From: a virus
Strand: one strand, 5' to 3'
Virus record (IMG/VR): IMGVR_UViG_3300027734_003408
Location: 1-55,848 of that record
DNA: 55,848 nucleotides
Shown here: positions 1 to 55,848 of the stretch, in pieces
Layout: every line of letters starts with the position of its first letter
How positions within the stretch are numbered: position 1 is the first letter of the stretch
Notes under the pieces: model-generated
Seen by the model: only the letters and a program-made list of their open reading frames with translations
The model's database searches: none
What the model was told of the DNA's origin: nothing
Position numbers and translations under genes: made by a program

Positions 1-532
1 TATGGGTTTTACTACTGCGATTTCCCCCTGTTTTCATCATCAAGTATTCGTAGGTGATTCTGTGTGCACCTGATCCCACAGCAATAAACACAGGTTGAGG
101 GGTGGTACGCAACAGCGCGGCAAACTCATCAGGCGTGTTCACCGCACTGGTTGAGATAGCCACCAACACTAGAGGGCTCTTGCCTGTGGTGAGCACATCT
201 TCAAAACTATTGTATTCATACTTTTTGATGTCTCGCTGCCAGATGTCTTGTGTGACGTATTGACTCATGTGATTGAACGCAGCAATGGTATGTCCATCAG
301 GTGCCACAGTCATCAGGTGATTCATGGCAATCACACTGTCCCCACCTGCACGATTTTCCACAACAAACGTGATCTTTTTGTTGGTGCGGTTGATGATCTG
401 TGACAGTTTTCTAAATGCCAGTTCGTTGCCAGCACCAGGTGCATTGCCTATCACCACTGTGACAGGGCGTGTGGGTTCCCAGGCTAGAGCCATCACAGGC
501 AGCATGAGTAAGAGTACGAGCAGTCGTTTCAT
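1..532 (-). CDS. Bug/TctC-family periplasmic solute-binding protein (partial, 3' end outside window)
   Basis: The start codon is at 532 and the reading frame is open to the left edge, so only about 177 N-terminal residues are visible. The protein begins with a typical signal peptide (MKRLLVLLLMLPVMALA) followed by the family signature: PVTVVIG, then NAPGAGNELAFRKLSQIIN, then VVENRAGGDSVIA and APDGHTIAAFN. Bug/TctC proteins are periplasmic receptors that bind carboxylates and related small solutes, usually for tripartite tricarboxylate transporters, and are hugely expanded in Burkholderiales. No TctA or TctB partner is visible. The gene starts 9 nt after the stop of a small membrane-protein gene on the same strand, so it is probably co-transcribed with phage genes. 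Family assignment is confident; the substrate is unknown. Confidence 0.85.
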   Translation of the reverse strand, partial: MKRLLVLLLMLPVMALAWEPTRPVTVVIGNAPGAGNELAFRKLSQIINRTNKKITFVVENRAGGDSVIAMNHLMTVAPDGHTIAAFNHMSQYVTQDIWQRDIKKYEYNSFEDVLTTGKSPLVLVAISTSAVNTPDEFAALLRTTPQPVFIAVGSGAHRITYEYLMMKTGGNRSSKTH

Positions 533-541
533 AATAGTTCC

Positions 542-772
542 TTATTTCAAAAAATACATGTACACCAGTGCCGGTATGATAATGAAGAACTGGGGCAAAA
601 AGTTCAACATCAGGGCTCGCTCACGCCAGCGATAACCCACATAGATCCAGCCACAGGCTCCGATCATTTGTACAAAACTGTTCCAAGGCGTGATGCCAAA
701 CACATGCAACACCATGGCACACAAGATTGTGACAGCACTGGCGTACTTGATATACCAAACATGATCTCTCAT
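542..772 (-). CDS. small multi-pass membrane protein
   Basis: A 76-residue protein starting MRDHVWYIKYASAVTI. The chosen ATG overlaps the stop of the upstream gene as ATGA (769-772), a sign of translational coupling; a longer frame exists but would run into the neighbour. Three hydrophobic stretches are visible at roughly residues 9-25, 30-46 and 54-74, separated by a basic loop (GYRWRERA). It would sit in the host inner membrane. It resembles short uncharacterised membrane proteins of marine and freshwater T4-like phages. It is not a TctB subunit, which is about twice as long, although it precedes the Bug receptor gene. Function unknown. Confidence 0.6.
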   Translation of the reverse strand: MRDHVWYIKYASAVTILCAMVLHVFGITPWNSFVQMIGACGWIYVGYRWRERALMLNFLPQFFIIIPALVYMYFLK

Positions 773-1344
773 TTGAACACCGTTACTAAAATATCTGGAA
801 CAGTCCGTGCAATATCTGCTCGGTGCCCAAATGTTGACTCCACCCATTCGGGGGTAAAGTGATGCCAAGTGGCGTTTCTACTGTGTGCATATTCAAGTAT
901 GCACTGATTCTGTTGGGTGATTGCTGCCAACATGCCCATGCTGTCTTTGTAAGCGTCATAGCAAGGATACTTGATTTGAAATCCTCCGGCTTCGTGCCAC
1001 CAAGCATATGACGCCATGTCCGGACGATACACCAACATGATCCAATCCGCAGGAAATGCTTGTGCTACATCAGGCAACATATATGCCCAGTCGTGACTTT
1101 TGACCAAGCGTGTGCTGCTGGGCTCGGTCCAAGCTGAGTCAATGTAGTCAGCATCTAGTCGGCATTCCAGTTCCATGCCAGGGCCAAAGTATGCACCTTG
1201 ATGTCCGGTGTAACTGTGATGACTGTAGGTACGTGCAGGTGTACGGTCACTTGTATTAAAGCCAGGAATTGATTCCAAGGTTTGTGCAATACCTGACCAG
1301 CGTGAGCCAGGCACACCTGTTAAAAATATTCTGTTGGGAAGCAT
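769..1344 (-). CDS. sulfotransferase-like / P-loop protein
   Basis: 191 residues. The N-terminus reads RIFLTGVPGSRWSGIAQTLE, a P-loop-like motif with the GxPGSRWS form seen in PAPS-dependent sulfotransferases and in a group of phage proteins annotated as sulfotransferase-like; the classical Walker A lysine is missing. Further in, TRLVKSHDWAYML resembles the KSH-type segment after the first strand in sulfotransferases, and DWIMLVYRPDMASYAWW resembles the 3'-phosphate-binding region. The family moves sulfate or binds nucleotides, but the substrate cannot be read here. Its start codon shares a CATG with the divergent methyltransferase gene, and its stop overlaps the next gene as ATGA. Confidence 0.5.
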   Translation of the reverse strand: MLPNRIFLTGVPGSRWSGIAQTLESIPGFNTSDRTPARTYSHHSYTGHQGAYFGPGMELECRLDADYIDSAWTEPSSTRLVKSHDWAYMLPDVAQAFPADWIMLVYRPDMASYAWWHEAGGFQIKYPCYDAYKDSMGMLAAITQQNQCILEYAHSRNATWHHFTPEWVESTFGHRADIARTVPDILVTVFK

Positions 1345-1876
1345 GAGTATAATTAATTATATGGATCAACACACCCTAGACAAATATTTCAGCACACACT
1401 GGCATTCAAACATTGACCAATATGAGTATTCAGGGTGGGCCTTGTGCAATAAAATACATCTAGGCGAATCAGTGCTGGATGTGGGCTGTGGCACCAACCC
1501 GTTTAGAGGACGCATTGCCAACTTGATCGGAATTGATCCTGCATTTGATCAGGCCGACTACAAGTGTACCATTGAACAATTCCGATCAAACATTCAGTTC
1601 AACGTGGCTTTTTGTTTGGGCAGTGTAAACTTTGGCTCAGAAGCGACTATTCTACGACAAATTGGTCATGTGGTCGATCTGTTGACTCCACATGCTAGAA
1701 TCTACTGGCGCTGCAATCCCGGACGTCAAGATCATGGCAACGAACATTGTCAGGCAATTGATTTCTTTTCATGGACCCCAGAACTGTTGACCCAGTATGC
1801 TGAACAGTTTGGATTTACTGTAGCCGATCTACAGCAAGATTCAAACAACAGGCTCTACTGCGAGTGGACACGCTGA
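1343..1876 (+). CDS. class I SAM-dependent methyltransferase
   Basis: About 177 residues from the ATG at 1343; a second in-frame ATG at 1361 (MDQHTLDKYF) is an equally possible start. The S-adenosylmethionine motif I is plain: ESVLDVGCGTNPFRG near residue 45, followed by the acidic strand end LIGIDP. A later segment, HARIYWRCNPG, occupies the usual position of a core strand and C-terminal part. The substrate is unknown; small phage methyltransferases may act on sugars, nucleotides or proteins. It is one of few plus-strand genes in this half and ends one base before the convergent Gly-rich fibre gene. Confidence 0.7.
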   Translation: MSIINYMDQHTLDKYFSTHWHSNIDQYEYSGWALCNKIHLGESVLDVGCGTNPFRGRIANLIGIDPAFDQADYKCTIEQFRSNIQFNVAFCLGSVNFGSEATILRQIGHVVDLLTPHARIYWRCNPGRQDHGNEHCQAIDFFSWTPELLTQYAEQFGFTVADLQQDSNNRLYCEWTR

Positions 1877-1877
1877 T

Positions 1878-2834
1878 TTACCAACTGATTATGATCACAA
1901 AACCCGGGCCACCGTAGCCACCAGGTCTGACTGTGACGCTGGTTATATTTGATCCACCTGATCCGCCGCCACCACAACCCGGAGCACCATCGCCACCTGC
2001 ACCAGGAATACTGCTTGCATTTTGAACTGCGCCGCCGCCACCTGTGCCTCCAAAATTAAATAACAAGTTTCGTGACACAAATCCTGATCTGCCTGCACCG
2101 CCCGAACTAGGAGCATTTGTGCCGGCAATGCCACCCGAGATGGGCAATGGGAAGAAGTCAGTGCCCAGTGTACCTGTTATTGCACTGACAGCACCGCCTG
2201 CAAACGCTGCATTAACACCATTACTCCCACCGCCACCTGTTCCACCTGTGACCATGAGGCCATTCGCTTGTGGAGTTAATGAGTCTCCAACAGCCGTAAT
2301 TCGGCCAGTGCTACCAGCCTGGCCAGCCAAAAAATTATAAACTCCACGTCCGGCCAAGCACATGTTGGCGATTGTGGACACAGTCCCGGCAGTCCCGGCA
2401 AGCCCGGACACACCGCCCCCACCACCACCGCCCCCACCACCATTGGCAACCAAAAACAGCATGTTGGCAGTGAGTGTGGTGCTGGGTTCTATTGCAACAT
2501 AAGTTGCTATGCCAGCAGTGCCATTAGCCGAAGCTACCGCTCCACCAACCCCACCAAATCCTGCTTGAACATACAAGGTGTCAGGTACAAATTGTGCGGG
2601 AATCATCGCTGTGGTCTGTGCACCTGATCCACCACCACCACCACCGCAACCTGTGGCGGCTGCGTTTCGTCCACAACCACCACCACCTGCACCACCTACT
2701 CCAATCATGTACACCCAGTTTACACCTCGTGGTTTACGCCAGGTCTGCCAACGTACTAGTGTGGTACCGGTTGCGGCGTAGAACTGCTGTATATCATAGC
2801 CTGGTGTTGAGAGTATGTGATTGAAATCTAGCAT
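1878..2834 (-). CDS. glycine-rich tail fibre/virion protein, paralogue 1
   Basis: 318 residues. The N-terminal block MLDFNHILSTPGYDIQQF leads to a tryptophan-rich strand (VRWQTWRKPRGV) and [14 protein letters not shown], then long polyglycine tracts broken by short beta-strand-like segments. The N-terminal block and the C-terminal ending (GGPGFVIIISW) are shared with the next two genes, so the three are tandem paralogues. Polyglycine-rich domains of this kind occur at the tips of T4-like phage adhesins, where Gly-rich loops form the receptor-binding surface. Role as an adhesin tip or accessory fibre is inferred. Four bases separate it from the upstream paralogue. Confidence 0.7.
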   Translation of the reverse strand: MLDFNHILSTPGYDIQQFYAATGTTLVRWQTWRKPRGVNWVYMIGVGGAGGGGCGRNAAATGCGGGGGGSGAQTTAMIPAQFVPDTLYVQAGFGGVGGAVASANGTAGIATYVAIEPSTTLTANMLFLVANGGGGGGGGGGVSGLAGTAGTVSTIANMCLAGRGVYNFLAGQAGSTGRITAVGDSLTPQANGLMVTGGTGGGGSNGVNAAFAGGAVSAITGTLGTDFFPLPISGGIAGTNAPSSGGAGRSGFVSRNLLFNFGGTGGGGAVQNASSIPGAGGDGAPGCGGGGSGGSNITSVTVRPGGYGGPGFVIIISW

Positions 2835-2837
2835 AGT

Positions 2838-3770
2838 TTACCAACTCATGATAATAACAAAACCGTCACCACCGTTGCCGGGTCTGGCCAAGGTGGCTGA
2901 CAATGTAGAACCACCTGCGCCGCCGCCACCAGATCCGGGTGCGCCATCGCCGCCGCCGCCGGCTGCCGGCCCGCTAGTGAGCCCTTCGCCACCGCCGCCT
3001 GCACCACCATAATTCATTATGAAATTTTTCATAACAGCACCTGCTCGACCAGTATCTGATGCACCAGCACTAGGTGCGCTACCTCCAGCATAAGTAGGCA
3101 AAAAGAAATCATTTATGGGTGAACCCGCTGGCACTGTGAATCCACCGCCAGCGCCGCCACCAAGACTACTGCCAGATGACCCACCACCACCTGCTCCGCC
3201 CATGACCATGAGTCCAGTAACTGGATAAGTCACAGCATTACTGGCGGTGTTGACTGCACCACCTGCTGTGCCAGATTGCCCCACAAAAAATGTGTAGTAT
3301 CCACGTGCAGCCAAGGGCATGCCAGCAATGGTGGCCACAGTGCCACCAGTGACAGCACCTGATGCTCCACCGTTGGCCACTAATAATGTCATGTTGGCAG
3401 TGAGTGTGGTACTGGGTTCTATGGCAATATAAGTTGGTACTCCACCCACTTGTGTAGCAGCACTTACCAGCACAGCAGGTTGTCGACCTCCTGCACCACA
3501 TTGCACATACAATGTATCAGGTACGAAAAATGCCGGAATCCACACGCAGGTTTGAGCACCCGAGCCACCGCCGCCACCGCCTGCATTACTAGCGGCCGCG
3601 TTGGAACTCACTGCACCACTACTTCCACCACCCACACCTATCATGTAGATGTTTTTAACGCCACGTGGTTTGCGCCAGGTCTGCCACTGTGTCAATGTCG
3701 CAGTGCTTTGCCCAGAGAAATACTGCACATCCATGCCGGGAGTTGAGAGTATGTTGTTGAAGTCTAGCAT
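2838..3770 (-). CDS. glycine-rich tail fibre/virion protein, paralogue 2
   Basis: 310 residues with the same plan as its two neighbours: MLDFNNILSTPGMDVQYF, a WQTWRKPRG strand, YMIGVGG, several Gly-rich tracts, the shared segment YIAIEPSTTLTANM, and a C-terminus ending GDGFVIIMSW. The block FVPDTLYVQ before a Gly-rich loop is common to all three copies. The conserved frame with divergent Gly-rich loops is what one expects of duplicated receptor-binding tips. No catalytic motif is visible. It is one base from the upstream copy, so the three are certainly co-transcribed. Confidence 0.7.
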   Translation of the reverse strand: MLDFNNILSTPGMDVQYFSGQSTATLTQWQTWRKPRGVKNIYMIGVGGGSSGAVSSNAAASNAGGGGGGSGAQTCVWIPAFFVPDTLYVQCGAGGRQPAVLVSAATQVGGVPTYIAIEPSTTLTANMTLLVANGGASGAVTGGTVATIAGMPLAARGYYTFFVGQSGTAGGAVNTASNAVTYPVTGLMVMGGAGGGGSSGSSLGGGAGGGFTVPAGSPINDFFLPTYAGGSAPSAGASDTGRAGAVMKNFIMNYGGAGGGGEGLTSGPAAGGGGDGAPGSGGGGAGGSTLSATLARPGNGGDGFVIIMSW

Positions 3771-3771
3771 G

Positions 3772-4701
3772 TTATGTAGTTATTATGTAAACAAATCCTG
3801 GACCACCTGAACCAGCAGGGGCAATGGTAGGGAAGCTGTTGCTTGCGCCACCGCCACCGCCACCGCCACATCCTGGTGCACCATTACTACCAGCAGTACC
3901 TTGAAAACTGCCACCACCGCCACCACCTCCTGTGCCCCCATAATTCATCATGAAGTTTCTTGCTATAAATCCAGGATTTGCATCAATTGATGCAAATGCA
4001 GAGCCGCCTTGCAAGAGTGGGAAAAACTCTGTTCCAAGAAAACCACTGGTGCCTACTGTGCCGCCGGTGCCTGATCCCACACCGCCACCGCCGGATCCGC
4101 CAGTGACCATGAGTCCGGTGGTGGGTAGGTTAACTGTTGGTGCACTGGAGTTGGCCGCACCACCGGCACCGCCCACCTGTCCTGCTATCAGCGTATAAAA
4201 TCCCCGACCGGCCAAACACATGCCAGCAAGGGTTGCGGCTGCAACTGCACCCGGTGCTAAACCACCATTTGCAGTAGTAGGGGCAGTTGCACTCACAGTG
4301 CCGTTGTTGGCCAGCAACACAGTTCCTGCAGGTGCAATGGTTGTGTAAGGTGAGATACACACATAGGTTGGCTGTCCCACAACACCAAACCCTGCCGAAG
4401 TGGTTGCTCCTGCTCCACCTGCTCCTGCTTGAATGTACAACACATCCGGCACAAACATGGCTGGAATCATCACAGTGGTCTGGCCGCCACTGCTGCCACC
4501 TGCGCCACCGCCACCGGTAGTGACCGCAGCAGCATTACCACAACTGCCGCCACCACCGCCACCCACACCAATCATGTAGATCCATCGAGCACCACGTGGT
4601 TTTTTCCACACTTGCCACTGCAATAGAGTAGTAGTGACCGGGCCTCGAAAATACTGTATGTCAGCGCCGGGAGTGGCTAAAATGTTGTTGAAATCTAGCA
4701 T
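3772..4701 (-). CDS. glycine-rich tail fibre/virion protein, paralogue 3
   Basis: 309 residues, the first copy in transcription order. It starts MLDFNNILATPGADIQYF, has WQVWKKPRGARWIYMIGVGG and then Gly-rich loops, the shared MIPAMFVPDVLYIQ strand, and a shorter ending (GGPGFVYIITT). It is more divergent from copies 1 and 2 in the middle third, where the EPSTTL strand is replaced by SPYTTIAPAGTV. It follows the small structural gene at 4711 by nine bases. Its function as part of a fibre tip or adhesin is inferred from composition and from its place beside the giant fibres. Confidence 0.7.
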   Translation of the reverse strand: MLDFNNILATPGADIQYFRGPVTTTLLQWQVWKKPRGARWIYMIGVGGGGGGSCGNAAAVTTGGGGAGGSSGGQTTVMIPAMFVPDVLYIQAGAGGAGATTSAGFGVVGQPTYVCISPYTTIAPAGTVLLANNGTVSATAPTTANGGLAPGAVAAATLAGMCLAGRGFYTLIAGQVGGAGGAANSSAPTVNLPTTGLMVTGGSGGGGVGSGTGGTVGTSGFLGTEFFPLLQGGSAFASIDANPGFIARNFMMNYGGTGGGGGGGSFQGTAGSNGAPGCGGGGGGGASNSFPTIAPAGSGGPGFVYIITT

Positions 4702-4710
4702 GTTAGGTGT

Positions 4711-5133
4711 TTAATATGCGCCGGCAATTACACTAGCAACCCAGCCTGCGGCCACTGTGGTGCCTAGACCTGCATACAGTCTGTAGCCTGCGGGCAAGGC
4801 AAAGTTTAGTGGATAGTCAACGTCCACTGTGGCTGCGGTGTTGGTGGCAGTGGTACCCGGCAAGGATACTTCACCATAAAACACGTTGTTGGTGGCTGTG
4901 GCGTTGGTTGAGCCGTTGTTGATGTATATACGTGCCACGCTGGCTGTGTTGGTACCAATTGCTTTTAATCTTATACGCTGTACAAAACCGCCATTGGTGG
5001 CGTCTGCTGTAAAGATCAAGATGTTGTTGGCACCAGCGCCTGTATAGTCACCGGTGGCTGTTAGTAGTGTGGTGCTGGCAATGCCACCTACGGCACCTGC
5101 TTTTGAAAAAATTGGATTGGGATTTGCTGCCAT
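4711..5133 (-). CDS. small virion structural protein (beta-rich)
   Basis: 140 residues starting MAANPNPIFSKAGAVGG. The sequence is rich in Ala, Thr, Asn and Gly with alternating hydrophobic strands, for example TLLTATGDYTG, LIFTADATNGGFVQRIRLKA and PLNFALPAGYRLYAGLG. Proteins of this size and pattern occur beside tail-fibre genes in several tailed phages and look like jelly-roll head or tail decoration proteins. The ATG has a purine-rich leader (GGAGATATAAAAC) and a late-promoter-like octamer 25 nt upstream. Exact virion location is unknown. Confidence 0.55.
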   Translation of the reverse strand: MAANPNPIFSKAGAVGGIASTTLLTATGDYTGAGANNILIFTADATNGGFVQRIRLKAIGTNTASVARIYINNGSTNATATNNVFYGEVSLPGTTATNTAATVDVDYPLNFALPAGYRLYAGLGTTVAAGWVASVIAGAY

Positions 5134-5158
5134 GTTTTATATCTCCATTATGTATGTA

Positions 5159-5166
5159 TATTTATG
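5159..5166 (-). promoter_or_regulatory. T4 late-promoter-like octamer
   Basis: On the minus strand the bases read CATAAATA, one mismatch from the T4 late consensus TATAAATA and matching the looser NATAAATA form of T4-like relatives. It lies 25 nt before the ATG at 5133, a normal leader length, and overlaps the stop codon of the upstream giant fibre gene. It would give the small structural gene and the Gly-rich trio their own late transcript. Inference from sequence only. Confidence 0.4.
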
Positions 5167-8100
5167 GCAGGTTCCACCACTGTGCTGTGGTTGTGACCCT
5201 GCCCAAGTTCATGCCTGTGTCTTGTGTGGTGTCATCCGCAAAGTTGAATCCAAGATTATCCACAGTGACCACGTTGGCTGTACCGCCCACTGAAAACGCT
5301 ATGTTACCACCAGATGTGTTGATGTTCACATTTGATGTGCCATTGGCAATGCTGGCACCAGCAATACCAGTCAACTGTGAGCCATTACCTATGAAGTAGT
5401 TGCCGGCAATGTTACCAGTTGTGGTGATATTGGCAGCACTGACCAGAGCCGACACCACGTTTGAACTCAAACTCAAACCCGCTGCATTTAGGTTACCACC
5501 TGTGATGTTGCCAGTGACTGAAACTGTGGTTCCTGTGTGTGTTGTGGCATTGACATTGGCACCACCCAAGATGTTACCACCTGAGATATTGGCAGTTGTG
5601 GTGATATTGGCTGCTGACACCAAAGCACTTACCACGTTTGAGCTCAAGCTCAAACCGGCTGCATTTAAGTTACCACCTGTGATGTTACCAGTTACCGAAA
5701 CTGTGGTTCCTGTGTGTGTTGTGGCATTGACATTGGCACCACCCAAGATGTTACCACCTGAAATATTGGCAGTTGTTGTGACATTTGATGTTGAATTGAT
5801 TGCTGACACCACGTTTGAACTCAAGCTCAGGCCAGCGGCATTCAAATTACCACCAGTAATATTACCAGTCACACTCACAATGGTGCCAGTTACATTGCCC
5901 ACCACGGTGCCAATCAAGTTACCACCAGAGATATTGGCAGTTGTTGTGACATTGCTGGTTGAATTGATTGCTGACACCACGTTTGAACTCAGGCTCAATC
6001 CCCCAGCGTTCAAATTACCACCAGTGATGTTACCAGTAGCTGATATCAAGCCATTTACATATTCACCTGTGGTGGCCCATACCACCACGTTTGATGTTCC
6101 AGCCACACCCACTGTGATGTTGGCACTGCTCAACACAGTGACATTTGATGTACCGTTAGTGATACTTGTGCCACCACTGCTGGCAATTCCTGTGAGTTGT
6201 GATCCATTTCCTATGAAATAAGCACCGGCAACGTTGCCAGTTGTGGTGATGTTTGATGTTGAATTGATTGCACTTACAACATTTGAACTTAGACTCAACC
6301 CAGCGGCATTCAAGTTGCCACCGGTTATGTTACCTGTCACTGACACTGTTGTACCAGTTACATTACCTACCAGTGTGCCAAGTATATTACCACCACTAAT
6401 GTTGCCAGTTGTGGTGATGTTTGAGGTTGAATTGATTGCACTCACAACATTGCTGCTTAAACTCAATCCAGCAGCATTTAGATTACCACCGGTTATGTTG
6501 CCTGTCACACTTACACTGGTGCCGGTGGCAGCACCAATATTGGGAGTGGTCAAGTTGGCTGATGTTTTGACAATGATATTGCCCGAGCCATCAAACGCAG
6601 TGGTTGTATTATCAACTTTGGCATTGATAACTGTGCCCGCCAAACTAACACCAGCCAGGGTGTTGGCTGTGTAAACCTGACTGGTGGCAAAAGTACTGAA
6701 TGTGATATTGCTGGTACCAAATGTGATTGTACCAGCGGGTGCGCTGACAATAAATGCTGTGCCTGCATTGACGCTGCCACCAGTGGTATAGAAATAGTCG
6801 TTGATGCTGAATGCAGTGGCACTGTCTGACCCGTACTCGTCAGCATCAGTTGAACGCACAATGTTGGTGGCGTTGGCCCAGGTGTACACACCGTTGGTGA
6901 CTGCGTTGGCTTCGTTCTTGACAAGAATACGTGTGCCCACGGTTTGTACATTGGCAGTGTCAATCAGGTTAAAACTACCAGTTGTGGTCAACAGTGCACC
7001 AACCCCATTGCCTGCACCGTTGGGCTGAGTGTATGTGATTGTGCCACCTGTGGTGGCAGCCATTGTGGTTGTTGAGGCTGCTGCTACAGGTTGGTGATAG
7101 GCAATACCGCTGGTTACATAAAGATCAACATAGTTTTTAGTGGCCACATCTTGATTTTGCACAGGATCTAACACGCCATTGATGTATGTTGAGTTGACCA
7201 CAACATTGCCAGTAGCACTGAGATTCAGCGCACCAGTTGATTTGACAGTGGTAGCAGTACCAACAATGGTATTGGTGTTGACGTTACCACCAGTGATGTT
7301 GCCTGTGGCACTGATCAAGCCAGGTGTGGTGATGTTGCCACCGGCAATGTTTGAGGTGGCATTTAGATTGCCAATCACATTGCCACTCAGGCTCAGGCCA
7401 GCGGCCACCAAGTTGCCAGACAGTACATTGCCTGTGGCACTGATGTTTCCCGAAGAAGTAATGCCACCGGCTGCAACATTGCTGACAGCACTGACGTTAC
7501 CACCGGTGATGTTGGCACTAGCACTGAGTGTGGTGGCACTGATCACATTGGCACCAGTGATATTACCGCCTGAGCCGCCACCTGAGATGATGTTGCCACC
7601 CGTGATGTTGCCAGTTGCTGAGATCAATCCAGTTACATATTCACCTGTGGTGGCCCATACCACCACATTTGATGTACCACCCACACCCACAGTGACGTTG
7701 CCACCTGAACTCACAACAGTGACGTTGCTTGTGCCATTGCTGATACTTGTGCCACTACCGCTGGCAATGCCAGTGAGTTGTGATCCATTTCCTATGAAAT
7801 AACCACCTGAGATGTTGGCAGTTGTGGTGATGTTTGAGGTTGAATTGATTGCACTTACAACATTTGAACTCAGGCTCAAACCAGCAGCATTCAAGTTGCC
7901 GGCAGTTACATTACCAGTTGAACTAATCAATCCCGGTGTGGTGACATTGCCACCAGCAATGTTGCCAGTGACATTGAGTGCGCTGATAACGTTACCACTC
8001 AGGCTCAGGCCCACAGCATTTACATTTCCAGCCAGCACATTGCCTGTGGCACTGATATTGCCTGAAGAAGTAATGCCTGCGGCACCCACATTGCTGACAG

Positions 8101-9763
8101 CAGTGATATTGGTGGCAGCAGTCAGACTGGAACTCAAATTCAGAGCAGATACCACATTTGAACTCAGGCTCAATCCAGCAGCATTCAAGTTGCCACCTGT
8201 GACGTTACCAGTCACACTCACAGTTGTGCCAGTGTGTGTTGTGGCATTGACATTGGCACCGCCCAGGATATTGCCACCAAATATGTTGCCAGTGGCACTG
8301 ATGTTGCCCGAAGAAGTAATGCCTGCCGCCCCCACGTTGCCTGTGGCAGCAACCAAGCCTGGAGTGTTGATGTTACTGCCAGTGATGTTGCCAGTGACGT
8401 TGAGTGCTGACACCACATTTGAACTCAGGCTCAAACCGGCTGCATTTAAATTCCCACCAACAATGTTGCCGGCAACACTGAGTGCTAGGCCCGAAGTATT
8501 GGCAATGGCCAACACAGTATTGGCCGAAGTTGTCATGCTGGCATTGCCCAATACTGGACCAACCGCAATGGCCGTGGTTGAATTGGCCAAGCCGCCGGTG
8601 CCAATGTTGATGTTCTTGAAAACGCCCGAAGTTGCGGCACCTGTGCCAACGTTGTATGTGGCATTGGCCGCACTGGAACCAATTGTGGCATTGGCACCCA
8701 ATGTGGTTATATTTGCACTGGTGATGTCGCTGGTGACATTGAGTGCTGACACCACGTTGCCACTTAGACTCAGACCCACTGCGTTCAAGTTGGCACTGAT
8801 GATGTTGCCAGTGGCCGAAATTATGCCAGTTACATATTCACCTGTGGTGGCAAACACAGCCACATTGCCAGTTCCGCCTACTCCCACTGTGATGTTGCCA
8901 CCCGAACTCACAACTGTGACATTTGATGTGCCATTGTTGATGTTGGCCACACTTGTGATCACACCAGTCAACTGAGATCCATTACCTAAAATATAGTTGC
9001 CAGTGACGTTGCCAGTGGCACTGACAACTCCAGTTACAAAGGCTCCAGTTGTGGCAAATGTTGCAATGGCAGTACCTGCCACATTGGCTGTGATATTGCT
9101 GCTGGCGCTGACCACCACGTTTGATGTACCATTGGTAATGGCAGCACCTGCTGCCACTGTGATACCTGTGAGTTGTGACCCATTGCCAATGAAGTAGTTG
9201 CCGGCAATGTTGGCAGTGGTGGTGATGTTTGAGGTTGAATTAAGTTGACTGATGACATTTGAACTCAGGCTCAGACCCCCAGCCAGAATATTACCACCAG
9301 CAATGTTACCAGTTGTGGTGATGTTTGAGGTTGAGTTGATTGCACTCACCACGTTTGAACTTAGACTCAAGCCCCCAGCATTTAAATTTCCACTGTTTAC
9401 ATTGCCAGTTGCGCTGATCAGTCCTGATGTTCGTAAATTACCAGCATCAATGTTACCTGTGACACTCACAGTTGTACCTGTGACGTTACCAACCACGGTG
9501 CCAATTAAGTTGCCACCAGAAATGTTGGCAGTGGTTGTTATGTTTGCGGTGGAGTTGATTGCACTTATGACATTTGAGCTCAAACTTAGTCCAGCAGCAT
9601 TTAAATTGCCGCCTGTGATGTTACCAGTTGCTGAGATCAGGCCCACAGTCGTGACATTTCCAGCAATCACATTGGCCGTAGAAACCACGTTGCCCGTGGC
9701 TGTTACAAACGTGTCTACTGTTACGTTGCCGTAAATTCTAGTGCCTGATTGGAGTTTTGCCAT
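5162..9763 (-). CDS. giant repetitive tail fibre protein (1533 aa)
   Basis: Almost the whole protein consists of degenerate repeats built on TGNITGGNLNAAGLSLSS, NVVSAINSTSNITTTANI and similar strands, rich in Asn, Gly, Ser, Thr and Val. This pattern suits a long trimeric beta-helix or beta-prism shaft. Near residues 860-1065 the repeat is broken by a non-repetitive module beginning YINGVLDPVQNQDVATKNYV, containing RILVKNEANAVTNGVYTW and a TRSTDADE-type turn; this module is known from other phage tail fibres. Shorter inserts reading YFIGNGSQLTGI recur. The N-terminus (MAKLQSGTRIYGNVTV) is probably the attachment end. The closest relative is the 1863-residue gene upstream. No enzymatic motif is seen. 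Confidence 0.85.
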   Translation of the reverse strand: MAKLQSGTRIYGNVTVDTFVTATGNVVSTANVIAGNVTTVGLISATGNITGGNLNAAGLSLSSNVISAINSTANITTTANISGGNLIGTVVGNVTGTTVSVTGNIDAGNLRTSGLISATGNVNSGNLNAGGLSLSSNVVSAINSTSNITTTGNIAGGNILAGGLSLSSNVISQLNSTSNITTTANIAGNYFIGNGSQLTGITVAAGAAITNGTSNVVVSASSNITANVAGTAIATFATTGAFVTGVVSATGNVTGNYILGNGSQLTGVITSVANINNGTSNVTVVSSGGNITVGVGGTGNVAVFATTGEYVTGIISATGNIISANLNAVGLSLSGNVVSALNVTSDITSANITTLGANATIGSSAANATYNVGTGAATSGVFKNINIGTGGLANSTTAIAVGPVLGNASMTTSANTVLAIANTSGLALSVAGNIVGGNLNAAGLSLSSNVVSALNVTGNITGSNINTPGLVAATGNVGAAGITSSGNISATGNIFGGNILGGANVNATTHTGTTVSVTGNVTGGNLNAAGLSLSSNVVSALNLSSSLTAATNITAVSNVGAAGITSSGNISATGNVLAGNVNAVGLSLSGNVISALNVTGNIAGGNVTTPGLISSTGNVTAGNLNAAGLSLSSNVVSAINSTSNITTTANISGGYFIGNGSQLTGIASGSGTSISNGTSNVTVVSSGGNVTVGVGGTSNVVVWATTGEYVTGLISATGNITGGNIISGGGSGGNITGANVISATTLSASANITGGNVSAVSNVAAGGITSSGNISATGNVLSGNLVAAGLSLSGNVIGNLNATSNIAGGNITTPGLISATGNITGGNVNTNTIVGTATTVKSTGALNLSATGNVVVNSTYINGVLDPVQNQDVATKNYVDLYVTSGIAYHQPVAAASTTTMAATTGGTITYTQPNGAGNGVGALLTTTGSFNLIDTANVQTVGTRILVKNEANAVTNGVYTWANATNIVRSTDADEYGSDSATAFSINDYFYTTGGSVNAGTAFIVSAPAGTITFGTSNITFSTFATSQVYTANTLAGVSLAGTVINAKVDNTTTAFDGSGNIIVKTSANLTTPNIGAATGTSVSVTGNITGGNLNAAGLSLSSNVVSAINSTSNITTTGNISGGNILGTLVGNVTGTTVSVTGNITGGNLNAAGLSLSSNVVSAINSTSNITTTGNVAGAYFIGNGSQLTGIASSGGTSITNGTSNVTVLSSANITVGVAGTSNVVVWATTGEYVNGLISATGNITGGNLNAGGLSLSSNVVSAINSTSNVTTTANISGGNLIGTVVGNVTGTIVSVTGNITGGNLNAAGLSLSSNVVSAINSTSNVTTTANISGGNILGGANVNATTHTGTTVSVTGNITGGNLNAAGLSLSSNVVSALVSAANITTTANISGGNILGGANVNATTHTGTTVSVTGNITGGNLNAAGLSLSSNVVSALVSAANITTTGNIAGNYFIGNGSQLTGIAGASIANGTSNVNINTSGGNIAFSVGGTANVVTVDNLGFNFADDTTQDTGMNLGRVTTTAQWWNLP
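5418..5771. repeat. two near-identical 177-bp tandem repeats in the fibre gene
   Basis: Two consecutive 177-bp units (5418-5594 and 5595-5771) encode 59-residue fibre repeats. A block of about 50 bp, including TGTGGCATTGACATTGGCAC, is identical in both at an offset of exactly 177 bp. The next unit downstream is shortened to 168 bp. Such high local identity within an otherwise degenerate array suggests recent duplication or recombination in the shaft. Less exact copies run through both giant fibre genes. Confidence 0.75.
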
Positions 9764-9781
9764 GGTTTTGTATTTATTGTG

Positions 9782-11245
9782 TTAAGCGCCGGTGACTTCA
9801 TCAAATTCACCTGACACATATTCTACTCCTGTGCTCACGGTACGGCGAGCAAAATTGTTGAGATTCACGCTGGGAGTCGGCCCAGTGGCCACGTATGTGG
9901 TTGAGGCAGCAGCCTGTTCGGTTTGTGCGCCCCAGATATAAACACCAGAAGTTCCATCACCAGCGTAGTTGTTGTTACTGCTGGAGTTGGCTGTGACAAT
10001 TTCTATTCCAATGGCTGTTGCTGTGGCATTTCCCAGGTTGGTTGACATGGAGCATTTGTACCAGTTGTTGCCAACTGGAGTAATGTTGGCTGTTGGAACT
10101 GTTGCACCATTTGAGGCTTGCAATGTTCCTACTGTACCAGTTGACAAGTTAAAAAATGCCGCGGCTTGATTGGTAAATCCAGTGTATTCTTTTAGTCCAA
10201 GTGAAATATTGCCACGCTCCGCGGCCTTGGCAAATACACTTGCACTATAGGCATTTGAGAGTGCACCGGCTGTGACTGTTATAGATTGAGTGATAAGATG
10301 TCGATTGGTGTTGGCACTTTCTATCAACTTGGTGCCAGTCAACGAGTTGTCAGGAGCAGGAATCGTGTTGATGGTCACCGTGACATTGCCTGTGCCCCAT
10401 TTGCTGGTTTGATTGAATTGTTGGCTGTATGATACAATATTGGTGGCAGTGTTTACACCATTGACACCAAGTTGTCCGGTACCGCCATTGGCACTGTAAC
10501 TGACTTCATCAAAAGAGCCAGACACATACTCTATGCCTGATGCAATGGTACGTTGTGCAAAGTTGTTGATGTTGATGCTGGTGGTTGCCCCAGTAGCCAC
10601 GTATGCGGTTGGTGTCGATGCTTGTTCAAATTGAGCGCCCCATAGATAAACTCCTGAGGTTCCGTTACCTGCCCAACTGAATTGATTATCAGCTGATTGA
10701 ACATAGATATCCCCATTTATATTGCCGCCAACTGTGGTAGTAAATGTAATTGAGCATCGATACCAAGAATTTCCCACAGCTGATATTTCTGTGGTATATG
10801 CAGGGCTAACACTAACTGTTCCAACTGCTCCTGTGGATAAATTAAAAAACGCATATCCACTACCAGCGGTATTGCCAAAACTCAATCTTACAAAATTATA
10901 TCCAGATGACTTGGCATACACTGAAAAAGTGTACGCTGTAGTAATAATTGCTGTGCCAGCACCTTTGGTAATGGCCTGTCCTCCCGATGAAGTAGTTGGA
11001 ACAACCAATGTTGCTGTAGTTGACCCGTCAGGTGCAGTTGTAGCATTTCCAGTCTTTGTTACTGGCTGACTAGTTGCTCCCCATTGTGTAAAATCTTGAC
11101 TGTACGATACGGTATTTACAGCAGTGCTCACACCATTCTTGTATACGTAGGCACCCGAGGCACCGGTGGTGCTGTAACTGACTTCGTCAAACGAGCCATT
11201 GACCAGGAGGGCGCCGGTGGGAGTTATTTTACTTGCTGTTGCCAT
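9782..11245 (-). CDS. virion protein with two carbohydrate-binding-like jelly-roll domains
   Basis: 487 residues with an internal duplication. Each copy opens with GSFDEVSYS, then NTVSYSQDFTQWG or NIVSYSQQFNQTSKWG, an APDGSTTATLV or APDNSLTGTKLI strand, a YSASVFAK or YTFSVYAK strand, FFNLSTGAVGTV, and the closing strand SGVYLWGAQ(F/T)EQA. The first domain spans roughly residues 40-220 and the second 245-450. A third copy of the linker (GVEYVSGEFDEV) ends the protein. The pattern matches carbohydrate-binding-like domains common in phage tail and host-range proteins. It sits between the two giant fibres with gaps of 18 nt or less, so it is probably part of the same adhesin assembly. Confidence 0.7.
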   Translation of the reverse strand: MATASKITPTGALLVNGSFDEVSYSTTGASGAYVYKNGVSTAVNTVSYSQDFTQWGATSQPVTKTGNATTAPDGSTTATLVVPTTSSGGQAITKGAGTAIITTAYTFSVYAKSSGYNFVRLSFGNTAGSGYAFFNLSTGAVGTVSVSPAYTTEISAVGNSWYRCSITFTTTVGGNINGDIYVQSADNQFSWAGNGTSGVYLWGAQFEQASTPTAYVATGATTSININNFAQRTIASGIEYVSGSFDEVSYSANGGTGQLGVNGVNTATNIVSYSQQFNQTSKWGTGNVTVTINTIPAPDNSLTGTKLIESANTNRHLITQSITVTAGALSNAYSASVFAKAAERGNISLGLKEYTGFTNQAAAFFNLSTGTVGTLQASNGATVPTANITPVGNNWYKCSMSTNLGNATATAIGIEIVTANSSSNNNYAGDGTSGVYIWGAQTEQAAASTTYVATGPTPSVNLNNFARRTVSTGVEYVSGEFDEVTGA

Positions 11246-11246
11246 A

Positions 11247-14200
11247 TTACAAGAACACCGTGTCTAATCCAGCCACAGCATTGTTGTAGTATGTGTATGC
11301 TCGTATGCCAGTTGCGTTGGCCCAGGATACTGAGTTGGCATTGCCAATGTTCACGTTGCCAGTGACGTTGACATTGCCTGTGGCTGTGACCTGCCCTGCT
11401 GTGACAAGATTGCCACCTGTGATGTTGCCCACAGCACTGACTGTGGTGGCTGCTGTCAAACTGCTACTCAAGTTCAGGGCTGACACCACGTTTGAGCTTA
11501 GACTCAATCCCGCAGCATTCAGATTGCCACCGGTGATGTTGCCTGTGACTGACACTGTGGTACCTGTGACATTGCCCACATGAGTACCAATTATATTTCC
11601 ACCAAACACATTGCCTGTGGCACTGATGTTGCCCGCTGTGGCCACGCCACCTGCATTGACGTTGCCCACAGCACTGACTGTGGTGGCTGCTGTCAAACTA
11701 GAACTCAAGCTCAGGGCTGACACAACGTTTGCGCTTAAACTCAGGCCAGCGGCATTCAAATTGCCACCGGTTATGTTACCTGTCACACTGACGGTTGTGC
11801 CAGTGACATTGCCCACAAACGTTGACACCACGTTGCCAGCAAGTATGTTGCCAGTGGCACTGATGTTGCCAGCGGTGGCAATACCACCTGCAGCCACATT
11901 GCCTGTGGCTGAGATTAACCCAGGTGTGGTGATGTTGCCCCCAGCAATGTTACTTGTAACGTTCAAATTACTGACCACATTTGAACTTAGACTCAACCCC
12001 CCAGCATTTAGGTTGCCACCTGTGACGTTACCAGTCACACTCACAGTTGTGCCAGTGACATTGCCTATGTGTGTGCCAATCAAGTTGCCACCTGCAATGT
12101 TGGCAGTGGTGGTGATGTTTGAGGTTGAATTGATTGCACTAACAATGTTTGAACTTAGACTCAACCCCCCAGCATTCAAGTTGCCAGCAGTGACGTTGCC
12201 AGTCACTGACACAACAGATCCAGTTAAACTTGTGCCTGAAATATTGCCACCAGTAATGTTACCTGTGGCTGAGATTAAACCAGGTGTGGTGATGTTGCCA
12301 CCTGCAATGTTTGAAGTAACATTGAGTGTTGACACCACGTTGCTGGATAGGCTCAAACCTGCTGCATTTAAATTACCACCTGTGATATTGCCAGTTACTG
12401 AAACTGTGGTGCCAGTTACATTACCAACCACAGTGCCAATTAAATTTCCACCTGTGACGTTGCCTGTGACTGAAACTGTGGTGCCGGTGACATTGCCAAC
12501 CAAGGTACCAATCAAGTTGCCACCTGACACATTGGCAGTTGTGGTGATATTGGAGGTTGAATTGATTGCACTAACAACATTGCCACTCAGGCTCAGGCCC
12601 GCAGCATTCAAGTTGCCACCAGTGATGTTGCCACTCACACTCAGTAACCCAGTGATGTATTCACCTGTGGTGGCCCACACAGCCACATTCGATGTGCCAC
12701 CTATGCCGATGGCAACATTGCCACCTGAACTCACAACTGTGACGTTTGAAGTGCCATTGTTGATGTTGGACACACTTGTGATCACACCAGTCAACAGCGC
12801 ACCGTTGCCTAGAATATAACCGCCTGAGATATTGGCAGTAGTGGTGATGTTGGCAGCAGATACCAATGCTGATACCACATTGCCACTCAGACTCAATCCT
12901 GCACCATTCAGCGTGTTGGCACTGGTAATATTGCCTAATGCGCTTATGGTACCGCCAGTGATGCCCGGACCAACTCTGATGTCCTGGGCAATGACATTGC
13001 CCGAAGTAGAAACATTCCCACCAGTGTTGATGTTGCCAGCAATCACGTTGCCTGTGGCTGAAACTGTGTTGGTGGACAACAACACACCCGACACTGCAAT
13101 ATTATTAGCAGTGATGTTGCCTGTGCCTGACACTGTGCCAGTAGCAAATGCCACATTGCCATTGAATATTGCGCCATTGACATTGCCACCAGTGCTGATC
13201 ACACCTGAGCCAGCCAAGATATTGCCACCAGTGATGTTGCCAGTTGTGGTAATTACCCCTGATCCAGCAAGTATATTACCGCCCGTGATGTTGGCAGTTG
13301 CGCTGACGTTAGCGCCAGTCAGTATGTTGCCAGTTGCACTTATGATATTACCAACCACAAGATTGCCAACGCCTGGGCCATTGCTAACAGTTAAATTACC
13401 AACTTGTGCATCACCATTACCAAGTAATTTGAATATGCCAAACAGAATGTTGCCACCTGTAATGTTGCCAGTTGTGCTGATAATACCTGACCCAGCAAGC
13501 AAGTTGCCGCCTGTGACGTTGCCAGTTACACTCAAACTGGTGCCAGTTGCAGCACCAATGTTGGGAGTGGTCAAATTGGCACTGGCCTTGACTGAGATAT
13601 TGCCACTGCCATCAAAAGCAGTGGTGATGTTGTCAACTTTGGCATTGATAACTGTGCCGGCCAAACTGATACCAGCGGCTGTGTTGGCTGTGTATGTTTG
13701 GCTGGAACTGAATTGAGCAAAAGCAATGTTTGAAGTGCCAAATGTGATTGTGCCACTTGGAGCGTCAACAATCCAGGCCGATCCTGCGTTTACGTTACCA
13801 CTTGTGACAAAGAAGTAGTCGTTTATACTGAGAGTAGTGGGATTACCAGCACCATAGGTATTGGTATCAGTTGAACGCACAATGTTGGTGGCATTGGCCC
13901 AAGTATACACGCCATTGAACACAGCATTGCCTTCGTTCTTGACAAGAATACGTGTGCCCACAGTTTGTACATTGGCAGTGTCAATTAAGTTGAAACTACC
14001 GGTTGTGGTCAACAGCGCACCAACTCCATTGCCAGCACCATTGGGTTGAGTATAAGATATTGTGCCACCTGTGGCAGTGGCCAATGTTGTGGTGGTGGCC
14101 ACTGCCACTGCTTGGTGATAAGAAATTGCAGTAGTTACCAAGTTGTCAACATAGATCTTGGTGGCCACATCCTGATTCTGCACAGGATCCAGTACGCCAT

Positions 14201-16838
14201 TGATGTACTTGCTGTTGACCACAACATTGCCAGTGGGTTGTAAATTCAAATTGCCCGAACTGGTGCTGATTGTGAGTGCAGCAGTGTTGCGAACTTCAGG
14301 CACCACAACCGCGGTCACACCCAAAATGTTGCCACCAGTGATGTTGCCACTTGCACTGACTGAAGTTGCACTCACAGCAGACGCAGTGATCAAGTTGCCA
14401 CCTGAGATGTTGGCAGTGGTGGTGATATTGGCAGCTGACACCAGGGCACTGACCACGTTTGAGCTCAGGCTCAAACCCCCAGCATTCAAGTTGCCACCAG
14501 TGATGTTGCCTGACACACTTACCGTGGTACCAGTTACATTGCCTATCACAGAGCCAATCAAGTTGCCACCTGAGACGTTGGCAGTGGTGGTGATGTTTGA
14601 GGTGGAATTGATTGCACTTACTACATTGCTGCTTAAACTTAGGCCAGCAGCGTTCAAGTTACCACCGGTGACGTTGCCGGTGACTGACACTGTGGTACCA
14701 GTGACATTGCCAACCACAGTGCCAATCAAGTTGCCAGCCGCAATGTTGGCAGTGGTGGTGATGTTGGCAGCTGACACCAGGGCACTGACCACGTTGCCGC
14801 TCAGACTCAATCCCACAGCATTTAGATTACCACCTGTGATGTTACCCGACGCACTGACATTTGCAGCACTGATATCGGCAATAGTGATCAAGTTGCCAGC
14901 AGTGACGTTGCCGCTTGCACTTATTAAACCAGTCACGTATTGACCTGTGTTGGCAAATACCACCACATTTGATGTGCCACCAATGCCAATGGCAACATTG
15001 CCACCTGAACTCACAACAGTGACATTACTAGTGCCATTGTTGATGTTGGATACCGATGTGATCACACCAGTCAGTAACGCACCATTGCCTAGAAAATAGT
15101 TGCCAGTTACGTTGCCTGAAGCTGACACAGATGCAGCTGATACAGTGGCCAGGCTGATGATGTTGCCACCGGTTATGTTGCCTGACGCACTGACAACACC
15201 TGTGACATATTCACCAGTTGCGGCAAACACCACCACATTGCCAGTGCCACCAATGCCCACAGCAACGTTGCCACCTGAACTCACGACTGTGACATTTGAT
15301 GTTCCGTTGTTGATGTTGGCCACTGAAGTAATAACTCCAGTCAACAGTGCGCCATTACCTAAAATATAATTGCCAGTGACGTTGCCAGTGGCTGAAATTA
15401 CGCCTGTAACATATTCACCAGTTGCGGCAAACACCACCACATTGCCAGTGCCGCCCACTCCAACTGAGACATTGCCGCCTGAACTTACAACTGTGACATT
15501 ACTGGTGCCATTGTTGATGTTGGCCACTGATGTGATAACACCAGTTAATAATGCACCATTGCCCAGGATGTAATTGCCAGTGACATTGCCTGTGGCACTG
15601 ACTAAACCAGCGGTGAGCAAGTTACCACTGGTGGCATTGCCTGACACACTGAGAGAAGATAAGATGCCCACTGATGTAATATTGGGCTGTGCGTTGGTGT
15701 ATACTGTACCGGCAACCAGCGCATTGGCCACTTGACCTGACACATTGCCACCAGCCACTGCATTGGCTGAATCAGCAACTGTGGCATGTGTGGCATCGCC
15801 CACAGTACCTGTGACATTGGCACCAGTGATAGAACTCAGTAGGCTGCCGTTGCCATATATGTAATTGCCAGTGATGTTGCCAGCAGTTGACACAGCACCT
15901 GAGGTGACATTTCCAGCAGTTGATAACGAAGTCAATATACCCACCGAAGTGATGTTGGGCTGTGCGTTGGTGTACACAGTGCCAGCAATCAGTGCGTTGG
16001 CCACTTGACCTGACACATTGGCACCAGCCACTGCATTGGCTGAATCAGCCACTGTGGCACGTGTGGCATTGGGCACATTACCAGTGACATTGGCACCAGT
16101 GATTGATGTCAACCCTGAGCCATTGCCGTTTATGTTGGCACCAGTGATGTTGCCACTTGTTGATACTGATGCAGCACTGACTGCGGCTGCTGTGATCAAA
16201 TTGCCACCAGTGATGTTACCTGTTGCTGTGACCAACCCTGGTGTGCTGACATTACCTCCAACAATATTGCCAGTCACGCTCAAATTGGCCAGTACGCCAA
16301 TACTGTTTGCTACTATGCCAGTCAACTGTGAGCCGTTGCCAATGAAATAATTGGCATTGACATTGCCTGTGACTGTGACCACGTTGGAGGTTTTGTTGAA
16401 CACAAACCCAGCCGTGGCAGTGGCCGAGCCGGCGTCATTGAACAACACACCATCTGATCTAGAACCAGGAATGATCACATTGCCAATGACATTGCCTGTA
16501 GAAATGTTTCCAGTACCAGATATGTTGCCGGTGCCAAATAACACAGTGTTGGCCACATACAAGTTGGCCCAACGGTTGGTGGCATTGCCTAAATTGTATG
16601 CGTTGTCAACTGCTGGAACAAAATTGGTAGTGGCCACAGGAATAAAACCGCCGTAGGGCAATGAATTCCAGGCTGTGACGCCATCACCGTATTTTACCAA
16701 TTCAGTATCAGTTTCTAGGCCAGGTTCTGCCAAGGCAAGAACAGGATTGGCTGAGGTCCAATTGGCCGAGGTGTCTCTACGAAGTTGTATCGTTGTTCCG
16801 ACTACTGGTGGTGCTGGCATGTCAGGCTCCGCCTCCAT
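11247..16838 (-). CDS. giant repetitive tail fibre protein (1863 aa)
   Basis: The N-terminal 65 residues form a separate module, TTIQLRRDTSANWTSANP then ALAEPGLETDTELVKYGDG, typical of the head of many phage tail fibres where it starts the trimer. The rest is a shaft of GNITGGN and GLSLSSNVVSA repeats like those of the 1533-residue neighbour, with inserts reading YILGNGALLTGVITSV and NNGTSNVTVVSSGGNV. A non-repetitive module (DPVQNQDVATKIYVD to NIGAATG) lies near residues 880-1090, almost the same place as in the neighbour, so the genes descend from one ancestor. The true start may be Met7 (MPAPPVVG). The 5' end overlaps the upstream fibre gene by 17 bp. Among the longest genes in the window. 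Confidence 0.85.
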   Translation of the reverse strand: MEAEPDMPAPPVVGTTIQLRRDTSANWTSANPVLALAEPGLETDTELVKYGDGVTAWNSLPYGGFIPVATTNFVPAVDNAYNLGNATNRWANLYVANTVLFGTGNISGTGNISTGNVIGNVIIPGSRSDGVLFNDAGSATATAGFVFNKTSNVVTVTGNVNANYFIGNGSQLTGIVANSIGVLANLSVTGNIVGGNVSTPGLVTATGNITGGNLITAAAVSAASVSTSGNITGANINGNGSGLTSITGANVTGNVPNATRATVADSANAVAGANVSGQVANALIAGTVYTNAQPNITSVGILTSLSTAGNVTSGAVSTAGNITGNYIYGNGSLLSSITGANVTGTVGDATHATVADSANAVAGGNVSGQVANALVAGTVYTNAQPNITSVGILSSLSVSGNATSGNLLTAGLVSATGNVTGNYILGNGALLTGVITSVANINNGTSNVTVVSSGGNVSVGVGGTGNVVVFAATGEYVTGVISATGNVTGNYILGNGALLTGVITSVANINNGTSNVTVVSSGGNVAVGIGGTGNVVVFAATGEYVTGVVSASGNITGGNIISLATVSAASVSASGNVTGNYFLGNGALLTGVITSVSNINNGTSNVTVVSSGGNVAIGIGGTSNVVVFANTGQYVTGLISASGNVTAGNLITIADISAANVSASGNITGGNLNAVGLSLSGNVVSALVSAANITTTANIAAGNLIGTVVGNVTGTTVSVTGNVTGGNLNAAGLSLSSNVVSAINSTSNITTTANVSGGNLIGSVIGNVTGTTVSVSGNITGGNLNAGGLSLSSNVVSALVSAANITTTANISGGNLITASAVSATSVSASGNITGGNILGVTAVVVPEVRNTAALTISTSSGNLNLQPTGNVVVNSKYINGVLDPVQNQDVATKIYVDNLVTTAISYHQAVAVATTTTLATATGGTISYTQPNGAGNGVGALLTTTGSFNLIDTANVQTVGTRILVKNEGNAVFNGVYTWANATNIVRSTDTNTYGAGNPTTLSINDYFFVTSGNVNAGSAWIVDAPSGTITFGTSNIAFAQFSSSQTYTANTAAGISLAGTVINAKVDNITTAFDGSGNISVKASANLTTPNIGAATGTSLSVTGNVTGGNLLAGSGIISTTGNITGGNILFGIFKLLGNGDAQVGNLTVSNGPGVGNLVVGNIISATGNILTGANVSATANITGGNILAGSGVITTTGNITGGNILAGSGVISTGGNVNGAIFNGNVAFATGTVSGTGNITANNIAVSGVLLSTNTVSATGNVIAGNINTGGNVSTSGNVIAQDIRVGPGITGGTISALGNITSANTLNGAGLSLSGNVVSALVSAANITTTANISGGYILGNGALLTGVITSVSNINNGTSNVTVVSSGGNVAIGIGGTSNVAVWATTGEYITGLLSVSGNITGGNLNAAGLSLSGNVVSAINSTSNITTTANVSGGNLIGTLVGNVTGTTVSVTGNVTGGNLIGTVVGNVTGTTVSVTGNITGGNLNAAGLSLSSNVVSTLNVTSNIAGGNITTPGLISATGNITGGNISGTSLTGSVVSVTGNVTAGNLNAGGLSLSSNIVSAINSTSNITTTANIAGGNLIGTHIGNVTGTTVSVTGNVTGGNLNAGGLSLSSNVVSNLNVTSNIAGGNITTPGLISATGNVAAGGIATAGNISATGNILAGNVVSTFVGNVTGTTVSVTGNITGGNLNAAGLSLSANVVSALSLSSSLTAATTVSAVGNVNAGGVATAGNISATGNVFGGNIIGTHVGNVTGTTVSVTGNITGGNLNAAGLSLSSNVVSALNLSSSLTAATTVSAVGNITGGNLVTAGQVTATGNVNVTGNVNIGNANSVSWANATGIRAYTYYNNAVAGLDTVFL

Positions 16839-17598
16839 CTACTACCAAACAGTTGCCACTGTTGAACGCAGTGCCACCGTCGATCCATAATCCAAACACG
16901 CCAGCAATGTATTGCCAACTGGGCGTGGTACCATCAGTTTGTAAGAATTTTTGTGCGTTTCCAGCTTGGCTCGGTAACCCAGTGCCACTGCCCCCGTAAG
17001 GTGTGCCATTGGCGTAGTTGATGCTGGCAACATTGCTGGGCAGTGTGATGTTGCCCACTGTGTCAAATGTCCAGGTGCCGCCAGATCTAATTTCAACATT
17101 GGACTGTTGACTTTCGATATACAGGGGTGTGCCATTGCCTGCATCGGCATTGCTGGGTATAAGAATAGTGGCACCAGGATCGCTCAAGTTACCATACAGT
17201 GCCCAGGTATCATTGTTGGAATTGAACAAGCTACCGCCTTGGCCAATCAACAAGTTGCCCACAGTAATGTATCCATCTAGTGTGGAAACAGTTTCACCTG
17301 AGGTTGCATTGGGCAATGTCAGTGCACCATTGGTATCAAACACCCAAGACTGCCCATCAGCATTGATTTCAACATTGCCGCTGGCCACAGCAATATTGGC
17401 ATAACTGTTGCCGTTGAAGATCTTGTTGGCAGAACCGCCACCACCGCTGGTGACAGGAATACCACCTGGTGTGCTGCCATCACTGTAGTAGATTTGATTG
17501 CTTACTGGATCCCACCACAGCCGACCCACCTGCCCTACGTAGGTTTCTGCGTTGGCGTTGTTGTCTCTGCTGGTGAAAAAATTCTGTATGTAGGACAT
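16822..17598 (-). CDS. tail fibre protein with phage fibre-head motif
   Basis: 258 residues. The N-terminus, MSYIQNFFTSRDNNANAETY followed by VGQVGRLWWDPVSNQIYYSDG, has the GRLWWD...SDG pattern of short N-terminal fibre modules in T4-like phages. The middle is beta-rich with repeated SWVFDTNGALTLP and TWTFDTVGNITLP strands, and the C-terminus carries QKFLQTDGTTPSWQYI, a trimer-forming motif seen in several fibres. It is the first gene of the fibre block in transcription order and its end overlaps the 1863-residue fibre, suggesting joint assembly. Function inferred. Confidence 0.7.
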   Translation of the reverse strand: MSYIQNFFTSRDNNANAETYVGQVGRLWWDPVSNQIYYSDGSTPGGIPVTSGGGGSANKIFNGNSYANIAVASGNVEINADGQSWVFDTNGALTLPNATSGETVSTLDGYITVGNLLIGQGGSLFNSNNDTWALYGNLSDPGATILIPSNADAGNGTPLYIESQQSNVEIRSGGTWTFDTVGNITLPSNVASINYANGTPYGGSGTGLPSQAGNAQKFLQTDGTTPSWQYIAGVFGLWIDGGTAFNSGNCLVVDGGGA

Positions 17599-17614
17599 GC
17601 TATTTGTGCCGTCC

Positions 17615-17983
17615 TTATTGTTGTTCTAATCGATCACGACGTCTTTTTAACAAGTCCAACACCAGATCAGACTCATCATCATCGCGGATGTCATCGCTGT
17701 CTGCACCCACATCGTTGGTGTGTTCGTGATTGGCAAAATCATCAGGATCATGCGGGTCCTGGTTGATCAACTGATTGATCACTGGACTTTCTTTGCCGCC
17801 TTGTTGTTTCAACAGCTCTATTTCTTGCTGCAAGGGCGGAACCATCACAGGTGAGTCGGGCATTTCTTCCCCGGCCGGAGCAGCAATGGTAGGCATGCCT
17901 CCACCTGCTGGGATGGTAATATTGATGGGTATGCTGATGGTCATGCCCTGTGAATTTTCTGCAATAAACTCTCGTGCTCTCAT
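17615..17983 (-). CDS. possible internal head/core protein with capsid-targeting-like N-terminus
   Basis: 122 residues from the ATG at 17983, which overlaps the upstream stop as ATGA. It begins MRAREFIAENSQ. T4 internal head proteins carry the propeptide MKTYQEFIxE, cut by the gp21 protease after an (L/I)-x-E site; EFIAE fits both the motif and the cleavage rule. The remainder is low in complexity, with a Pro/Gly-rich segment (TIPAGGGMPTIAAPAGEEMP), a short coiled-coil-like helix (LQQEIELLKQQGG), an acidic Asp/His stretch and a basic C-terminal helix (LLKRRRDRLEQQ). This suits a prohead-core or scaffold-like protein, but that is inference. Confidence 0.5.
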   Translation of the reverse strand: MRAREFIAENSQGMTISIPINITIPAGGGMPTIAAPAGEEMPDSPVMVPPLQQEIELLKQQGGKESPVINQLINQDPHDPDDFANHEHTNDVGADSDDIRDDDESDLVLDLLKRRRDRLEQQ

Positions 17984-18471
17984 AGAATACCTGCTGCCGA
18001 TTGCAACGCCCGCATGTCTGATTTGGTGTCGTGAATTGGTTTCACAGGCAAACCGGCCGCTGTGCGCCACTCGTTCAAATCTGATTCGTGTGTGCGGCGA
18101 TACTCGTCAGGTGTGAGTGGCACAGTTTGTGCAAATGCTTCTTCTGACCAGGGCTGTGTTTGACCATCGTACCGCATGGTCCAGTCTTTGGGTTCGTGTT
18201 CTGTGAGTGTGGTCAAGTCGTCTATGAGTTCGGCCACATACTGTGGTGCGGCACTGCGACGGCGCATTTCCACATACACTAGATAACGACTGGGTTTGAT
18301 TTCGCCTGGGCTACGATCAGCATCTAGCACAAAGTCATAGCCTTTTTCAAACCAGGCCACCAGGTCCTTGGCTGCTTGTTTGTCACGCACAAAAAAACTC
18401 AGCACAATAATGTCTTCATCATCGCCCATTTTGCCTGAAAATTCATCCACGTGAATGGTAGGCTTCATCAT
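17980..18471 (-). CDS. conserved phage protein of unknown function
   Basis: 163 residues from the paired ATGs at 18471, which follow AGAAGG; the frame is open further upstream, but that would overlap the preceding gene. The sequence MMKPTIHVDEFSGKMGDDED leads into IIVLSFFVRDKQAAKDLVAWFEKGYDFVLDAD, an alpha/beta fold with a strongly acidic turn. Similar proteins occur in T4-like cyanophages and relatives without a known role. It sits between the possible internal head protein and another conserved phage protein, all on one transcript. No enzyme motif is visible. Confidence 0.6.
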   Translation of the reverse strand: MMKPTIHVDEFSGKMGDDEDIIVLSFFVRDKQAAKDLVAWFEKGYDFVLDADRSPGEIKPSRYLVYVEMRRRSAAPQYVAELIDDLTTLTEHEPKDWTMRYDGQTQPWSEEAFAQTVPLTPDEYRRTHESDLNEWRTAAGLPVKPIHDTKSDMRALQSAAGIL

Positions 18472-18499
18472 GCCTTCTAGATCACGATACTGTAGCCCT

Positions 18500-19111
18500 T
18501 CAAGCAACTGGGACTGGGGCAAGGTCTTGTTCGAGGTTTTGTTGTGCATTTTCAGCCTTTGCATCACTTTGTGTGGTTTCTTTGTCTAGATCCTGCTCGT
18601 AGGCCGCGTCTAGTTCATCCAAGTCAATTTCTTGACCTTCCATTTCTATAGCGCCTGTGCGTATCTCACTCATGAGTCGTTTGGGCATGACAATTTCCAC
18701 CAGCCACACAGGTTTTTCAACTATGCGGGCTTTTTTGGTACCAGGAATGTAGTCTGCAGGATCGTTAATTTGAATGGGAATCTTGATCTTTTGTCGTTTG
18801 TATGTTACCGTGCAATCAAATGGCAGCAGTCGTTTGCCGCCTCTGGGGTCGGGCATCATTCGTTCTGGCCACATGAATGTCACACCCACTGTGTATTTGC
18901 TGATATCCGGACCGGCTACCAGTTCGCCAATTTCCCAGTTTCGAAATGCGTACACATCCATTTCGTCCAGCACACGCTCAAAGTCCAACAGTGTGGTCAG
19001 ACTGCCATCACTCATGTAGATGTCGCGGATAGTATCACTTACTTGCCAGTAATCCGCATGATCTTTAAAAAGCTCTTTGTCGTTGATGCCGTGAATGTTT
19101 TTGGTTTGCAT
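18500..19111 (-). CDS. conserved phage protein of unknown function
   Basis: 203 residues starting MQTKNIHGINDKELFKDHAD. It has a globular N-terminal two-thirds with clear strands (YTVGVTFMWPERM, LLPFDCTVTYKRQKIKIPI) and an acidic, Gln-rich tail (residues about 160-203) that looks disordered. It is the first minus-strand gene after the divergent PhoH gene. The sequence GTAAATAA sits only 6 nt ahead of the ATG, too close for a confident late promoter. I recognise it as a T4-like hypothetical protein but cannot give it a function. Confidence 0.55.
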   Translation of the reverse strand: MQTKNIHGINDKELFKDHADYWQVSDTIRDIYMSDGSLTTLLDFERVLDEMDVYAFRNWEIGELVAGPDISKYTVGVTFMWPERMMPDPRGGKRLLPFDCTVTYKRQKIKIPIQINDPADYIPGTKKARIVEKPVWLVEIVMPKRLMSEIRTGAIEMEGQEIDLDELDAAYEQDLDKETTQSDAKAENAQQNLEQDLAPVPVA

Positions 19112-19152
19112 AATGCATTATTTACCAAAGTTGTTGAACACACACAACAGAC

Positions 19153-20013
19153 TTGAGTCTCAGTGCTTTTATTCCGCCTGGTCAGTATTTAGTGACCAAA
19201 CATCGGAAAATACCACTCCGTTATTTGAAAATTGCTGACCGTAAATACCTGGCCCTACAGGGCTTAGGAGAATCACACTTGAGTAGACAACGAGCACAAA
19301 AAGCACAAAAACGTATGAATCTGGAAGTAGCAAACACCATAGCCTTTAACTCAACGCAGCGAGCACAACCTCGTCGCATTGACTTGATCCCTCGCACACG
19401 AAATCAAGAACGCTTGGTCATGGCCCTGCAAGATCCAGATCAACACATTGTAGTCACAGCAGGACCCGCTGGAACAGGTAAGACGTACCTGGCAATGCTG
19501 GCTGCTGTTAAGAATCTAAGAGAAGGAGTATGCGATCGAATAGTGCTAACAAGACCCGCAGTGGGTGTAGAGGGTGAAAGCCATGGCTTTTTGCCCGGCA
19601 ATTTAGTTGCCAAAATGGAACCTTGGACTCGTCCCTTATTGGACGTCATGCGTGAATACTATAGGCCACAAGATATCTTGGCCATGATTGAAGATCAGAT
19701 TCTGGAAATATCTCCTCTGGCATACATGAGAGGCCGGACCTTCAAAAATTCGTGGATCATCGCTGACGAAATGCAAAATGCCACACCAGCACAGGTCAAG
19801 ATGCTGATGACACGCATTGGACAAAACTCCAAGATTGTGATCACAGGAGATGTGGAACAAGCGGATCGTGCTCAGGGCGACAATGGCCTGTACGATCTAT
19901 GTGCCCGACTGCAACAAAACGCAGTGGCAGGAATTGCTGTGTGCGAAATGCAAACTCGTGACGTGCAACGCCACAGCATCATTGGGTCAGTGTTGAAACT
20001 CTACGCGGTTTAG
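19153..20013 (+). CDS. phoH: PhoH-like ATPase
   Basis: Up to 286 residues. The C-terminal 200 residues are a PhoH-type P-loop ATPase: Walker A AGPAGTGKT (residues 103-111), LTRPAVGVEGESHGFLPG, and Walker B WIIADEMQN (about 201-209), then KIVITGDVEQAD and a conserved DVQRHSIIG near the end. PhoH proteins bind and hydrolyse ATP and are linked with RNA metabolism and phosphate stress; they are widespread in T4-like phages. No ATG precedes Met55, so the start is TTG at 19153 or GTG at 19192 (then KHRKIPLRYLKI, which looks coding). It is divergent from the gene at 18500. Confidence 0.9.
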   Translation: MSLSAFIPPGQYLVTKHRKIPLRYLKIADRKYLALQGLGESHLSRQRAQKAQKRMNLEVANTIAFNSTQRAQPRRIDLIPRTRNQERLVMALQDPDQHIVVTAGPAGTGKTYLAMLAAVKNLREGVCDRIVLTRPAVGVEGESHGFLPGNLVAKMEPWTRPLLDVMREYYRPQDILAMIEDQILEISPLAYMRGRTFKNSWIIADEMQNATPAQVKMLMTRIGQNSKIVITGDVEQADRAQGDNGLYDLCARLQQNAVAGIAVCEMQTRDVQRHSIIGSVLKLYAV

Positions 20014-20085
20014 GAGGTGATTATTGCGTAGATTTCCCGCCAATTGTTGAGTAGTGTTTTCTAGTTTATCTTCATAAATAAAATT

Positions 20086-20727
20086 ATGAAAACATATCTG
20101 TATTTGAAAACGCATCAAGTTACTGGCTTAAAGTATCTTGGTAAAACTACTCAAGATCCTCACAAATATAAAGGATCTGGATTAAGGTGGACTCGTCATT
20201 TAGCCAAACACGGCAATGATGTTTCCACCTTAATTCTTTTTGAATCTGACAATCTTCAAGAAATTAAAACAAAAGGACAATATTATTCTGAATTATGGAA
20301 TGTTGTTAATGACCAAAATTTTGCCAATATGCGCCCCGAAACAGGTGATGGTGGTAATACATCACAATGTGAAAATTATAAGGTAGGGATGTCTAAGAGA
20401 AATACATCTGGATCTAAGAATTCAATGTTTGGGAGATCAGCAGTTATTGAACATAATCTTAGATGGTACAATAATGAAACAGAAAATATCTATGTGCCAG
20501 CAGGAACACAACCTGATTCATTTGTACCTGGTAGAATTATACAATATAAAAAACCACATAGCGAAGAAACAAAAATTAAATTATCACAATATGGAAAAAA
20601 ACCATGTATTTCTCCTAGTGGAGAAATATTTAAAAGTAGAGGTGATGCCGCAAAAGCATATGGAATAACTTCAGCAGCAATTGGCGGGTTAATTAAACGC
20701 GGAGTTAGTGGTTGGCATTGGTTATGA
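20086..20727 (+). CDS. GIY-YIG homing endonuclease
   Basis: 213 residues. The N-terminus MKTYLYLKTHQVTGLKYLGK shows the two GIY-YIG strands (YLYLK and KYLGKT), followed by KYKGSGLRWTRHLAKHG with the conserved Arg and His region. The middle has EETKIKLSQYGKKP, resembling a NUMOD3-type DNA-binding repeat, and the C-terminus reads GDAAKAYGITSAAIGGLIKR, a helix-turn-helix-like NUMOD1 element that usually contacts the target. Such free-standing enzymes nick related phages that lack the gene and so spread it. The gene is markedly AT-richer than PhoH upstream, suggesting separate origin, and its 3' end overlaps the convergent HAD gene by 23 bp. Confidence 0.85.
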   Translation: MKTYLYLKTHQVTGLKYLGKTTQDPHKYKGSGLRWTRHLAKHGNDVSTLILFESDNLQEIKTKGQYYSELWNVVNDQNFANMRPETGDGGNTSQCENYKVGMSKRNTSGSKNSMFGRSAVIEHNLRWYNNETENIYVPAGTQPDSFVPGRIIQYKKPHSEETKIKLSQYGKKPCISPSGEIFKSRGDAAKAYGITSAAIGGLIKRGVSGWHWL

Positions 20728-21310
20728 GATGATAAATCTCTTTCCAATTTTTAACCCTAGGAATATTTGGATGTTCAAAAGTCATGTTGTGCCCGTGCTC
20801 TACAAGCACAGAGTTAAGTCCCATTTCGTGTCCAACGATTGCATTTTCGATTTTATCCTCAAACCACCACAAGCCTGAGCCAGCATAGGGCTCCAGTGCT
20901 GAGTGTTTATCTGCACCTGTGGCCAAACATGTGACACCTGTAAATGCAGTTTTGCCAAACAGTTTGCGCAGGTTCATTTCTCTCAGTCGGCCAGCATTGA
21001 CATCTGTGCTCAAACTGGTGATGCAGTGAAACACATAGCCGTGTTCTTCATGCAGGCGCTTCACATAGTACATGGCATCACGCAAGGGAGGCAGGAACCC
21101 AATTGCTGCCGACTCGTTGAACATCTTGATCAGTTTGAATGACTGCTCTCGATCAATGCCATAACGAACACCAATGTCGTATTCAAATTGGTGCCCTTCC
21201 TGTTTGGCAAATCCGTGTTCTTCCATCCAGACTGAGAATGCAAATTCCCAATCAAGCAACACGCCATCAGCGTCAACTAGGATCAGGTTCTTTTTGTGTG
21301 TTGACTTCAA
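20705..21310 (-). CDS. HAD-like phosphatase / 5'(3')-nucleotidase-type protein
   Basis: 201 residues. The HAD motif I is clear: LILVDADGVLLDWE, with nucleophile Asp13 and acid Asp15. HCITSLSTD provides the Thr/Ser of motif II, HSALEPYAG lies in the motif III region, and LWWFEDKIENAIVGHEMG has the acidic motif IV. Family members remove phosphate from nucleotides or small metabolites, and phage versions often act on deoxynucleoside monophosphates. Its start overlaps the preceding gene by 38 bp, and its last 23 bp overlap the convergent homing endonuclease. Confidence 0.75.
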   Translation of the reverse strand: MKSTHKKNLILVDADGVLLDWEFAFSVWMEEHGFAKQEGHQFEYDIGVRYGIDREQSFKLIKMFNESAAIGFLPPLRDAMYYVKRLHEEHGYVFHCITSLSTDVNAGRLREMNLRKLFGKTAFTGVTCLATGADKHSALEPYAGSGLWWFEDKIENAIVGHEMGLNSVLVEHGHNMTFEHPNIPRVKNWKEIYHLITNANH

Positions 21311-21563
21311 CTTCGTATCCGTTCTCTTTGAATAATCGTTCTATTGTGGCAGCATAGTGCTGGTGATAATAACCTGCAATTCGGTCAAAATCTTTTGGCA
21401 CCTCTGTGCCTGCCATGCTGCATTTTAACACAGAAAGGGTTTTAAAGTCAAGTATTACATTGCAAGTTTGGTGATCACTCCGTTTTAAGTTTTTGGCCAC
21501 AGCCATAACTTCGTCAATTTTGCCGTCAGGTTTTTTGTAATAGGTTAAAAGCAAGTATCTCAT
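21273..21563 (-). CDS. conserved small phage protein of unknown function
   Basis: 96 residues starting MRYLLLTYYKKPDGKIDEVM. It has an N-terminal strand, helix, strand pattern (YLLLTYY, DEVMAVAKNLK, TCNVILDFKTLSVLKCSM) and a helical C-terminus. Similar short proteins occur in T4-like cyanophages without known role. The stop codon lies 38 bp inside the HAD gene and the ATG overlaps the upstream stop as ATGA. Function unknown. Confidence 0.6.
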   Translation of the reverse strand: MRYLLLTYYKKPDGKIDEVMAVAKNLKRSDHQTCNVILDFKTLSVLKCSMAGTEVPKDFDRIAGYYHQHYAATIERLFKENGYEVEVNTQKEPDPS

Positions 21564-22039
21564 AATAAAGTTTTGATAAGGTTAAAGTATTCAGTCGGTA
21601 ATGTTAAATCTTTGCCATGCAACATTTTTTGCATCCAAAATTTTACCGGGTATTCAAATTCAATCTCATAGTATGCACCCTCCATAGTAATAATGTTGCT
21701 GCCGGGAATTTCTGAACGATCAAACCCAGGGTTTAGATCAAGGTCAACAACAACTTTGCCACATTTGTTCAATAGACTTCTAAAATATCTACGTTCTATA
21801 ATTATCTCATTCACAGTGACATGACTATCATATAGCACACTGTTTTTTGTTGAGTCATAGACAAAATTACCAGCAGATTTTTTTCTAACATGCACACGCA
21901 ATTGATTGAGACCTGTTTGAGGAGTTAGATCTATTGCACCATTAAATGCAGCACCTTCAAATATTGTGTTGCTGTTTAACTCGACTTGTATACTGTCAGG
22001 AATATGGTCAAATGTTGTGGCAATATGCAACTGATTCAT
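21560..22039 (-). CDS. unknown protein linked to radical SAM gene
   Basis: 159 residues starting MNQLHIATTFDHIPDSIQVE. It is beta-rich, and the pattern DSIQVELNSNTIFEG then GLNQLRVHVRKKS suggests an immunoglobulin-like or carbohydrate-binding-like sandwich; a second part ends EIEFEYPVKFWMQKMLHGKD. Its ATG overlaps the stop of the radical SAM gene, and both are AT-rich compared with their neighbours, so they probably arrived together. It could be a partner or substrate-binding protein of that enzyme, but this is only contextual. I do not recognise a family. Confidence 0.5.
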   Translation of the reverse strand: MNQLHIATTFDHIPDSIQVELNSNTIFEGAAFNGAIDLTPQTGLNQLRVHVRKKSAGNFVYDSTKNSVLYDSHVTVNEIIIERRYFRSLLNKCGKVVVDLDLNPGFDRSEIPGSNIITMEGAYYEIEFEYPVKFWMQKMLHGKDLTLPTEYFNLIKTLL

Positions 22040-23499
22040 TGAGTAGCTAGATATTTGTTTAAAAAAGAAATCATAGTATGTTCAACGTTGTAGCTAGAAT
22101 CTATACAATTGTATCCCAGTTTCTGAGCATGTTCTCCAATTTCAACACGCCATTTGATACGTTGGACTGGAGTATTCTGCCCAACCGACCATAGACTACC
22201 GTCAGTTTGATTGGATTTGATAGGGTACACCACTCCCAGTGATGTTTTCATGCTATCCAACGGTGTGTCAGGTATTAAAACATTGGTGGTTCCAAACTGA
22301 ATTCCTGATATGGTGCCATCATCGGCCAGATGCTGATATCGTTCTAGTTGTTGCAATGCTATTTCAAAATCTTCTTGAGTTTCTGTAGGGTATCCAACAA
22401 TCATCAGTAAAATTAATTTGATATTGTATTTTTGAGCAAGGTGTAGAAAATTATCTAAATCGTCATCTGTGAATTTTTTGGTCATGTGAAACCGCACACG
22501 CTGACTAAAACTTTCTACACCTACCGCAAGAGTGCTACACCCGCTGCGCTTGAGCGTGATAAAATCTTGCTCATCCTGGCTGCTTTTTTTGCGCACAATG
22601 GCCTGGCCACTCCAGGTAAAATTATGGTGCTGTCGCATCAACGATAATTCAGAAATAAAATCTCTAAAGGTTTTTAAACTACCATTGATTAAACTGTCAT
22701 TGAACCAAAAATGGTTGGCTTGATATTTTTCCAGTAATTTTATAATTTCATTGGCCAAAGCATGACCATTTTTGAATTTATAACTTCCCCATATTTTTTT
22801 AATATCGCAGAATGTGCAATTTTTTACACAACCTCGACTGCCCTCAACTGCAATTAATTTTATTCCATTGTTTAATTGTTGATAATAGTCCAAATTGTAA
22901 TGATCATAATTGGGGATTGGAACTTTTTCAAAATCTTCAAGAAAATTATATTGCCTGGAATTGACACCGGGATCTGGTATTCCTTGTAATAGAGATTCAA
23001 ATGATTCTTCGCCTTCGCCCAATATCCAATAATCAGTCAGGCCGGCATTGTAAAGATATTCATAAAATGGTTGTGTGTTACTGCTGTGATTTACACACCA
23101 ACTGAGATTGTTTAATCCAGCACCGCCCACCACAACTTGAGCAGCAAATTCATGGCGATGATTGTCTAAAAAAAATTTGGTGAAATTAACACTGTGGTGA
23201 CTAAAAACGCTAATGGCAATCAAATCATAATGTTGACATTTATCTTTGAGATCACAAAAATAATTGTCAATCCATTGTTGTGCTGATGTTGTGAGTTCTT
23301 TGGTGAAATTTATGGGGAATTCATTCAACAACTCTTGTTGCAATTCTTTTGGTAGATTTATGTAAAACTCTGCATTGACGTCAATAAAATCACAGTCAAC
23401 ATTGTTACGTCGACAAATAGCAGTTAGCAGTGCCGGGGCCAATGGTGGCGCATCGGGGGTGATTTTTGGGAAATTCAGAATCAACGCACGTTTAATCAT
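22036..23499 (-). CDS. cobalamin-binding-type radical SAM protein
   Basis: 487 residues. The N-terminal 165 residues look like a B12-binding-like domain: PPLAPALLTAICR near 18-30, LIAISVFSHHS, VVVGGAGLN at 122-130 and ILGEGEESFESLL at 159-171. The radical SAM cluster motif is SRGCVKNCTFC, with Cys224, Cys228 and Cys231 in CxxxCxxC spacing. HFWFNDSLINGS and TLAVGVESFSQRVR follow as core barrel strands. Such enzymes cleave SAM to a 5'-deoxyadenosyl radical and perform methylation or rearrangement; the substrate is not readable. The gene overlaps the clamp-loader gene by 4 bp and is AT-richer than it. Confidence 0.85.
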   Translation of the reverse strand: MIKRALILNFPKITPDAPPLAPALLTAICRRNNVDCDFIDVNAEFYINLPKELQQELLNEFPINFTKELTTSAQQWIDNYFCDLKDKCQHYDLIAISVFSHHSVNFTKFFLDNHRHEFAAQVVVGGAGLNNLSWCVNHSSNTQPFYEYLYNAGLTDYWILGEGEESFESLLQGIPDPGVNSRQYNFLEDFEKVPIPNYDHYNLDYYQQLNNGIKLIAVEGSRGCVKNCTFCDIKKIWGSYKFKNGHALANEIIKLLEKYQANHFWFNDSLINGSLKTFRDFISELSLMRQHHNFTWSGQAIVRKKSSQDEQDFITLKRSGCSTLAVGVESFSQRVRFHMTKKFTDDDLDNFLHLAQKYNIKLILLMIVGYPTETQEDFEIALQQLERYQHLADDGTISGIQFGTTNVLIPDTPLDSMKTSLGVVYPIKSNQTDGSLWSVGQNTPVQRIKWRVEIGEHAQKLGYNCIDSSYNVEHTMISFLNKYLATQ

Positions 23500-24425
23500 G
23501 CCATGCTATTATTACACAGTTCCACAATGGTTGCGCTCAGGTTAATTTCATGATCGGCCACAAGACTGGCGTTGGCTGCGCTGTTACGGATGATTATGAT
23601 GGCTTGGTCTTGGCGTTCGGGTGTGGTGCCCCACAAGTCCAAGTTGTCGTACATCCAGCGGAACAATGCTTCCATGTCCTCACTGCGCACATTTTGACAC
23701 AGCAAGGTACGGGCTTCACGGGTCTTGCCACGCTTGAACATGTCCACTGCACTCAGCAAATAGTCTGATGTTGCGCCACCTTCGTCGCCGTGTGGTGCCG
23801 ATAGTCTGCCTTCCACAGTGTTCATCTGACAGAGATTGATACACTTGCGCAGGTCTGGATAAGTGGCTTTGACATAACTGTCTAGCGTGTCCAAATCAAA
23901 CTCCACACTTTCTGTCACAAGAATGGTGGCCATTCTGGCAGTGAATTCTGTCACATCCACTTTCTCAATGTGGAATCCTTGACATCTGCTGTGCAGGGCC
24001 GGAATAACACGATTGGGATAGTTACAAGTGAGGATAAAACGTGCAGTGCTGGAATAGGTTTCCATTACCCCACGCAAGGCTGCTTGGCCATTGGGTGTGA
24101 TGTAGTCTGCTTCGTCCAACAACACAATCTTGAAATCGCCAAATGGCATGGTCTGCACAAAGCCTGTGATCTTGGCACGAATAGTGTCAATGTTGTTTTC
24201 TCTTGACGCATTGATTTCCATCACATCAAATGGATCAATGCCCAGTTCATGGATCAGGATCCGGGCCAGGGTAGTCTTGCCCACACCTGGTGATCCAGAG
24301 AACAACAAGTGCGGAATAGCACCTGATCGAACCCAACCTTCTACTTGTTCTCGTTGTGCTTGATCACGAAAAACATAGTCCACCAGTTTATTGGGCCGGT
24401 ATTTTTCTGTCCATAACTCTTTCAT
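23496..24425 (-). CDS. 44: sliding-clamp loader large subunit (T4 gp44-like)
   Basis: 309 residues, the usual length of gp44. It begins MKELWTEKYRPNKLVDYVF, the classic clamp-loader N-terminus. Walker A is GSPGVGKT (44-51), Walker B VLLDEAD (101-107), sensor 1 FILTCNY, and the SRC arginine finger is at residues 146-148. It belongs to the RFC-small/gp44 AAA+ family that opens the sliding clamp at primer-template junctions with gp62. Neither gp62 nor the gp45 clamp is in the window. It lies between the co-chaperonin operon and a radical SAM gene, with 4-bp overlaps on both sides. Confidence 0.92.
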   Translation of the reverse strand: MKELWTEKYRPNKLVDYVFRDQAQREQVEGWVRSGAIPHLLFSGSPGVGKTTLARILIHELGIDPFDVMEINASRENNIDTIRAKITGFVQTMPFGDFKIVLLDEADYITPNGQAALRGVMETYSSTARFILTCNYPNRVIPALHSRCQGFHIEKVDVTEFTARMATILVTESVEFDLDTLDSYVKATYPDLRKCINLCQMNTVEGRLSAPHGDEGGATSDYLLSAVDMFKRGKTREARTLLCQNVRSEDMEALFRWMYDNLDLWGTTPERQDQAIIIIRNSAANASLVADHEINLSATIVELCNNSMA

Positions 24426-24664
24426 GTTTTACCTTGTGCCTTTAAAATTTTCCACATCTGCTGTTGTTCTTGTTCCAGCAACCACTCATCTTCACCTGAG
24501 AATTTACTGATTTTTGCCAGCATCTCTTCCACAGCAAATTTTACACGATACAAGTCTTGTTTGCAAGGCCAGTTGTTCCAACCTGTGACATATGGATCAG
24601 TTGCCCCAGAATACATCTTTTGGCATTCACCAATAACTTTATTAGTATCCCAATTTGTAATCAT
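24422..24664 (-). CDS. small conserved phage protein of unknown function
   Basis: 80 residues starting MITNWDTNKVIGECQKMYSG. It is largely helical: a central helix (CKQDLYRVKFAVEEMLAKIS) and an acidic Gln-rich C-terminal helix (DEWLLEQEQQQMWKILK). Its ATG and stop overlap the two neighbours by 4 bp, so it is translated together with the co-chaperonin and the clamp loader. The position where gp62 might be expected is tempting, but it is far too short and shows no likeness I can see. Function unknown. Confidence 0.55.
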   Translation of the reverse strand: MITNWDTNKVIGECQKMYSGATDPYVTGWNNWPCKQDLYRVKFAVEEMLAKISKFSGEDEWLLEQEQQQMWKILKAQGKT

Positions 24665-25044
24665 CGTTCTTTCTTTTCCACGTGAATGGCATCTGAGAAT
24701 GTGAGATCATTGGGTCGTTCATCTGCTGAGATCAAGATGTCTTTGGGATCAATTTTTCGAATGGTACGCTTGACGTCACCATCTTCAATGTCTACACCAC
24801 GTGTCCAACGTCCGTGTGCCACGCAAATCCACTCGCCTACTCGCACATCCTGCTGTTCTGGACCAACAGCATACACTCGCCCCCAGCGTGGTCTAATGCC
24901 TGAACTCTTGCCGTTGTCATTGGGCAGGATAAGACCAGTTTGCGTTATGCGCTGGTCAAATTCCATGTCTTCTACAATTACTGAATCACCTAATGCGTGA
25001 AATTGTTCACGAGTGATTTTGTGTGCTGAATATGCTGCCTTCAT
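24661..25044 (-). CDS. groES: GroES-type co-chaperonin (phage Cpn10)
   Basis: About 127 residues from the ATG at 25044, which forms TAATG with the upstream stop; an in-frame ATG five codons earlier lies inside that gene. The Cpn10 fold shows as FHALGDSVIVEDMEFDQ, then the mobile-loop region TQTGLILPNDNG, then WGRVYAVGPEQQDVRVGEW and a C-terminal IRKIDPKDIL. The mobile loop carries the hydrophobic GLIL that docks onto GroEL. T4-like phages encode such proteins (gp31 in T4) to fold their major capsid protein in the host GroEL chamber. It is longer than bacterial GroES because of an N-terminal leader and an acidic tail. Confidence 0.8.
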   Translation of the reverse strand: MKAAYSAHKITREQFHALGDSVIVEDMEFDQRITQTGLILPNDNGKSSGIRPRWGRVYAVGPEQQDVRVGEWICVAHGRWTRGVDIEDGDVKRTIRKIDPKDILISADERPNDLTFSDAIHVEKKER

Positions 25045-25271
25045 TAATCTAAATCCCATTTGTGTGAAGTTGTTTTGGCTTGAATTTGTTTTTGATATTG
25101 GTCATGCACTTGCTGTGGACGACTGTGTACAGGTACATTTTTGTCATCTACTGCATCGCCTCGGGCATTGACCTTCATGTTGCCTACCGCACGTTCTTTT
25201 TCGTTTTTCAAACGTAGTGCGCCCATGTCCACAGGTTTACCTCTGGCACTTTTATAAATCTCTTTGGTCAT
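25044..25271 (-). CDS. small conserved phage protein of unknown function
   Basis: 75 residues starting MTKEIYKSARGKPVDMGALR. The pattern SARGKPVDMGAL, KNEKERAVGNMKVNARGD and a Gln-rich tail (QQVHDQYQKQIQAKT) recurs in small proteins of T4-like cyanophages and relatives. It is basic and probably mostly unstructured. A strong Shine-Dalgarno (TAGGAGAAAGAC) precedes the ATG. It opens the co-chaperonin/clamp-loader operon. Function unknown. Confidence 0.6.
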   Translation of the reverse strand: MTKEIYKSARGKPVDMGALRLKNEKERAVGNMKVNARGDAVDDKNVPVHSRPQQVHDQYQKQIQAKTTSHKWDLD

Positions 25272-25292
25272 GTCTTTCTCCTAAAATCATAT

Positions 25293-25811
25293 TTAACGCA
25301 AGAACTCCGTGGGATCTAAATCATAGAACATTGAGTCAATTCTATGCACACCCAAGAGATACAACACGTAACTGGCCACACTTGATCCACGGCCTACACC
25401 CCAAATCATGCGGTTGGCTCGCAATGTGTCCACAAGATATTTGAGATATCTCAACAAGTCAAACAAGTTGCGTTCTTGAAACAACAACAGTTCTTGACCA
25501 CAGCGTTGTAATTTTGCATCAGAGTCACACAGACTCAAAATGTATTCAGCAATGTCCATGTATTTGTACTCGTCGGGCATGTGCCAGGAGTTCTGGTTTA
25601 CAGCATCAAACTCTTCCACAGTCATGTCTGCATCTGTGAATAAGCATTCAATCAGGTTAGGAACTTGTTCCAAGTATGCTGACGCTGTTTCTAAGTTCAC
25701 ACCTGGCTCAACCAACATGCCCGTCAGACGGTCCACAGTGACTCCACGCATGACCATGTTCACAAGATCGTCTTCGTTGTATATGATTTGTCCGTATTGG
25801 TCAGTCTTCAT
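25293..25811 (-). CDS. DNA polymerase III alpha-like fragment
   Basis: 172 residues from MKTDQYGQIIYNEDDLVNMV. The C-terminal third reads ERNLFDLLRYLKYLVDTLR then WGVGRGSSVASYVLYLLGV and HRIDSMFYDLDPTEFLR, matching the DnaE/PolC segment around GPGRGSxxGSLVAYxLGITxIDP. In DnaE the catalytic Asp triad (PDxDxDF) comes a few tens of residues later; here the protein stops before it, so it cannot be a polymerase. Similar stand-alone pieces in T4-like phages are often labelled polymerase III alpha. Its 5' end overlaps the upstream gene by 11 bp. A role in DNA binding or nucleotide binding is only a guess. Confidence 0.7.
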   Translation of the reverse strand: MKTDQYGQIIYNEDDLVNMVMRGVTVDRLTGMLVEPGVNLETASAYLEQVPNLIECLFTDADMTVEEFDAVNQNSWHMPDEYKYMDIAEYILSLCDSDAKLQRCGQELLLFQERNLFDLLRYLKYLVDTLRANRMIWGVGRGSSVASYVLYLLGVHRIDSMFYDLDPTEFLR

Positions 25812-26403
25812 TTTTTGAAAAGTTGGCAAACACCACGGTGTTGGCAGTGGGTTCAGTTTCTTGTTCGGGCCAGGTCAGTCCATATTCCACCCAGGCATTG
25901 GGCACAACCTTGAGCACATTGTCTGCCAGTGCATCTGCTTCTATGGTGTTGTGTTGCACAGTAGGCGCATGCCACCAACCTTCACTACGGAATGGTCCCG
26001 GGCTATCTTCTTCAGCATCATGCTGATACCAAACTGAGTCGCCCAGCACACTGCTCAAATCTAATCTTGTAACTGTCATGCGCCCTTCCATGATGGCATT
26101 GAGCTTGTAGTATAACATCATGCCAATGATTTGGTCAACTGGTTCTTCGGGCAAGGTGGTTACATTGATGCCCATGATGTGCATCATTTCAGCACGTTCT
26201 CGTGCGTCTTGATTCACAAACACCGTATTGGCCAATTCTCCATGCATGAATATTTTCAACCGATCCATGGCGATGTTGGTGTTCACCGCATCCATGGTCT
26301 TGGTCAGTAGGCTCATGCTCACTGAGTAACTGTTCATTTGCAAACGGTCATCGTAGTAGATTCCGGCCAGGAAGTCTAGGTCGTATTGTAGTCTAACGTT
26401 CAT
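25801..26403 (-). CDS. conserved phage protein of unknown function
   Basis: 200 residues starting MNVRLQYDLDFLAGIYYDDR. It contains helical segments and long strands (TNIAMDRLKIFMHGELANTV, GMMLYYKLNAIMEGRMTVTR), with an acidic middle (QHDAEEDSPGPF) and WVEYGLTWPEQETEP near the end. It overlaps both neighbours (26400-26403 and 25801-25811) and is co-transcribed with the DnaE-like fragment. I recognise only that similar proteins exist in T4-like phages; no fold or motif assignment is possible by eye. Confidence 0.55.
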   Translation of the reverse strand: MNVRLQYDLDFLAGIYYDDRLQMNSYSVSMSLLTKTMDAVNTNIAMDRLKIFMHGELANTVFVNQDARERAEMMHIMGINVTTLPEEPVDQIIGMMLYYKLNAIMEGRMTVTRLDLSSVLGDSVWYQHDAEEDSPGPFRSEGWWHAPTVQHNTIEADALADNVLKVVPNAWVEYGLTWPEQETEPTANTVVFANFSKNED

Positions 26404-26636
26404 TGGATGTTGATCTTGTCGTCAAAGTTGTTGTCGCCTTGAGCCTTTTTGTAACTCTCTTGCAACCGGGTTTGATACATGTTTTGATAGTTTTCCATGG
26501 CCATGCGTATTTGATTACACAAATGACCATTTCCTGTACGAGCAGCAATGCCCAGTTTTTTGCTCAGTTCGTTGATTCGGGCGCTGAGTTGTTCCAGCGT
26601 TTGTTCTTCAAGTGAGCCTATCAGCGGATGTTCCAT
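26400..26636 (-). CDS. small coiled-coil phage protein
   Basis: 78 residues starting MEHPLIGSLEEQTLEQLSAR. Two amphipathic helices are apparent: EEQTLEQLSARINELSKKLG and NQIRMAMENYQNMYQTRLQE, with heptad-like spacing of Leu, Ile and Met. It resembles short helical proteins of T4-like phages with no assigned role. It ends in a 4-bp overlap with the next gene. Dimerisation through the helices is likely; function unknown. Confidence 0.55.
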   Translation of the reverse strand: MEHPLIGSLEEQTLEQLSARINELSKKLGIAARTGNGHLCNQIRMAMENYQNMYQTRLQESYKKAQGDNNFDDKINIQ

Positions 26637-26681
26637 TGTTTATTATACGGCAATACGCTGACAGAAGTCAAGGTGTTTGGA

Positions 26682-28184
26682 TTACCAGTTGCCCACATAA
26701 GTCACAGCATTGGTTCCGATGGGTGTTAATCGGATAAAACTGTTGGTGAGAATTGTGGGTGCTCCACCAGGTGCAGAACTGTATTGAATCTGCGGAGTGA
26801 ATGTGGTACTGGCATTGGTTCTCACAATACCACGTATGACCACGGTGATGTTTTCTGTGCTTGATGAACTGGCACCTGTGACTGCCACTGCTGTGGCTGC
26901 GGTGCCATATATTCTACTCACAGCACCCAGGGTGTTACCGGTGGTGCTGGTGGTGTCAGCAGTGTAAGTGATGCCGGTCAGGGCTGAACTCACAGCAAAC
27001 AATGTGCTCAAGGTGTGACTGTTTGTGCCAACTGCTCTTGTGATATAGTACACCGCTTCCATGAAATACGCAGTACTCGCTGGCAATGTGATAGCGCCTG
27101 CTGAGCCTGTGCCCAAGTTGAAAACTTTTTGTGCCGCGCTTGAATCACTGCCAATGTAATCAACTGCCAACGCCATAAAGTGTGTGGTATTTAATATACC
27201 ACGATTGCTGGCATTGGGAGTACCGTAAAAAGTAACGCCGTCGTATTCGAGTGCACCAGCACCGGCAGTGGTCATGTTGGTACCGCTAGTAAATGACAGC
27301 GCAGGAACAGTAGCAGTACCCGCAGTTGGACGTACAAAACCGTTGACATTACCACCTGTGACATTGCCAGTGGCTGAGACCAAGCCCACAGTACGCAAAT
27401 TGCCGCCTTGAATGTTGCCAGTGATTGATGCCAGGCCTGCTGAGTTGATATTGCCACCTGTGACATTGCCTGTGGCAGTGACCAGCCCTGCTGTGTTGAC
27501 ATTACCACCTATGACGTTGCCCACAGCACTGACAAAACTGCTGGCAGTCAAACTACCCACAGTCACAGCACCGGTACCCAAAGAAGTCAACCCTCGATTC
27601 AGGTCAAATACAGTGATTGTGCTGCCGCCATCGTAGCTGCCAAACCCAAACTCAAACACACCAGTGGTACCAAATGTGATGGTGTTTATGACACCTGCTG
27701 TGCCTGGACTGATACCTTGTATGCCTGTGAGTCCTAGACTGACTGATGAAGGCAAGGTCAATGTGAACGCCACGTTGGTCACTGTAAACTGCAATTTCAT
27801 ATATCCATATGTGCCCGAAGGTGGGAAGTTGGAGAACGCCAAGGTCACACTGCCTGCCGAAGCGGTGGTATAACTTTGATAATGTGCTGATGCATAATTC
27901 AGTGTCAACGTGCCCGAAATTGGTGAGGGTGCAATTTTTACCGCAGCAAAGTCTTGAATAAGTGCAGCATACAACAATGCATCACCCATGTTGTTGTCAA
28001 GTGTGGTTCCTGTTAGGGCTGCTTTGAAAATGCCCTTGGCTTGCAAGTCATTGATTTCGTCGGCAGCATACTGAAAGTTAACTTTGGTCTGTGTGAAATT
28101 GTCACGAAAACCTTGTGAGTTATTGTCTTGCCCGGCAATGGGGTATGTGCCGTCGATGTTGTTTGGGTTAATATTACTTGACAT
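26682..28184 (-). CDS. virion structural / tail fibre protein
   Basis: 500 residues. The N-terminus (NPNNIDGTYPIAGQDNNSQG then FRDNFTQTKVNFQYAADEIN) is a recurrent module of T4-like fibre or baseplate-associated proteins, with a short coiled coil. A beta-rich domain follows (residues 60-210, including SGTLTLNYASAHYQSYTT). Residues about 225-285 carry four GNVTGGNVNTAGLVTA-type repeats identical in style to the giant fibres. The C-terminal domain (GALEYDGVTFYGTPNASNRG, YIGSDSSAAQKVFNLG) is an independent fold seen at the end of other fibres. It looks like a fibre adaptor with a short shaft and a tip. Confidence 0.7.
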   Translation of the reverse strand: MSSNINPNNIDGTYPIAGQDNNSQGFRDNFTQTKVNFQYAADEINDLQAKGIFKAALTGTTLDNNMGDALLYAALIQDFAAVKIAPSPISGTLTLNYASAHYQSYTTASAGSVTLAFSNFPPSGTYGYMKLQFTVTNVAFTLTLPSSVSLGLTGIQGISPGTAGVINTITFGTTGVFEFGFGSYDGGSTITVFDLNRGLTSLGTGAVTVGSLTASSFVSAVGNVIGGNVNTAGLVTATGNVTGGNINSAGLASITGNIQGGNLRTVGLVSATGNVTGGNVNGFVRPTAGTATVPALSFTSGTNMTTAGAGALEYDGVTFYGTPNASNRGILNTTHFMALAVDYIGSDSSAAQKVFNLGTGSAGAITLPASTAYFMEAVYYITRAVGTNSHTLSTLFAVSSALTGITYTADTTSTTGNTLGAVSRIYGTAATAVAVTGASSSSTENITVVIRGIVRTNASTTFTPQIQYSSAPGGAPTILTNSFIRLTPIGTNAVTYVGNW

Positions 28185-28196
28185 TGGTTATCCTTG

Positions 28197-31100
28197 TTAT
28201 ACCAAAATATTCTGTTTGGGAAATACCAGATATTTATCCAGCGCATCGCTGGTATTGTACATATCCACAGGTTCAATAAACTGCATGCTGGCTTCGTCGA
28301 ATGTGGTTTCGTTGCCGATCACAGTGATCACAGTAATCAATGACTGCCAGTTGATCAACGTTAGTCCTGGTCCAGGAGCAGTGGGTCTATACAATTGTGC
28401 TGTGTTGTAAGTTGCACCTTGTGTGACTTGCAAATAATCGTTGGGCGCAACTTGCTGCAGTGGGTTCAGCTGCACAATCGCTGGTTCTGTTGCAGTGGCA
28501 GGTTGTATGGAAATTTCATAGATGTCCATACGGTAGTTGCCCCAACTAGCAGTCATGTCTCCTGTGGCAGTGGTCAATTGTTCAGGAGGATTGTCAACAG
28601 CAGTCATTGTAGACAGGGCCACAGTTTGACTGTTGCTCACAGTGTATGTTCCTGTTCCACCTACTGCAGAAAGAAATGCAGTGATTGTGGTATTTGCACT
28701 TATTCCAGTGCCTATAATGGTCATACCCACTGCTAGTGTACCCGTGAGTGCTGCACTTACAGTGAGTGTGGTGCCGGATATGGTGCCTCTAAAAGTTGCA
28801 GAAATTTCTGCAATACGAAACTGAGTGGCATTGGGTTTGTCATATACACAATAAATCTGATTGTTATTGGTAAAATTAACCACGCCACCGAATGTTGTGC
28901 CAGTGAACCAAATAATATCGCCCACGGTCATGTCTGTGGTATCCGAGCATGTGATTCGATCTGTTGCAGCCGTGGTAGCAGAACATTGTACTTGATACCC
29001 GCCAGGAATGGTGTAAGCACTGTCAAAACTGCCCACAGTATCATTTATCAACACAGGGTCAAATGGTGTTTCATCATACAAAGAAGTATACTGCTGCCAG
29101 GCATTGTCTGTGCTAGTATAGTTGGAATAATCTTCTTGTTTGACAAAAATAATTCTTGTGCCGTCTCTAATCACAACTTTGGTGCCAAAAGGCGCAACAC
29201 CGCCGTCATCAATCCAGGTCAGACCATCAATACCGCCCAGGGCATTGATCTCTTGTAATGTTCGGTAATTGATGTCATCATACGCCAAATTAGTTGCACA
29301 TTCTACCAGACCAATATTGACATAACCAGTGGTGTTGTAATAGTCGAATGTGGTGAGACTGCCCTTGGGAGTCCATTGTTGTGTTTCGGCGTCCCAATTT
29401 TTGCTTAGGGTGCGATCCAGCACATATCTGTCAACTTTGAAGTCCACTGAGTTCAACTGTTGAGCAAAGTATTCAGCAATATAGTAGGCAATCTGTTTGG
29501 ATCTTCCAGGATTGGCATAGCATATTACCCAGGCAGGAGTAAATCCTAATACTCGCCCATTGGTTTGTTTTGAAGTCATCCACAATGGTAATTTGGTTGA
29601 TATCTGTCCCACAACATCTATAACTTGGTCTCGCATGTTGACCAAACTGTTGGGATATACTTGTGTGATTTCTGTGCTACCATCGCTGGGGTCTGTGATA
29701 GCATAAGGTAAGTTTACAATTTTACTTACACTTTCGCCGGCAGTGTTTACCAAGTTGTCAACAATTTTGCTGTACACAACTTCATAGATTACATTGCCAT
29801 TGGCGTCTAGTGCCTGTGCAGTTTCAATAGATCCTAATATGAGATTTTTCCAATAGTGATTGAGATACAAACTGCTGACATAAGTGTCTATGGTATCAGG
29901 AGCAAGGCCATAGGCATGTTCGTATTTCACTGCGGTACTCACCCCAAAGTTGGCATCATCGGGGCGATAAATGTATTCAGGAACAAAAATTTCTTGGTTG
30001 TCCAACAATTGATCAATCAACACTCGATCGTTGGCCGGGGGCAAGGCCACAACATACAAGTTTTGATATGGATAATTGTAGGCTCTAAATATTCTGATGG
30101 TAAAAGTCTTGAACACCGAAATAGCATCTCTAGTTTGATAGGGTTGTATAACGGGTGTTAACACAGCACCTGACCCACCAAATCCTTGAGTAATGGTTAG
30201 TGTAGGAGCACTGTAATATCCAGCACCTTGGTTGGTCACATTCACTGATGTGATTGCACCACCAGTAACCACTGCCACTGCGGTGGCTGTTTCTGCGGTG
30301 GCTCCTATCGGCGATGAAAACAACAATGTAGGTAAATTTATACCACTGTATCCAGATCCGCCGTTGGTCACTGTGACACTGGCCACATTGTATACATCTT
30401 GACTGGGATCTTCTGCGTAAGCATTGACAGTAAAAGTAAACGAACTATCAAATGTGGTTTCGCTGACCCCGGTTATGTTGCTTTGAGTTTTATCAAAGGT
30501 AGTAAACCCTAGATCAACTGAGAAAGTGTTGAATGTGGCACGGCCGGCAATTTCGCCCGACGGCAGCAATGTCAACCCTTGTGGCAATTCGTTGAAAGCA
30601 CCACTCTTTAATCTATAGCTCAGCGTTTTACCGCCACGATTTACTGCTTCAACTTTGAGCAAACTGGTTGCACCATTTTCCAATATGCCAAGGTCTGCAT
30701 CAGTAATCCAAGTACATTCACTGTCAGTGATACCCACAATGGTCAAGGTAAATGGATACAGTTGACTGACCACTGTGGGGGTGTCAGTTTGACTGACTTG
30801 TATGTTGAAACTGTATGTGACTTCTAACAAGCCTTGATCAGGAATGTATCCGTAGTACCACCCAGTGGTAGGGTCCAGTGTGAGGCCGGGTGGTAGCCCT
30901 GCACCTTCATTGACGGAAATAGAGTATGTGAGATCCGCAGTGTCGTAATCATTGGCGCGGAATTGATATGCAAAATAGTTGTCAGAACGTACTCGCCCAA
31001 GATCACTGGGTTCGGCATTGACCAAGAATGGGGCACGCTCTAGATTCTCATCGGCTGTGACAAATGTGTTGTCGCCTGTGATAATTGTGGTGTCGGCTGT

Positions 31101-32027
31101 GAGATCATTTCTATTGTAGACATAAATTGTAAATGTTCTTAGACTGCTGCTTTTTCCATCAGTCACTTCCAAAGTAAATTGATAGTTTTTGCTGATAGCA
31201 GCAACCACAAAGTCATAAGGCACAGTGTCAATTTGTGTTTCGTCATAGCCTGGTATTTGTGTGACACTGGCAGCAGGTTCAATGTATCCATACAGTCTTC
31301 CCGACGTGCTCAGAGTCAATCCTCCAGGCAGCTCTCCACTGACTTTTCTTACAACGATAGTTTCATCAGGATCTTGATTGGTGTATTCGAATGTCAGGTC
31401 CACCAGGTCGCCATCATAGTACACTCCTATCCATCCGGTAATTGTAGTACCCAAATTGTTTTGACTGATGTTTACTGTGTATTTTCCTGTGCCGCCGGCC
31501 GCAGTACCTGTGCTAACAATGGTGGTGCCTGGCACAATGTTGGTACCACGTATGACCATGCCGTTTTGTATGGTGCCTGATGTTATTGCGCCAACTGTTA
31601 GTTCTGTGCCAGAAATAGCACCAGTGAATGTAGCGGTATTATTGGTGGCGAACGATCCATATGGTGTGATAAATTCAGGCACATCATTGCCACTCACTGT
31701 GAGTGAGAATGTACGGTCTGCAATACGAAGGATTTGACCAGTGGCTTCATTTTCGGTGTAGGCACGCAAGGTAAATTTGTTGGTTTCGTTGCGATTGACC
31801 GGTTGTGGCACGCCTTGCAAACTGGCCAAGGCCTGTGGTACTCCTGCAATCAGGCCAGTGATACTGCATTGAATGCCAGCAGGCAAGGTGCCTGCAATGA
31901 CTCTGTAATAAAGATCTGTGCCCGGTTCAGGATCAGGATCGTAGGCCCGCATGCTGGTCTGATAGAATATGCCTTCGGGTATAGTTCCCAAACTACCAGC
32001 GGGTGTGATCCATATAGGTTGTGCCAT
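28197..32027 (-). CDS. large virion protein with putative Ig-like domains
   Basis: 1276 residues starting [20 protein letters not shown], a signature of large structural proteins in T4-like phages. Several putative Ig (cadherin-like) domains are visible in the first 550 residues through motifs such as [49 protein letters not shown] and [15 protein letters not shown]. Two copies of a small insert domain, with ISGT(E/T)LTV and GGTGxYTV, lie near residues 135-205 and 1130-1195. Around 560-640 a [21 protein letters not shown] repeat occurs. The C-terminal half is a large globular region without recognisable motifs. It probably forms part of the tail or baseplate that carries the fibres. Confidence 0.75.
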
Positions 32028-32033
32028 AATGTA

Positions 32034-34148
32034 TTAACAACTTCTCCAGGCACCGCCGCTGTAGATTCTAAGCGAGGGGATAACAGTGTTGTAGTAAAAT
32101 CTTCCTTCAGCTGTACTGACTGGGTCAGAGGTTCCAGTGGGTATGACCAAACTAGTCAATGAAGGCAAGCTAGTGATGTTGGATTGTGTGCCCGAGGTCA
32201 CTGTGCCGGCTGTGGTTGCATTGGTTGCATTGGTTGCATTGGTTGCATTGGTTGCATTGGTTGCATTGGTTGCGCTGGCCACAGTACCAGTGACATTGCC
32301 CCCCGGAATCGATGTTAAGCCTGCACCTGATCCAATAAATTGAGACGCTGTGACATTTCCAGTTACTGACACCGCAGTACCTTCCAATGTCCCAACCACA
32401 ATGGTACCATAACTGTTAACTGTTACTACTTCATTGGTGATAGTGGTTTGCAATGCTGCAATCAATTTATTGCTACTGGCCTGGAATCCAATAAACGCAC
32501 TACGTTCTGCGGTGTTCCAGTACCACAGTTGTTCACCACGATCTTTGGCGTCACTGCTGGTCAATGCTGCATTGTTGGCACCACGACCTATGCTGATGAT
32601 GGGATCTTGTATGGCCAAATTGGTAACATTGGTGTATTCTGTGGTACCGCTCACGGTCAAGTTACCAGCAATAATGGTGCTGCCGCCCACACTGAGTGTG
32701 CCTGCTGTGCTGATGTTGCCGCCAGTGACAGTACCTGCGGCTGTGAGTGCATTGGTACTCTTGTTGAATGTCAAGTTGGCTGTGGCATTGGCTGTGCCAG
32801 AATCATTGAACACCACTTGTGTGTTGGCACCAGGTGCTGACAAGTTGCCTGAAATATTACCAACCACATTGCCGATAAAGTTTGGTGCAGTCACATTGCC
32901 ATTAGCAGTGATTGTGCCATAGGTCAAAATATTGCCTGCTTCTACACGACCTGCCACGTTGGCCAGTCCTGAGGTAATCAAATTACCGCCAGTAACGTTG
33001 CCACTTAAACTTGCTGTGCTGCCGGTATGGGTTGTGGCATTGACGTTGGCGCCACCTAGAACGTTACCACCAGTGATGTTGCCAGTGGCACTGACTTGAC
33101 CACCAGTGCGAATATTACCACCAGTGATGTTGCCAGTGGCAGTAATAACCCCTAATGAATTAATTTGTGTGGCTATTTCAATGTTGCCGCCGGTAATGTT
33201 GGCTGCTGTGGCAATGTTTCCAAAAGCAGAAACAATGGCACCTGACGTGACATTTCCTGTGGCGCTGACTATGCCACCTGTGTTGACGTTGCCACCTGTG
33301 ACGTTGCCAGTTGCAACAATGGTTGTGCCAGCAGTGATACTGTTGCTACTAATTGAACCATTGCCGCCTAGAGCATTGCTGACATTCAAATAATTTAAAG
33401 TACCCAGTTGTTGTAAACTACTGACAGTAACGTTACTGCTCAAAGTAGAGAAAGTCAACAATGCTGCATTGGAACTTACGGCAATACCCGAAAGTTGTGA
33501 TCCATTGCCGATGAAATATTGAGTGCCAATGTTGACATTGCCAGCACCGCTGATAATGCCACCAACACTGAGTGCTCCACTGGTTATAATATTACCCCCA
33601 GTGACATTTCCTGATGCATTGACATTGCTGCCTGCATTGATGTTTGTGCCTGCAACATCGCCTGATGCAGCCACAGCACCTGTGGTGACCAAATTGCCAC
33701 CACGTACATTGCCTGTGACACTCAACGTGCCCAGTGTGCCCACTGTGGTCAAACTGCTGGTTAATACGTTGGAACTCAGTGTGTTTCCTGTAAGCAATGC
33801 TGCGGCCGCAACAGATACCACGCCAGTTAGTTGTGATCCGTTGCCAATAAAAAATTGTCCTGCTGTGACGTTGCCTACGGCTGAAATTGCGCTGTTGCCA
33901 ATCAATGTTCCTGTTACTGTGGCACCTGTGGTGGTCACAGTGATCACATTGGCAGTGCCTTGTGGGCTCATCAAGATAGCACCACTATTTAATATGTTGA
34001 TATTACTAGTGCCATTTGATATACCACTCACACCACCTGCCGCAAACAACTGACTGAAGTTGTTGTTGGTTTTGGTAAATGCAGTGCGTAAAGGATCCCC
34101 AGCGCCGTCGTTAGCAGTTGCCCCAATATTGATAATTTCTTGTGCCAT
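32034..34148 (-). CDS. repetitive tail fibre protein (704 aa)
   Basis: The N-terminus MAQEIINIGATANDGAGDPL then RTAFTKTNNNFSQLF is a conserved fibre attachment module. Residues about 75-430 are a GNVTGGNIxTxGxxS shaft like that of the giant fibres. A second recurrent module follows (TVSGTTEYTNVTNLAIQDP then SSDAKDRGEQLWYWNTAERS), known from phage fibres as a small globular insert. Near residues 625-645 there is an Ala-Thr-Asn tract from a 9-bp DNA repeat. The protein ends SDPVSTAEGRFYYNT...GGAWRSC, a common C-terminal tip strand. It is divergent from the plus-strand fibre genes. Confidence 0.8.
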   Translation of the reverse strand: MAQEIINIGATANDGAGDPLRTAFTKTNNNFSQLFAAGGVSGISNGTSNINILNSGAILMSPQGTANVITVTTTGATVTGTLIGNSAISAVGNVTAGQFFIGNGSQLTGVVSVAAAALLTGNTLSSNVLTSSLTTVGTLGTLSVTGNVRGGNLVTTGAVAASGDVAGTNINAGSNVNASGNVTGGNIITSGALSVGGIISGAGNVNIGTQYFIGNGSQLSGIAVSSNAALLTFSTLSSNVTVSSLQQLGTLNYLNVSNALGGNGSISSNSITAGTTIVATGNVTGGNVNTGGIVSATGNVTSGAIVSAFGNIATAANITGGNIEIATQINSLGVITATGNITGGNIRTGGQVSATGNITGGNVLGGANVNATTHTGSTASLSGNVTGGNLITSGLANVAGRVEAGNILTYGTITANGNVTAPNFIGNVVGNISGNLSAPGANTQVVFNDSGTANATANLTFNKSTNALTAAGTVTGGNISTAGTLSVGGSTIIAGNLTVSGTTEYTNVTNLAIQDPIISIGRGANNAALTSSDAKDRGEQLWYWNTAERSAFIGFQASSNKLIAALQTTITNEVVTVNSYGTIVVGTLEGTAVSVTGNVTASQFIGSGAGLTSIPGGNVTGTVASATNATNATNATNATNATNATTAGTVTSGTQSNITSLPSLTSLVIPTGTSDPVSTAEGRFYYNTVIPSLRIYSGGAWRSC
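32212..32274. repeat. 9-bp tandem repeat inside fibre gene
   Basis: Seven units of TTGGTTGCA (first and last with one base different) run without interruption. On the coding minus strand they give repeated Ala-Thr-Asn. Since the unit is three codons, gain or loss of copies by slippage would change fibre length without breaking the frame. Confidence 0.9.
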
Positions 34149-34165
34149 GTTTGTGTTCCAGTATG

Positions 34166-34173
34166 GTATTTAC
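34166..34173 (-). promoter_or_regulatory. T4 late-promoter-like octamer (leftward)
   Basis: The minus strand reads GTAAATAC, similar to the core of the T4 late promoter (TATAAATA). It ends 17 nt upstream of the ATG at 34148 of the 704-residue fibre gene, a plausible leader length. The intergenic region is only 68 bp and is shared with a rightward octamer. Inference only. Confidence 0.35.
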
Positions 34174-34190
34174 CAAAACTTTGTGTGTCG

Positions 34191-34198
34191 CTAAATAC
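34191..34198 (+). promoter_or_regulatory. T4 late-promoter-like octamer (rightward)
   Basis: The plus strand reads CTAAATAC, 18 nt before the ATG at 34217. A CGGAG Shine-Dalgarno lies between them (34206-34210). It would drive the two plus-strand fibre genes. Together with the leftward octamer it forms a compact divergent late control region. Confidence 0.4.
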
Positions 34199-34216
34199 TA
34201 GCAATCGGAGCGGTCA

Positions 34217-35611
34217 ATGTCATACATCATCAATAACAGTCGTGGACAAATTGTAGCAGTTGTGGGGGACGGCACAGTCAACACCACTGCTACAGATCTT
34301 GCCTTGGTAGGTCGTGCTGTCACAAACTACGGGGACTATCAAAACGAAAACTACGTATATTTGTTGGAAAACTTTGCCAACAGCACAGCACCCACACAAC
34401 CAATTTTGGGACAACTCTGGTACGATTCCAGCACAGACTTGATCAGTTCCTACAGCACAGCAAATGTCTGGGTAGCATTGGCCTCACAAGATTATGTGCA
34501 ATTGCAAAAAGTTAGTCCTGCGTTTACTGGTGTTCCCACTGCCCCCACCGCCGCAGTTGCTACCAACAGCGTACAACTTGCTACCACAGCATTTGTGCAA
34601 AACAACAAAGTTTCGCCTGCGTTTTCGGGTGTTCCTACAGCACCCACAGCGGCTGCATTGACCAATACCACACAAATTGCTACCACAGCATTTGTGCAAG
34701 GCGAAAAAATTTCGCCAGCATTTTTAGGCACCCCCACTGCACCCACAGCAGTGGCCGGGACTAACACTGTACAAATTGCAACCACAGCATTTGTAACCAA
34801 CAGTCCTGCATTTGATGGCATACCCACTGCTGCCACTGCTGCCACTGCAACCAACACTACACAAATTGCCACAACTGCATTTGTGCAAAACAACAAAGTT
34901 TCTCCAGCATTTAGTGGCATACCCACTACTCCTACTGCTGCCAATGGTACCAGCACCACACAGATTGCCAGTACAGAATTTGTAATCAACAACATCAACA
35001 CCCTGGGTACCATGGCTTTTCAAGACGCCACAGTGGTGGCCATCACAGGCGGATCAATCACAGGCATTGCTGATCTAGCAGTGGCTGACGGCGGCACAGG
35101 TGCCAGTACTGCTTCACAGGCCAGAATCAATCTTGGCATGGGTGATATGGCCATACAGAATTCCAGTGCAGTTGCCATCACCGGCGGCAGCATTGTTGGC
35201 ATCACAGATTTGGCCATAGCCGACGGCGGAACAGGTGCCAGCGACGCTGCTGGTGCAAGAAACAATCTTGGTTTAGCGTCGGGTGCCACTACAACCGTAG
35301 GAACCATGAGTGTGCAGAATGCCAACTCAGTGGCAATCACTGGTGGTGCTATTTCTGGCATTACTCCATTGGCTGTGGCAGATGGTGGTACAGGTGCTGC
35401 AACCGCTGCTGTGGCTAGAACCAATCTCTTTGTTCCGCCCAACTCCAGAACCATCACTGGCGCAGGCGGCTTGACCGGCGGCGGCGATCTTAGCTCAGAC
35501 CGAACCATTACTATTGCTACCACTTCCAATGGATACGGCACACGCTACATTGGTAACACAGGCCCTAACATTGCTGGTGTCACTGGAGACATTTGGTATC
35601 AAATTATATAA
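34217..35611 (+). CDS. tail fibre protein with lambda/T4-type PTAPTA repeats
   Basis: 464 residues. The N-terminal module MSYIINNSRGQIVAVVGDGT...LGQLWYDSSTDLISSYS is a conserved fibre head. Residues about 98-250 hold five to six repeats of the form SPAFxGxPTAPTAAxxTNTTQ followed by IATTAFV, the classical phage fibre repeat (collagen-like or Phage_fiber_2 type) found in lambda Stf and T4-like fibres. Residues 265-400 hold three repeats of AITGGSITGI(A/T)DLAVADGGTGA. The ending (RTITGAGGLTGGGDLSSDRT) is also typical of fibre C-termini. A GGAG site precedes the start. The 1030-residue gene follows after three bases. Confidence 0.85.
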   Translation: MSYIINNSRGQIVAVVGDGTVNTTATDLALVGRAVTNYGDYQNENYVYLLENFANSTAPTQPILGQLWYDSSTDLISSYSTANVWVALASQDYVQLQKVSPAFTGVPTAPTAAVATNSVQLATTAFVQNNKVSPAFSGVPTAPTAAALTNTTQIATTAFVQGEKISPAFLGTPTAPTAVAGTNTVQIATTAFVTNSPAFDGIPTAATAATATNTTQIATTAFVQNNKVSPAFSGIPTTPTAANGTSTTQIASTEFVINNINTLGTMAFQDATVVAITGGSITGIADLAVADGGTGASTASQARINLGMGDMAIQNSSAVAITGGSIVGITDLAIADGGTGASDAAGARNNLGLASGATTTVGTMSVQNANSVAITGGAISGITPLAVADGGTGAATAAVARTNLFVPPNSRTITGAGGLTGGGDLSSDRTITIATTSNGYGTRYIGNTGPNIAGVTGDIWYQII

Positions 35612-35614
35612 TCA

Positions 35615-38600
35615 ATGACAACATTAATTAGACCTTTAGCAATGACCAACGCTCGGCAAACGTTGACGTTGCCTGCCGCTGGATACTCACAAACTGTGCA
35701 GGCTTATCTCTGGGGTGCTGGTGGTGGCGCAGGAGGTAGTGATGGAACCAGACAAGGTGGCGCAGGCTCAGGCGGCGGATATGTGTCAGCAGCATTTACT
35801 GTGAATCCTGGAGATGTGGTTGAGATTGCAGTGGGTGCCGCCGGCAGCAGTGGAGTCAACAGTAGTGTGGCCAATGCTTATGAGACTCCCATTTTCAGCA
35901 CACGTACCGCTGTGCCCATTGGGAGAACTACTCCATTGCCTCGAGCTAGTGCAACAAATGTTGCTAAATGGTCAAAATTTTTGAATGACACCGGCGTATG
36001 GAACACTGGCACAGCACTGGATGGCAGCACCACAAGCCAGGCCAACACCTTAAATTTTGATCAATCGTATACTGTATTTTTTGAACTTTCCATCACTTAT
36101 GTGTTTAACTTGGCAGCCTACTACGAAGCCACAGTGTATCTCGATGGCGAAGTGCTGTTTGAATCTGGCCTAAACAGTTGGACAACTCAAGAGACCGGCG
36201 GCTCAAGACTGGTAGTTCCCATAACTCCTGGCGAGCATACCATACGCATTCGAGCCAATGCCAATGCTGGAGCAAGTTATGGCGTGTTTGGAGTGGGTCT
36301 TACCATAGCCACTGCAGGAAATGCAGGCTTTGGTGGATTTGGACTGGTGAGAAATATATTTGATACTAGGAATACCGTAGCCAGTCCACCACTGTTTGTG
36401 TCAACTCCTATAACAAACAGCACCAACATTTATAGCAATCTCATGTTTGATTTTGGTATGTGGGAACAAGATGTCAAAGCCGCGTCTTGCTCACGCACAT
36501 ACAACAATGTTTATTTTCCTTATACCGGAGTTTATCAAATTGAAATGAGTGCAGCCAACACAGCCACACTGACCATTGACGGAACACCTGTGTATACCAC
36601 ACCTGGCAGTGATTCATACAGCACTTCATTCACCACAGATGTCACAGTAAGTCAAGGATATCACACAATCTCGTTCTCTGCTTCGTTCAGTCAAACAGCG
36701 TTGCCAAGCGCAGGTGTAGCCATTATTATCAGCAAAAGTTGGTCAGGCGCCACTGGCGGTTTGGCGGGACCTGTGGGTGCTTCAGGCGGTGGAGGTGGAT
36801 CTGGTGCGTGTACTACTTTGGTGTTGAATCCAAGAACCCCAAATGAAACATTGATAGCAGTTGCAGTAGGTGGTGCTGGTGGCGGTGGTGCTGGTGGCAG
36901 CAATGGTGGAATAGGCGAAGCCACAGCACCCGGACCACGTGGTCTCACCGCTGCTGGAATCAGTTCGCCGCAAACTGGACAAAATCAAGGTGATCTGTAC
37001 CAAGACGGTGCAGGTGGTGGTGCAGGTGGTCCTGGAGGACCCGGTGGTGCTGGAAAGAATGGTTTCAGCAGTGTGGGCGATGCCTACGGTCAGGCCGGCA
37101 GCGTGGGATTGAGTTATTTAAATCCCATAGCCACAGGCACAGTGGCAAATCCTACCAACGTTTCTGTGGCATTTACTGGACCCTATTACGATCTTCTGCC
37201 TGGAGTAGGAACTGGCGGTGCCCCAGGCTCACTACAGGGCAACAACGGTGGTGCTGTTTTTATATTCAACAGTTTTGGTCCTAGGGTGCGGACCGCCGGG
37301 GGCTGGCAAGAAGTCAAAACAATTTTTGTCAATGTCAACGGTGAATGGAAGCAAATTGACGGTATGTATGTGAATGAGGCTGGTGTATGGGAACCAGTGG
37401 TTGGAACTTTTGTGCCAACATTTGAGTCACAAGCAGATGATTGGGCTAGGGTGTCAAGAGTACCTGATCGACGAGCACTGCCTCCACCGCCAAAACCCAT
37501 AGTATACGATACATTTCGTAGTTGTTGCTGTTTTGTGGCTGGCACACTGATCACCATGGCTGATGGATCAACAAAAAACATTGAAGATGTTGCATTAGGA
37601 GAAACAATTCTTGGTAAAGACAATGTTTGCAACACAGTGCTGGAGTTCTTGAGACCCACGCTAGGCGAAACTGGCGCCACATTGATGGCGTTCAACGGTG
37701 GCAAACCTTTTATGGCCAGTGATCACCCGGTATATATTAGAGGCCAAGGCTGGAAGTCATTTGATCCCGAAATGACTTACAGCAAATATTCAATGACCGT
37801 GGGTCAATACCAAGTGGGAGACATTGTTGAAACCCAGGATGGTGTGGGATTTGAAATACACAGTATTGAAGAATACAGCGACCAAGATCCTGATCAAACA
37901 ATCTACAACTTTGTACTTGACGGCAATCACACTTATATTGCCGACAATCTTGTGGTCCACAACAAAGGTGGCGCAGGCGGTTGTGGCGGTTCTGCTGGAG
38001 GTGGTGGTGGTGGCGGCTGCTGTTGTTGTTTTGTGGCCGGCACAATGATCACCATGGCAGATGGATCATACAAGTGTATTGAAGATGTTGCGCTTGGTGA
38101 CGTTGTGTTGGGCAAAGATGGCACACACAATACTGTACTGGAATTCCTGAGACCTACCCTGGGCGAAACTGGCGCCACACTGATGGCATTCAACAGCGGT
38201 GTGCCATTCATGGCTAGTGATCATCCTGTTTGGATCAGAAATGAAGGTTGGAAATCTTATGATCCTGCAATGACCTATGACAAGTATGGAATAGTTGTAA
38301 GCCAGTACAAAGTGGGAGATGTAATTGAAACTGAAGATCAAACAGGATTTGCGATTGACTCAATTGAAGAATACACCAATCAAGACTTGACTCAAACCAT
38401 TTACAATATAAAAGTAACCGGAAACAACACTTACGTTGCCAACAAACTAGTGGTGCACAACAAGTCGGATGCAAGACTAAAACGCAATATTGAATTGATT
38501 GACACACGCAGTGATGGATTAAAGATCTACACCTTTAAATATGTCTGGAGTGATGTTACCTGGGTTGGCGTTATGGCTCAAGATTTGTTGGAACAACCAC

Positions 38601-38707
38601 AGTTCGCACATGCAGTTCGAATGGATAAAGATGGGTTTTACTCTGTGGACTACAGCAAGATCAACTTTGAAATGACCAGAGCAGATACGTACTGTGTAGA
38701 AAGTTAA
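35615..38707 (+). CDS. adhesin/fibre protein with two tandem Hint domains and S74-type chaperone
   Basis: 1030 residues. The N-terminus has a Gly-rich adhesin domain ([12 protein letters not shown]), then two PA14-like beta domains (about 105-235 and 245-375), a second Gly-rich region to about 550, and a [20 protein letters not shown] repeat. Two Hint (hedgehog/intein) domains of exactly 145 residues follow: Cys639-Asn783 and Cys805-Asn949. Each starts CFVAGT(L/M)ITMADG, has MASDHPV with the block-B-type His, and ends VVHN. The residue after each HN is Lys, not Cys/Ser/Thr, so splicing is unlikely but self-cleavage is possible. Residues 951-1030 ([33 protein letters not shown]) form an S74 intramolecular chaperone, which trimerises fibres and cuts itself off. 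Confidence 0.85.
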
Positions 38708-39024
38708 ATAGAGAAACTGCTACCACATCCGCAAGTGCTTACTGCTTGCGGATTGTTGATCACAAAGCTGGCGCCCATGGCATCCTCCTTGTAATCAATT
38801 GCTGAACCTTGCAAGTATTGCATGCTCATGGCATCTATCACAATCTTGACTGAGTCGTACACAAAGTCAAAGTCATCTTCGTTTTTGGCTTCATCAAAGG
38901 TGAATCCATAACTGAATCCTGAGCATCCTCCGCCTTGCACAAACACACGTAGCATGAGATTGGGGTTGCCTTCTTCGGCCACAAGTTCTTTTAGTTTGTC
39001 AATGGCCGCTGGTTGTAGATTCAT
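38704..39024 (-). CDS. erpA: A-type iron-sulfur carrier (ErpA/IscA-like)
   Basis: 106 residues from the ATG at 39024, preceded by AAGGAAG; a longer frame overlaps the next gene and lacks similarity. The three cluster ligands are present: Cys34 in [11 protein letters not shown], and Cys98 and Cys100 in [11 protein letters not shown]. The ending is nearly that of bacterial ErpA. A-type carriers receive Fe-S clusters from a scaffold and pass them to target enzymes. In a phage it might supply clusters to its two radical SAM proteins or keep host enzymes running. It is convergent with the Hint/S74 gene, overlapping its stop by 4 bp, and is transcribed after the SOD gene. Confidence 0.9.
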
Positions 39025-39263
39025 TTTGTTTCTTCCTTTTGGGGTGGTCGAGGTGTTTGATATGCGGCTTCTCGTTGCTTGGCAATGACCATTCGCATGC
39101 ATTGTGTTCGGTATTCGTAACTATTGATCTTGTCGCAAAATGAGGCACTGCCTGCATAACTGGCTAGACAGTAGTTTTTCTTGTCCGGGGTAGGCTCTCT
39201 TACACATTTGTTCATGTCCGCATGTGCCACAACGGGCATGAGTACCCACAACAATCTCCACAT
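39021..39263 (-). CDS. small exported Cys-rich protein
   Basis: 80 residues with a short signal peptide ([15 protein letters not shown]) and a mature part of about 65 residues. Four Cys lie at [20 protein letters not shown] and [18 protein letters not shown], with spacing reminiscent of small periplasmic proteins in proteobacteria that contain CxxxxxxxxxxC pairs. It should be exported and could form two disulfides. It sits between the SOD gene (9 nt) and the ErpA-like gene (4-bp overlap). Whether it is an Fe-handling, redox or inhibitor protein cannot be told. Confidence 0.6.
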
Positions 39264-39272
39264 GCCGACTCC

Positions 39273-39821
39273 TTACAGACGTTCGTTACAGACGTCCCAA
39301 TCTATTATTTTCCAGATGTTGTCTAGATAACGTTCTTTGTCCCACTGATAGTCTGTGGCCCAAACATGTTCCCACCAGTCAACCAGCACACAGATATCTG
39401 TGCGCACAGCATGGTTGGCAATGGTCTTGATGTCACCGCTAGTGCTCAAATACACCCAACCTGAGCCCTGTATCTTCATGGCAACGTCTTTGAAGGCTTC
39501 TTTGAAATCTTCGTAGGTCTTGAACTTTTCTTCAATCAAGGCCAACACAGCACCACGGGGTCTGTTGGCACCTTTAACAGGGTGCAGTTGTGGAAAGAAT
39601 TTATTGTGTAAAAAACTGCCAGCGCGATTGAAATCCGCGTTGCCTTCTCCAGCGTTGTAACGCTTGGCATAGCCCTTGGCCAAATGTTCGTAGTGATAGT
39701 TGATGCTGTCCTCACTCAGTACAGGTGCCAGATCCTTGACACCGTAAGGCAACGGAGTGGTTTCCAACTTGGCCGGTCTTGTGCTGGCTTCTACTAGATT
39801 GATGTGATTTCTCAGTTCCAT
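39273..39821 (-). CDS. sodB: Fe/Mn superoxide dismutase with capsid-targeting-like N-terminus
   Basis: 182 residues. The four metal ligands of the Fe/Mn family are visible: His43 (INYHYEH), His72 (SFLHNKFF), Asp148 and His152 (VLVDWWEHVWATDYQ). GSGWVYLS and the C-terminal RYLDNIWKIIDW also match. The gateway Tyr is kept (Tyr51), but the two His after the first ligand in E. coli SOD are replaced by Leu47 and Ala48. The outer-sphere Gln position is His137, as in mycobacterial FeSOD. The reaction is superoxide dismutation. Before the SOD fold there is an extra 20-residue leader, MELRNHINLVEAS, which looks like a T4 capsid-targeting propeptide with an L-V-E cleavage site. No good Shine-Dalgarno is seen. 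Confidence 0.85.
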   Translation of the reverse strand: MELRNHINLVEASTRPAKLETTPLPYGVKDLAPVLSEDSINYHYEHLAKGYAKRYNAGEGNADFNRAGSFLHNKFFPQLHPVKGANRPRGAVLALIEEKFKTYEDFKEAFKDVAMKIQGSGWVYLSTSGDIKTIANHAVRTDICVLVDWWEHVWATDYQWDKERYLDNIWKIIDWDVCNERL

Positions 39822-39829
39822 ACTGATAT

Positions 39830-40048
39830 TTATCTGCGTCGAGTAATACGACCACGTGTCAAATCGTAGGGCGAAAACTCCATTGCAACTCTGTCGCCCA
39901 GCAACACCTTGATGTTGTGTGTGCGCATCTTGCCCGACAAGTAGCCAATTACTTCTGTGTTGACATCATCCAGTAATACTCTAAACATGGTGTTGGGTAA
40001 AATTTCTTGAACCCGACCTTCCATGCTGATTGTTTCTTCTTTGGCCAT
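39830..40048 (-). CDS. infA: translation initiation factor IF-1
   Basis: 72 residues, exactly the bacterial length. It aligns along its whole length with proteobacterial IF-1: [48 protein letters not shown] and [16 protein letters not shown]-1 is an OB-fold protein that sits in the A site of the 30S subunit and helps IF-2 and IF-3 select the start codon. All core OB strands and the basic C-terminus are kept, so it should work. The start shares one base with the stop of the upstream unknown gene (TAATG). Phage copies are rare and could favour phage mRNAs. Confidence 0.95.
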
Positions 40049-41040
40049 TATTGAATCCAGTTGCCGACAGTTTGCATGTGAGTAAAATCAGTAGAGTTGT
40101 CAAAGAACAGTGCTTTTTTATTTTTTGTTTGATAGCATGTATTTTGTTCGGCGGCCCAGGGCAATAACAATGCCAAGTTGATTGGCTCGCAGACATCATA
40201 TAACCAGAGATGCAATGAAGATTTTTCCCAGTCCACCGGCACATGATTTTTTCTAAATGCATTTAACGTTTGCCCGAGACTCCACTGCCATTGCGTTGGA
40301 TCTTCGAGTGTGACATTGTAATTAAAAATTTTATTTGGCTGAATCAACTGTGCCACTTCAGGTGTGCATCTAATGTTTAACTCTATTTTGTTATTTTTCA
40401 TGTGCTTTGACCAAAAGTTTATCACTCTTGACCCTAGCAGTGTGTGAGGCAGTGCCTGATCTTTTTGATCGTAAATTGTATATTTTAGCACACTGCGATC
40501 AAATGTAAGGTAATTTGAATCTTCATTTATACTGTCAGTCATGCCAATTTCGTAGTCTACACCTTTGAGATTGTACACTGTTTCAAAGTGCTGTGTGCTG
40601 TTTAGACATTTGACATTTTCCAGGTGCTGCCATGACTGTGTTTTGGGCACAAATATCACAGTTTTAAATTCATGTTTGTCACGGCCATTGATTATGGCAG
40701 CGATCATTCTGGTGATTCCAGCGGTGATTTTTGGGTCTGTTGCATCTACAGGTAACACTGCAAACATGGGCATAACAAATTCATCATTCAATAAAATTGA
40801 ACTCAAATGATATATAAACCCAAGTTGTTTTTGATTTTTAGTTACAATATATTTTAAAATTAGATTTATTACTTGTTGTTGACATTTTTTGTAAAATTCT
40901 TCATTTACAGAATCAGCGTACACCAACTGCCCAAGTTGATTACAATATTCTACCCAGCCATGATCAGGACTAGTAGCGGTAGTAATCAATGAATTGCCTT
41001 CAATTGAATCTACTATATATTTAATGTTGCGTTGTGTCAT
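40048..41040 (-). CDS. unknown 330-residue protein, AT-rich gene
   Basis: 330 residues starting [20 protein letters not shown]. The composition is rich in Asn, Lys and Ile, and the DNA is visibly AT-richer than neighbouring genes, like the two radical SAM genes. Segments such as [36 protein letters not shown] and [13 protein letters not shown] suggest an alpha/beta protein. No motif was recognised. It precedes infA with a one-base overlap, so the two are co-translated. Possibly imported together with other AT-rich genes. Function unknown. Confidence 0.5.
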
Positions 41041-41065
41041 ACGTTTAAGACTAATGTAGAATTAC

Positions 41066-41485
41066 TTATTCAAAACTTGTAGTGGCTGTGACCTTTCGCA
41101 GCCGATCATAACGGAAACTTCGCCAAGCACCTGCGTCTAAATCAAACACTTTTTGGGTGTGGTTTTCTTCGGGCTTGGTGACTTCTTTGTTTTCACCCAA
41201 AAAACCATTTTGCCTTAGGCCATCCACAGGTGCTTCTTTGGCAGGCTTTTCAGCACGTGGTGGCTGGGGCGGGATCCGGTCACGATCCAAGGTGCATCGC
41301 ATGTCACGTAAGGTGCCATCTGCTTTGACAAAGGTCACTGTGATTTCGCTCACTTCCAGCAGGCCGCGTACCCAATCTCTAAAAATGTGCCGGCCTGTTT
41401 CGTCTGACTCTTGATAGGCAGTGCCGGGCTGTGCTTTCAACAATCTAAACACTTCTTGCTGTTCCCAGCTCAATGGGTGTTCCAT
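41066..41485 (-). CDS. SH3-like phage protein
   Basis: 139 residues from the ATG at 41485, which has a strong GAGGAG site; the longer frame has no such site. LLEVSEITVTFVKADGTLRD then MRCTLDRDRIPPQP is a strand pair also found in small SH3-like barrel proteins of T4-like phages. A Pro/Lys/Glu-rich linker (residues 80-110) precedes QKVFDLDAGAWRSFRYDRLR, the other conserved block. It follows the GGT gene after 35 nt. Function unknown, likely nucleic-acid or protein binding. Confidence 0.6.
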   Translation of the reverse strand: MEHPLSWEQQEVFRLLKAQPGTAYQESDETGRHIFRDWVRGLLEVSEITVTFVKADGTLRDMRCTLDRDRIPPQPPRAEKPAKEAPVDGLRQNGFLGENKEVTKPEENHTQKVFDLDAGAWRSFRYDRLRKVTATTSFE

Positions 41486-41520
41486 AAGTTCTCCTCTTGC
41501 AGTTAATAAACGTTTCTTCT

Positions 41521-42978
41521 TCACAGCCATCTTCCATCGCTGACTGCGGTGTGATCACTGTCACGCCAGACAAATTGTCCCACTCCAAAGTTCTGATTTG
41601 AGTTGTTGATCACATGACCCCGGCGTTGTAAATTTTCCCAATCAATGCCGGGCTCTACAGCAATTTCCAGCCCTTGATCGAATCGCCATCTTGGTGCGGC
41701 ACATGCGGCCTGAACACTTTGTTTGTATTTTAGCACACGAACCAGGCATTGTACATGAGCTTGCGGTTGCATGTTGCCGCCCACCACACCAAAACTCATA
41801 ATAGGTTGCCCGTTTTTAAAAACAAACGCAGGGATGATTGTGTGAAACGGACGTTGACTGGGCACAACATCGTTGACTCGGAATGCATGTCCTCGGTTCT
41901 GCAAACTGATGCCGTATGTGGGTTCTACACACCCGGATCCAAAACCGTAAGAGTTGCTTTGAATAAAACTGATCATTTGCCCGCTACTGTCTGCGGCAGT
42001 GACCATCACTGTGTCTGCAAGAACAGGATTACCTGCACCAAAATTTTGTGCATGATCAGGGTCAATCAAGGCCGCACGTTGTTGCAAATAAACAGGATCC
42101 AACAGTTGTTGCGCAGTGATTGAGGAAGGTTGAGCAATGTATTGATGCAGATCTGCAAAGGCCAGTTTGATAGCTTCTATCTGTAAGTGTGTACTGACAA
42201 CATTGTCTTCGAGATCAAAGTTTTCCAACATGCCCAAGGTCATCAATGCCGCAATGCCTTGTCCACGTGGCGGCAGTTCATACACAGTGTGGCCTTGATA
42301 ATTTTGTGAGATAGGCTGGACCCATTCAGGCCGGTAGTGCTTCAAGTCCTCTACACTCATTGCGCCGCCGTGCTGTTGAGAGAATTTGACCAATGCATCA
42401 GCAATCTCTCCTGTGTAGAATGCTTGCCCGTGTGTGCGAGCAATGACTTCAAGGCCACGTGCTATAGCAGGAAGTCGAAACGTTTCACCAGGTTGTGGCA
42501 CTCGACCACGACGAGAAAATGTTTCAACAAATCCTGGTTGCTTGTAGTATTCTCGGATATCCCAACTGCGCCGAATCTCATGTCCATTTTGTGCAAGATC
42601 AATAGCAGGTTGCATCAAGTCAGCAAAGGGCAATTGACCAAATCTAGCACTTAACACAGACCAAGCAGCCACAGCACCTGGCACTGTGACACTGTCTATG
42701 CCGCGTTGTGGCACACGTTCGATTGGGCCATGCTTGTTGACAAAATACTCAGGTGTCCAGGCAGCAGGGGCAGGTCCACTGGCATCTAGACCGTGCAGTT
42801 GACTACCATCCCATACTTGTGCAAATGCATCCGACCCTAGTCCACATCCCCAGGGCTCTACCACAGTGAGCACAGCAGCCGCGGCAATGGCAGCATCCAC
42901 AGCAGATCCACCTTGAGCAAATATCTGTTCACCGGCTCGAACAGCCAAGGGATGTGATGTGGCAATCACGTTGTTCAT
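41521..42978 (-). CDS. ggt: gamma-glutamyltransferase family protein
   Basis: 485 residues. The N-terminus ATSHPLAVRAGEQIFAQGGS then AVDAAIAAAAVLTVVEP is the classic GGT opening. The autoprocessing and catalytic Thr is Thr323 in ADTVMVTAADSSG, followed by SFIQSNSYGFGSGC and YGISLQNRG, with RPFHTIIPA and FGVVGGNMQPQ at the oxyanion region. GGTs are N-terminal nucleophile hydrolases that cut themselves and transfer or hydrolyse gamma-glutamyl groups of glutathione-like compounds. There is no signal peptide, so this one should be cytoplasmic. It lies in a phage operon (start overlaps the previous stop as ATGA). A role in gamma-glutamyl breakdown or modification is inferred. Confidence 0.9.
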   Translation of the reverse strand: MNNVIATSHPLAVRAGEQIFAQGGSAVDAAIAAAAVLTVVEPWGCGLGSDAFAQVWDGSQLHGLDASGPAPAAWTPEYFVNKHGPIERVPQRGIDSVTVPGAVAAWSVLSARFGQLPFADLMQPAIDLAQNGHEIRRSWDIREYYKQPGFVETFSRRGRVPQPGETFRLPAIARGLEVIARTHGQAFYTGEIADALVKFSQQHGGAMSVEDLKHYRPEWVQPISQNYQGHTVYELPPRGQGIAALMTLGMLENFDLEDNVVSTHLQIEAIKLAFADLHQYIAQPSSITAQQLLDPVYLQQRAALIDPDHAQNFGAGNPVLADTVMVTAADSSGQMISFIQSNSYGFGSGCVEPTYGISLQNRGHAFRVNDVVPSQRPFHTIIPAFVFKNGQPIMSFGVVGGNMQPQAHVQCLVRVLKYKQSVQAACAAPRWRFDQGLEIAVEPGIDWENLQRRGHVINNSNQNFGVGQFVWRDSDHTAVSDGRWL

Positions 42979-43214
42979 GCTGTGCCAAACCTCAGTGCAA
43001 ACATCAAGGCAGGTTGTTCCTGCTCAAACGTCACACGATCATATTCATTGTGATTGTCGTACAGATTCCATTTAACATAAAATCTGCAGAATGTTTCGCC
43101 TTGATCATCATAGGCCTCACACCAGTTGTACATTTCTGTGGTGAAATCGCGCACTCGAACCTGATACGGGAAGTCAGGATTTTGTGTGCCGCCTTCGCTG
43201 TGGTACTTTTTCAC
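42975..43214 (-). CDS. small conserved phage protein, GTG start
   Basis: 79 residues. The start is taken as GTG at 43214 because it overlaps the upstream stop as GTGA and follows a GAGG; a longer TTG start would run far into the neighbour. The body is acidic and beta-rich: RVRDFTTEMYNWCEAYDDQG and FCRFYVKWNLYDNHNEYD. The stop overlaps the GGT start as ATGA. No family was recognised, but it is a member of the GGT operon driven by the promoter at 44160. Confidence 0.5.
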   Translation of the reverse strand: MKKYHSEGGTQNPDFPYQVRVRDFTTEMYNWCEAYDDQGETFCRFYVKWNLYDNHNEYDRVTFEQEQPALMFALRFGTA

Positions 43215-43483
43215 GACCACCTCAACAAGAACCAAGTTCTATCTGCTTCATCACGGAACCAAAACTTGCTGTTGTTTTGATACCAACGTTCTCCAGTACC
43301 TGGTGCTAGATGGTTGGCCCAAATACTGCCAGTGCTGGGGCCAATGGCCCAAATACTGCCAGTGCTGGGGCCAAATGTCACCTGGCACCACTCAGCCATA
43401 TCACGCCATGGCATCAATCCCATGGGTGGGGCCACGGTATAATACTGTGCGCCATACACTGTGCCATGTCCCAGTAGCATCAT
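43211..43483 (-). CDS. small phage protein with in-frame duplication
   Basis: 90 residues from the ATG at 43483, which overlaps the upstream stop as ATGA. It begins MMLLGHGTVYGAQYYTVAPP and contains a perfect-looking internal duplication GPSTGSIWAI/GPSTGSIWAN coded by two 30-bp units. Trp is abundant (WRDMAEWCQVTFG, WYQNNSKFWFRDEADRTWF). The pattern Tyr/Trp plus FxFRDExDRTWF, followed directly by the next coupled gene, resembles small conserved phage proteins. Function unknown. Confidence 0.5.
   Translation of the reverse strand: MMLLGHGTVYGAQYYTVAPPMGLMPWRDMAEWCQVTFGPSTGSIWAIGPSTGSIWANHLAPGTGERWYQNNSKFWFRDEADRTWFLLRWS
43316..43375. repeat. 30-bp direct tandem duplication
   Basis: GGCCCAAATACTGCCAGTGC starts each of two head-to-tail 30-bp units (43316-43345 and 43346-43375), which differ only in the last base. 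It duplicates ten residues in the small protein at 43211 without changing the frame, suggesting a recent slip or recombination event. Confidence 0.9.
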
Positions 43484-43743
43484 GATTGCTTCAATGCCCG
43501 TGCTCGTAGTTTGACCCAGGCAAACTGTTTCATTTTTTCTGAATCCCGGCGCAAGTATGTGGCCCAGTAGTTCCAGTACTCGCCCTTGATCAACTGCACA
43601 CCGCCACGTGGACCTTGATACCATACTTGATCGCTTTCACGCATGAGTCGGGGGATGTGGTTGATATTGTTTGAGCGCAATTTATTGTCCACTGCCAATT
43701 TCCATGCAAAGTCACCTTTGACACCGTAGTATGTACTAGCCAC
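43480..43743 (-). CDS. small phage protein, GTG start
   Basis: 87 residues from GTG at 43743, preceded by AAGGA and overlapping the end of the gene upstream. It reads VASTYYGVKGDFAWKLAVDN, then RLMRESDQVWYQGPRGGVQL and EYWNYWATYLRRDSEKMKQF with a basic C-terminal helix (LRARALKQS). Rich in aromatic residues and Arg/Lys. It is the second gene of the GGT operon. I have no function for it; an ATG start further upstream would require a poor N-terminal sequence and a 150-bp overlap. Confidence 0.45.
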   Translation of the reverse strand: MASTYYGVKGDFAWKLAVDNKLRSNNINHIPRLMRESDQVWYQGPRGGVQLIKGEYWNYWATYLRRDSEKMKQFAWVKLRARALKQS

Positions 43744-44128
43744 GACGCATCCTTGAAATTTCCACAGCCTCCTCGTCTGAGAACACCGGCACAGCATTTG
43801 ACTTGTGCATGGTAGCAATGCCCTTGACCTTGGTGCCTGTATACACTTTGGGCGCGGCCAGGGTAGCGTTGCCACCTGTGTCACGTGACGGAATGTGTGT
43901 GCTGGTTGTACGACCCGGGGGTGTGGTCAACCGGTAATCCAGTGCAGGTGCCTTCATGGCTCTAGCACGTTTCTTTTCTTCTGCTTCAACGCCTTGACGT
44001 TTCAGCAAGTCTTTCCACGACTGTTCAAGTTCGCGGGCTCGCCGAGCCTCTTCGGCGTTGCGAAACTTCACTTTGCCTCGACGTTTGCCGCCCATGCTGA
44101 GCCAAGGACCTTCAAGATGCATGGTCAT
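43736..44128 (-). CDS. conserved T4-like phage protein of unknown function
   Basis: 130 residues. The sequence GPWLSMGGKRRGKVKFRNAE, a basic helical middle (RARELEQSWKDLLKRQGVEA), then HIPSRDTGG, KVYTGTKVKGIATMHKSNAV and SDEEAVEISRMRRG form a pattern that I know from many T4-like phages. The C-terminal MHKSNAVPVFS block is the strongest. It is basic and may bind nucleic acid, but no function is known to me. A GGAG site lies 8 nt before the ATG, and the sigma70-type promoter at 44160 drives this gene and the rest of the operon down to the GGT gene. Confidence 0.7.
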   Translation of the reverse strand: MTMHLEGPWLSMGGKRRGKVKFRNAEEARRARELEQSWKDLLKRQGVEAEEKKRARAMKAPALDYRLTTPPGRTTSTHIPSRDTGGNATLAAPKVYTGTKVKGIATMHKSNAVPVFSDEEAVEISRMRRG

Positions 44129-44159
44129 TGCAGTGCTCCGTAGTTGTCAATCATGCTGT

Positions 44160-44188
44160 ATTATAGCATGATCGCAATTTCCGGTCAA
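44160..44188 (-). promoter_or_regulatory. sigma70-type promoter of the GGT operon
   Basis: On the minus strand TTGACC (44188-44183) and TATAAT (44065 region, exactly 44165-44160) are separated by 17 bp. The -10 is preceded by GC as in the promoters at 51321, 51837 and 52400. It directly follows the end of the membrane-protein gene at 44202. It should read into 43736 and the downstream operon. Confidence 0.8.
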
Positions 44189-44205
44189 TACTACTGAAGT
44201 ATTAC
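44187..44205 (-). other. stem-loop of repeated regulatory cassette
   Basis: On the minus strand GTAATACT and AGTAGTAT flank two bases and can fold into an AT-rich hairpin that starts at the stop codon of the gene at 44202 and runs into the -35 box. The same TAATACT..AGTAGTA block ends two other genes directly ahead of matching promoters. It has no long U-tract, so it is a weak terminator at best. Confidence 0.5.
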
Positions 44206-44513
44206 CTAAACAGGATCAAGGCCATGAGCCCGGCTTGCACTATAAAACCCACCCCAATTGTGATGATGTTTAGGGTGTCTTTTAACACAATGGCTCGCAG
44301 GAACAGCATGACGAGGCCTGCCCAGAGAAATGCCACCACATCCAAACTGGGCACTCGATCACTGAGTCCAGTCATCAGTGCCAACAAGGAGGGCACTGTG
44401 GCACAGTGCAACACAATGGCTGCCAACCAGCCCAGGGTGTCTGCTGAGATTTTGTGTAAATGATTGTTCAAAAAATCACGGATCACTTGCAGGTTAAAGG
44501 GCCAGGCGTTCAT
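44202..44513 (-). CDS. three-helix membrane protein next to lysin (holin-like candidate)
   Basis: 103 residues with a hydrophilic N-terminus (MNAWPFNLQVIRDFLNNHLH) and three hydrophobic segments: about 28-47 (GWLAAIVLHCATVPSLLALM), 57-75 (LDVVAFLWAGLVMLFLRAIV) and 80-101 (TLNIITIGVGFIVQAGLMAL). Its ATG overlaps the stop of the SleB lysin gene (ATGA). A small three-helix membrane protein coupled to a lysin suggests a holin or antiholin. I see no family match, so this rests on size, topology and position. Confidence 0.5.
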   Translation of the reverse strand: MNAWPFNLQVIRDFLNNHLHKISADTLGWLAAIVLHCATVPSLLALMTGLSDRVPSLDVVAFLWAGLVMLFLRAIVLKDTLNIITIGVGFIVQAGLMALILFR

Positions 44514-45085
44514 AGTCGTTCTCCATAAAAGATGTGGTTGCCAATTTGTTCAATTTTAGGCTTGTGCCAGTTGGGGTTTACATAAGTTGCATGATAGTAC
44601 AGTGCATTTTTCATGCTGGGCAATCGGAAGTTTTCCAATAGTACTTTTTTAGCCACTAATTCGCTTTCTTGCCACATGGGCTGATACACTGCTTTGATCT
44701 TGTGATTGCCTTCGCAAAACCACGAAAATTGGCAAACTACCTTTTGGTAGAACACATTCTTCTGGTAAACCACCCCGCACACTGTGGGTGCAAATCTGCC
44801 AGATTCTACTCTATTTAATGTGACCTGCGCCACTGCTACCTTGCCCTCAAATGGCTCTGAGGCTGCTTCCCAATAGATGTTACGAGTCAAACAATCCAGT
44901 TGTTTCAATCGGTCTTCTGCTGACACATAGCCTGCCATGCTGGCCGCTCGGTCGCTTTTGAGCATGTTCAGTCTGGCGTTGCAAACATTCCACACTGTGA
45001 TGGCCACTACGAACAGGGCTATACTTTTGATAATTCTTGCTGACCAAACAGCTAACACATTTGGTCGATTTGCACTAAGTTTCAT
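44510..45085 (-). CDS. SleB/CwlJ-type cell wall hydrolase with N-terminal membrane anchor
   Basis: 191 residues from the ATG at 45085 (leader AAAAGGAAATCAA); the longer frame lacks a ribosome site. An N-terminal hydrophobic segment (IIKSIALFVVAITVWNVC, about 17-34) is a signal anchor. The catalytic domain starts at LTRNIYWEAASEPFEGKVAV with the Glu of the NIYxEAxxE motif, followed by LNRVESGRFAPTVCGVVYQ and VVCQFSWFCEG, and ends HATYVNPNWHKPK. The SleB/CwlJ hydrolase_2 family cuts peptidoglycan. With its anchor, the protein resembles a SAR-type endolysin held in the inner membrane until the membrane collapses. Confidence 0.85.
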   Translation of the reverse strand: MKLSANRPNVLAVWSARIIKSIALFVVAITVWNVCNARLNMLKSDRAASMAGYVSAEDRLKQLDCLTRNIYWEAASEPFEGKVAVAQVTLNRVESGRFAPTVCGVVYQKNVFYQKVVCQFSWFCEGNHKIKAVYQPMWQESELVAKKVLLENFRLPSMKNALYYHATYVNPNWHKPKIEQIGNHIFYGERL

Positions 45086-45480
45086 TTGATTTCCTTTTAA
45101 ACGCCAATACGTGGTCGTACGCGGAGACCCGAGTAAATCACATTGACAAAAGATTGAGTGAGATGAACATAGATAGACCTCGGGCCTCCTTGGCATACTC
45201 GTTTGGGACAAGCTCGCGTCCTGAGAAATGAGCCTGTCCAATTCTAGTTGTCAACGAAGAGACTTTCCGAGAGTCTCTTTCGAACACCAGCGCCTGCTTG
45301 GACAAACTGCGGTTGGTGCTACGGGTACTTGTTTTTTCAATTGGACAAGATACCAATCAGCAGTAGAAGATCCTATTTGATTGCAATGTGTTGTTCTACC
45401 ACCACTTTTACTTATTTGATTCGGCTGTAGACGTGTCAAAAAACTGTCAAAATGATGTGTTTTTGTCATTAACATTGTAG
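45086..45480. other. 395-bp gap without a supported gene
   Basis: This gap lies between the NAD synthetase and the SleB lysin genes. Short frames exist on both strands but none has a ribosome site or a convincing protein. No tRNA cloverleaf was found. The main structure is a hairpin at 45255-45282. The gap may hold a small RNA, a leader for the lysin gene, or a decayed gene. Confidence 0.6.
45255..45282. other. strong inverted repeat
   Basis: AAGAGACT and AGTCTCTT are perfect reverse complements around the 7-base loop TTCCGAG, extended to CGAAGAGACT/AGTCTCTTTCG with one bulged T. The hairpin lies in the middle of the non-coding gap and has no U-tract on either strand. It could be the core of a structured RNA or a protein-binding site. 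Confidence 0.7.
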
Positions 45481-46254
45481 TTAATGAGGGATTTCACAAA
45501 CAGGGATAGGTGTCATCTTGTGCAGGTTTCTTGCACGTATCTCGCGATAACGTTTCAGCAATCGCTTTTCTGGTGCAGTGGCATACTCGCGAATGCCTGA
45601 ATAAGTGTCTTGCAACATGGCCTTTTCCAGTTCAGGATAAGTCATGCCCAGCTGATCTTCATCGTTGCGACCATCAGCCCAGAGTCCGTCTGTGGGCGGC
45701 GCATCAATAATTTCCTTCAGCAAACCCAGTTCCCGGCCCATGTCCCATACTTCGGTTTTCATGCAGTCACCAATGGGCGAAATATCCACACCACCATCGC
45801 CGTACTTGGTAAAGAATCCCACGCCAAAGTCCTCCACTCGATTGCCTGTGCCCACCACAATGCCACCATGACTTTGTGCAATTTGATACAGCGTCATCAT
45901 TCTCAATCTAGCACGACTATTGGCAAATGCTAATTCTGAGTCACCAAATGGTCCAACCTTTTTCTCAAATGCTGAGAACACCGGGGTCAAATCCATGCTC
46001 ATGTGTGTGACATTGTTGGGGTGCTGTTCCAGCAACCAGCCAGCCTGTGCTGAACTTAGATTGTCCAGTTTGCGGTTCTGGCGAATGGGCATTTGCACCA
46101 CAATGGTTTTCAAGCCAGTTTGGGCGCACAAGGCACTCACAACTGAACTGTCAATCCCGCCCGAAATGCCCACTACTAGAGTGTCTACGCCAGCCTTGCG
46201 GGCATAGTCTCGGATCCATTTGTTAATGTGTTTGATACGTTGTTTGGGTGTCAT
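45481..46254 (-). CDS. nadE: NAD+ synthetase (ammonia-dependent type)
   Basis: 257 residues. The PP-loop SGGIDSS (31-37) after LVVGI is intact. NSRARLRMMTLYQIA, VVGTGNRVEDFGVGFFTKYG and DGGVDISPIGDCMKTEVW match the deamido-NAD and ATP-binding core, and APPTDGLWADGRNDEDQLG the conserved loop. The enzyme adenylates nicotinic acid adenine dinucleotide and amidates it with ammonia to NAD+. There is no glutaminase domain. Phage copies could keep NAD high during infection. It overlaps the next upstream gene's region by 4 bp (46251-46254), so it is coupled to a phage gene. Confidence 0.93.
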   Translation of the reverse strand: MTPKQRIKHINKWIRDYARKAGVDTLVVGISGGIDSSVVSALCAQTGLKTIVVQMPIRQNRKLDNLSSAQAGWLLEQHPNNVTHMSMDLTPVFSAFEKKVGPFGDSELAFANSRARLRMMTLYQIAQSHGGIVVGTGNRVEDFGVGFFTKYGDGGVDISPIGDCMKTEVWDMGRELGLLKEIIDAPPTDGLWADGRNDEDQLGMTYPELEKAMLQDTYSGIREYATAPEKRLLKRYREIRARNLHKMTPIPVCEIPH

Positions 46255-46724
46255 GGTTGTTTAGGTTGTATTTTTTTCAAGGCTTCCCACATCTGGGCTT
46301 TTTCTCGGCACTTCTTTTCCAAGGCTCGGTAGCGTTGGCCCAGTCTGCGCAGATCATCCCAGTCTTTTTCCAGTTCAGGATTTGGGGTGAGTATGTTGAG
46401 TCGTTCTTCTACCTTTTCCATCCAGGCTTTCATGCTTTTACCGTTCATCTTGATGTCAGCATTCTCACCTTGGATTTCTATGCTGCCACTTTGTTCGACT
46501 TTTAAAGTACCGGTACCAGTACCAGTAGCAATCCAAGGACTACCACTGGTGCCAGTTGTTGTGTAAGTGTATCCAGTTCCACCGTTACCGATAGCAGCAC
46601 CATATCCTGGTACCACGGTTCCGGTTGTGTCCCAGATTGGGCTGCTGCCACTGGTTATGCTAGTGGTCAACTGATCGAGTTCATTTAATGTTAGCATGGG
46701 AATTGGTGTTGCTGATATTGACAT
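46251..46724 (-). CDS. conserved phage protein with coiled-coil end
   Basis: 157 residues from the ATG at 46724 (MSISATPIPMLTLNELDQLT). After a flexible Gly/Thr-rich region (GNGGTGYTYTTTGTSGSPW) comes KVEQSGSIEIQGENADIKMN, then MKAWMEKVEERLNILTPNPE and a long C-terminal helix WDDLRRLGQRYRALEKKCRE. This ending is a recognisable conserved block of unknown function in large T4-like phages. It overlaps the gene upstream by 44 bp and nadE by 4 bp. It may be a virion protein, but there is no direct sign of that. Confidence 0.6.
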   Translation of the reverse strand: MSISATPIPMLTLNELDQLTTSITSGSSPIWDTTGTVVPGYGAAIGNGGTGYTYTTTGTSGSPWIATGTGTGTLKVEQSGSIEIQGENADIKMNGKSMKAWMEKVEERLNILTPNPELEKDWDDLRRLGQRYRALEKKCREKAQMWEALKKIQPKQP

Positions 46725-46884
46725 GGGAATTTGCGATTTTTGGCACTGCGGATTTTTGTTGCGCCTGCCAGTAATGTCTGGCTCGACGCAGTTTGTCATC
46801 CAACAGTCGCTGCCGCAGGTCGGCAGTGAGATGTACTGGCCACGAGTGTGGTTCATGCATTTCAGGCTGGGTGTTACTTAGCAT
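46681..46884 (-). CDS. small phage protein of unknown function
   Basis: 67 residues. MHEPHSWPVHLTADLRQRLL then DDKLRRARHYWQAQQKSA forms a helical, basic N-terminal half, followed by an Asn/Ser-rich tail (NSHVNISNTNSHANIK). Start at 46884 or the internal Met9 at 46860. It overlaps the next gene by 44 bp in another frame; both look coding. Weak ribosome site (AAGAAAA). Function unknown. Confidence 0.4.
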   Translation of the reverse strand: MLSNTQPEMHEPHSWPVHLTADLRQRLLDDKLRRARHYWQAQQKSAVPKIANSHVNISNTNSHANIK

Positions 46885-46929
46885 TTGTTTTCTTGCAATG
46901 TGTGTTTCATAAAGATCAGAGTTAATTTT

Positions 46930-48738
46930 TTATGCTTTAGTTATAATATTATAGAGTTTTTTGTTACGGCGTTGCAATGTAAAATGGAAAGATTGATCCA
47001 ATGGACAATCAATATTAGGATCGGTGATATGATAATTGCATGCTTCTAATTGCCAGTTGTTGATATTAATTTTGCTTTGCGCAGTAAATGGACACAACCA
47101 AACATTATTAGTAAGATATCTTTTTTGTATTTCAATTACCCCTGGGTCTATATCGCCAAAATATTCTGCCGCTTCTAAAGATATTGTTATTGCATGCTCA
47201 ATATTTTGATAAAAACATTCGGCGCTATGGAATTGAATATCACCAGCAGTGATATCATTTCGTCCAGTGCTACCTGTAGTGTAGAAATTAGTTATTGTTT
47301 GTTGCATGATTCGTGCCTCTTGCCCTATCGCAGAATCATGTTTGAATAACAATTTAAAAAGATGGTCATAAAATTCACGGTAACTCACATTCATGACATA
47401 ACGACAATATTTGGCAAGTAATTGTGAATAACCATTTATATGAAAATGTATCACCATCCAAGAATACATCCAAGATTCTATAATATCTTGAGTGGTCATA
47501 GTATTAGTACTGCATACCGTGGGAAAAAGTTCTGGAATATCGCTGTGATCATCGCCGGTACATGACACAAAATTTTGAACGTTTACTAATTTTATGTCAT
47601 ATCTACCCATTTGATCACGATGCATCTCGGTATTTTCTAATACGTTGTTTGGCCAAATTTCTATGCGATGATGTTGTCCGAGTTCTAAAATTTCGCATAC
47701 TCCGTCTTTCCAAGATTCTATGGTCTCTTCAGGCAACCCCAGTATTAGTTCTGTGTAGTGATGCACATTGTATTTTTTACTTAAATCCAATAACTTTTGA
47801 ATGTCATTAACATCCATGTTTTTTCGTTTGATTGTTTCTAACGTCTTGGGATTCATACTTTGAACGCTAAAAGTTACGCCTTTGTGCTTAGGGCCAAAAG
47901 TTTTGGCTATTTCAAACACATGTTCGGTGCTGTTTTTAGCGTAAGTTACACTGATATATTCAAGGTCGCTATTTAAATTGTCTGCGCAATCTCTAACCAT
48001 TGCTGCAATAGCAAGGTCTCGATCTTTGTATATGCCAAAGTTTGAATCAGAAATAAAAATAGTTTTGACTCTATGAGAAGCAATCCAATCTAAATCAGAT
48101 TGCACTCGTTCCAATGAAAACTTTTTTATTTTACTAGCTATTAGACCGCCCCAATCACAGAATGTGCATGAATAAGGACAACCTCTATTGCTTTCAAGAG
48201 TTGCACTCCAAAAAATTTCAGGATTATTTCTCACCAGGTCGTCGAACACCCCAGTTGAATACGGGCTAGGTACATGGACGAGATCATCCATGCGTGGCAT
48301 TTTATAAAGTTTTTCAAGTTTTCTGTTGTTGTTAATGTCATCTAATATTTTAACAAAACATCTTTCACCTTCATTGAGTACCACTGAATCTATAAAATTA
48401 TGTTGCGACCAAGATGAATTGACTTGGGGGCCACCTACCACAATGTGGCAAGTTGGCCATTTCTGTTTGATGGATTCAGCCAAGGCCAAGCAATATGCAC
48501 TGTTCCAAATGTAAACACTAAAAGCACACAATTTGGGCTCTACCAGTTGTGCGCAAACTTTGTCTATAGGATCTCGTCGAAAAAAAATGCCGTCAAGATT
48601 CCAGTCATGCGTTACTTCTTGAAATTGCTGAGAGTAGGCCCACAAGCACCCTACACTGTAAGGCAACCAATGTTGTTCATTTCCAAGAATAAAATTAGCA
48701 TATTGTGGCTGAAAAAGATAGACATTTTTTTGCGACAT
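46930..48738 (-). CDS. cobalamin-dependent-type radical SAM enzyme
   Basis: 602 residues. A B12-binding-like N-terminal domain is suggested by LPYSVGCLWAYSQQ, CAFSVYIWNSAYCLALAES, HIVVGGPQV (98-106) and VVLNEGERCFVKIL. The radical SAM motif is SNRGCPYSCTFCDWGG with Cys187, Cys191 and Cys194. FISDSNFGIYKDRD and GVTFSVQSMNPKTLETIKRK then ELILGLPEET are the usual downstream barrel blocks. A 200-residue C-terminal extension follows. The FCDWG variant is found in a subgroup of B12-radical SAM proteins with peptide or sugar substrates, not known here. The gene is AT-rich like the radical SAM gene at 22036. Confidence 0.85.
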   Translation of the reverse strand: MSQKNVYLFQPQYANFILGNEQHWLPYSVGCLWAYSQQFQEVTHDWNLDGIFFRRDPIDKVCAQLVEPKLCAFSVYIWNSAYCLALAESIKQKWPTCHIVVGGPQVNSSWSQHNFIDSVVLNEGERCFVKILDDINNNRKLEKLYKMPRMDDLVHVPSPYSTGVFDDLVRNNPEIFWSATLESNRGCPYSCTFCDWGGLIASKIKKFSLERVQSDLDWIASHRVKTIFISDSNFGIYKDRDLAIAAMVRDCADNLNSDLEYISVTYAKNSTEHVFEIAKTFGPKHKGVTFSVQSMNPKTLETIKRKNMDVNDIQKLLDLSKKYNVHHYTELILGLPEETIESWKDGVCEILELGQHHRIEIWPNNVLENTEMHRDQMGRYDIKLVNVQNFVSCTGDDHSDIPELFPTVCSTNTMTTQDIIESWMYSWMVIHFHINGYSQLLAKYCRYVMNVSYREFYDHLFKLLFKHDSAIGQEARIMQQTITNFYTTGSTGRNDITAGDIQFHSAECFYQNIEHAITISLEAAEYFGDIDPGVIEIQKRYLTNNVWLCPFTAQSKININNWQLEACNYHITDPNIDCPLDQSFHFTLQRRNKKLYNIITKA

Positions 48739-48746
48739 AAATTATT

Positions 48747-48932
48747 TTATTTGGAACTTATGGCTTCCTTCTCTGCTGTGATTTCTTTACGGCGCTCTTT
48801 GATGCCCTTGCTCATTTCTTGCAATGCTTTTCTAGCACGAGCCGCTGAGGCTTTGACACCCTTGGCTGTGAATTTTTCATTTTCCGCAATGTATGTTTCG
48901 TAAGCGGTGACGATTTGTTCGTGTTGTGTCAT
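48747..48932 (-). CDS. histone H1-like small basic phage protein
   Basis: 61 residues from the ATG at 48932: MTQHEQIVTAYETYIAENEK then FTAKGVKASAARARKALQEM and SKGIKERRKEITAEKEA. The Lys/Ala/Arg-rich helix with KASAARARKAL is typical of small phage proteins annotated as histone H1-like. It may bind DNA. It has its own strong promoter (48958) and an AAGGAGTC ribosome site, so it is probably an abundant early protein. Confidence 0.65.
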   Translation of the reverse strand: MTQHEQIVTAYETYIAENEKFTAKGVKASAARARKALQEMSKGIKERRKEITAEKEAISSK

Positions 48933-48957
48933 AATGACTCCTTTGTTGTGAATAGTA

Positions 48958-48986
48958 ATTATACATGCATTATCACAGCATGTCAA
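48958..48986 (-). promoter_or_regulatory. consensus sigma70-type promoter
   Basis: On the minus strand TTGACA (48986-48981), 17 bp and TATAAT (48963-48958) form a perfect consensus pair. It lies 26 nt before the ATG at 48932, with the AAGGAG site between them. It should give strong expression of the histone H1-like gene by host RNA polymerase. Confidence 0.85.
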
Positions 48987-49014
48987 GAAAATCCAGTGAT
49001 TTTGGCACTTCAGC

Positions 49015-49263
49015 CTAGTCCACGTAGATGTGTCTGCGATTCCAAGTGTCCCACACAGTGATGGCAGTCCATTCATGTGTCCAGGTCACAAGAAATCGAT
49101 CAAATGCCTGCTGGTGATGAAGCATCATCTTATTGCCGTTTACAGTGGCATGTTCAATTTGATGTCGGCGTATCCAAGTTTTGAACATGGGTTCGGCTTG
49201 ATTGTTGTTGCGCAACATCACAATGTACAGCGGTTCCACTGCACGGTACGTGGGTATAGACAT
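49015..49263 (-). CDS. small protein of unknown function
   Basis: 82 residues starting MSIPTYRAVEPLYIVMLRNN. It has a predicted strand YIVMLRNNN, a helix (FKTWIRRHQIEHATV) and a Trp-rich strand (FLVTWTHEWTAITVWDTW). The ATG overlaps the previous stop as TAATG. It reads like a small alpha+beta protein seen in related phages. Function unknown. Confidence 0.5.
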   Translation of the reverse strand: MSIPTYRAVEPLYIVMLRNNNQAEPMFKTWIRRHQIEHATVNGNKMMLHHQQAFDRFLVTWTHEWTAITVWDTWNRRHIYVD

Positions 49264-49523
49264 TAATGAATCGTAGTTCCTTGGGGGATTTGAACTGAAG
49301 CAAGTTCATTGATATTTAATGCTGAGACCATCCGGACAAAATTTTCATCCAGTTCAATGCGTTCGTCGTCATGCAGTCTAGCATGCTCTTCATCCACACC
49401 CAACAGCCGCATGATGGCACCCACGTGCGCTTCGGTGCGACCGTTTATGTATAACACAGTCATGATTTGAAACATAACTGACTTGGCGTACTCGTAAATG
49501 GGGTCGTTTTCAAATTCGTGCAT
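49263..49523 (-). CDS. small phage protein of unknown function
   Basis: 86 residues starting MHEFENDPIYEYAKSVMFQI. Helix MFQIMTVLYINGRTEAHVGA then IMRLLGVDEEHARLHDDERI is amphipathic, with an acidic turn. It ends in TAATG overlap with the gene at 49015. It lies just beyond the terminator at 49553, so it may need read-through or an unseen promoter. No family recognised. Confidence 0.5.
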   Translation of the reverse strand: MHEFENDPIYEYAKSVMFQIMTVLYINGRTEAHVGAIMRLLGVDEEHARLHDDERIELDENFVRMVSALNINELASVQIPQGTTIH

Positions 49524-49552
49524 ACAGTAATTATCTCTTTTGAGCGGCCAAT

Positions 49553-49577
49553 AAAAAGCGCCGTATTAAACGGCGCT
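49553..49577 (-). terminator. rho-independent terminator
   Basis: On the minus strand AGCGCCGT and ACGGCGCT pair perfectly around the 5-base loop TTAAT, followed by TTTTT. This is a GC-rich 8-bp stem with a U-tract directly after the stop of the gene at 49594. It is the clearest terminator in the window. Confidence 0.92.
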
Positions 49578-49593
49578 GTGGGAGACTAGCCTA

Positions 49594-49947
49594 TTAGGCG
49601 TTGGTGCTCTCGACTGCATCTGCTTTGACAGTTGCAGGAGCACTCTTGGCCCGGGCACTCTTTGCAGAGACCTTGACTTCGCCTTTCTTAGCGACCTTGC
49701 TCTTCTCAGCCAGTTTATTGGCCACTGCATAGCCTTCATCACCTGTGGTGATGCCTTGTGCCTGCAGATATTGCAAGGCTTCCAACTTGGTCATTGCCTG
49801 AGGCAATTCAATCAAGTTGATGTTGTTGCAACCTGCCTTGTTCAGGATCTTGATACGAGCCACAAGATCGTTTGCAAAGCGCACCTTGACGGTGCCATCT
49901 CGGTTGGTTGCGGTGCCTGCTACGGTAAAAGTTTTGTCATTTGACAT
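49594..49947 (-). CDS. conserved T4-like phage protein
   Basis: 117 residues. MSNDKTFTVAGTATNRDGTV then KVRFANDLVARIKILNKAGC and NNINLIELPQAMTKLEALQY form a conserved N-terminal domain that recurs in T4-like phages with unknown role. The C-terminal 40 residues are Lys/Ala-rich (KGEVKVSAKSARAKSAPATV) and could bind nucleic acid. The gene is monocistronic: its own consensus promoter lies at 50012 and a strong terminator at 49553. Confidence 0.65.
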   Translation of the reverse strand: MSNDKTFTVAGTATNRDGTVKVRFANDLVARIKILNKAGCNNINLIELPQAMTKLEALQYLQAQGITTGDEGYAVANKLAEKSKVAKKGEVKVSAKSARAKSAPATVKADAVESTNA

Positions 49948-50011
49948 GGTGTTGCCTTTCTGAGTTGCCTAAAGTTAAGTTACGAAACATGCTGTGCGTC
50001 AGCATATCCAA

Positions 50012-50040
50012 ATTATACACAAAAACGGTATTGGTGTCAA
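50012..50040 (-). promoter_or_regulatory. consensus sigma70-type promoter
   Basis: On the minus strand TTGACA (50040-50035), 17 bp and TATAAT (50017-50012) form a perfect consensus. The leader to the ATG at 49947 is about 60 nt and contains an imperfect inverted repeat (GCTGACGCACAGC). It feeds the gene at 49594, which ends in a terminator. Confidence 0.85.
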
Positions 50041-50076
50041 CCATTTTTTGCATAATTTAGATTGGATTTGCCCAAA

Positions 50077-50205
50077 TTACTGGGCCAATTCTTTGCTCTG
50101 TGTTTGGATAGTTTGGACGCCCTTGTCGGCAATTCGAGCAATGCCCGAAAAGCCCACACTGGCCACAACCAAGCCCAACACAAAACCAATAAAAACGTTC
50201 TTCAT
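50077..50205 (-). CDS. 42-residue single-helix membrane protein
   Basis: The protein reads MKNVFIGFVLGLVVASVGFS then GIARIADKGVQTIQTQSKEL and ends AQ. The first 20 residues form a membrane helix with a Gly-xxx-Gly pattern; the rest is a short amphipathic helix. The ATG overlaps the stop of the small lipoprotein gene (ATGA) and is preceded by AAGGAGAAATCACA. Similar short phage proteins exist with the same layout. It is the last gene of the operon that starts at 51290. Function unknown. Confidence 0.65.
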   Translation of the reverse strand: MKNVFIGFVLGLVVASVGFSGIARIADKGVQTIQTQSKELAQ

Positions 50206-50336
50206 TGTGATTTCTCCTTGAGATAAAGTCTAGCAAATTCTGTTTGAACACCTGTGATGTCTTTTCGTAGTTCATCACGGGCATCGTGAAATACCGAGCA
50301 GCCGGTTAACGCAAACGCAATCACCACAGCCCTCAT
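50202..50336 (-). CDS. 44-residue small lipoprotein
   Basis: The protein starts MRAVVIAFALTGCSVFHDAR, a short signal peptide with the lipobox LTGC, so Cys13 should be acylated. The mature part of 32 residues is a charged helix (DELRKDITGVQTEFARLYLK). It overlaps the gene upstream as ATGA and the 42-residue membrane protein downstream as ATGA. A lipoprotein paired with a membrane-helix protein is reminiscent of spanins, but both seem too short to bridge the periplasm. Function unknown. Confidence 0.65.
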   Translation of the reverse strand: MRAVVIAFALTGCSVFHDARDELRKDITGVQTEFARLYLKEKSQ

Positions 50337-51100
50337 ACCGCCGCCACGCGATTCAGTTGAGTCTGTCCGTCCCGGTGTGCTTTCACAGTGCCACGGAAGG
50401 TCAGCAGTGTGCCGGTGTTGAGCGGCTCACGGATGGAAAAGAACACTGTTTCATTGTTGGCTGTGATACCAGTGGCATAGTAGGTGTTCCACTTTTGACT
50501 GAAAACACAACGAACAATGTCCAACGTCACTGTGACTTTGTCACCTACTGTGCCTATGTAGCCAGCAGTTTGGTTCAGTCTGTCCTGTTCCGCAATGCGT
50601 TTCAACGCACGGTGGTGACTGTTGGGCAAACAAGCCACAGTGGCCAGTTCCAGTCTGTGCATCTGCGGAAAGAATCTGTCGGCCACAGCAGTGATCTTCA
50701 TCACACTGCGGTCAAAGTCTGTGAGTCGGTTTTGCAGTGCGCGGAATGTCATATCATTTTGAATGAATTTCAGGCACTCTGCACCTGCGGTGCGATCTTC
50801 GTCGGTGATCATGAAAGGATTTTCCAAGGCTTCCATCATGATGTTGCGATTGCTCTTGCGTTTGAGTTGCACAGCAGTGGCCGACTCTGAAGGCAGTTCC
50901 CATTCGTCTTGTTTGATGTAAGCACCATTCATGCGTTGTGCATGGCATGCCGCACCCCACACATCACTCACACTGTAGCCTGAGTGTCCACCACCGGCCG
51001 TGCGGCGTGATGTCCACTGGCGTTGTGCAGGTCCTGTATCGTCCTCGTGGCCCAGGCGTTGTATTTCCCGGGGTGTCATGTTAGTTACATCTACAAACAT
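50333..51100 (-). CDS. conserved phage protein with OB-fold-like C-terminus
   Basis: 255 residues from the ATG at 51100 (after AAAGGAC), starting MFVDVTNMTPREIQRLGHED. The N-terminal 60 residues are polar. The middle is helical (ITDEDRTAGAECLKFIQNDM, FDRSVMKITAVADRFFPQMH). The C-terminal 70 residues (GDKVTVTLDIVRCVFSQKWN, TVFFSIREPLNTGTLLTFRG, TVKAHRDGQTQLNRV) have the strand order and terminal TQLNRV of OB-fold segments in phage proteins. It could bind single-stranded nucleic acid. It is the second gene in the operon from the promoter at 51321. Confidence 0.55.
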   Translation of the reverse strand: MFVDVTNMTPREIQRLGHEDDTGPAQRQWTSRRTAGGGHSGYSVSDVWGAACHAQRMNGAYIKQDEWELPSESATAVQLKRKSNRNIMMEALENPFMITDEDRTAGAECLKFIQNDMTFRALQNRLTDFDRSVMKITAVADRFFPQMHRLELATVACLPNSHHRALKRIAEQDRLNQTAGYIGTVGDKVTVTLDIVRCVFSQKWNTYYATGITANNETVFFSIREPLNTGTLLTFRGTVKAHRDGQTQLNRVAAV

Positions 51101-51101
51101 A

Positions 51102-51290
51102 TCAGTCCTTTCGGCCAAAGCTGCCACGGAACATACCGCCAACCAACATCACAGCCAACCATGTTTCAAAGGTGTAAGGGATTGCCAACACAGGAAACAA
51201 GGTGTTCAAAGACCAAATGCTCAACAGCGGGCCAACAATGATCACAATCACTACCAGTACCAGCCACAAATATTCGTTGCGTATTTTCAT
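51102..51290 (-). CDS. small two-helix membrane protein
   Basis: 62 residues: a polar start (MKIRNEYL), a hydrophobic helix (WLVLVVIVIIVGPLLSIWSL) and a second segment (LFPVLAIPYTFETWLAVMLV) with GGMFRGSFGRKD at the end. The TLFPVLAIPYTFETWLAV block is recurrent in short T4-like phage membrane proteins. It is the first gene after the promoter at 51321, with an AAGGAAT ribosome site. Function unknown. Confidence 0.6.
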   Translation of the reverse strand: MKIRNEYLWLVLVVIVIIVGPLLSIWSLNTLFPVLAIPYTFETWLAVMLVGGMFRGSFGRKD

Positions 51291-51320
51291 TTTTGATTCC
51301 TTTTTGCTTTGTATGTCCGT

Positions 51321-51349
51321 ATTATAGCATTTTGGGAATTATTGGTCAA
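51321..51349 (-). promoter_or_regulatory. sigma70-type promoter, cassette copy without stem-loop
   Basis: On the minus strand TTGACC (51349-51344), 17 bp and TATAAT (51326-51321). The whole spacer is almost identical to the one at 51837, so the two are related by duplication. It starts inside the end of the gene at 51339. It drives the operon 51290 to 50077. Confidence 0.85.
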
Positions 51350-51809
51350 CCGTTTCAGCTTCTAAAGCTTCAGCCAAAACTGTTAACTTTGTGCTTAATG
51401 GGGTAGAGCCATAAGTGTCACCACAATACCATGTACCATCTTTCATGATGTAGTAGTATTCAGCGCCCGAGTTGTAGCATTGGCCCAAGAACTCGTCGAA
51501 CGTGGTGGCCACTTTCCACTCAGTGTCCTTCTCACCACGATCACGTCCGTAAAAGGTACACCAGTCTTCGTTGTGCTCACGGTGCTCAATGTTAGTGACA
51601 GGGTCAAACTTGCTGAACGCATGCTTCTCGCCGATGTCAGCTCGCAGGCTGCTCATGTCGCCCAAGGCCACCAATTGATTGGCTTTGGAGCTGTCATAGT
51701 GCTCTTGCAGAATCCGACCATTGAAGCCCAGGTAGCCATCCCAGTGACAGTAAATGCTTTTGACGTTGTTGCCGTGCATGACACCAATTCGACTGCGTGT
51801 TCCCATCAT
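51339..51809 (-). CDS. conserved T4-like phage protein of unknown function
   Basis: About 156 residues from the ATG at 51809 (or 51806). The sequence MGTRSRIGVMHGNNVKSIYC then HWDGYLGFNGRILQEHYDSS is a well-conserved opening in T4-like phages. It continues with LVALGDMSSLRADIGEKHAF and a Trp/Tyr-rich C-terminal half (DGTWYCGDTYGSTPLS). An AAAAGGAGTTG ribosome site and the promoter at 51837 precede it. Function not known. Confidence 0.7.
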   Translation of the reverse strand: MMGTRSRIGVMHGNNVKSIYCHWDGYLGFNGRILQEHYDSSKANQLVALGDMSSLRADIGEKHAFSKFDPVTNIEHREHNEDWCTFYGRDRGEKDTEWKVATTFDEFLGQCYNSGAEYYYIMKDGTWYCGDTYGSTPLSTKLTVLAEALEAETVDQ

Positions 51810-51836
51810 CAACTCCTTTTGTTACAATATGTCTAT

Positions 51837-51865
51837 ATTATAGCATTTTGGCAATTATTGGTCAA
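51837..51865 (-). promoter_or_regulatory. sigma70-type promoter in repeated cassette
   Basis: On the minus strand TTGACC (51865-51860), 17 bp and TATAAT (51842-51837). The leader ACATATTGTAACAAAAGGAG is shared exactly with the promoter at 52400, including the ribosome site. It drives the gene at 51339. Confidence 0.85.
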
Positions 51866-51872
51866 CTACCAA

Positions 51873-51897
51873 AAGTACTACTAAAAAAGTATTACTT
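51873..51897 (-). other. stem-loop of repeated regulatory cassette
   Basis: On the minus strand AAGTAATACT and AGTAGTACTT pair with one mismatch around a TTTTT loop. The stem begins in the last codon and stop of the gene at 51892, 8 nt ahead of the -35 box. It is the best-formed copy of the shared hairpin and may end the upstream transcript or protect its 3' end. Confidence 0.6.
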
Positions 51898-52095
51898 CGG
51901 GTTCATGCTGTTCATGAACTGGTTCATCATGCGTTGTGCCTGCGCCATACTTTGCTCAGGCGTGGCTTGTTGAATACAACCCGCTACCACGCCGGGCTTT
52001 TGAAACTGTGCCAGGGCACGTTCACAGTCAGCCTGGGTTGAAAACTGGCCCACGTTCTGCACAGCGGTGGCAAAGATCACAGCAATGGTCCACAT
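51892..52095 (-). CDS. small exported or membrane-anchored phage protein
   Basis: 67 residues from the ATG at 52095 (GGAGAATAAC before it): MWTIAVIFATAVQNVGQFST resembles a short signal or anchor segment. The mature part has two Cys (ADCERALAQFQ, GVVAGCIQQATPEQ), a layout typical of small periplasmic proteins, and a Met-rich helix (MAQAQRMMNQFMNSM). It follows the gene at 52097 by one base and shares its promoter. Function unknown. Confidence 0.55.
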   Translation of the reverse strand: MWTIAVIFATAVQNVGQFSTQADCERALAQFQKPGVVAGCIQQATPEQSMAQAQRMMNQFMNSMNPK

Positions 52096-52096
52096 G

Positions 52097-52369
52097 TTAT
52101 TCTCCAAACTCGTACATGAACTGAGCCATTGAAGGATCCAGCTTTACCAGATCTTGTGCGGCTGACGTCAGCGCACGATAGCGAGCTTGTACTTGACTGC
52201 GGGACAGTTCGCCATCACAGCTGAGATTCTCAGGGCTGAGTTTGGCATCAATCATTTCTGCCACACGACGACGGCCTGCCACAGTTGTGACTTCGTAGGC
52301 CACAAACTTGCCGTTGAACATGCTGGCCCATGAATTTTCTTGTTTGATCAGTGCGTTGAGTGCTTTCAT
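52097..52369 (-). CDS. small phage protein of unknown function
   Basis: 90 residues from the ATG at 52369 (MKALNALIKQENSWASMFNG), preceded by AAAAGGAGTTGGAA. KFVAYEVTTVAGRRRVAEMI suggests a strand and basic loop; RSQVQARYRALTSAAQDLVK is a helix. It opens the two-gene unit driven by the promoter at 52400. No family recognised. Confidence 0.55.
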   Translation of the reverse strand: MKALNALIKQENSWASMFNGKFVAYEVTTVAGRRRVAEMIDAKLSPENLSCDGELSRSQVQARYRALTSAAQDLVKLDPSMAQFMYEFGE

Positions 52370-52399
52370 TTCCAACTCCTTTTGTTACAATATGTTCAT

Positions 52400-52428
52400 A
52401 TTATAGCAAATTGGGAAATATTGGTCAA
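52400..52428 (-). promoter_or_regulatory. sigma70-type promoter in repeated cassette
   Basis: On the minus strand TTGACC (52428-52423), 17 bp and TATAAT (52405-52400). Upstream, at 52433-52451, the TAATACT..AGTAGTACTT block that forms the cassette stem-loop overlaps the end of the amidase gene. It drives 52097 and 51892. Confidence 0.85.
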
Positions 52429-52442
52429 CCTCTACAAAAGTA

Positions 52443-53834
52443 CTACTTGAGTATTACCGGGCAACGGGGCATGGAAAACTGATGTTCTATGGCCTGGGCC
52501 ACTTGTAACACCCTCACATCATCATGCATGGCCCCGGTAATCATCACTGCCAACGGAACAAAGTTGGAATTTAATCCTATTGGTATAGTCAACGTGGGTT
52601 GTTTGGTGGTTGAAAACAATACGGACCAGGGAGAAATTAATATTTTTTTATTTTCTAATGTTATCTCATCAACTGCAATTTGATCTGGGGTAACTGTGGT
52701 TGCCGGAGAAATTATTACGTCATACATTTGCATGAATTTACGCATTTTGATTACAGCATCTTTACATTGTTCAAGCCAATGATATAGGTCCACTTTGGCG
52801 TGAGAACATATAGATATTTGTTGAAATTCGCGACCAACTAGATGTTGTTTATCAACTGAAATATTTTGCCATTGTTGTAATACTGCCGGTGTTTGTAATT
52901 GTGACAATACTTGTGGTGAATTTTTTATATCAATGTCGACCAATTCGACCACGGCACCCTGAGAAGACAACCAACTGATCACCTGGTCAACTGCTGATAA
53001 AATCTCCAAGTTAACCTGTTGATCGTCAATTGTTTGACAATAAGCCACCCTCAACCCATTCAATGTAGTTGGCGTTTGTTGCGTGTAGTCAACATGATTG
53101 TATGGCAAAGATGCCCAGTCTCTAACGTCTGGCAAAGATATTGTATTCAAGATCAATGCTAAATCTGCTGTTGATCTTGACATTGGCCCCACTGTACCAA
53201 GATGAAATACGCCACCGGGATATTGAGGTACTCTTCCACAACTGGGTTTCAACCCAACAATGCCACAAAACGCTGACGGCACAGCAATGCTCCCACCCAC
53301 GTCACTGGCTATTGCCAATGGGACTATGCCAGCAGCCACTGCCACAGCCGACCCACCTGAACTGCCGCCTGGTGTGTGTTTAATGCCCCATGGATTACGT
53401 ACTACGCCGTGTATTTTTGAATTTGAATGGCTGCCACCGCTACTGTTGAATTCTGGAACAGTGGTTTTGCCCACAAACACTGCACCAGCTTCACGCAATC
53501 GTGCCACTGCAGGCGCATCTTCCGGCCATGGTTGATTGGCATCAATTGCAAGGCTGCCCTGTAAGGTGGGCCATCCTTGTGTGAGTATCGAGTCTTTGAC
53601 AGCCACTGGCACCCCATCCAACCGGCTCAATGGTTGGCCTTGACGCCAGCGTTGAGCACTGGCCCGGGCCTGTGCCAGCGTGGTCTCAGGGTCTGTGAAA
53701 CAAAATGCATTGATCACAGGATTCAATCGCTCAATCTTGGCCAGCACCTGTTCGGCCACAGTCACAGGACTTGCCGCACCAGATCGGTATAAACTGCATA
53801 ACTCTGCGGCAGTGGCCTGTGTGAAGTCTGTCAT
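52443..53834 (-). CDS. amidase signature (AS) family hydrolase
   Basis: 463 residues. The complete Ser-cisSer-Lys triad of the AS family is visible: Lys80 in GVPVAVKDS, cis-Ser159 in TPGGSSGGSAVAVAAG, and nucleophile Ser182 in SDVGGSIAVPSAFCG. The surrounding GLKPSCGRVPQYPG and GPMSRSTADLALIL are also typical. AS enzymes hydrolyse amides; relatives include GatA, allophanate hydrolase and fatty-acid amide hydrolases. The GatB/GatC partners are not seen and the C-terminal third is AT-richer and less conserved, so this is a stand-alone hydrolase of unknown substrate. The start overlaps the previous stop by 4 bp (ATGA). Confidence 0.9.
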   Translation of the reverse strand: MTDFTQATAAELCSLYRSGAASPVTVAEQVLAKIERLNPVINAFCFTDPETTLAQARASAQRWRQGQPLSRLDGVPVAVKDSILTQGWPTLQGSLAIDANQPWPEDAPAVARLREAGAVFVGKTTVPEFNSSGGSHSNSKIHGVVRNPWGIKHTPGGSSGGSAVAVAAGIVPLAIASDVGGSIAVPSAFCGIVGLKPSCGRVPQYPGGVFHLGTVGPMSRSTADLALILNTISLPDVRDWASLPYNHVDYTQQTPTTLNGLRVAYCQTIDDQQVNLEILSAVDQVISWLSSQGAVVELVDIDIKNSPQVLSQLQTPAVLQQWQNISVDKQHLVGREFQQISICSHAKVDLYHWLEQCKDAVIKMRKFMQMYDVIISPATTVTPDQIAVDEITLENKKILISPWSVLFSTTKQPTLTIPIGLNSNFVPLAVMITGAMHDDVRVLQVAQAIEHQFSMPRCPVILK

Positions 53835-54403
53835 GTTGTTTGTTTAATTACCAAGTGATCAAAGTAATCATAATGATTTTGCAAAGTCCAATTGTAAGGA
53901 TCAATTGCAGTGCCGTCATGTGTTTCGAACTGGGCCGCAAACACCTGAGTGTATCTCTGGAACGGCAACCACATGTTGGGTGTGGTGGCAGCCCAGCCGG
54001 CATCTTTCAGCAGTTCATGTTTGATTCTGCTCAATTTTACTGTGGGTGCATTCAAGGCCTGTTCAACTGTAATGGTGCTGGACAACAACAGGTCTCGAAT
54101 TCTTGCAGCCGGAATCAAGTGCTCAAAGTCACATTCCTCATCTGCGTCAATTTCGTGATAGTGTGCCAGCATGCCATCACGTTGTTTGATGCAATACTCA
54201 TGATACCTGCGCAAGTAAGTATCAATGTCATTGCGTGTTTCACGCATGAGCTGTTGATCATTTTGAATGGCATTGTACTCTGCAACAAGACGAGTCAAGT
54301 TGCGGGTACAATAACTGGCCACAGTTTGATAAGTCTCCGCAGTGCGTTTAGTTTTACCGTAAATAGGTGCAGTGAATTGTTCAAGTGATTCTTGTAAATT
54401 CAT
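53831..54403 (-). CDS. conserved phage protein of unknown function
   Basis: 190 residues starting MNLQESLEQFTAPIYGKTKR. The first 110 residues are helical (TYQTVASYCTRNLTRLVAEY, RNDIDTYLRRYHEYCIKQRD), then EECDFEHLIPAARIRDLLLS. The C-terminal part has Trp/Tyr strands (DPYNWTLQNHYDYFDHLV). It resembles T4-like hypothetical proteins linked to HNH genes. Overlaps both neighbours by 4 bp. Function unknown. Confidence 0.5.
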   Translation of the reverse strand: MNLQESLEQFTAPIYGKTKRTAETYQTVASYCTRNLTRLVAEYNAIQNDQQLMRETRNDIDTYLRRYHEYCIKQRDGMLAHYHEIDADEECDFEHLIPAARIRDLLLSSTITVEQALNAPTVKLSRIKHELLKDAGWAATTPNMWLPFQRYTQVFAAQFETHDGTAIDPYNWTLQNHYDYFDHLVIKQTT

Positions 54404-54849
54404 GATCCAAACAGAGCCTCAAATTGCTTGTGGGCATTGACTCGTTTTTGGCCTTTGTTCTCAACTGGTAATTTTATTCCGTGGCGTTTGGTATTGTCAA
54501 AATCCCCAGACAATTGTCCCTTGAGTTTATGACACATCGGGCACAACTCATCCAAATTGTCATGATCATTGTTGGTGCAATCACCATCTATGTGATCAAT
54601 CTCTGTCATACCTTTGGCCCAGTCTGGTACCTTGGTCCATTTTATCATGCAATCAAATCCAAGATGCCCGTCAGTATTGGTGCATTTGCCAGTTTTGAAC
54701 GGGGTAACCCCTGCACGATGTGGCCACTTACCGTAACTGGCCTTTTGACAATGACTGCAATGAATACGCCAACGAGGGTTTCCTTGGGTATCTTTGTGAC
54801 TATATACAACTAGTTCGTCGCATCCGTGATTGATACAAATTGGTCTCAT
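54400..54849 (-). CDS. HNH endonuclease
   Basis: 149 residues from the ATG at 54849, which follows GAGGAGAAATAAC; the longer frame overlaps the neighbour. A zinc-ribbon-like N-terminus is seen (CINHGCDELV, HCSHCQKASYG, GKCTNTDGHLGFDC), then the HNH core TEIDHIDGDCTNNDHDNLDE and LCPMCHKLKG with the His pair, Asn and Cys-xx-Cys zinc ligands. HNH proteins of this form are phage homing or packaging-type nucleases; a homing role is more likely because of its position among small genes. It starts one base after the ParB-like gene. Confidence 0.85.
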   Translation of the reverse strand: MRPICINHGCDELVVYSHKDTQGNPRWRIHCSHCQKASYGKWPHRAGVTPFKTGKCTNTDGHLGFDCMIKWTKVPDWAKGMTEIDHIDGDCTNNDHDNLDELCPMCHKLKGQLSGDFDNTKRHGIKLPVENKGQKRVNAHKQFEALFGS

Positions 54850-54850
54850 G

Positions 54851-55848
54851 TTATTTCTCCTCAGGGAAAAGACCAGGGGCAACATTGCCAGCTTCAATGC
54901 CCATTTTAGCACCTTCTCCATGATAGGGCAAGGCAATTGTGCCACCGTTGCGCAAATACAACTCACGCATGAAGTTAGCCATGGCACTGGGCGCACTCCA
55001 AGTTGAGCCTGGGTTTACGTGTTCCCATTGTACTTTGCCTTTGGCATGTATCAAACTGGAACTTTTGAATGTGGGCTTGATGGTTTCCAACACAGACTTC
55101 ATCCAACCTGCAGGCAACTTGGTGTTGGCACTGGTTCCAGAGATGCGATGCAGTTCATACAGGCCAATGTACACACCCTGATCAATTTCTTCCTGCATGG
55201 GAAACGTGTCTTTGATGGCTGACAGCATGTTCAACAAGATTTTACCTGAGTCATCTATTTCAATGCCCTTTTGTGCATACTTGAAGTGACTGAAGTAGTA
55301 GTCGTTGTCACCACGCAGGTTGTCTGATGCACGTGATCCTTTGTCTTGCAAGTCAATGCCGGAGGAATCAAATTGGTCTTGCATGGTTTTGGCACGAACA
55401 ACCTTGATGTCACGGCTGCCATTTTTGTAACGCACCAAGGCATTACGGTGCAAGTCTCCGGGAGTCAGTCGTTTGACGCCAGTGTCATTGAGCATTTCAA
55501 ATGCATAACTGGCAAAGTTGGGGTCATCGGTTTCGACCACTGCACAAGGGATTTCTGTAAAACCCAATAGAGCCGCGGCCAAGGTGCGATGCTGTGCATC
55601 ATACAAATAGATGTTGGAGCCGTTGATACGACATGCACTTCCAGGACTGCAAATACGAGCGTCCCATTTGCGCATGATGTTGATCACGTGTTTGTGAATC
55701 ACATCACGTTGTACCTCATAGTCAATCCACAGGTCCTCAATAGCAACCATGGTACTGTGGGGGAACAGGAATTCAGATGCTTGAGCACGGGCTCGCCATG
55801 CATCAAGTTCTTTTTGAGTTACATTGTAGTGTGCTTTGAGTTGACGTT
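54851..55848 (-). CDS. ParB/Srx-like nuclease-domain protein (partial, 5' end outside window)
   Basis: The frame is open to the right edge, so the true start lies beyond 55848; at least 332 residues are present. The visible N-terminal part includes KAHYNVTQKELDAWRARAQA, then IEDLWIDYEVQRDV, the substrate-like loop YLYDAQHRTLAAALLGFTEI and PCAVVETDD, which is the ParB/DGQHR-type signature. The remainder has IALPYHGEGAKMGIEAGNVA near the end. ParB-like domains cut or bind DNA or hydrolyse CTP; the phage role is not known. The HNH gene follows after one base. An internal Met at 55750 is not needed as the start. Confidence 0.75.
   Translation of the reverse strand, partial: RQLKAHYNVTQKELDAWRARAQASEFLFPHSTMVAIEDLWIDYEVQRDVIHKHVINIMRKWDARICSPGSACRINGSNIYLYDAQHRTLAAALLGFTEIPCAVVETDDPNFASYAFEMLNDTGVKRLTPGDLHRNALVRYKNGSRDIKVVRAKTMQDQFDSSGIDLQDKGSRASDNLRGDNDYYFSHFKYAQKGIEIDDSGKILLNMLSAIKDTFPMQEEIDQGVYIGLYELHRISGTSANTKLPAGWMKSVLETIKPTFKSSSLIHAKGKVQWEHVNPGSTWSAPSAMANFMRELYLRNGGTIALPYHGEGAKMGIEAGNVAPGLFPEEK

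Follow-up and report, generated by a model that had tools for sequence, protein, structure and literature searches.

We have found that a lineage of giant freshwater phages related to T4 encodes an Fe/Mn superoxide dismutase (SOD) with a short additional N-terminal leader, and the sequence features of this leader suggest that the enzyme is probably packaged in the phage head, with the leader acting as a capsid-targeting propeptide. The DNA analysed here (the window) is a 55.8-kb IMG/VR fragment from this T4-related jumbo phage lineage, the order of many of its proteins is matched by homologues in relatives of 320–364 kb, and close relatives of the SOD are situated in many contigs larger than 200 kb. 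In the model that we favor, SOD with intact metal ligands would be synthesized at a late stage of infection, an amphipathic peptide formed by its first 11 residues, with Leu-Val-Glu at the end, would bring it into the prohead core, and an S77 (gp21-type) prohead protease would cut it after Glu11, leaving a 171-residue SOD starting ASTRPAKLETT inside the mature head. The packaged enzyme would most likely be ejected with the DNA, and could then remove superoxide during early infection, protect the packaged DNA, or both. We infer targeting, cleavage, location in the head, ejection and benefit alike, and we regard ejection to the benefit of the phage as an evenly balanced proposition.

The phage SOD and its N-terminal extension

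The gene, its leader and the predicted cleavage site are as follows, with a slash marking the predicted cut here and below.

39273–39821, minus strand: Fe/Mn superoxide dismutase gene, 182 aa (translation, Pfam PF02777, AlphaFold2/Foldseek fold, IMG/VR copies)
39789–39821, minus strand: leader codons, residues 1–11 (MELRNHINLVE), a proposed capsid-targeting propeptide, absent in cellular SODs and with (L/I)xE kept
39786–39791, minus strand: predicted S77/gp21-type cleavage site E11/A12 (LVE/AS), from E11 conservation, the capsid-protein site in relatives and the T4 rule

The open reading frame has an ATG start and encodes a protein beginning MELRNHINLVEASTRPAKLETTPLPYG, which as judged by profile, structural model and fold search is an Fe/Mn superoxide dismutase. 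It matches the Pfam profile Sod_Fe_C (PF02777) with E=5e-20, and Sod_Fe_N with E=1.3e-5, slightly short of the profile cut-off. An AlphaFold2 model using an alignment of 53 homologues has a mean pLDDT of 92, superseding a single-sequence run with a pLDDT of 45, and the top matches to the model in a Foldseek search of the PDB are Fe/Mn SODs. The three histidines and one aspartate that the first-pass annotation had read as intact metal ligands (His43, His72, Asp148 and His152) are all present and are invariant in alignments of 53–55 diverse phage SODs, and the best 80 IMG/VR loci contain copies at 82–94% identity. Bacterial Fe/Mn SODs (SodB/SodA) share the fold and the ligands, with ~23–30% identity between the phage protein and solved structures, whereas the N-terminal leader, a shorter N-terminal helical hairpin and a sequence type of its own (182 aa) are features of the phage enzymes.

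The same annotation had described the N-terminus as extra relative to bacterial SODs, and comparison with both solved and genomic cellular SODs bears this out, with about 15 additional residues in the phage proteins and the rest of the enzyme complete. Position 19–20 of the phage-family profile aligns with residue 4–6 of solved SODs, the E. coli FeSOD among them, and the number of residues ahead of the conserved LPY tyrosine has a median of 25 in phage SODs versus 12 in 61 cellular SODs, the latter counted from the first ATG of the frame such that signal peptides or over-extended starts are counted in some of them. In many cellular SODs, just 8–9 residues precede this tyrosine. In the AlphaFold2 model, the leader is a short low-confidence helix (residues 4–12) lying outside the fold.

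Conservation of the (L/I)xE site

T4 gp21 cleaves on the C-terminal side of L/I-X-E, and ten N-terminal residues of T4 IPIII are enough for packaging (PMC9026906). For IPIII, replacing the Glu at the site by Asp is reported to prevent cleavage while packaging still occurs. L-V-E at residues 9–11 of the window SOD fits this rule, as had been pointed out in the first reading of the DNA. A total of 226 phage SODs were gathered from three scans of viral contigs and from phage records, and leader statistics were calculated on the 55 that are non-redundant at 80%. The (L/I)xE motif is present in 51 of these 55 leaders, far above the mean of 15.9 and the maximum of 27 in 1000 shuffles, and in three of 61 cellular SODs, a difference for which the Fisher p value of 3e-24 is merely indicative since the sequences are related. 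An unconserved leader or one without an LxE site, which had been named as the outcome that would speak against packaging, is thus not what the homologues present.

The site is retained within a leader that otherwise changes rapidly. Conservation of residue E11 is 90% or higher across 53–55 homologues while the remainder of the leader turns over, and mean pairwise identity among the 55 sequences is 19% in the leader (Met and Glu excluded) versus 58% in the SOD body. Parsimony, applied to a partly resolved tree, gives at least 16 changes of leader type. At the site itself, P3 is Leu or Ile in 84 of 86 cases, and P1’ is mostly Ala, Gly or Ser. One phage homologue (L258) has no N-terminal leader, and the reading of another (L201) is short and doubtful. 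A further homologue without an N-terminal leader is in Vibrio phage 2.275.O.

34051–34620 of MG592671, plus strand: Vibrio phage 2.275.O SOD, possibly tagged at the C-terminus

This protein has a C-terminal tail, MLDE/SVNIRHLINFISK, containing an LxE site. The C-terminus of T4 Alt is also processed (PMC9026906), and by this analogy the tag of the 2.275.O SOD may have been relocated to the C-terminus, a suggestion based on one sequence. In the same phage, a KTSC-domain protein encoded two genes upstream of the SOD (32972–33505, plus strand) has a SOD-like leader, MFTIRHFIDVMNE/A.

Prohead protease, capsid proteins and other leaders

A protease of the S77 (gp21) type is encoded by PA5oct, by Vibrio phage 2.275.O and by 10 of 13 sizeable relatives, as well as by four (G014, G015, G017 and G022) of 15 further, mostly fragmentary contigs. 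The gene is absent from the 55.8-kb window and from several of the relative contigs, possibly because these are fragments. The major capsid proteins of eight genomes contain L-x-E followed by N or S in the region corresponding to the T4 gp23 cut, as matched in an alignment by eye. A comparison with the consensus of the gp21-type protease had been recommended, and when run in the relatives it reveals an L-x-E site in the capsid proteins as in the SOD leader.

Several homologous SODs have leaders of a T4-like form, MKLNDFLIE/A in L252, MKVNDFLTE/A in L257 and MKLHDFLTE/D in L253, for comparison with MKTYQEFIAE/A in T4 IPII and IPIII. A T4-type leader is also found on another protein of the window.

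17615–17983, minus strand: small protein with the T4-type leader MRAREFIAE/NSQ, adjoining genes that match phage head-protein families

For the adjoining genes (17980–18567 and 18500–19111), the PHROG matches are to families of the class ‘head and packaging, virion structural protein’. The leader of the window SOD, MELRNHINLVE, has no similarity to the MRAxEF[IL]xE leaders of the same genomes beyond the rule and a hydrophobic pattern, and it is not matched by a strict T4-like regular expression; we therefore do not claim membership by leader sequence. The original proposal, in which the leader is a capsid-targeting propeptide of the T4 type and is removed by a gp21-type protease, is supported in part. 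Retention of the site despite leader turnover, the S77 protease and capsid L-x-E in relatives, the T4-like leaders of some SODs and the leader-bearing neighbours all argue for it; the leader of the window SOD itself is not of the MKxxxEFxxE form.

Within these genomes, tag-like leaders favor true N-termini, being present in 29 of 3529 genes versus 12 of 13705 internal methionines, and for the MK(I/L)x(D/E) forms the counts are 25 of 3529 and one of 13705, respectively. In G014, six of the seven genes with MK(I/L)x(D/E) leaders, including that of the SOD, lie within a 16-kb stretch. A 523-aa protein of G010 (71762–73333, plus strand) has the SOD-type leader MRNLINLIE/A and is homologous to the 1693-aa neighbor of the G014 SOD.

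We also note that CTS-like leaders, MRNLINLIE/A and MRDLLDLLKLYE/A among them, are present on a group of large proteins comprising this G010 protein and those at G014 195495–200576 (minus strand), G006 266090–267349 (plus strand) and G009 336229–337674 (minus strand), which are candidates for injected effectors. No Pfam or PHROG match was obtained for three proteins with SOD-like leaders (523, 481 and 419 aa), and the two of them searched against the PDB gave no match. Two very small proteins, at G017 172655–172864 (minus strand) and G009 62030–62230 (plus strand), are made up of a CTS-like leader and, directly after it, the mature N-terminal sequence of the capsid protein in copy (MKIREIVE/SATAGATSAGNVA in G017 and MRAQEFIKE/NASVGATSSGSVAT in G009). 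Because the part after the leader is the sequence that follows the capsid protein site, these small proteins provide independent support for cleavage of such leaders at that point.

Neighboring genes and a possible role inside the cell

Several host-like genes surround the SOD, as follows.

38704–39024, minus strand: ErpA-type Fe-S carrier gene, downstream of the SOD (NCBIfam NF010147, E=1.8e-47, residues 2–106)
39830–40048, minus strand: IF-1-like gene, upstream of the SOD (NCBIfam TIGR00008, E=2.3e-28)
41521–42978, minus strand: gamma-glutamyltransferase-like gene, host-like
45481–46254, minus strand: NAD+ synthase gene, host-like
52443–53834, minus strand: amidase gene, host-like

ErpA adjoins the SOD in G006, G009 and G010 as it does in the window, an IF-1-like gene is near the SOD in the same three genomes, and in G017 there are IscU/IscA-like genes beside it, the names being our reading of the sequences. 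The conservation of ErpA as a neighbor hints at a relevance of Fe-S damage, and fits equally well with a SOD that acts only inside the cell. Such a SOD would function as an auxiliary metabolic enzyme beside ErpA in the infected cell, with the N-terminal helix as a docking or localization peptide and the Glu kept for binding; the conserved gene neighborhood, the modelling of the leader as a helix, and the clear cytoplasmic enzymes in the mass spectrometry list of PA5oct (see below) are all compatible with this. However, a docking peptide should keep its contact residues, whereas all of the leader except (L/I)xE and the hydrophobic pattern turns over, and the motif that is retained is the rule of the capsid protease, in leaders some of which resemble T4 tags. 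ErpA, which serves as an internal control, and the IF-1-like protein are moreover without any extension of this kind. We consider a purely intracellular role unlikely, and favor packaging in the head.

Virion evidence from PA5oct

The PA5oct/MIJ3-type jumbo phages (Arenbergviridae) have a homologous SOD, with ~37% identity to that of the window, whose different leader also ends in (I)xE, and their portal, scaffold, S77 protease and capsid proteins are homologous to those of the lineage described here. The PA5oct SOD (EST35_0261) has the leader MNDSIKKYISIAE/A, with a predicted cut after E13 that would leave a protein beginning AASSVKK, and its GenBank record carries the note ESI-MS/MS; according to the companion paper, structural proteomics was done on PA5oct (PMC6950013). 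The same mark is given to ribonucleotide reductase, thymidylate synthase, DNA ligase, FtsH and ClpP, and the SOD is labelled ‘hypothetical’ and not ‘structural’, such that co-purification or contamination could account for its detection. The mark supports packaging of the SOD, short of proof.

The leader rule by itself does not predict the virion list of PA5oct, in that generic (L/I)xE expressions applied to the N-termini show no significant enrichment among the MS-detected proteins (15/90 versus 59/387, p=0.42), and a stricter expression gives p=0.07. A tighter leader pattern is found in six of 90 MS-detected proteins and one of 380 others (p=2.5e-4), an exploratory result since the pattern was shaped after the list had been seen.

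It could also be envisaged that the SOD is in the virion without being ejected head cargo, either as a tail, neck or surface component with a trimmed propeptide, or as a passenger trapped at head assembly. The leader-like N-termini on various MS-detected PA5oct proteins, whose place in the virion is unassigned, would accommodate this, as would the leader-bearing family of G010 155904, which has a PA5oct homologue termed ‘structural protein’ without an assigned place. However, T4 gp21 acts on head proteins, and it is by their short propeptides that the internal proteins are brought into the T4 prohead (PMC9026906), and we find a location outside the head cargo very improbable.

Predicted late transcription and the start codon

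A putative late promoter of the TATAAATA-like type is situated immediately upstream of the SOD.

39827–39834, minus strand: motif GATAAATA of a T4-type late promoter, its end 5 nt upstream of the SOD ATG, which has no Shine-Dalgarno sequence

TAAATA is present within 40 nt upstream of 62 of 87 non-redundant phage SOD genes, and in 57 of these it is 4–5 nt from the ATG. The SOD mRNA is predicted from this motif to be both late and leaderless. That the leader is never made because the true start codon is further downstream might be argued from the lack of a Shine-Dalgarno sequence at this ATG, but such an artefact of annotation is extremely improbable and a downstream start was rejected, because the motif is 5 nt upstream in the window and 4–5 nt upstream in 57 of the 87 homologues, as a leaderless mRNA would need, and E11 and its cleavage-site context are conserved.

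As an observation on the lineage at large, TAAATA has a bimodal placement before start codons in the window, G006, G009, G010, G012 and G017, at either 4–7 nt (148 cases) or 15–25 nt, and SD-like sequences accompany 6 of 160 in a 3–8 nt class versus 106 of 131 in the 15–25 nt class. TATAAT has a comparable peak 6 nt before start codons. The 4–7 nt class of TAAATA leads us to predict many leaderless late mRNAs in the lineage; the corresponding peak is absent from PA5oct and Vibrio phage 2.275.O.

Relationship to known systems and implications

A close parallel is with T4 IPI, IPII and IPIII (CTS MKTYQEFIAE, cut by gp21), whose short N-terminal leader, like that of the phage SODs, has (L/I)xE at its end, and the S77 protease, T4-like head genes and other leader-bearing proteins are likewise found in the relatives. 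The systems differ in that the cargo here is an ordinary and widespread metal enzyme, the window leader departs from the MKxxxEFxxE form, and targeting and cleavage are proposed from sequence. In phages of the phiKZ/SPN3US type, too, a gp21-type protease, gp175/gp245, cleaves propeptides from head cargo after Glu (PMC9026906, PMC5694885), although several of these exceed 100 residues and the phiKZ rule is S/A-X-E, in contrast to the T4-like L-x-E of this lineage.

A literature search found no paper connecting SODs of phages with either prohead proteases or capsid targeting. We found no report of a packaged SOD in a tailed phage, and the nearest precedent is the Cu/Zn SOD (A245R) of chlorovirus PBCV-1, a late product that is packaged into virions; PBCV-1 infection is accompanied by less superoxide than infection with a chlorovirus lacking the SOD gene (PMC7019647). 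That enzyme is unrelated to the phage SOD in fold and metal, and belongs to a virus of eukaryotic algae. To our knowledge, no capsid-targeting propeptide is involved in its packaging. By analogy, an Fe/Mn SOD in a phage head could act at entry as the PBCV-1 enzyme does, or protect DNA in the particles.

At its broadest, our proposal is that a large family of T4-related jumbo phages packs active SOD by a swappable propeptide, mostly N-terminal and apparently C-terminal in 2.275.O, and that the enzyme is injected alongside the genome, quenching superoxide at entry, as one of a set of leader-tagged effectors that can be read by (L/I)xE; we would give this general form about the same chance of being right as wrong. 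If true, these would be the first tailed phages, as far as we have found, with an antioxidant enzyme in the capsid, in parallel with the unrelated SOD of chloroviruses. A packaged SOD would suggest that superoxide endangers phages as they enter, or the DNA inside virions, and the question of whether an auxiliary metabolic gene product is produced by the infected cell or brought in by the particle would become a test on a single peptide. The (L/I)xE rule would then offer a means of listing packaged cargo in uncultured jumbo phages from their sequences.
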